A stretch of 20,062 nucleotides of DNA from assembly GCA_015522765.1 (NCBI GenBank), contig WALR01000125.1, positions 1 through 20,062 on the forward strand, read 5' to 3'. The stretch is from Candidatus Woesearchaeota archaeon. GTDB taxonomy: Archaea > Nanobdellota > Nanobdellia > Woesearchaeales > WALR01. This document shows, piece after piece, positions 1 through 20,062 of the stretch. Position 1 is the first letter of the stretch. Every line of letters starts with the position of its first letter. The notes below the pieces were generated by a model. It did no database searches. It was not told where the DNA came from and saw only the letters and a list, made by a program, of their open reading frames with translations. The translations under genes were made by a program, and so were the position numbers.

Positions 1-160
1 CACAATTATCTGTCGCAGGATTACCAGAATCATCACAAGTACAAGAATGCGACGTAGACGACACAACCCTGCGCCCAGCCATAACAAACACCGCCAGCAT
101 CATCAGCGCTATTATGACGTAACTTATCTCCTTCCTTCTACTCTTATTCCTTTTATCCAT
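1..160 (-). CDS. Partial exported or membrane protein with Cys-rich start (runs off the left edge)
   Basis: An open frame starts at ATG 160 on the minus strand and stays open to base 1, giving 53 visible residues. The first 11 residues are strongly basic (MDKRNKSRRKE). A hydrophobic segment follows at about residues 12-28 (ISYVIIALMMLAVFVMAG), then a polar stretch with three cysteines (SCTCDD and DNC). This is the layout of an N-terminal signal or signal-anchor followed by an extracytoplasmic domain. A GCAGGAAGC Shine-Dalgarno-like stretch lies just before the ATG. The start overlaps the end of the upstream gene (124-852) by 37 nt, so the two are probably translationally coupled. A pilin-like class III signal peptide is possible but cannot be judged from this fragment. 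Function unknown. Confidence 0.6.
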   Translation of the reverse strand, partial: MDKRNKSRRKEISYVIIALMMLAVFVMAGRRVVSSTSHSCTCDDSGNPATDNC

Positions 161-852
161 AGCTTCCTGCCCTCGCAGAACTGACTAGTCCTTAACATTA
201 ATACTTTAAATAACTTGCCCTTATTTTGGGCGTCAAAAACAAACTCAGAGTAGTCCCCTGAATTAATCCTCTTCTTTCCCATAAAATTATTATCAGCAGA
301 AATTGAGAGAGAGGGCCAGCCGTACCTCTTCTTCGCCTCCTGGACCTCCTCGAATGACAGATGAACAAAATCAACCTTGCCATCCTTAACCACGGGCTTG
401 CTCGCTACAGGGATATACACATAGTTTCTCCCGTTGTACTTATAGACATCAGCAACATCAGTGAAGCACTGGCTCCCCTTAGCAATAACAACGACTCTTT
501 CCGGAATAAAGTCTATGTTAAGATCAGCTTTAATGTCTCCCTGCTTCTCAAAGTAGAGAACACCATTATTATACACCCCTCCTGAGAGCTTAACAGAAGA
601 AAGCGGGACAACAAAAGAAGGATTATAATATCTGTATAGAAGAGCCGAAACAGAGGCAACGGACAACACCACAAGCAGGATAATCAGCGAGATTGCAATC
701 TTTAAGGTAATCCTCTTCCTCCTGAAATCAGCGATTGCAAGCTCGACATCCTCCCTCTTAAAACCAGAAGAAGAAGCAACCCTTAATATCTCACTGCGGG
801 AAGAACCCTCCTTAATCCTCTTCCTCACAAAATCCCTCAGTACATCATCCAA
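124..852 (-). CDS. Single-span membrane protein with N-terminal cytoplasmic helical domain, unknown function
   Basis: About 242 residues. Residues 1-46 form a charged helical domain with the pattern DDVLRDFV..RIKEG.SRSEIL...SSGF..EDVELAI. This resembles short helix-turn-helix segments that often precede membrane spans in small-genome archaea and CPR bacteria (from memory, not searched). One transmembrane helix follows at about residues 50-71 (LKIAISLIILLVVLSVASVSAL), then an extracytoplasmic domain of about 165 residues. That domain has two cysteines (SQCFTD and SQFCEG), a possible disulfide pair. The frame extends to a GTG at 861, but this GTG is part of a GAGGTG Shine-Dalgarno (859-864), so TTG at 852 (6 nt spacing) is the better start; TTG 855 is also possible. 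The 3' end overlaps the next minus-strand gene by 37 nt. I do not recognise the family. Confidence 0.75.
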   Translation of the reverse strand: MDDVLRDFVRKRIKEGSSRSEILRVASSSGFKREDVELAIADFRRKRITLKIAISLIILLVVLSVASVSALLYRYYNPSFVVPLSSVKLSGGVYNNGVLYFEKQGDIKADLNIDFIPERVVVIAKGSQCFTDVADVYKYNGRNYVYIPVASKPVVKDGKVDFVHLSFEEVQEAKKRYGWPSLSISADNNFMGKKRINSGDYSEFVFDAQNKGKLFKVLMLRTSQFCEGRKLWIKGIRVEGRR

Positions 853-951
853 CAAAAACACCTCTTTTAAACAACTACCATTATTTATTTACCTTTTACT
901 TATTAAACATTTCGGTTTACAGGGGGTTATTTTGGGAAGAGGAGAGTAGAA

Positions 952-962
952 AATTATATAAA
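952..962 (+). promoter_or_regulatory. TATA box for tRNA-Tyr
   Basis: AATTATATAAA lies about 37 nt upstream of the first base of tRNA-Tyr. Archaeal transcription usually starts about 25 nt from the TATA centre, here near 983, which leaves an 11-nt 5' leader for RNase P. The box is AT-rich within a purine-rich flank. It is inferred from sequence only. Confidence 0.65.
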
Positions 963-994
963 CACACATGGAACACTTCTGGGGAGCTGGACAG

Positions 995-1117
995 CCCCCC
1001 GTAGCTCAGTGGCTAGAGCGCTCGGCTGTAGATTCTCCTCGACGCTGCACAAATGCATGGGATGAAAGAGAGACAGCAGCCACCGAGAGATCCCCGGCTC
1101 AAATCCGGGTGGGGGGA
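995..1117 (+). tRNA. tRNA-Tyr (GTA) with a 50-nt intron
   Basis: Acceptor stem CCCCCCG/TGGGGGG starts with C1-G72, the archaeal Tyr identity pair, with A73 at 1117. D-arm GCTC/GAGC. Anticodon stem CTCGG (1021-1025)/CCGAG (1083-1087), anticodon GTA at 1028-1030. T-arm CCCGG/CCGGG. The anticodon loop CTGTAG...A is interrupted after position 37. The T-loop reads CTCAAAT, so position 54 is C instead of the almost universal T; the rest of the fold is regular. No CCA is encoded (TTC follows A73). It is the first of three plus-strand tRNA genes upstream of rpoH. Confidence 0.93.
1032..1081 (+). other. Canonical (37/38) archaeal intron of tRNA-Tyr
   Basis: The 50-nt intron forms a bulge-helix-bulge. 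Exon C32-U33-G34-U35 pairs with intron G1079-A1078-C1077-G1076 (last pair G-U). The 5' bulge is A36 G37|A1032 and the 3' bulge is C1080 C1081|A1082. An inner helix continues with T1033-A1075 and TCTC (1034-1037) against GAGA (1070-1073), with C1074 bulged. Cleavage in both bulges gives a normal 7-nt anticodon loop. Confidence 0.88.
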
Positions 1118-1136
1118 TTCCTTCTCAACATTAGAA

Positions 1137-1147
1137 AACTTTATAAA
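1137..1147 (+). promoter_or_regulatory. TATA-like box in the Tyr-Asp tRNA spacer
   Basis: AACTTTATAAATAAG lies around 1135-1149, 20 nt after tRNA-Tyr. The predicted start near 1168 is about 100 nt upstream of tRNA-Asp. It may drive a long-leader precursor containing tRNA-Asp, tRNA-Lys and the RNA polymerase operon. A second weak box (CTATTCTTAAG, about 1231-1241) would place a start about 10 nt before tRNA-Asp. The rest of the 1118-1270 spacer shows no convincing gene. Confidence 0.45.
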
Positions 1148-1291
1148 TAAGCCGAAACCCCCAAAACCGAACATGAACTATATCTTTAGCCTCAGCAGTG
1201 TCAACAAAAAAATTTCAGGTCTTATGGGAAGGCTATTCTTAAGCACAACTCACAATCACACTCGCAATACGCCCTGGTGGTGTAGTCCGGT

Positions 1292-1308
1292 ACCTCGCAA
1301 GGCGGCAA
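1292..1308 (+). other. D-loop intron (about 20/21) of tRNA-Asp
   Basis: 17-nt insertion ACCTCGCAAGGCGGCAA. It folds as a bulge-helix-bulge: exon C17-C17a-G18 (1287-1289) pairs with G1305-G1304-C1303; the 5' bulge is G1290 T1291|A1292; the inner hairpin is CCT (1293-1295)/AGG (1300-1302) with loop CGCA. The 3' bulge is around C1306-A1308, with outer pairs G1285-C1309, A1284-T1310 and T1283-A1311. The exact 3' cut could be off by one base. Confidence 0.82.
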
Positions 1309-1348
1309 CTATCATGAAGCCCTGTCGAGGCTTCAACCCGGGTTCAAA

Positions 1349-1368
1349 AGCAGGAAACTGCCTGAAAG
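1349..1368 (+). other. T-loop intron (59/60) of tRNA-Asp
   Basis: 20-nt insertion agcaggaaactgcctgaaag. T-loop bases U54-U55-C56-A57 (1343-1346) pair with intron U1363-G-A-A1366, a perfect 4-bp central helix. The 5' bulge is A58 A59|A1349 and the 3' bulge is A1367 G1368|T1369. An inner helix GCAG (1350-1353)/CTGC (1358-1361) is capped by a GAAA tetraloop, with C1362 unpaired. The T-stem is the outer helix. This is a near-canonical splicing motif. Confidence 0.88.
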
Positions 1369-1414
1369 TCCCGGCCAGGGCGTACATGCGTATGGGCCGG
1401 TAGCTCAGCCTGGA

Positions 1415-1431
1415 AGCGGGAAGCTGGGCAA
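1415..1431 (+). other. D-loop intron (about 20/21) of tRNA-Lys
   Basis: About 17 nt, read as AGCGGGAAGCTGGGCAA; identical A residues on both sides leave a one-base ambiguity (1414-1430 fits equally). Exon C1409-C1410-U1411-G1412 can pair with G1428-G1427-G1426-U1425 (two G-U pairs). A GAA bulge (1413-1415) and a short hairpin GC (1416-1417)/GC (1423-1424) follow. The bulge-helix-bulge is weaker than in tRNA-Asp, but site and length are the same. Confidence 0.75.
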
Positions 1432-1471
1432 TAGAGCGTCTGACTTTTAATCAGATGGTCGCGAGTTCGAA

Positions 1472-1485
1472 AGAAAAACTGAAAA
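1472..1485 (+). other. T-loop intron (59/60) of tRNA-Lys, 14 nt
   Basis: Insertion AGAAAAACTGAAAA. T-loop U54-U55-C56-G57 (1466-1469) pairs with intron U1480-G-A-A1483 (G57-U1480 wobble). The 5' bulge is A58 A59|A1472 and the 3' bulge is A1484 A1485|T1486. Little remains inside except a G1473-C1479 pair closing an A-rich loop. Site and central helix match the tRNA-Asp T-loop intron. Confidence 0.85.
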
Positions 1486-1524
1486 TCTCGTCCGGCCCAT
1501 GCATAATCACAGGAAGGGAAAAAC

Positions 1525-1794
1525 ATGGCAAAGAAGAAGGCTGCAAAACCAAAGGTTAAGAAGAAAGAGAAGCTTAAGCACATTCTTGTCCCGGAACACC
1601 AGAAGTTAAGCAGGGAGGAAGCAGACGCCCTATTCAAGAGGTACAACATCACCCAGTCAGAGCTTCCAAAGATATACCTCAAGGACCCGGCAATAAGGCA
1701 CCTCGATGTTAAGGAGGGGGATGTGATAAAGATAACAAGGAGGAGCCCCACCTCAGGGGAGTCTGTTTATTACAGGGTGGTGATTGATGAATAA
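1525..1794 (+). CDS. rpoH: DNA-directed RNA polymerase subunit H (RpoH/Rpb5-like)
   Basis: 89 residues. This small archaeal polymerase subunit matches the C-terminal assembly domain of eukaryotic Rpb5 and sits in the lower jaw near downstream DNA. The family core runs from about residue 18 to the end: HILVPEHQKLS, then LPKIYLKDPAIRHLDVKEGDVIKITRRSPTSG, then YYRVV. The first 17 residues are a lysine/alanine tail (AKKKAAKPKVKKKEKLK) longer than in most relatives. ATG 1525 is preceded by GGAAGGG about 6 nt upstream. It is the first gene of the polymerase operon. Its stop overlaps the rpoB'' start, so translation is coupled. Confidence 0.97.
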   Translation: MAKKKAAKPKVKKKEKLKHILVPEHQKLSREEADALFKRYNITQSELPKIYLKDPAIRHLDVKEGDVIKITRRSPTSGESVYYRVVIDE

Positions 1795-3304
1795 AGAGGA
1801 GAAGCCGGACAGGAAGATACTCATAAAGAAGTTCTTCGACGAGTACGGATTTGTTGAGTCTGACATAAGGTCGTTCAACAACTTCATAGAGAAGGAGCTT
1901 AACAGGATAATAGAGGAGAACAAGGTAATCGAGCCAATGATAATCCCCCAGAACATAGACGACTTCAAGATAAGGCTTGACAAGATAGAAGTAGATAAGC
2001 CAGTAATCGTGGAGGCGGACGGCTCAAAGAGGGACCTCTACCCAATAGAGGCGAGGATAAGGAAGACATCCTACTCAGCGCCGGTATTCATGGAGGTATC
2101 AGCCCATATAAACGGCATCCAGAGGGAGTCATTCAAGGTGCAGGTGGGAAACCTCCCAATAATGCTCAAGTCAAACAACTGCCACCTCCACGGGCTCTCA
2201 AGGAAGGAGCTTATAGAGAAGGGGGAAGACCCCTACGACCCGGGGGGGTACTTCATAATAAACGGTAGCGAGAAGATACTCGTGGATATAGAGGACCTCG
2301 CCTCAAACAACTTTCTGGTGACAGAGGCATCAACAGGCCCCTCAAAGTACATAGGAAAGCTCTTCTCAGAGAAGGGCTCATTTAAGATACCCCACACAAT
2401 AGAGATGATGAAGGACGGGATAATCTATCTCAGCTTCACGAGGGTAAAGAGGATACCCTATGTTATAATCGCAAAGGCGCTGGGGCTTACAAAGGAGGAG
2501 GAGATAATGAGGTTCTCCTCGTCAAAGGAGGTAAGCGACAAGGTGCCCATGAACCTCCTTGAATTCGCAAATGTGAAAACCCAGGAGGACGCCCTCGACT
2601 TCGTGGCGAAGAAGGTGGGGATAACCCAGCCAAGAGAGGTAAGGATAGAGAGGATAAAGGAGATAATAGACAAGTATCTGCTGCCGCATATAGGGGTATC
2701 AAAGGATGACAGGGTCTTCAAGGCGTACAACATATGCAAGATGGTGAACAAGTACATAAACACCGTGGAGGGAAGGATAAGGACAGGGGACAAGGACCAC
2801 TACATGAACAAGAGGCTAAAGCTAAGCTCAGAGCTCCTCTCAGACCTCTTCAGGGTGAACCTAAAGGTGCTCATCGGGGACATGCTCTACAACTTCCAGA
2901 GGATAGTCAAGAGGGGGAAGTTCCCCTCGATAAGGGTAATCATAAGGGATAAGCTTCTCACCTCAAGGATATACAGCTCAATGGCGACAGGGACATGGGT
3001 GGGCGGCAGGAAGGGGATAAGCCAGCGTATACAACGGCTCAACTTCCTGGAGGTTCTTTCCCATCTTCAGAGAGTTGTCAGCCCGCTCTCAACAACACAG
3101 GAGAACTTCGAGGCAAGGGAGCTTCACGGCACCACACTTGGAAGGCTCTGCCCCATAGAAACCCCTGAGGGGACAAACATAGGGCTGAGGAAGAACCTGG
3201 CATTAATGTCCGTGCTGTCAGAGGACAGCGACGAGTCAGAGGTAATGAAACAGCTTGCAAGACTGGGAGTGGAGCTCGTAAAGAGCCCGCAGAAGGGTGC
3301 ATAA
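1787..3304 (+). CDS. rpoB2: DNA-directed RNA polymerase subunit B'' (N-terminal half of the beta-like subunit)
   Basis: 505 residues, equal to the N-terminal half of Rpb2/beta (protrusion, lobe and fork regions). Visible motifs: GGYFIINGSEKILV at about 155-168, and near the end the fork-region motif CPIETPEGTNIGL at about 453-465. ATG 1787 overlaps the rpoH stop (ATGAATAA) and has GGTGG upstream; a TTG one codon earlier is less likely. The frame ends normally with QKGA and a stop, and subunit B' starts 2 nt later. B''/B' splitting is normal in many euryarchaeal lineages (methanogens, haloarchaea, Archaeoglobi), so this is not a frameshift. It joins B' to form one half of the catalytic cleft. 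Confidence 0.97.
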   Translation: MNKEEKPDRKILIKKFFDEYGFVESDIRSFNNFIEKELNRIIEENKVIEPMIIPQNIDDFKIRLDKIEVDKPVIVEADGSKRDLYPIEARIRKTSYSAPVFMEVSAHINGIQRESFKVQVGNLPIMLKSNNCHLHGLSRKELIEKGEDPYDPGGYFIINGSEKILVDIEDLASNNFLVTEASTGPSKYIGKLFSEKGSFKIPHTIEMMKDGIIYLSFTRVKRIPYVIIAKALGLTKEEEIMRFSSSKEVSDKVPMNLLEFANVKTQEDALDFVAKKVGITQPREVRIERIKEIIDKYLLPHIGVSKDDRVFKAYNICKMVNKYINTVEGRIRTGDKDHYMNKRLKLSSELLSDLFRVNLKVLIGDMLYNFQRIVKRGKFPSIRVIIRDKLLTSRIYSSMATGTWVGGRKGISQRIQRLNFLEVLSHLQRVVSPLSTTQENFEARELHGTTLGRLCPIETPEGTNIGLRKNLALMSVLSEDSDESEVMKQLARLGVELVKSPQKGA

Positions 3305-3306
3305 AA

Positions 3307-5109
3307 ATGAGCGATGTTTACCTGAACGGCAAGTTCATAGGAACAGTGGAGAACGCAAAGCAGTTCCTTGACGAGGCAATAACAGAGAGGCGGAAGAGCA
3401 AGATATCAAACAATGTGAACTTTTATTACGATGATGAAAGCGACGAGGTAAGGGTATTCTCAGATAAGGGAAGGGCGAGGAGGCCCTTAATCGTGGTTAA
3501 ATACGGCGAGCCCCTGCTCACTGAGAAGCACCTCCAGCAGCTCAAGTCAGGGGAGCTAAGCTGGTCAGACATGGTCAACCAGGGAATAATAGAGTTCCTT
3601 GACGCAGCAGAGGAAGAAAACGCCCTTGTCGCCTATGACAGCTCCCAGCTAACACCGGAGCACACCCACCTTGAGATAGACCCTGTGACGATGCTCGGGT
3701 TATGCGCCTCGCTCGTGCCCTACGGAAACCACAACCAGTCAACGAGGCTCAACGCAGGGACAAAGAACCAGAAGCAGGCACTCGGGCTTTATGTCTCAAA
3801 TTATCTGATAAGAATGGACATGGATGTTAACATACTCCACACGCCGCAGAAGCCCATAGTGAAGACTGCTACAAACGACATATTCAACTATGAGAAGCAC
3901 CCCATAGGGCAGAACATGGTCGTGGCTGTTCTCAGCCATAAGGGCTATAACATGGAGGACGCCATAGTAATCAACAAGTCATCCATAGAGAGGGGGCTGG
4001 CGAGGTCAACATACTTCAGGCCTGCGGTGGCAGAGGAGCTGAGATATGCCGGGGGGCTAATAGATGAGATAGGAATCCCCGACAAGGATGTGAAGGGCTA
4101 CAGAAGCGAGAAGGACTACCGCTACCTCGAGGAGGACGGAATAATCTATCCAGAGGCAGAGGTTAAGGAGGGGGATGTGATAATAGGAAAGAGCTCCCCG
4201 CCAAGATTCCTGAGCAGCCTTGAGGAGTACAACCTCTCGGCGGGTACAAGAAGGGAGTCATCAGTCGCGCTCAAGCACGGGGAAAAGGGAATAGTTGACT
4301 TTGTACTCCTCACAGAAAACGAGGAGGGGAACAGGCTCATACAGGTAAGACTGAGAGAGAACAGGACCCCTGAGATAGGGGACAAGTTCACCTCGAGGCA
4401 CGGGCAGAAGGGAGTGATAGGGATGATAGTGCCGCAGGAGGACATGCCATTTTCTGCATCAGGGATAGTTCCTGACATCCTATTCTCCCCGCACGGAATC
4501 CCCTCGAGAATGACCGTCTCCCACCTCATAGAGCTCATAGGGGGAAAGACAGGGGCGCTGGCGGGCAGGTACATAGACGGGACAACATTCAGCTCAGAGC
4601 CGGAGGAGGCGCTGAGAGAAGAACTCCTCAGCCTCGGATTCAGGGAGGACGGGACAGAGACAATGTACAACGGGGAGACAGGAGAGATGTACAATGTGAA
4701 GATATTCATAGGGGACATGTATTATCTGAGACTCAAGCATATGGTGGCGAACAAGCTCCATTCAAGAGCGAGGGGGCCTATCCAGCTGCTCACAAGACAG
4801 CCCACAGAGGGAAGGGCAAAGGAGGGCGGACTAAGACTCGGAGAGATGGAGAAGGACACATTTGTAGCCCATGGAGCCTCACTCCTGCTCAAGGAGAGGT
4901 TCGACTCTGACAAGACAATCATACCAATATGCGAGAAGTGCGGGATGGTGGCAGTCCACGACTCATTCAAGGACAGGGATTACTGCCTTATGTGCGGTGA
5001 GAACGCGCCCATAAGCAAGGTGGAGATAAGCTATGCGTTCAAGCTTTTCATTGACGAGCTGAAGTCAATGGGAATCTACCCGAAGTTCCATCTTAGAACA
5101 AAGTACTAA
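3307..5109 (+). CDS. rpoB1: DNA-directed RNA polymerase subunit B' (C-terminal half of the beta-like subunit)
   Basis: 600 residues, covering the hybrid-binding, wall, anchor and clamp parts of Rpb2. Landmarks: GYNMEDAIVINKSS near residue 213, RHGQKGVIG near 362, HGIPSRMTVSHLIE near 395, and a C-terminal zinc site CEKCG...CLMCG at about 541-560. ATG 3307 follows the B'' stop by 2 nt and has GGGTG upstream within the B'' coding sequence. Its stop TAA overlaps the first ATG of the next frame (TAATG). All conserved regions appear intact. Together with B'' it makes one complete beta-like subunit. Confidence 0.97.
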   Translation: MSDVYLNGKFIGTVENAKQFLDEAITERRKSKISNNVNFYYDDESDEVRVFSDKGRARRPLIVVKYGEPLLTEKHLQQLKSGELSWSDMVNQGIIEFLDAAEEENALVAYDSSQLTPEHTHLEIDPVTMLGLCASLVPYGNHNQSTRLNAGTKNQKQALGLYVSNYLIRMDMDVNILHTPQKPIVKTATNDIFNYEKHPIGQNMVVAVLSHKGYNMEDAIVINKSSIERGLARSTYFRPAVAEELRYAGGLIDEIGIPDKDVKGYRSEKDYRYLEEDGIIYPEAEVKEGDVIIGKSSPPRFLSSLEEYNLSAGTRRESSVALKHGEKGIVDFVLLTENEEGNRLIQVRLRENRTPEIGDKFTSRHGQKGVIGMIVPQEDMPFSASGIVPDILFSPHGIPSRMTVSHLIELIGGKTGALAGRYIDGTTFSSEPEEALREELLSLGFREDGTETMYNGETGEMYNVKIFIGDMYYLRLKHMVANKLHSRARGPIQLLTRQPTEGRAKEGGLRLGEMEKDTFVAHGASLLLKERFDSDKTIIPICEKCGMVAVHDSFKDRDYCLMCGENAPISKVEISYAFKLFIDELKSMGIYPKFHLRTKY

Positions 5110-5126
5110 TGGTCAAAGGTGAAATA

Positions 5127-7802
5127 ATGGAGTCAAAGAAGGAAGCGGCGGAAGAGAAAGAACAAGAGGTAAAGGAGGAGTTTGCCGAGGAGAAGAGGGA
5201 CGACTATGGCTCAGAGGGAAATGAGGTTGTGGATTTCACACTGAAGAAGGTTGATAAGATAACATTCGGAATGCTCTCCCCCCAGATAATAAGGAAGATG
5301 GCCGCCGCAAAGATAGTCACGCCTGAGCTTTACGACAAGGAGGGCTACCCTGTTGACGGCGGACTAATGGACATCCGGCTGGGAGTAATAGACCCGGGGT
5401 TAAGGTGCAAAACCTGCGGCGGGAAGCTCAAGGAATGCCCGGGCCACTTCGGCTACATCGACTTGGCAAGGCCTGTAATACACATAAGCTTTGTAAGCCT
5501 CGTATACACCCTTCTGAAGAGCACATGCAGCGAGTGCGGGAGAGTGCTCATCCCCGACGAGATGGTAACCAAGTACATGGATGAGCTTGAGAGGGTTGAG
5601 AAAGAACAGGGGATTGAGGCAAGGAGGGAGCACATCCACAACATCATCGCCTCAATAAAGACTATAAGTAAATGCCCCCACTGCGGCGCCAAACAGAAAA
5701 AGATTACCCTTGAGAAGCCGACAACATTCATAGAGAATGACAAGAGGATAACTCCTGTGGACATAAGAGCGAGACTGGAGAAAATACCTGACAAGGACTG
5801 CGAGCTCTTCGGAATAAACCCCAGCGTCGCCCGCCCTGAATGGGCGATACTGACAGTCCTCCCCATACCGCCTGTAACCATGAGGCCGAGCATAACACTT
5901 GAAAGCGGGGAGAGATCAGAGGACGACCTCACCCACAAATTAGGGGACATCGTAAGGATAAACCAGAGGCTCTTCGAGAACCTCAACGCAGGGGCTCCTG
6001 AGATAATAATAGAGGACCTCTGGGACCTCCTCCAGTACCACATAACCACCTTCTTTGACAACAAGGTCGCGCAGCTGCCCCCTGCCAGGCACCGCTCGGG
6101 CCAGCCCCTCAAGACCCTTGCAGAGAGGATATCAAGCAAGGAGGGGAGGATAAGGCACAACCTCGCAGGCAAAAGAACGAACTTCTCATCAAGAACAGTG
6201 ATAAGCCCCGACCTTTTCATAAAGATAAACGAGGTCGGCGTCCCCATGGATGTTGTGATGAAGCTCACCGTGCCCGTAAAGGTGACAGAGTGGAATATGA
6301 ACTACCTAAGAAAATACATTGAGAACGGGCCAAAGATATACCCTGGAGCAAATTACATAGTCAGGCCTGACGGGAAGAAGAAAAAGATAACTGATGAAAC
6401 AAAGGAGCAGATACTCGAGGAACTTGAGCCGGGGTATGTTGTTGAGAGGCATGTGCTCGACGGGGACATAGCACTGTTCAACAGGCAGCCAAGCCTCCAC
6501 AAGATGTCAATGATGTCCCACCATGTGAGGGTTCTGCCCTATAAAACATTCAGGCTTAACCCTGCGGTATGCGCCCCCTACAATGCGGACTTCGACGGGG
6601 ACGAGATGAATCTGCATATACCGCAGACAGAGGAGGCAAGAGCAGAAGCAGAGACGCTACTCCAGGTCCAGACCCAGCTGATAAGCCCGAGGTACGGGCT
6701 CTCAATAATAGGGTGCGTCCAGGATGCCATCTCCGGAAATTACATACTCACCAAAGAGCTGAACCTCCCGAGGAAGGAGGCAATATCCCTGCTGATAAGC
6801 GCTGGGATAACAGAGGTATCAGGACTGCCGAAGAAAGAGGTGGTAAGCGGAAGAGAAATTTTCAGCACAGTGCTGCCCAAAGACTTCAACTTCAGGGGCA
6901 GGGACAGGGAAGGTAACGAGGTAGTTATAGAGAAGGGAAAACTCAAATCAGGAGTGATGGACAAGAACAACCTCGGGGAGGGCTCAGGGCTCATGCTCAG
7001 GAACATCCACAAGATATACGGAGCTGAAGCCACGATAAACATCCTGGGCAAGATATTCATGCTTGGGACACTAACACTGACAAGGTACGGGTTCTCAACA
7101 GGACTTGCAGATACAGACCTGCCTAAAGATGCAAGGGAGGAGATAGATCGCAGAATGAAAGAGGCAGAGGACGAAGTAAAGAAGATGATAAAAACATACA
7201 GGGAAGGAAAATTAGAGGCATTCCCGGGGAGAACGGTCAGGGAAAGCCTGGAATTAATGATACTCGAGAAGCTTAACGAGGCAAGAAACCTCTCAGGGGA
7301 GATAGTTCTCAAACACGCAAGCTTAAAGTCTGATACAATGAAAATGGTGAATTCAGGCGCAAGGGGAACAACACTCAACCTCGCCCAGATGGCGGCATGC
7401 GTCGGCCAGCAGGCGATGAGAGGGAAGAGGATAGAAACAGGCTTCACAGACAGGACGCTCTCCTACTTCAAAAGGGACGACCTAAGTCCGGACTCAAGGG
7501 GGTTCATAAGACACGGGTTCAAGGAGGGGCTGAATCCCTTCGAGTTCTTTTTTATGGCGACGACAGGGAGGGACTCCCTGATGGACACCGCGCTGAGAAC
7601 GCCTAAATCAGGGTATTTATACAGGAGACTTGCAAACGCACTTCAGGACCTCAAGGTAGAATACGACTACACCGTAAGGGACCCCTCAGGGAAGATAATC
7701 CAGTTTAGCTACGGAGAGGACAGGGTGGATGTCTCGAAGAGCGAGGGCGGAAGGATAAATGTTAAGACGATAATAAGGGATGTAATTGAGGGAAAGAGCT
7801 AA
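5127..7802 (+). CDS. rpoA1: DNA-directed RNA polymerase subunit A' (N-terminal part of the beta'-like subunit)
   Basis: 891 residues from ATG 5127. It carries the catalytic aspartates in [15 protein letters not shown] (about residues 485-499). Clamp zinc sites are visible as CKTCG...CPGHFGY (about 94-111) and CSECG...CPHCG (about 134-187). [11 protein letters not shown] precedes the active site. The frame could open at ATG 5109, overlapping the B' stop, but GGTGA at 5118-5122 sits 4 nt before ATG 5127, which favours the internal start. Residues 1-35 are a Glu/Lys-rich extension ([19 protein letters not shown]...) ahead of the usual [13 protein letters not shown] start. The protein ends where archaeal A' normally ends, and A'' follows. 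Confidence 0.97.
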
Positions 7803-7824
7803 TCAGGCAATCATGGTGACAAAA

Positions 7825-9009
7825 ATGAGCGATGTATTCAAGGAATATGAGAGGAAGATACCGCCTAAGCTAATTGAGGAGGTTAAAGAGGCGCTCCCCC
7901 CCAAAACATCAAGGGAAAGGGTAAAGAAGATACTCGAACATGTGTATCAGGAGTGGCTGTCCTCCTGGGCTGAGCCAGGGGAGAGTGTGGGATTAATAGC
8001 GGCTGAGTCAATAGGAGAGCCGGGAACACAGATGACGCTCAACACATTCCACTTTGCAGGCGTGGCAGAGATGAATGTGACCGTTGGGCTCCCAAGAATA
8101 ATAGAGATACTCGACGGAAGGCAGAAGATAAAAACGCCCATGATGGAGATATACCTCAAGAAAGGCTACCACCAGAAGGAGAAGGTAAGGGAGGTTGCAA
8201 GACAGATAAAGGAGACAAAGGCAGGGGAGATAATAAAGGAGTTCGAGATAAACATTGCAGAGATGAATCTTGTAATCAGGATTGACGAGGATGAGATGAA
8301 GAAGCTGGGATTAAAGCCGGCAGAGTTAGTCAAGATTCTTAAGAAGGGTGTGAGGGGGATAGACCTCAAGACAGAGAAAGATAGGATAATAGGCAAGCCG
8401 TCGGAGAAAGACGCAGGTATAAACAGCCTGTATAAGGCAAAAGAAAAAATAAGGAATGCACACATAGCAGGGGTGAAGGGAATAACCCAGGTCCTGCCTG
8501 TAAAGAAGGGGGACGAGTTTGTAGTAGTGACTGCAGGAACAAACCTGGCAGAGATACTCAAATTGGAGTTTGTCGACACATACAGGACAAAAACAAACGA
8601 CATAAAAGAGACCTACGCCGTGCTCGGGATAGAAGCCGCGAGGCAGGCGATAATGGACGAGGTCTTCAAGGTCATAGAGGACCAGGGGCTTAATGTCGAT
8701 ATAAGGCACATCATGCTGGTGGCGGATACAATGTGCTTTTCAGGGACGGTAAAGGGGATAACAAGGTACGGGGTCGTCGGTGAGAAGGCATCCGTCCTTG
8801 CAAGGGCATCATTTGAGACGCCCATAAAACACCTCGTTAATGCCTCGCTCATAGGCGAGGAGGACCCCCTGAAATCAGTTGTTGAGAATGTGATGATTAA
8901 CCAGCCCGTTCCCCTGGGTACAGGGCTCCCTCAGCTGTCTGTAACATTAGCGAGAACTCCAAAGAAGACTGTTAAGAAGAAGAAAACAAAGGGTAAAGCA
9001 AAAAAATAA
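7825..9009 (+). CDS. rpoA2: DNA-directed RNA polymerase subunit A'' (C-terminal part of the beta'-like subunit)
   Basis: 394 residues. It contains the trigger-loop region [24 protein letters not shown] (split here as [11 protein letters not shown] and [13 protein letters not shown], about residues 61-84) and the jaw and cleft parts of Rpb1. The open frame reaches back to 7786 inside A', but GGTGA at 7815-7819 lies 5 nt before ATG 7825, which gives the family-like start [18 protein letters not shown] 7813 is also possible. The last 14 residues are almost all Lys/Thr/Gly ([15 protein letters not shown]), a basic tail. It is coupled to A' by short spacing (22 nt). Confidence 0.96.
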
Positions 9010-9021
9010 GCGGTGAAGAAA

Positions 9022-9297
9022 ATGGTCACAAGAGAAGAACTCTCAGCGGAAATTAAGAAGGCGGACGAAGAGGGAAAGCTGGTGATAGGCGCCGAGAGGG
9101 TGATAAAGGAATTAAGGAAGAAGAACATTGCGAAGGTGTACACAAGCAGCAACCCCAGGAAAGAGCTGGCGGACGAGGTAAGAAGGAACTGCAGGATAAC
9201 AGGCATAAGCTATGAAGCAGTTGAGTGGCCTAATGATGAGCTTGGCGTAATATGCAAAAAACCATTCAACATATCGATACTCGGAATTCTCAAATAA
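9022..9297 (+). CDS. rpl30e: Large-subunit ribosomal protein L30e
   Basis: 91 residues of the L7Ae/L30e/S12e kink-turn-binding fold. Typical parts are EIKKADEEGKLVIGAERVIKEL, KVYTSSNP, CRITGISYEAVEWPNDELG and KPFNISILGIL. In archaea it often lies between rpoA'' and nusA, as here. The frame could start at GTG 9013, but that GTG lies inside GCGGTGAAG, a Shine-Dalgarno placed 5 nt before ATG 9022, so 9022 is preferred. The stop is 4 nt before the nusA ATG. Confidence 0.95.
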   Translation: MVTREELSAEIKKADEEGKLVIGAERVIKELRKKNIAKVYTSSNPRKELADEVRRNCRITGISYEAVEWPNDELGVICKKPFNISILGILK

Positions 9298-9301
9298 AAA
9301 G

Positions 9302-9739
9302 ATGGCTTACATGGAAAGGAAAATCTACAATTACAAAATAATAAAGTACATAACAATCTTTGAGACGCTTACAAGGGTCAGCGTGAAGGACTGCTATGAG
9401 GAAGAGGGAAGCGTTTATTTCGTGGTCCCGGAATTCATGGCGGCGAAGGCGATAGGAAGAGGCGGGATAAATATAAAGAACCTTGAGAGGGCGTTCAACA
9501 AGAGGATAAGGGTTGTGGCGTTCAACAAGAATGTAGTAAAGTTTTTAAAGAACCTTTTAACCCCAGTTAGGATAAAGGAGATAAGGGAAGAGGGAAAGAC
9601 GATAACCCTCGTTCCTGAAGACAGCATCTCAAGAGGGAAGATAATAGGGAGAAACGCGTCAAACCTCAGAAAACTCGAACGCTCCCTTAAGAGATATTTC
9701 GATATTGAAGAGGTAAAGGTTGTTCAGAACAAGAGGTAA
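9302..9739 (+). CDS. nusA: NusA-like transcription/RNA-binding KH protein
   Basis: 145 residues with two KH domains, matching the archaeal NusA homologue, which lacks the bacterial N-terminal and S1 domains. KH1 has the GxxG loop [13 protein letters not shown] at about residues 50-62, and KH2 has [13 protein letters not shown] at about 116-128. Its family role is RNA binding linked to transcription termination or elongation; the archaeal function is less well defined. ATG 9302 follows the L30e stop by 4 nt; ATG 9311 is an alternative. There is no clear Shine-Dalgarno, so it may be read by coupling. It is 2 nt from rps12. Confidence 0.95.
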
Positions 9740-9741
9740 AG

Positions 9742-10179
9742 ATGGCAAATAAAGCAAAAGGGATAAACGCAGGAAAAAAGCTCCTTCTGAGAAGGAAGAA
9801 GTCGAGATGGAGCAAGAGGGACTATGTAAGGAGAACACTCAATCTTAAAAGGAAATCTGATCCTCTGACAGGGAGCTCCCAGGCGAGGGGGATAGTTCTT
9901 GAAAAGATTCAGCTGGAGGCAAAACAGCCGAACTCTGCCATGAGGAAATGCGCGAGGGTCCAGCTGATAAAGAACGGAAGGCAGGTAACAGCTTTTATGC
10001 CGGGAGACGGAGCCACCAAGTTCATAAGCGAACACGACGAGGTGGTAATAGAGTGCATAGGAGGAAAGATGGGAAGGTCGAAGGGGGACATCCCAGGAGT
10101 CAGATGGCAGGTCATAAAGGTCAACGATCAAAGCCTGTTGGCACTCCTCAAAGGAAAGGTGCAGAAAGCGAGGAAGTAA
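9742..10179 (+). CDS. rps12: Small-subunit ribosomal protein S12 (uS12)
   Basis: 145 residues. It is a decoding-centre protein of the 30S subunit. Diagnostic parts are the [15 protein letters not shown] motif (about residues 61-75) and [21 protein letters not shown], then [14 protein letters not shown]. The N-terminal part is basic ([12 protein letters not shown]). GAGGTAAAG at the end of nusA gives a Shine-Dalgarno 4-5 nt before ATG 9742. It is followed one base later by rps7, the standard str-type order. Confidence 0.97.
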
Positions 10180-10180
10180 G

Positions 10181-10777
10181 ATGGGAATAAAGGCTTTTAA
10201 CAGGTGGAGCGTCGAAGGGATAACCGTCACAGACAAGGGCCTTGAAAGGTATGTCCGGCTCGAGCCAAGGGCTGTCCCAAGGACAGGCGGAAGATACGCT
10301 AAGAACAGGTTTCACAAGTCCAAAGCATTCATAGTGGAGAGGCTAATCAACAAGGTCATGGTTCCAGGCCACAAGGGGAAGAAGCACTTCAAGACATCAG
10401 GCAGGATAACAGGCAAGGGGTCAAGGGCATATAAAATTGTGGAGGAGGTATTCGCCATTATAGAGAAGAAGCTGAACAAGAACCCTGTGGAGGTTTTTGT
10501 AAAGGCGCTTGAGAACGCAGCCCCGAGAGAGGAGGTAATAGCCATAGAGTACGGCGGGGCAAGGTATCCGAAGGCGGTTGAGTGCTCGCCGCAGAGAAGG
10601 ATAGACATAACCCTTAGAATGATGACGCAGGGAGCCTACCAGAAATCGTTCAACAGCAAGAGAAAGATTTCAGAAACACTCGCCAACGAGATTATCGCCG
10701 CCTACAACATGAGCAACACCTCGGTCGCAATAATGAAAAAGAACGACCTTGAGAGACAGGCGGATTCAAGCAGGTAA
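10181..10777 (+). CDS. rps7: Small-subunit ribosomal protein S7 (uS7)
   Basis: 198 residues, archaeal/eukaryotic-type S7. It nucleates the 30S head. Key stretches are AFNRWSVEGITVTDKGLERYV, KSKAFIVERLINKVM, KNPVEVFVKALENAAPREEV, ECSPQRRIDITLRMMTQGA, then RKISETLANEIIAAY. A GAGGAAG Shine-Dalgarno lies at the end of rps12. It is the last gene of the operon. Elongation-factor genes, which commonly follow S7 in archaea, are not here. Confidence 0.97.
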   Translation: MGIKAFNRWSVEGITVTDKGLERYVRLEPRAVPRTGGRYAKNRFHKSKAFIVERLINKVMVPGHKGKKHFKTSGRITGKGSRAYKIVEEVFAIIEKKLNKNPVEVFVKALENAAPREEVIAIEYGGARYPKAVECSPQRRIDITLRMMTQGAYQKSFNSKRKISETLANEIIAAYNMSNTSVAIMKKNDLERQADSSR

Positions 10778-10831
10778 ACACAGCAGGATTCTTAATGGCT
10801 TTACTCCCTAATTCTCATTATCCTTATCGAC

Positions 10832-10844
10832 AAATATATAAAAG
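10832..10844 (+). promoter_or_regulatory. TATA box for the flippase-like gene
   Basis: AAATATATAAAAG lies 55 nt after the rps7 stop. The predicted transcription start is near 10862-10866. The downstream membrane-protein gene is therefore probably transcribed separately from the ribosomal operon. Confidence 0.6.
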
Positions 10845-10894
10845 GCAAGCCATGAAACAAAAATAAGTTGCACCACCTAAATAAGCTCGGAAGG

Positions 10895-11944
10895 ATGAAG
10901 TCAGGGTTAAAGAACATTTTCCTAGTGATTCTCGGTGTATTACTATTCCTCTTAATAATAAAGCTGGTGGGGATAAACAGGATTATAGGCTCGTTCAATG
11001 TGTTCAGGCCGATATACATCATCCCCTACTTTATAGTTTCCCTCCTGATATTCCTGGGATTCGTCATAAGGTGGTACCTGATTTTAAGAGCGATGGGCGT
11101 CAGGGTAAGATTCAGAAGGCTCATCTTTTACAGAATCGCCGCCTACTTCGTCAGCTATGTGACCCCCTCTGCAAAGGTCGGGGGGGAGGGGGTGAGAATC
11201 TATTTTCTTATTAAGGACTGCAGGGTAAAATTAGAGAGCGCACTCTCCTCTGTCCTCACGGACAAGATGATTGAGCTGAGCACAAACGCCATCGTCAGCG
11301 TGATAGCAGGCATGCTTTTCGTAGCCTCCTTCTCCATGCCCATTCCAATAAGAATAGGAATAATCGCAATCTCCCTAGCCGTCTCATTCCTCATATTCAT
11401 GATGTATCAAAGAGTGCTGTCAGGGAAAGAGACAATATACAAAATCATATCAAGGCTTCACCTTAACAGACTGCGCATTGTGAGAAGGTACAGGTTCAGC
11501 ATAATAGAAGCTGAGAAAGAGGTGATAAGGTTTCATAAGAACAGGAAGGAGGTCTTCAGGATAAGCGTACTCATCTCCTTCATCCTGCTCCTGCTCTCAA
11601 TGGTTGAATTCAAGATGATAACCCTGATGTTCGGCTATCATGTGAGCATGGCAATCGTCTTCTTCATCCTGACAGTTGTGGGCGTCGCCTATATACTCCC
11701 ACTACCCGGGGCGCTTGGAATCCTCGAGGGAGGGGAGGTGTCCCTCTTCCTCATCATGGGGCTTAAGGGGAGCGTGGGTTTCAACCTCGCACTGCTGACC
11801 AGGGTGAGGGACATAATATGGAGCATTATCGGGGCGGCATATCTCTACTCGAGAAACATGAACATAAGCAAATTAATATCCCCTGCCAAGAGCTGGAAGA
11901 ATAAGCCCAGAGTGGAGTACTTCAAGAGCTGGAAGGTTAAATAA
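10895..11944 (+). CDS. Polytopic membrane protein of the lysylphosphatidylglycerol synthase TM / flippase-like family (UPF0104)
   Basis: 349 residues with about 8 hydrophobic segments: near residues 6-25, 35-55, 68-90, 112-150, 154-168, 223-240, 246-275 and 280-320. Family-like signatures are LGFVIRWYLILRAMGV, FYRIAAYFVSYVTPSAKVGGEGVR, TDKMIELS, and VAYILPLPGALGILEGGEVSLF. Proteins of this family (PF03706) lack the aminoacyl-transfer domain of bacterial MprF and are usually taken to be lipid-linked substrate flippases; the substrate is unknown. The frame also opens at TTG 10868, which would be almost leaderless from the TATA box. ATG 10895 is preferred, though its upstream GGAAGG is too close for a good Shine-Dalgarno. 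It is convergent with the next gene, 26 nt away. Confidence 0.85.
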   Translation: MKSGLKNIFLVILGVLLFLLIIKLVGINRIIGSFNVFRPIYIIPYFIVSLLIFLGFVIRWYLILRAMGVRVRFRRLIFYRIAAYFVSYVTPSAKVGGEGVRIYFLIKDCRVKLESALSSVLTDKMIELSTNAIVSVIAGMLFVASFSMPIPIRIGIIAISLAVSFLIFMMYQRVLSGKETIYKIISRLHLNRLRIVRRYRFSIIEAEKEVIRFHKNRKEVFRISVLISFILLLLSMVEFKMITLMFGYHVSMAIVFFILTVVGVAYILPLPGALGILEGGEVSLFLIMGLKGSVGFNLALLTRVRDIIWSIIGAAYLYSRNMNISKLISPAKSWKNKPRVEYFKSWKVK

Positions 11945-11970
11945 GGTTTAAAGGGGGCGACTAAAGAAAG

Positions 11971-13440
11971 TTAGACAGAGAGGACAAATGTGTTTGAGCG
12001 AACCCTCCTCTTCTTCCCCTTAAATGTAAATGTGATATAACTCTTGGGAAGGGCTATCCCGCCTATAATTGTCAGCTTAGACTTTATGTTGTAGGTTATT
12101 ATGCGCTCCTCGTAGGGCTCAAATATGGGTATCTCCCACCTGAGTATCGTATTCTTGGAGGGGGTGGAGCTGATTCTTGACGGCTTGAGGGTTCCTACAA
12201 TAAACGCCTTCTCAATCTGGGCGATGGGGGGAATCTTATCAACAACAGTTATATGCTCAAGCGTGTGACCGGTCCTGTTCCTTATGAAGAGCCTGACCTT
12301 AAGCTCTGTGAGGGAATTCTTAGAGCCAATAAATGAGGCGCTCTTTTTGAGAACAACAGGACTCCTGAAGTAGAAGTAGGACACCACAATAAGAAGAAGG
12401 ACAATGAGGGAAACCACAAAAGAGGTGTAATTGGTGAAGATGTCTATTTTGACCTGTCCTCCGGCAGGGATGTTAAGGTCCCACACAAAGTAGCTGCGCC
12501 CCTCAAGAGTCGCAAGGCGGGCATCAGGCGACACCTTCATGAACATGCGGGAAAAGAAGTTAACACGCTTCCTCACGACAGTTTCACGGATGCTGTTACC
12601 TGAATTAGAGAATATAAGCGAGATGTGGGATTTGAAAAGACCCTTCTCTGTCTTCTCCTCCTTCTTAAGCTCGGTGAAGGGGATAACCCTGAATGTCTGC
12701 GGCGGGGAGGTAAAGACAAATGTGCGGTTATTGAAGGGGAGGTAGACCTCCGCAACCATGATATCGCCCAAAGGCGGCTGATTCCTGGGCAGATTAAGGG
12801 TAAAGACAACCCTCTTAGACTCCCCCCTGACCAGATTCACGGTCTTGCTCTTCTCTATAATGCCGCTTTTCAGCCGCACCTCTACCCCTGAATAGTTTTC
12901 AGGAACATTATTCTTGAGCGTGACATAGGCGGAGAACGGGTTTCTAGGATCAATCATTTTGGTAATCTCAAGGGAGACGCTTATTGAGGGGGAATACTTT
13001 GCGTATCTCGAGGAAGAACTCTTTAAAGAGACTGGTATTCTCTTCTCAACGGCCATCCCGTTTTTATCATCACTGACATCTATTGAGAGGAGGTACTGGC
13101 CAGGGGATGCATAGAGGTGCCTTACTGCAATAATAACACTCCTCGAGGAGTTTGGCAGGAGATGAATGTAATAGTCGGAGCGGGGGATTGTGCTTATATC
13201 CCAGTCAAGAACATCAGGGGAGCTTATGGAAAGATACCTTTCAACAGTGTGGTCATTGATGATTGTGAGGTTATAGAGAGCAGTCTCATTAGGGAAGATG
13301 GCATATTTTATTGGGTCCACGAGCACCTGGAACGAGTGAACAGACGGCAGTGAGATGAGCATGAGGAAGAGAATAACAAGCCCAATCCTGAAACCCCTTT
13401 CGTCAACATCCCTGTTTTTAGCGCCCATAGCTCCCCACAT
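11971..13440 (-). CDS. Membrane-anchored surface protein with Ig/DUF11-like domains on both sides of a transmembrane helix
   Basis: 489 residues. An N-terminal signal or anchor (about 18-36, RIGLVILFLMLISLPSVHS) is followed by about 300 extracytoplasmic residues of beta-sandwich character, resembling archaeal COG1470/NEW3 surface proteins. Several N-glycosylation sequons (NETA, NLTI, NSSR, NYSG, NRTF, NYTS) lie in this part. A strong transmembrane segment follows (SFVVSLIVLLLIVVSYFYF, about 341-360), then about 130 residues containing a DUF11-like domain (VVDKIPP ... LRWEIPIFEPYEERIITYNI). A similar pattern (FVWDLNIPAGGQVKIDIFTNY) precedes the transmembrane helix. ATG 13440 is chosen because a TATA box centred 25 nt upstream makes it leaderless. 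Function unknown; a cell-envelope role is inferred. Confidence 0.75.
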   Translation of the reverse strand: MWGAMGAKNRDVDERGFRIGLVILFLMLISLPSVHSFQVLVDPIKYAIFPNETALYNLTIINDHTVERYLSISSPDVLDWDISTIPRSDYYIHLLPNSSRSVIIAVRHLYASPGQYLLSIDVSDDKNGMAVEKRIPVSLKSSSSRYAKYSPSISVSLEITKMIDPRNPFSAYVTLKNNVPENYSGVEVRLKSGIIEKSKTVNLVRGESKRVVFTLNLPRNQPPLGDIMVAEVYLPFNNRTFVFTSPPQTFRVIPFTELKKEEKTEKGLFKSHISLIFSNSGNSIRETVVRKRVNFFSRMFMKVSPDARLATLEGRSYFVWDLNIPAGGQVKIDIFTNYTSFVVSLIVLLLIVVSYFYFRSPVVLKKSASFIGSKNSLTELKVRLFIRNRTGHTLEHITVVDKIPPIAQIEKAFIVGTLKPSRISSTPSKNTILRWEIPIFEPYEERIITYNIKSKLTIIGGIALPKSYITFTFKGKKRRVRSNTFVLSV

Positions 13441-13460
13441 TCCACCCTCACACTCTGAGA

Positions 13461-13470
13461 TTTATATATT
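13461..13470 (-). promoter_or_regulatory. TATA box of the surface-protein gene (leaderless arrangement)
   Basis: On the minus strand the sequence reads AATATATAAA. Its centre is about 25 nt upstream of ATG 13440, so the mRNA would start at or next to the ATG. An A-rich stretch lies further upstream. Confidence 0.65.
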
Positions 13471-13517
13471 TTTTGTTTTTATTTTTTGTTTTGAGAGGAC
13501 AGAAACAGCCGGATAAA

Positions 13518-13619
13518 TGGGGCCGCCGCGATTCGAACGCGGGTTGCCAGCATTCCGTAAGGCGTCAGACCGCCAGGAACCCCAGGCTGGAGTGATAGTC
13601 CAACCTACACTACGGCCCC
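13518..13619 (-). tRNA. tRNA-Pro (GGG) with a 27-nt intron
   Basis: On the minus strand: acceptor GGGGCCG/CGGCCCC fully paired, A73 at 13518, anticodon stem CCAGC/GCTGG, T-arm CCGCG-TTCGAAT-CGCGG. The anticodon loop is CTGGGG plus T after removal of 27 bases, giving anticodon GGG at 13583-13581. The D-stem has three Watson-Crick pairs (GTG/CAC). No CCA is encoded. It is a single-gene unit between two minus-strand protein genes. Confidence 0.9.
13553..13579 (-). other. 37/38 intron of tRNA-Pro
   Basis: The 27-nt insertion lies between G37 (13580) and T38 (13552). It holds a hairpin GGCG (13574-13571)/CGCC (13564-13561), and TTCC...GGAA at its ends. The central helix against the exon is imperfect: C32-G55, U33-G56 (wobble), G34-C57, then G35/A58 mismatch (13555-13558). 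It is therefore a relaxed bulge-helix-bulge. Confidence 0.8.
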
Positions 13620-13642
13620 ATACAATGCGGTGAACGAAACTC

Positions 13643-13654
13643 ATTTAAAAGCTT
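13643..13654 (-). promoter_or_regulatory. TATA box for tRNA-Pro
   Basis: The minus strand reads AAGCTTTTAAAT, centred about 29 nt before G1 of tRNA-Pro. This leaves only a few bases of 5' leader. Confidence 0.55.
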
Positions 13655-13681
13655 ATCCCTGAGATAAATCTTTGGGTTAAA

Positions 13682-14326
13682 TTAAACCGTGCTTGCTTCT
13701 GATTGAGAATTTGTGTAATTGCCCACCATCCCGGCAATATCAGCCCATTCAGAGTTGTTGATTAAAATCTTCCAGCAGCGACCCCTGCTAACGAAGAATC
13801 CCCTAATTAACGGCTTGCATCCAGAAGGGCCTGAAGAGCAGTTGGCATAGTAATCCCCGAATATGCACTGTCCACCCCCATTGGGAGGAAGAAGGCAGAT
13901 AAATGAGAGGCTCCCCGAGAAGTAGCCCCCTCCCACAGCCACAAAGTCCCTTACGAGCGAGGAGATGTTAAGCGAGCAGTTAGCAGAGTAGGAGAAGGAA
14001 TCTGCAATTCTGCCAGCCAGTGGTTTAACAGCAGAGAAGTCTGAACTTAGTATGGTAGCGGATTTTGGCATATATGCTGGAAATATAAAATGCCCTTTCT
14101 TATAACACTCGCTGAATTCTTTAACAGGTGTAAATGCAGATGAGGAGATAGCAACAGGCCCTGCCCACGGGTCAAAATAGAGCATCCTGCTATCCCCACT
14201 GTAAATCCCCTTGATAAAGAATTTTTTATCACTGGCGAAATCAGGGGAGGAACAGGAGGACAGAAACAGGGAGAGCAATACTGCAAAGATGAATAACACA
14301 AACGCTGAGTGATTTTTTCTTTTCAA
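13682..14326 (-). CDS. Predicted lipoprotein, Cys-rich, unknown function
   Basis: 214 residues. The N-terminus is KRKNH followed by a hydrophobic stretch (FVLFIFAVLLSLFLSS) and a lipobox-like LSSC, so Cys at about residue 25 could be lipid-modified. The mature part has seven further cysteines (SECYK, ANCSL, FICLL, GQCIF, ANCSSGPSGCK, GRCWK), suggesting disulfides, and a few N-x-S/T sequons. The start codon is TTG at 14326, since no ATG lies upstream of the signal peptide; TGAGGGAGC about 5 nt before it is a good Shine-Dalgarno. It starts 9 nt after the rad50 stop, so it is probably the last gene of that operon. No family recognised. Confidence 0.7.
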   Translation of the reverse strand: MKRKNHSAFVLFIFAVLLSLFLSSCSSPDFASDKKFFIKGIYSGDSRMLYFDPWAGPVAISSSAFTPVKEFSECYKKGHFIFPAYMPKSATILSSDFSAVKPLAGRIADSFSYSANCSLNISSLVRDFVAVGGGYFSGSLSFICLLPPNGGGQCIFGDYYANCSSGPSGCKPLIRGFFVSRGRCWKILINNSEWADIAGMVGNYTNSQSEASTV

Positions 14327-14335
14327 GATGCTCCC

Positions 14336-16444
14336 TCACATAGCTGACTTAACATAGGCAATCCTGCTTGCGTTGTCCCTCTTCTCCACACGGATAATGC
14401 TGTCAACAAAGCTCTCCACCTTGGACTCATGGCTGACGATGATTACCTGGGTTGCATCGAGGCTGTCAAGGACATCCCTCACCTTATCGAGCTGTTCTGA
14501 GCTGAAGCCGTCTGTGGGCTCGTCAAGTATGAGTATGCTCCTTGTCTTTATGTTGCTCTCAATGGTGTTTATGACCTTATTAAGCGCCAATCGGTAGGCA
14601 AGCGCCAGACTGGTCTTCTCCCCTCCGGATAAGCCGGCTATCTCCGCGTCATAGCCGTTCTGGACGGCTAGCAGAGAGAAGTCGTCGGCAACATCAACAT
14701 CAAGTGCTTCATCGTCAACAAGCATATTGAACCACTCCCTGAATAAGGAGCTGAATGTGAAGTGGATGTTCGCCATAATCTGCTTCTCCATAAGGGATAC
14801 AACATTGATGAAATGGCTGTTAAGCCAGTGCCTGAATGCCTTAATCCTGGCTGACATCTCCTTCTTCTTTTTCATCTCCCCAATCGACTTTTTAATTGAG
14901 GCGACGGACTCCCTGAAGGCGTCAACCCTCGCATTAATTGCGGACCTCTCGCCGTAGTACTCCCTCTCCTTCGCAGAAAGCTCCTCAACCATTGCCTCCT
15001 TCTTTTTCTCACCCTCCTCGTCAAACTCGCACCCTGAGAGGAGGGCCTGATTTTCGGAGAGGGACCCCTTAAGCGCATCAATCTCTGCCTTAATAGCTGA
15101 TATGTGGGAGGTAACAACAGAAAGCCTCTTTCTCTTCTCATCAAGCAGAGAGCCATATCTCAAAAGCAGTGAGGAGGATTCCCTAATCTTCATAAGGTTC
15201 TTCTCCTTCTCCTGAAGGGAGCTAATCTCCGTGGACAATGATTTCTCCCTCTCCCTTAGAGAAGACAACTCATCCCTTACACCCATTATGATTTTATTCT
15301 GCTCCTCAAAAACCTTTTTTTTATGCTCCGGGCTGACCCTCTGGAAACATGTGGGGCAGGTGTTCAGGGTGTTAATCTTTGAGATTATCTCTTCTGAAGA
15401 AGCAATTTTTTCCTCGTAGGCGGCTATTCTGGACTTTGCATCCATAATCAGAGAGGTGGCCTCCTTAATACGCCTGCGTACAGACTCATTGGAAGAATCA
15501 ATCATCTTAAGAGAATCATCGCGCCTGAACTCAGGGGGGAGCCCCTCCCTGATGGTGCTGCTCCTGCTGACAAGCTCCTCAATCTCCCCCTTGATTGATT
15601 CCCTCTCCTTGGTGTAGGTGGAGAGCTCATTCGTCTTATTTGTGATTGAGACACTGATGGTCTCTATTTTCCTCTTTAGAGAGAGAACCCTCTCCTTCTT
15701 CTCCTTCAGCCTGCCCAGCTCCTCTTTTAATGACTTAAGTCTTGCACCAATCTTCTCTATATCCTCACTGAGAACAGCCGCCCTCTTCTTAAGGTTGGCT
15801 ATCTCCTCCTCCTTCCTTCTTAGCTCCTCCTCTTTAGCGGAGATGCCTGACGAGCCCTCATCCAAATAGGAAGCCCTGACCCTTAATGCCCTCGAGAGTA
15901 TCTCAGAATTATCAATTATCCGCTTATACCTGTCAATGCCGAATATCCTCCTTATGGTTTCGAGGCGGTCCTCTGCACTCTCGAAGATAATGGACTTCAT
16001 AGCCTCCTGAGGGGTGTAGACAGTGAACCTGTATATCAGGTCTTCACGCTTCCCAACAACTCCGCCGGGGTAGCCGAGAAGAGAGAAAACCCTTGACTTC
16101 ATCTCCACAGGGGAGAGCCTGCTCACGACACCGTCCATCACGATGGAGCAATCCCCCTGCTGAACACCTGAAGATTTCTTCTTGAGAGTCCTCTCAATGG
16201 TCACCTCCTTTGAATCAATCCTCATTTTAAGGGTTACTGAGCCCGAGGAGGCGCCGTGTCTCAGAAGCATCTTTCCCCCTTCACCCCTCTTCTTAAGTCC
16301 GAAAAGGGCAAATTCTATTGAGAGGAGAACAGTTGACTTGCCGCTTCCTATGTCCCCGCTTAGAAGGATAGAGCCCTTGGGAAACTCGATAAGCCCGTCA
16401 ACATAGCTTCTTATATTCCTCAGGTGGACAGAGAGTATCCTCAT
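14336..16444 (-). CDS. rad50: Rad50 DNA double-strand break repair ATPase (zinc-hook SMC-like)
   Basis: About 702 residues, rather short for Rad50 (often 850-900), so the coiled-coil arms are shorter. N-lobe MRILSVHLRNIRSY and Walker A GDIGSGKST (about 31-39). Two long coiled-coil arms flank a zinc hook CPTC (about 363-366). The C-lobe has the ABC signature LSGGEKTSLALAYRLALNKV (about 604-623) and Walker B SILILDEPTDGFSSEQ (about 636). It works with the nuclease Mre11 in end processing, but no mre11 is in the window. The frame opens at ATG 16465 overlapping the ftsY stop (TAATG), but ATG 16444 matches the usual Rad50 start; neither has a clear Shine-Dalgarno. Confidence 0.92.
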   Translation of the reverse strand: MRILSVHLRNIRSYVDGLIEFPKGSILLSGDIGSGKSTVLLSIEFALFGLKKRGEGGKMLLRHGASSGSVTLKMRIDSKEVTIERTLKKKSSGVQQGDCSIVMDGVVSRLSPVEMKSRVFSLLGYPGGVVGKREDLIYRFTVYTPQEAMKSIIFESAEDRLETIRRIFGIDRYKRIIDNSEILSRALRVRASYLDEGSSGISAKEEELRRKEEEIANLKKRAAVLSEDIEKIGARLKSLKEELGRLKEKKERVLSLKRKIETISVSITNKTNELSTYTKERESIKGEIEELVSRSSTIREGLPPEFRRDDSLKMIDSSNESVRRRIKEATSLIMDAKSRIAAYEEKIASSEEIISKINTLNTCPTCFQRVSPEHKKKVFEEQNKIIMGVRDELSSLREREKSLSTEISSLQEKEKNLMKIRESSSLLLRYGSLLDEKRKRLSVVTSHISAIKAEIDALKGSLSENQALLSGCEFDEEGEKKKEAMVEELSAKEREYYGERSAINARVDAFRESVASIKKSIGEMKKKKEMSARIKAFRHWLNSHFINVVSLMEKQIMANIHFTFSSLFREWFNMLVDDEALDVDVADDFSLLAVQNGYDAEIAGLSGGEKTSLALAYRLALNKVINTIESNIKTRSILILDEPTDGFSSEQLDKVRDVLDSLDATQVIIVSHESKVESFVDSIIRVEKRDNASRIAYVKSAM

Positions 16445-16464
16445 TTTAAGCTGCCTATTACACA

Positions 16465-17571
16465 TTAAAGCTGAATAGAGGAGAGCACAACATCAGCATC
16501 AAATACCTCCAAGTCATCATAACCCTGGCCAGTGCCCACATAGAGGATGGGCTTTTTTATGGTATAGCTCAGCGAGAGAGCTGCACCCCCCCTCTCGTCA
16601 ACATCCATCTTTGTGAGGACGACGCCGTCAATATTAATTGCTGAGTTAAACATCCTCGCCTGCTCTACGCAGTCATTTCCCGCTATTGACTCGCCGACAA
16701 AAAGGGTTAAGTCCGGCTTGGATATGCGAATCACCTTCTTAAGCTCTTCCATCAGGTTTATATTGCTATGAAGCCTGCCCGCTGTATCTATAAGGACGAC
16801 AGGAATCTTTCTTGAGGATGCATGGCTGATTGCATCATAGGCAACCGCGGCTGCGTCACTTCCGTAATCATGCTTTATAAGCTTAAATTTCACATTTTTT
16901 GAGTGCTCCTCCAGCTGTTGTATGGAAGCGGCCCTGAATGTGTCTGCGGCAGCGACGACCACATCAAGAGAATTCTTAATAAGGAGATTGGCAAACTTAA
17001 CTAATGTAGTGGTTTTCCCGCCCCCGTTTATCCCCACAAAACAAATAACAACAGGGCTCTTCTCCTTCATCTTATCCCTTACAAAGGATACTATGTCAAA
17101 GTCGGAGTGAGAAACAACCTCTTTTATGCTCTTGTTGAGCGACTCTGTAATCACCCTTCCTATGTCCCCTATCTTTATGGAGGAGCCCACAAGGACGCTT
17201 TTCAGGTCGTCCTTTATCTTATTAATAACATCAAGGGCGACATTATTCTCCATTAGCGCTATCTCCATCTCCCAAAACAGCTCGTCAAATTTCTTCTCTG
17301 ATATTTTCTTTGTAAGAACATGCCTGCCCACCTTCCTCAGCAGGCCTCCTCCTTTCTTCTCAAAGCTGTCACCGGCCGGCCGGACCTTCTGGGGCGGCTT
17401 TTCCACTGGTTCAGGGCTCTCTTCTGCTGCTTCTGCTGCTTCTGCTTTCTCCTGCCGAGTAGGAGCCTCATACACTTCCTGCGATTCCCCAGGCTCTTCA
17501 ACCTCCTCCTCGCTCTTGTGTTTTATCGTGTCAATTGCGGACTTTATCTTTTCTTTTAGAAATTTAAACAA
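16465..17571 (-). CDS. ftsY: Signal recognition particle receptor FtsY (SRP54-type GTPase)
   Basis: About 368 residues. It is the membrane receptor that docks SRP-ribosome complexes and pairs its NG GTPase domain with SRP54. The N-terminal part has an amphipathic start (MFKFLKEKIKSAIDTIKHK) then an acidic Glu/Pro/Ala-rich linker to about residue 75. The NG domain shows G1 GINGGGKTTT (about 178), DTFRAASIQQLEEH (about 212), DTAGR (about 260), TKMDVDERGGAALS (about 320) and the closing GTGQGYDDLEVFD. The frame runs to GTG 17583, but GGGTGGTGG there works as a Shine-Dalgarno for TTG 17571, which gives the usual FtsY start. It follows pfdA, a common archaeal linkage, and overlaps the possible rad50 start. 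Confidence 0.95.
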   Translation of the reverse strand: MFKFLKEKIKSAIDTIKHKSEEEVEEPGESQEVYEAPTRQEKAEAAEAAEESPEPVEKPPQKVRPAGDSFEKKGGGLLRKVGRHVLTKKISEKKFDELFWEMEIALMENNVALDVINKIKDDLKSVLVGSSIKIGDIGRVITESLNKSIKEVVSHSDFDIVSFVRDKMKEKSPVVICFVGINGGGKTTTLVKFANLLIKNSLDVVVAAADTFRAASIQQLEEHSKNVKFKLIKHDYGSDAAAVAYDAISHASSRKIPVVLIDTAGRLHSNINLMEELKKVIRISKPDLTLFVGESIAGNDCVEQARMFNSAINIDGVVLTKMDVDERGGAALSLSYTIKKPILYVGTGQGYDDLEVFDADVVLSSIQL

Positions 17572-17593
17572 ATAAACCACCACCCAAAAGAGT

Positions 17594-17613
17594 TAATATA
17601 TTATATATTATAC
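17594..17613 (-). promoter_or_regulatory. AT-rich promoter-like element before ftsY
   Basis: The minus strand reads TGTATAATATATAATATATT between the pfdA stop and the ftsY start. It contains several overlapping TATA-like sequences. A start about 25 nt downstream would fall near 17577-17583, giving ftsY-rad50-lipoprotein its own short-leader or leaderless promoter besides read-through from prs-pfdA. Confidence 0.5.
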
Positions 17614-17617
17614 ATGG

Positions 17618-18043
17618 TTATACACGCCCGGTGCTCATGGCAACATCCTTCTGGAGCATCTCAAACCTGGCAGATGTCTTCTTAAATTCCTCTATGAGGC
17701 TCTCCCTTAACTTTGTCAGCTCATCAAACTGGGAGAGAAGTAATCCACGGGTGTCCCTCACATTTTTCTCAACAACAACATCTGCGCCCACATTGACAAC
17801 TAATGACTCTGTGTCGAGGAGCCTTGCCTTTGCGTATATTCCAGGGGCGAGATTAACGAGAGTCTCCGAGCCTGCAGACACCCCTGAGAATTCGTCAAGG
17901 GCGGCGATGATTGCATTAACATCCTCCAGCTGCGACTCAAGGGTTTCAATCTGCTTTTTTATAACATCAAGCTGGCTCGCGTATAACTGGAGGGCGGAAT
18001 ACTTCTTATTAAGGGTTGCATTATCAGTTTCAACAGCACTCAT
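17618..18043 (-). CDS. pfdA: Prefoldin subunit alpha
   Basis: 141 residues. Prefoldin is a hexameric chaperone that hands unfolded proteins to the thermosome. The sequence shows the alpha-class layout: N-terminal coiled coil (LNKKYSALQLYASQLDVIKKQIETLE, residues 11-36), a central beta-hairpin region (LVNLAPGIYAKARLLDTESLVVNVGADVVVEKN) and a C-terminal coiled coil (about 100-135). ATG 18043 is used; GGTGA at the end of prs lies about 7 nt upstream. It is 7 nt after the prs stop. In many archaea pfdA lies directly before ftsY, as here. Confidence 0.93.
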   Translation of the reverse strand: MSAVETDNATLNKKYSALQLYASQLDVIKKQIETLESQLEDVNAIIAALDEFSGVSAGSETLVNLAPGIYAKARLLDTESLVVNVGADVVVEKNVRDTRGLLLSQFDELTKLRESLIEEFKKTSARFEMLQKDVAMSTGRV

Positions 18044-18050
18044 ATATCAT

Positions 18051-19037
18051 TCACCTTCTCTTCTTCACATCTTTCCTTTTAATAATATTGCCATAGAGCT
18101 TCTCCATCATAATCCCCATGGGCTGCCTGCTGTATATCTTTTGTATTGAGCGGGATATCATGCCTGATATTGAGACCACCTTCACAATCTTTGAGGGTGA
18201 GGAGAGGGGGATGGAGTCGGTTATCACAACCTCGTCAATAGGAGAATTTTCAAGCCTCCTTATCGCATTAGAGGAGAAAAGACCGTGAGTAGCGACTGCG
18301 TATATCCTTTTGGCGCCCCTCTTTTTTATCTCCCTTGCCGCAAGGGTTATTGAACCTGCAGTGTCGATTATGTCATCGACAATAACTGCATCGCGCCCCT
18401 TCACATTTCCTATAATCTCGACGAGCTTAACCTTGTTATGCTCACTTCTTCTCTTAAACACTATGGCGAGGTTTCCTCCCAAGAGCTCTATGAACCTTCT
18501 CGCACGGGTGACGCCCCCGGAGTCAGGGGAGACAATGACAGGATTTTTGAGGTTCTTCTTAAGGAGGTATGAAACAAGGACAGGCCTTGCCTCAAGGTTG
18601 TCCCAGGGCCCGTCGAAGAAACCCTGAATCTGCTCAACATGGAGGTCAAATGTGACTATCCTGTCAACGCCTGCCTGCTTAATCATGTCGGTGACAAGCC
18701 TCGCGCTTATTGGCTCCCTCGGCAGCGCCTTTCTGTCCTGGCGGGAATAGCCGTAATAGGGGATGACAGCAGTAATTTCATGGGCAGACGCCCTCTTAAG
18801 TGCGTCGGTGATTATCAAAAGCTCCATGAGGTTTTCATTAACCGGCGGGCAGGTCGGCTGGAGTATGAAAACATCGCAGCCCCTTACACTCTCAAGAACC
18901 CTTACATATATCTCTCCGTCCTTAAATTTCTCGACGGTGAGAGGCGTCACTCCAACACCTATCCTCTGGGAGACGCTCTTCGCAAGGGCAGGATTCGCAT
19001 TTCCTGCAAGAAATTTTATGTGCCTCTTGTTCTGCAT
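18051..19037 (-). CDS. prs: Ribose-phosphate pyrophosphokinase (PRPP synthetase), bacterial class I-like
   Basis: 328 residues. It makes PRPP from ribose 5-phosphate and ATP for nucleotide, histidine and tryptophan synthesis. Visible sites are FKDGEIYVRVLESVRG (about 38-53), QPTCPPVNENLMELL, the ATP-binding loop GYSRQDRK (about 96-103), FDLHVEQIQGFFD (about 130-142), SPDSGG, and the PRPP loop VDDIIDTAGS (about 216-225). These motifs and the length resemble bacterial class I enzymes (about 315 residues) rather than the shorter archaeal type (about 285). GAGGGGGTT lies before ATG 19037, with a TATA box further up. The C-terminus is basic (KRKDVKKRR). It precedes pfdA in one transcription unit. 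Confidence 0.95.
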   Translation of the reverse strand: MQNKRHIKFLAGNANPALAKSVSQRIGVGVTPLTVEKFKDGEIYVRVLESVRGCDVFILQPTCPPVNENLMELLIITDALKRASAHEITAVIPYYGYSRQDRKALPREPISARLVTDMIKQAGVDRIVTFDLHVEQIQGFFDGPWDNLEARPVLVSYLLKKNLKNPVIVSPDSGGVTRARRFIELLGGNLAIVFKRRSEHNKVKLVEIIGNVKGRDAVIVDDIIDTAGSITLAAREIKKRGAKRIYAVATHGLFSSNAIRRLENSPIDEVVITDSIPLSSPSKIVKVVSISGMISRSIQKIYSRQPMGIMMEKLYGNIIKRKDVKKRR

Positions 19038-19100
19038 TTTAACCCCCTCTAATCCTCCGGTGGCTCCTTTATGAGCTAATATTTTTAGAAGAGTTTTTTA

Positions 19101-19109
19101 ATATTTAAA
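19101..19109 (-). promoter_or_regulatory. TATA box for prs-pfdA
   Basis: The minus strand reads TTTAAATAT with CC just upstream. The predicted start is near 19079, giving a leader of about 42 nt that contains the GAGGGGG Shine-Dalgarno of prs. Confidence 0.55.
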
Positions 19110-19132
19110 GGTTTGGAATAGAAGAAAAGAAA
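19110..19132 (-). terminator. Pyrimidine-rich tract after scpA, possible terminator
   Basis: Directly after the scpA stop the minus strand is rich in T and C (GATTTCTTTTCTTCTATTCC). Archaeal termination often needs only T-rich stretches. It fits the end of scpA just before the prs promoter. Confidence 0.35.
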
Positions 19133-19930
19133 TCAGCTGTTCATAAGGTGTATCTCTATCTCCCCAAAGCTCTCCTCCTGCATGAGATTAACCCTCTGCT
19201 GGCTGTCTAGGTGGAGAAGGGGGATGAATGTGAACACCTTATCTTCCCTCGTGCCTGTACGGAGAAGCTTTGAGAATGTGAGCGTACTAGCCATGTTTCC
19301 TGAGTAGTACTCCTTAACCCTCCTGTAGATGTCCTCGATAATCAGGGAGATGTCAACCCCTTTCTTATTGAGATTGAAGCTGTGTAAGACCCTCTTTTTT
19401 GGGGGCCTCCTGTACTGCACCTCAAGCGCCTTCTCAAGGGCATTGACAAGGTCGTATACAGACACCTTACGCTTCCTCGGCTGGGGGATCCTGGGCATAA
19501 TTGGCTGTTTAATCCTTGATGAATCCCTATAATTGGCTCCCCCCTCATCATAATCCTCCTCGAGAGAGTCGTAAAAGTCCTCATCAGAGTTCTCTGTTTC
19601 TGCAAGCAGCCTGTCAAGCTCGAGTATGTCCTCTGAAACGAACCTCTTGGACTTCAGTCTAAGCAGTATTGCTGCTGCGAGGATTGCTTTTCCCGGGACG
19701 GTGAGGTCCATCTCTTTAAGTTTTCCGAGGATTTTTATGAAGCGGTTGGCGATAAGGGAGATGTCAATGTCCCAGGGGTTCATCTGCTCGCTCTTAACAA
19801 GCTCAAATATTATTGACTGCCAGTGTATCTCCCTCTTTTTAAATATGGCATCAAAGAGTGTTTTTTGAGGGTCTTCCCCGATGAATGAGCCCGGAAGCGA
19901 GGAGTCCTTTTTAACTGATAGCAATGTCAT
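19133..19930 (-). CDS. scpA: Segregation and condensation protein A (kleisin ScpA)
   Basis: About 265 residues. ScpA is the kleisin that bridges the SMC dimer heads in chromosome organisation. Visible parts: an N-terminal domain HWQSIIFELVKSEQMNPWDIDISLIANRFI, the DLTVPGKAILAAAILLRLKSKR segment typical of ScpA, an acidic linker (ENSDEDFYDSLEEDYDEG), and a C-terminal winged-helix-like region (FTFIPLLHLDSQQRVNLMQEESFGEIEIHL). The frame stays open to 20056, but a TATA box lies about 26 nt before ATG 19930, and the upstream residues do not look like ScpA. A leaderless mRNA starting at 19930 is the simplest reading. No smc or scpB is visible in the window. Confidence 0.9.
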   Translation of the reverse strand: MTLLSVKKDSSLPGSFIGEDPQKTLFDAIFKKREIHWQSIIFELVKSEQMNPWDIDISLIANRFIKILGKLKEMDLTVPGKAILAAAILLRLKSKRFVSEDILELDRLLAETENSDEDFYDSLEEDYDEGGANYRDSSRIKQPIMPRIPQPRKRKVSVYDLVNALEKALEVQYRRPPKKRVLHSFNLNKKGVDISLIIEDIYRRVKEYYSGNMASTLTFSKLLRTGTREDKVFTFIPLLHLDSQQRVNLMQEESFGEIEIHLMNS

Positions 19931-19952
19931 GAGTGTGTAATAAACTAAACTA

Positions 19953-19963
19953 GTATATAAAAT
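19953..19963 (-). promoter_or_regulatory. TATA box for scpA (leaderless arrangement)
   Basis: The minus strand reads TTTTATATACT. Its centre is about 27 nt from ATG 19930, so transcription should begin at or within a base or two of the start codon. Confidence 0.65.
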
Positions 19964-20002
19964 TGTCGATAGATGAGAGTTGCTTAAGGCGCGATGCCGA
20001 GA

Positions 20003-20021
20003 GAATAAAGATTGTTTATTC
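20003..20021. repeat. 7-bp inverted repeat upstream of the scpA promoter
   Basis: GAATAAA (20003-20009) and TTTATTC (20015-20021) form a perfect inverted repeat around GATTG. It lies about 40 nt upstream of the scpA TATA box, and the only coding frame over it is the unlikely N-terminal extension of scpA. It may be a regulator site or chance in AT-rich sequence. Confidence 0.3.
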
Positions 20022-20062
20022 ACTCTGCTTTTTAAAACTTTCTTTTTTACACACATTAAAAG

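Follow-up and report, generated by a model that had tools for sequence, protein, structure and literature searches.

Non-canonical tRNA introns are reportedly a feature of the Thermoproteales, where they are said to have been described by Sugahara in 2008 and by Fujishima in 2010. As in the host genome studied here, genes of that group can carry several introns at non-canonical positions. The Thermoproteales are Crenarchaeota, however, and the available source text describes them with an (alpha-beta)2 endonuclease bearing a CSL insertion (length quoted as 15 to 18 residues), whereas our host belongs to a DPANN lineage and one alpha4-like gene was found in it. Like our host, the ultrasmall archaeon ARMAN-2 has non-canonical introns; according to the accessible part of PMC12397907 its epsilon-2 EndA is a three-unit fused chain of 395 residues with an 11-residue ASL, an architecture not found in the host EndA, which is one unit of 185 aa without an insertion. 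Euryarchaeal alpha4 enzymes, of which that of M. jannaschii (1a79) is the one closest to the host's, cut the canonical bulge-helix-bulge (BHB) only, as the excerpted text of PMC4033280 has it, whereas the host-type gene sits in genomes with relaxed, non-canonical introns. For the Nanoarchaeota, DPANN relatives of the host, the same excerpt gives (alpha-beta)2 in N. equitans and alpha4 in Nst1; the latter, of the type that the host enzyme appears to share, is stated to cut canonical introns only. As far as their excerpts go, a structure paper of 2025 and two reviews associate the diversification of tRNA introns with endonucleases that have special subunits and loops. We found no paper on tRNA introns or endonuclease type of Woesearchaeota in the open-licence PMC literature, and prior notice in subscription journals or GtRNAdb is possible; the one paper containing both 'Woesearchaeota' and 'splicing endonuclease' concerns, in the text available, group I introns in rRNA.

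Our host is a Woesearchaeota-like DPANN archaeon. The best named relatives of its RpoB'' are Woesearchaeota and other DPANN MAGs with at most 72% identity (records very near its own genome are possibly absent), and the RpoB'' tree does not place it in any supported small group. The genome counts 961,221 bases in 167 contigs and is 85.4% complete. The window, by which we mean the whole stretch of DNA analysed (20,062 nucleotides, contig C125), holds four tRNA genes: Tyr, Asp, Lys and Pro(GGG). Annotators should be warned that ARAGORN run without introns reports zero tRNAs here. Its intron-aware mode recovers Tyr, reports a tRNA on the minus strand at 13517-13620 as Ser, and misses both Asp and Lys. 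The Rfam tRNA model alone gives 24 matches in the genome and misses six of the 30 genes found later, including Asp and Tyr, which is why we trained a custom covariance model (R1) on 15 intronless tRNAs of the genome itself and nine of relatives; the training set included the relatives' Asp and Lys but not the two window genes. The features of the window are as follows.

995..1117, plus strand: tRNA-Tyr(GUA), interrupted at the canonical 37/38 site by a 50-nt intron (Rfam tRNA model, 50.5 bits; ARAGORN with introns; R1).
1271..1382, plus strand: tRNA-Asp(GUC), precursor 112 nt, mature 75 nt (R1, 53.5 bits, end to end).
1292..1308, plus strand: tRNA-Asp D-loop intron of 17 nt after G18, G19 and U20, putative central helix with 3 of 4 pairs (BHB scan, best of several placements).
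1349..1368, plus strand: tRNA-Asp T-loop (59/60) intron of 20 nt, with a UUCA/UGAA central helix, a GAAA-capped hairpin and a surplus C facing the 5' bulge.
1394..1499, plus strand: tRNA-Lys(UUU), precursor 106 nt, mature 74 nt (R1, 61.8 bits, end to end).
1414..1431, plus strand: tRNA-Lys D-loop intron of 18 nt, with a GCCU/GGGC central helix (4 of 4 pairs), a 3-bp inner helix and an outer helix past one mismatch (BHB scan).
1472..1485, plus strand: tRNA-Lys T-loop (59/60) intron of 14 nt, with a UUCG/UGAA central helix and no inner helix (bulge-helix-loop type).
13518..13619, minus strand: tRNA-Pro(GGG), interrupted at 37/38 by a 27-nt intron (R1, 60.7 bits, and letters read; called Ser by ARAGORN).

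The initial annotation had described Asp and Lys as two adjacent genes with introns in both the D-loop and the T-loop and with uninterrupted anticodon loops. Its coordinates are right, R1 recovers both genes from end to end, and neither anticodon loop is interrupted. The sizes given for the insertions agree for Asp (17 nt in the D-loop, 20 nt in the T-loop) and for the Lys T-loop (14 nt), but the Lys D-loop intron measures 18 rather than 17 nt. D-loop introns were placed by a scan that required a helix of four bases, bulges of three bases and, once the intron is removed, a standard D-loop; alternative placements score lower. Removal of the introns restores a standard tRNA in both cases, as judged by the match to intronless relatives, which is gap-free in the best cases. 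Against the intronless Asp of relative L073, spliced Asp gives a gap-free alignment (66/75 identical); one or two gaps are needed for the other five of the six intronless Asp relatives. Spliced Lys is 69/74 identical, again gap-free, to the intronless Lys of L056 and L073, and the alignment is gap-free in four of the six cases printed (seven compared).

It had also been claimed that every insertion can form a BHB. A BHB-type appearance is supported, yet the claim as worded is too strong: the Asp D-loop intron has three of four central pairs, the Lys T-loop intron lacks an inner helix, and whole-precursor folds show the motif only in the Asp T-arm. A fully strict hBHBh', with two 3-nt bulges, a 4-bp helix, a helix on either flank and no offset, is found in none of the four window introns, given the extra C in the Asp T-loop and the outer mismatch in the Lys D-loop in addition to the two defects just named. 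In minimum-energy folds, four of nine isolated arms contain the motif, either as expected or in a similar form. The Asp T-loop motif is predicted in both arm and precursor; the Asp D-loop intron resembles the motif in the isolated arm and not in the whole precursor, arm and precursor disagree for the Lys D-loop intron, and the Lys T-loop helix is missing from the folds.

The pairing of bases 54 to 57 with an intron UGAA, noted initially, is found in both T-loops and goes beyond chance in a larger set of 77 T-loop introns (the two of the window, the host's own Pro-UGG and 74 of relatives), whose lengths span 14 to 94 nt. In this set, for which candidate choice did not favour a paired central helix, 64 introns show pairing of all four bases with their expected partners and the remaining 13 show three of four, against 2.8% with 4/4 central pairing for letter-shuffled introns. 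Moreover, base 57 covaries with its partner: A57 lies opposite U in 43/50 introns, whereas G57 lies opposite C in 13/27 and opposite U in 10/27. A partner C is thus seen with G57 in 13/27 against 1/50 with A57 (Fisher p = 1.2e-6, a value that overstates the effect as the rows are related). Read from the letters, the T-arm precursor appears as a copy of the anticodon-arm motif: a 5-bp stem and a 7-nt loop, in which four intron bases would pair with loop bases 1 to 4 and, at both 37/38 and 59/60, cleavage would separate loop base 6 from loop base 7. Such mimicry of the canonical geometry may explain why 59/60 is a favoured second site.

Genome-wide invasion of tRNA genes by introns, as had been expected from the two genes, is borne out by the covariance-model search: among the 30 tRNA genes found in the host genome, six carry nine non-canonical introns, namely Asp (D, T), Lys (D, T), Phe (D), Pro-UGG (T), Ala-CGC (T) and Arg-UCG (D, T). 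Canonical 37/38 introns occur in Tyr, Cys, Trp, Leu-CAA and Pro-GGG. Isotypes were assigned by eye from the anticodon loops; the Pro gene of locus L025 has the anticodon UGG. A full tRNA set numbers about 45, and about a third is thus missing from the 30; these tRNAs possibly fall into assembly gaps, are further disrupted genes, or both. By eye, tRNA-Val(GAC) at L014:1501-1574 of the host genome has C in place of U at position 33. The canonical introns of Trp and Leu-CAA (L021, L022) contain, also by eye, GATGA and CTGA words, which we take to resemble C/D-box guide RNAs.

Non-canonical introns are common across the order, and their proliferation is spread through the Woesearchaeota. We took 80 relatives, 75 of which have at least 700 nt upstream of rpoB''. 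A gene finder requiring a paired acceptor, U8, A14, a 5-bp T stem and TTCRA recovered Asp in 68/75 and Lys in 47/75; the other 7 and 28 may lack the gene or be otherwise interrupted. T-loop introns are present in 50/68 Asp and 24/47 Lys genes of these relatives. With eight of the 47 Lys anticodon arms left out, 37/38 introns are seen in 28/68 Asp and 19/39 resolved Lys genes, and D-loop introns in 16/68 Asp and 11/39 resolved Lys genes. An RpoB'' tree was built for the window and those 68 loci in which Asp had been recovered (12 of the 80 relatives dropped). On this tree, without a shuffle control, the Asp T-loop intron (51/69 rows) needs at least six changes and the Lys T-loop intron (23/45 rows) at least 11. 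Because fewer changes are needed, the Asp T-loop intron looks older and steadier than that of Lys.

One relative, G010, is a single contig of 100% completeness. Here 59/60 introns occur in 13 of the 27 tRNA hits examined (28 hits at E up to 1, several of them weak; one 21-nt hit excluded, two T arms not assigned). The tRNA-Gly(UCC) of this genome (L168) has, by eye, an apparent intron where the T stem meets the T loop (around 53/54) as well as a D-loop insertion. Introns of four further tRNA genes (L164, L166, L169 and L172) share a CTCAC..GTTCG element; four of its 11 matches in 1.19 Mb lie in those introns, for a pattern defined after the repeat had been seen. This possibly reflects intron copying or introns derived from repeats.

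The prediction that these introns come with an (alpha-beta)2 or epsilon-2 endonuclease is not supported. The only EndA-like gene found in the host encodes a 185-aa alpha without ASL or CSL, matched once each by PF01974 and by a profile of 28 EndA sequences (of 30; L125 and L128 were left out). Across the 28 sequences the loop at the insertion site measures 6 to 7 residues, below the length quoted for a CSL, and the predicted monomer structure has a two-residue turn between strands 43-45 and 48-51. Tyr121, His131 and Lys162 are invariant in all 28. Either the enzyme should be broad without ASL or CSL, or it should have an unseen partner, or the motifs should be stricter in the cell than is apparent. 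An (alpha-beta)2 heterotetramer, with the loop-less alpha as catalytic half and a beta too diverged for recognition, is rather unlikely in our judgement. Neither PF01974 nor the profile finds a second (beta) gene in the host, and the profile, which recovers NEQ261, the beta of N. equitans, at 8.9e-19 and the Pyrobaculum beta at 0.03, misses Aeropyrum beta at E up to 1. By sequence, EndA is equally near to the alpha subunits of N. equitans and M. kandleri and to M. jannaschii alpha4, and the invariant Trp182 also occurs in NEQ205 and in the alpha of M. kandleri, the M. jannaschii residue being Tyr; both observations would suit a heterotetramer. Against it, the complete genome of G010 has one EndA gene and no second at E up to 1, and relatives mostly have one per genome (3/60 have no PF01974 match). 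The protein is also a full two-domain alpha, its predicted fold matching over 170 residues and coming closest to alpha4, in a comparison that lists the best chain per entry and has the beta chains 3ajv_A, 3p1z_A and 2zyz_A not among its rows. A hidden beta alone would moreover leave the breadth unexplained, given that the M. kandleri enzyme, an (alpha-beta)2 that likewise lacks the loop, is constrained according to the excerpt available. Sequence and fold are compatible both with cutting of relaxed motifs by a loop-less, alpha4-like enzyme and with a beta subunit that went unnoticed through divergence. Relative G035 has two full-length EndA genes (C81, C26), either contamination or the start of subunit divergence.

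If instead the enzyme were an ordinary strict alpha4, the introns would have to form a strict bulge-helix-bulge in the cell and only their positions would be unusual, which we regard as improbable. We scored strictness by a string rule (four of four central pairs, no offset, at least three contiguous inner pairs) that is uncalibrated on any strict-only organism. Several introns fit such a reading: in the host, the T-loop introns of Pro and Arg are strict and the Phe D-loop intron has four central and five inner pairs, and in G010 six of the 13 T-loop introns are strict and 12 have 4/4 central pairing, though candidate choice there favoured a paired central helix. The wider counts speak against it. 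The rule finds 17 of 121 introns of relatives strict: nine of 74 T-loop introns (36 distorted, 29 with central helix and 3' bulge only) and eight of 47 at 37/38 (18 distorted, 20 with central helix and 3' bulge only, one other). In the host, the T-loop introns of Asp and Ala are distorted and that of Lys, without inner helix, is bulge-helix-loop, and the five canonical-site introns comprise no strict, two distorted and three helix-only cases. That the genes are decaying, or that the insertions are retained in odd tRNAs, is hardly credible: the exons are intact, pairing and covariation extend across relatives, and no second intact Asp or Lys(UUU) gene is present among the 30 found (at 85.4% completeness). 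Decaying pseudogenes were accordingly rejected, Asp and Lys being single intact copies. Group I introns were rejected as well, since the insertions measure only 14 to 20 nt and BHB pairing accounts for them.

We consider it likely that the insertions are BHB-family introns within a Woesearchaeota-wide proliferation, cut by a single loop-less alpha4-like EndA and followed by RtcB-type ligation. The D-loop introns open directly after G18-G19 (Lys) or one base further (Asp), so that splicing motifs would occupy the elbow partners G18, G19, U55 and C56 for as long as the introns are in place, and a folded elbow could hardly serve as a guide for the enzyme. The alpha'2 enzyme of A. fulgidus is able, according to a partial source text, to cut a relaxed 37/38 motif within a full-length pre-tRNA; comparable help from the tRNA body seems unlikely here, as the elbow presumably cannot form while 54 to 57 and G18-G19 lie in splicing motifs. 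The single EndA with its Tyr121/His131/Lys162 site would cut these motifs, including the relaxed ones, without ASL or CSL. To the specific proposition that a homotetrameric loop-less alpha4 of Woesearchaeota cuts relaxed D-loop, anticodon and T-loop motifs without help from the elbow, and that the rule reserving diversified introns for (alpha-beta)2 and epsilon-2 enzymes with CSL or ASL fails, we give little more than even credence. A broad alpha4 in this group would contradict the canonical-only rule stated for Nst1 in the excerpt of PMC4033280, and it raises the question which other residues could confer breadth. Many members of one order have a single loop-less enzyme gene alongside introns that are non-canonical and mostly relaxed, so that the co-evolution rule becomes testable using one small protein and two short RNAs.

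The exons would be joined by an RtcB-type ligase. RtcB was not found in the host genome; as 56 of 60 relatives carry it, an assembly gap is the likelier cause, and we dropped the idea that its absence is a peculiarity of the host. In relative G026 (C87) the RtcB match is split in two inside one open frame of 987 aa, as an intein would do.
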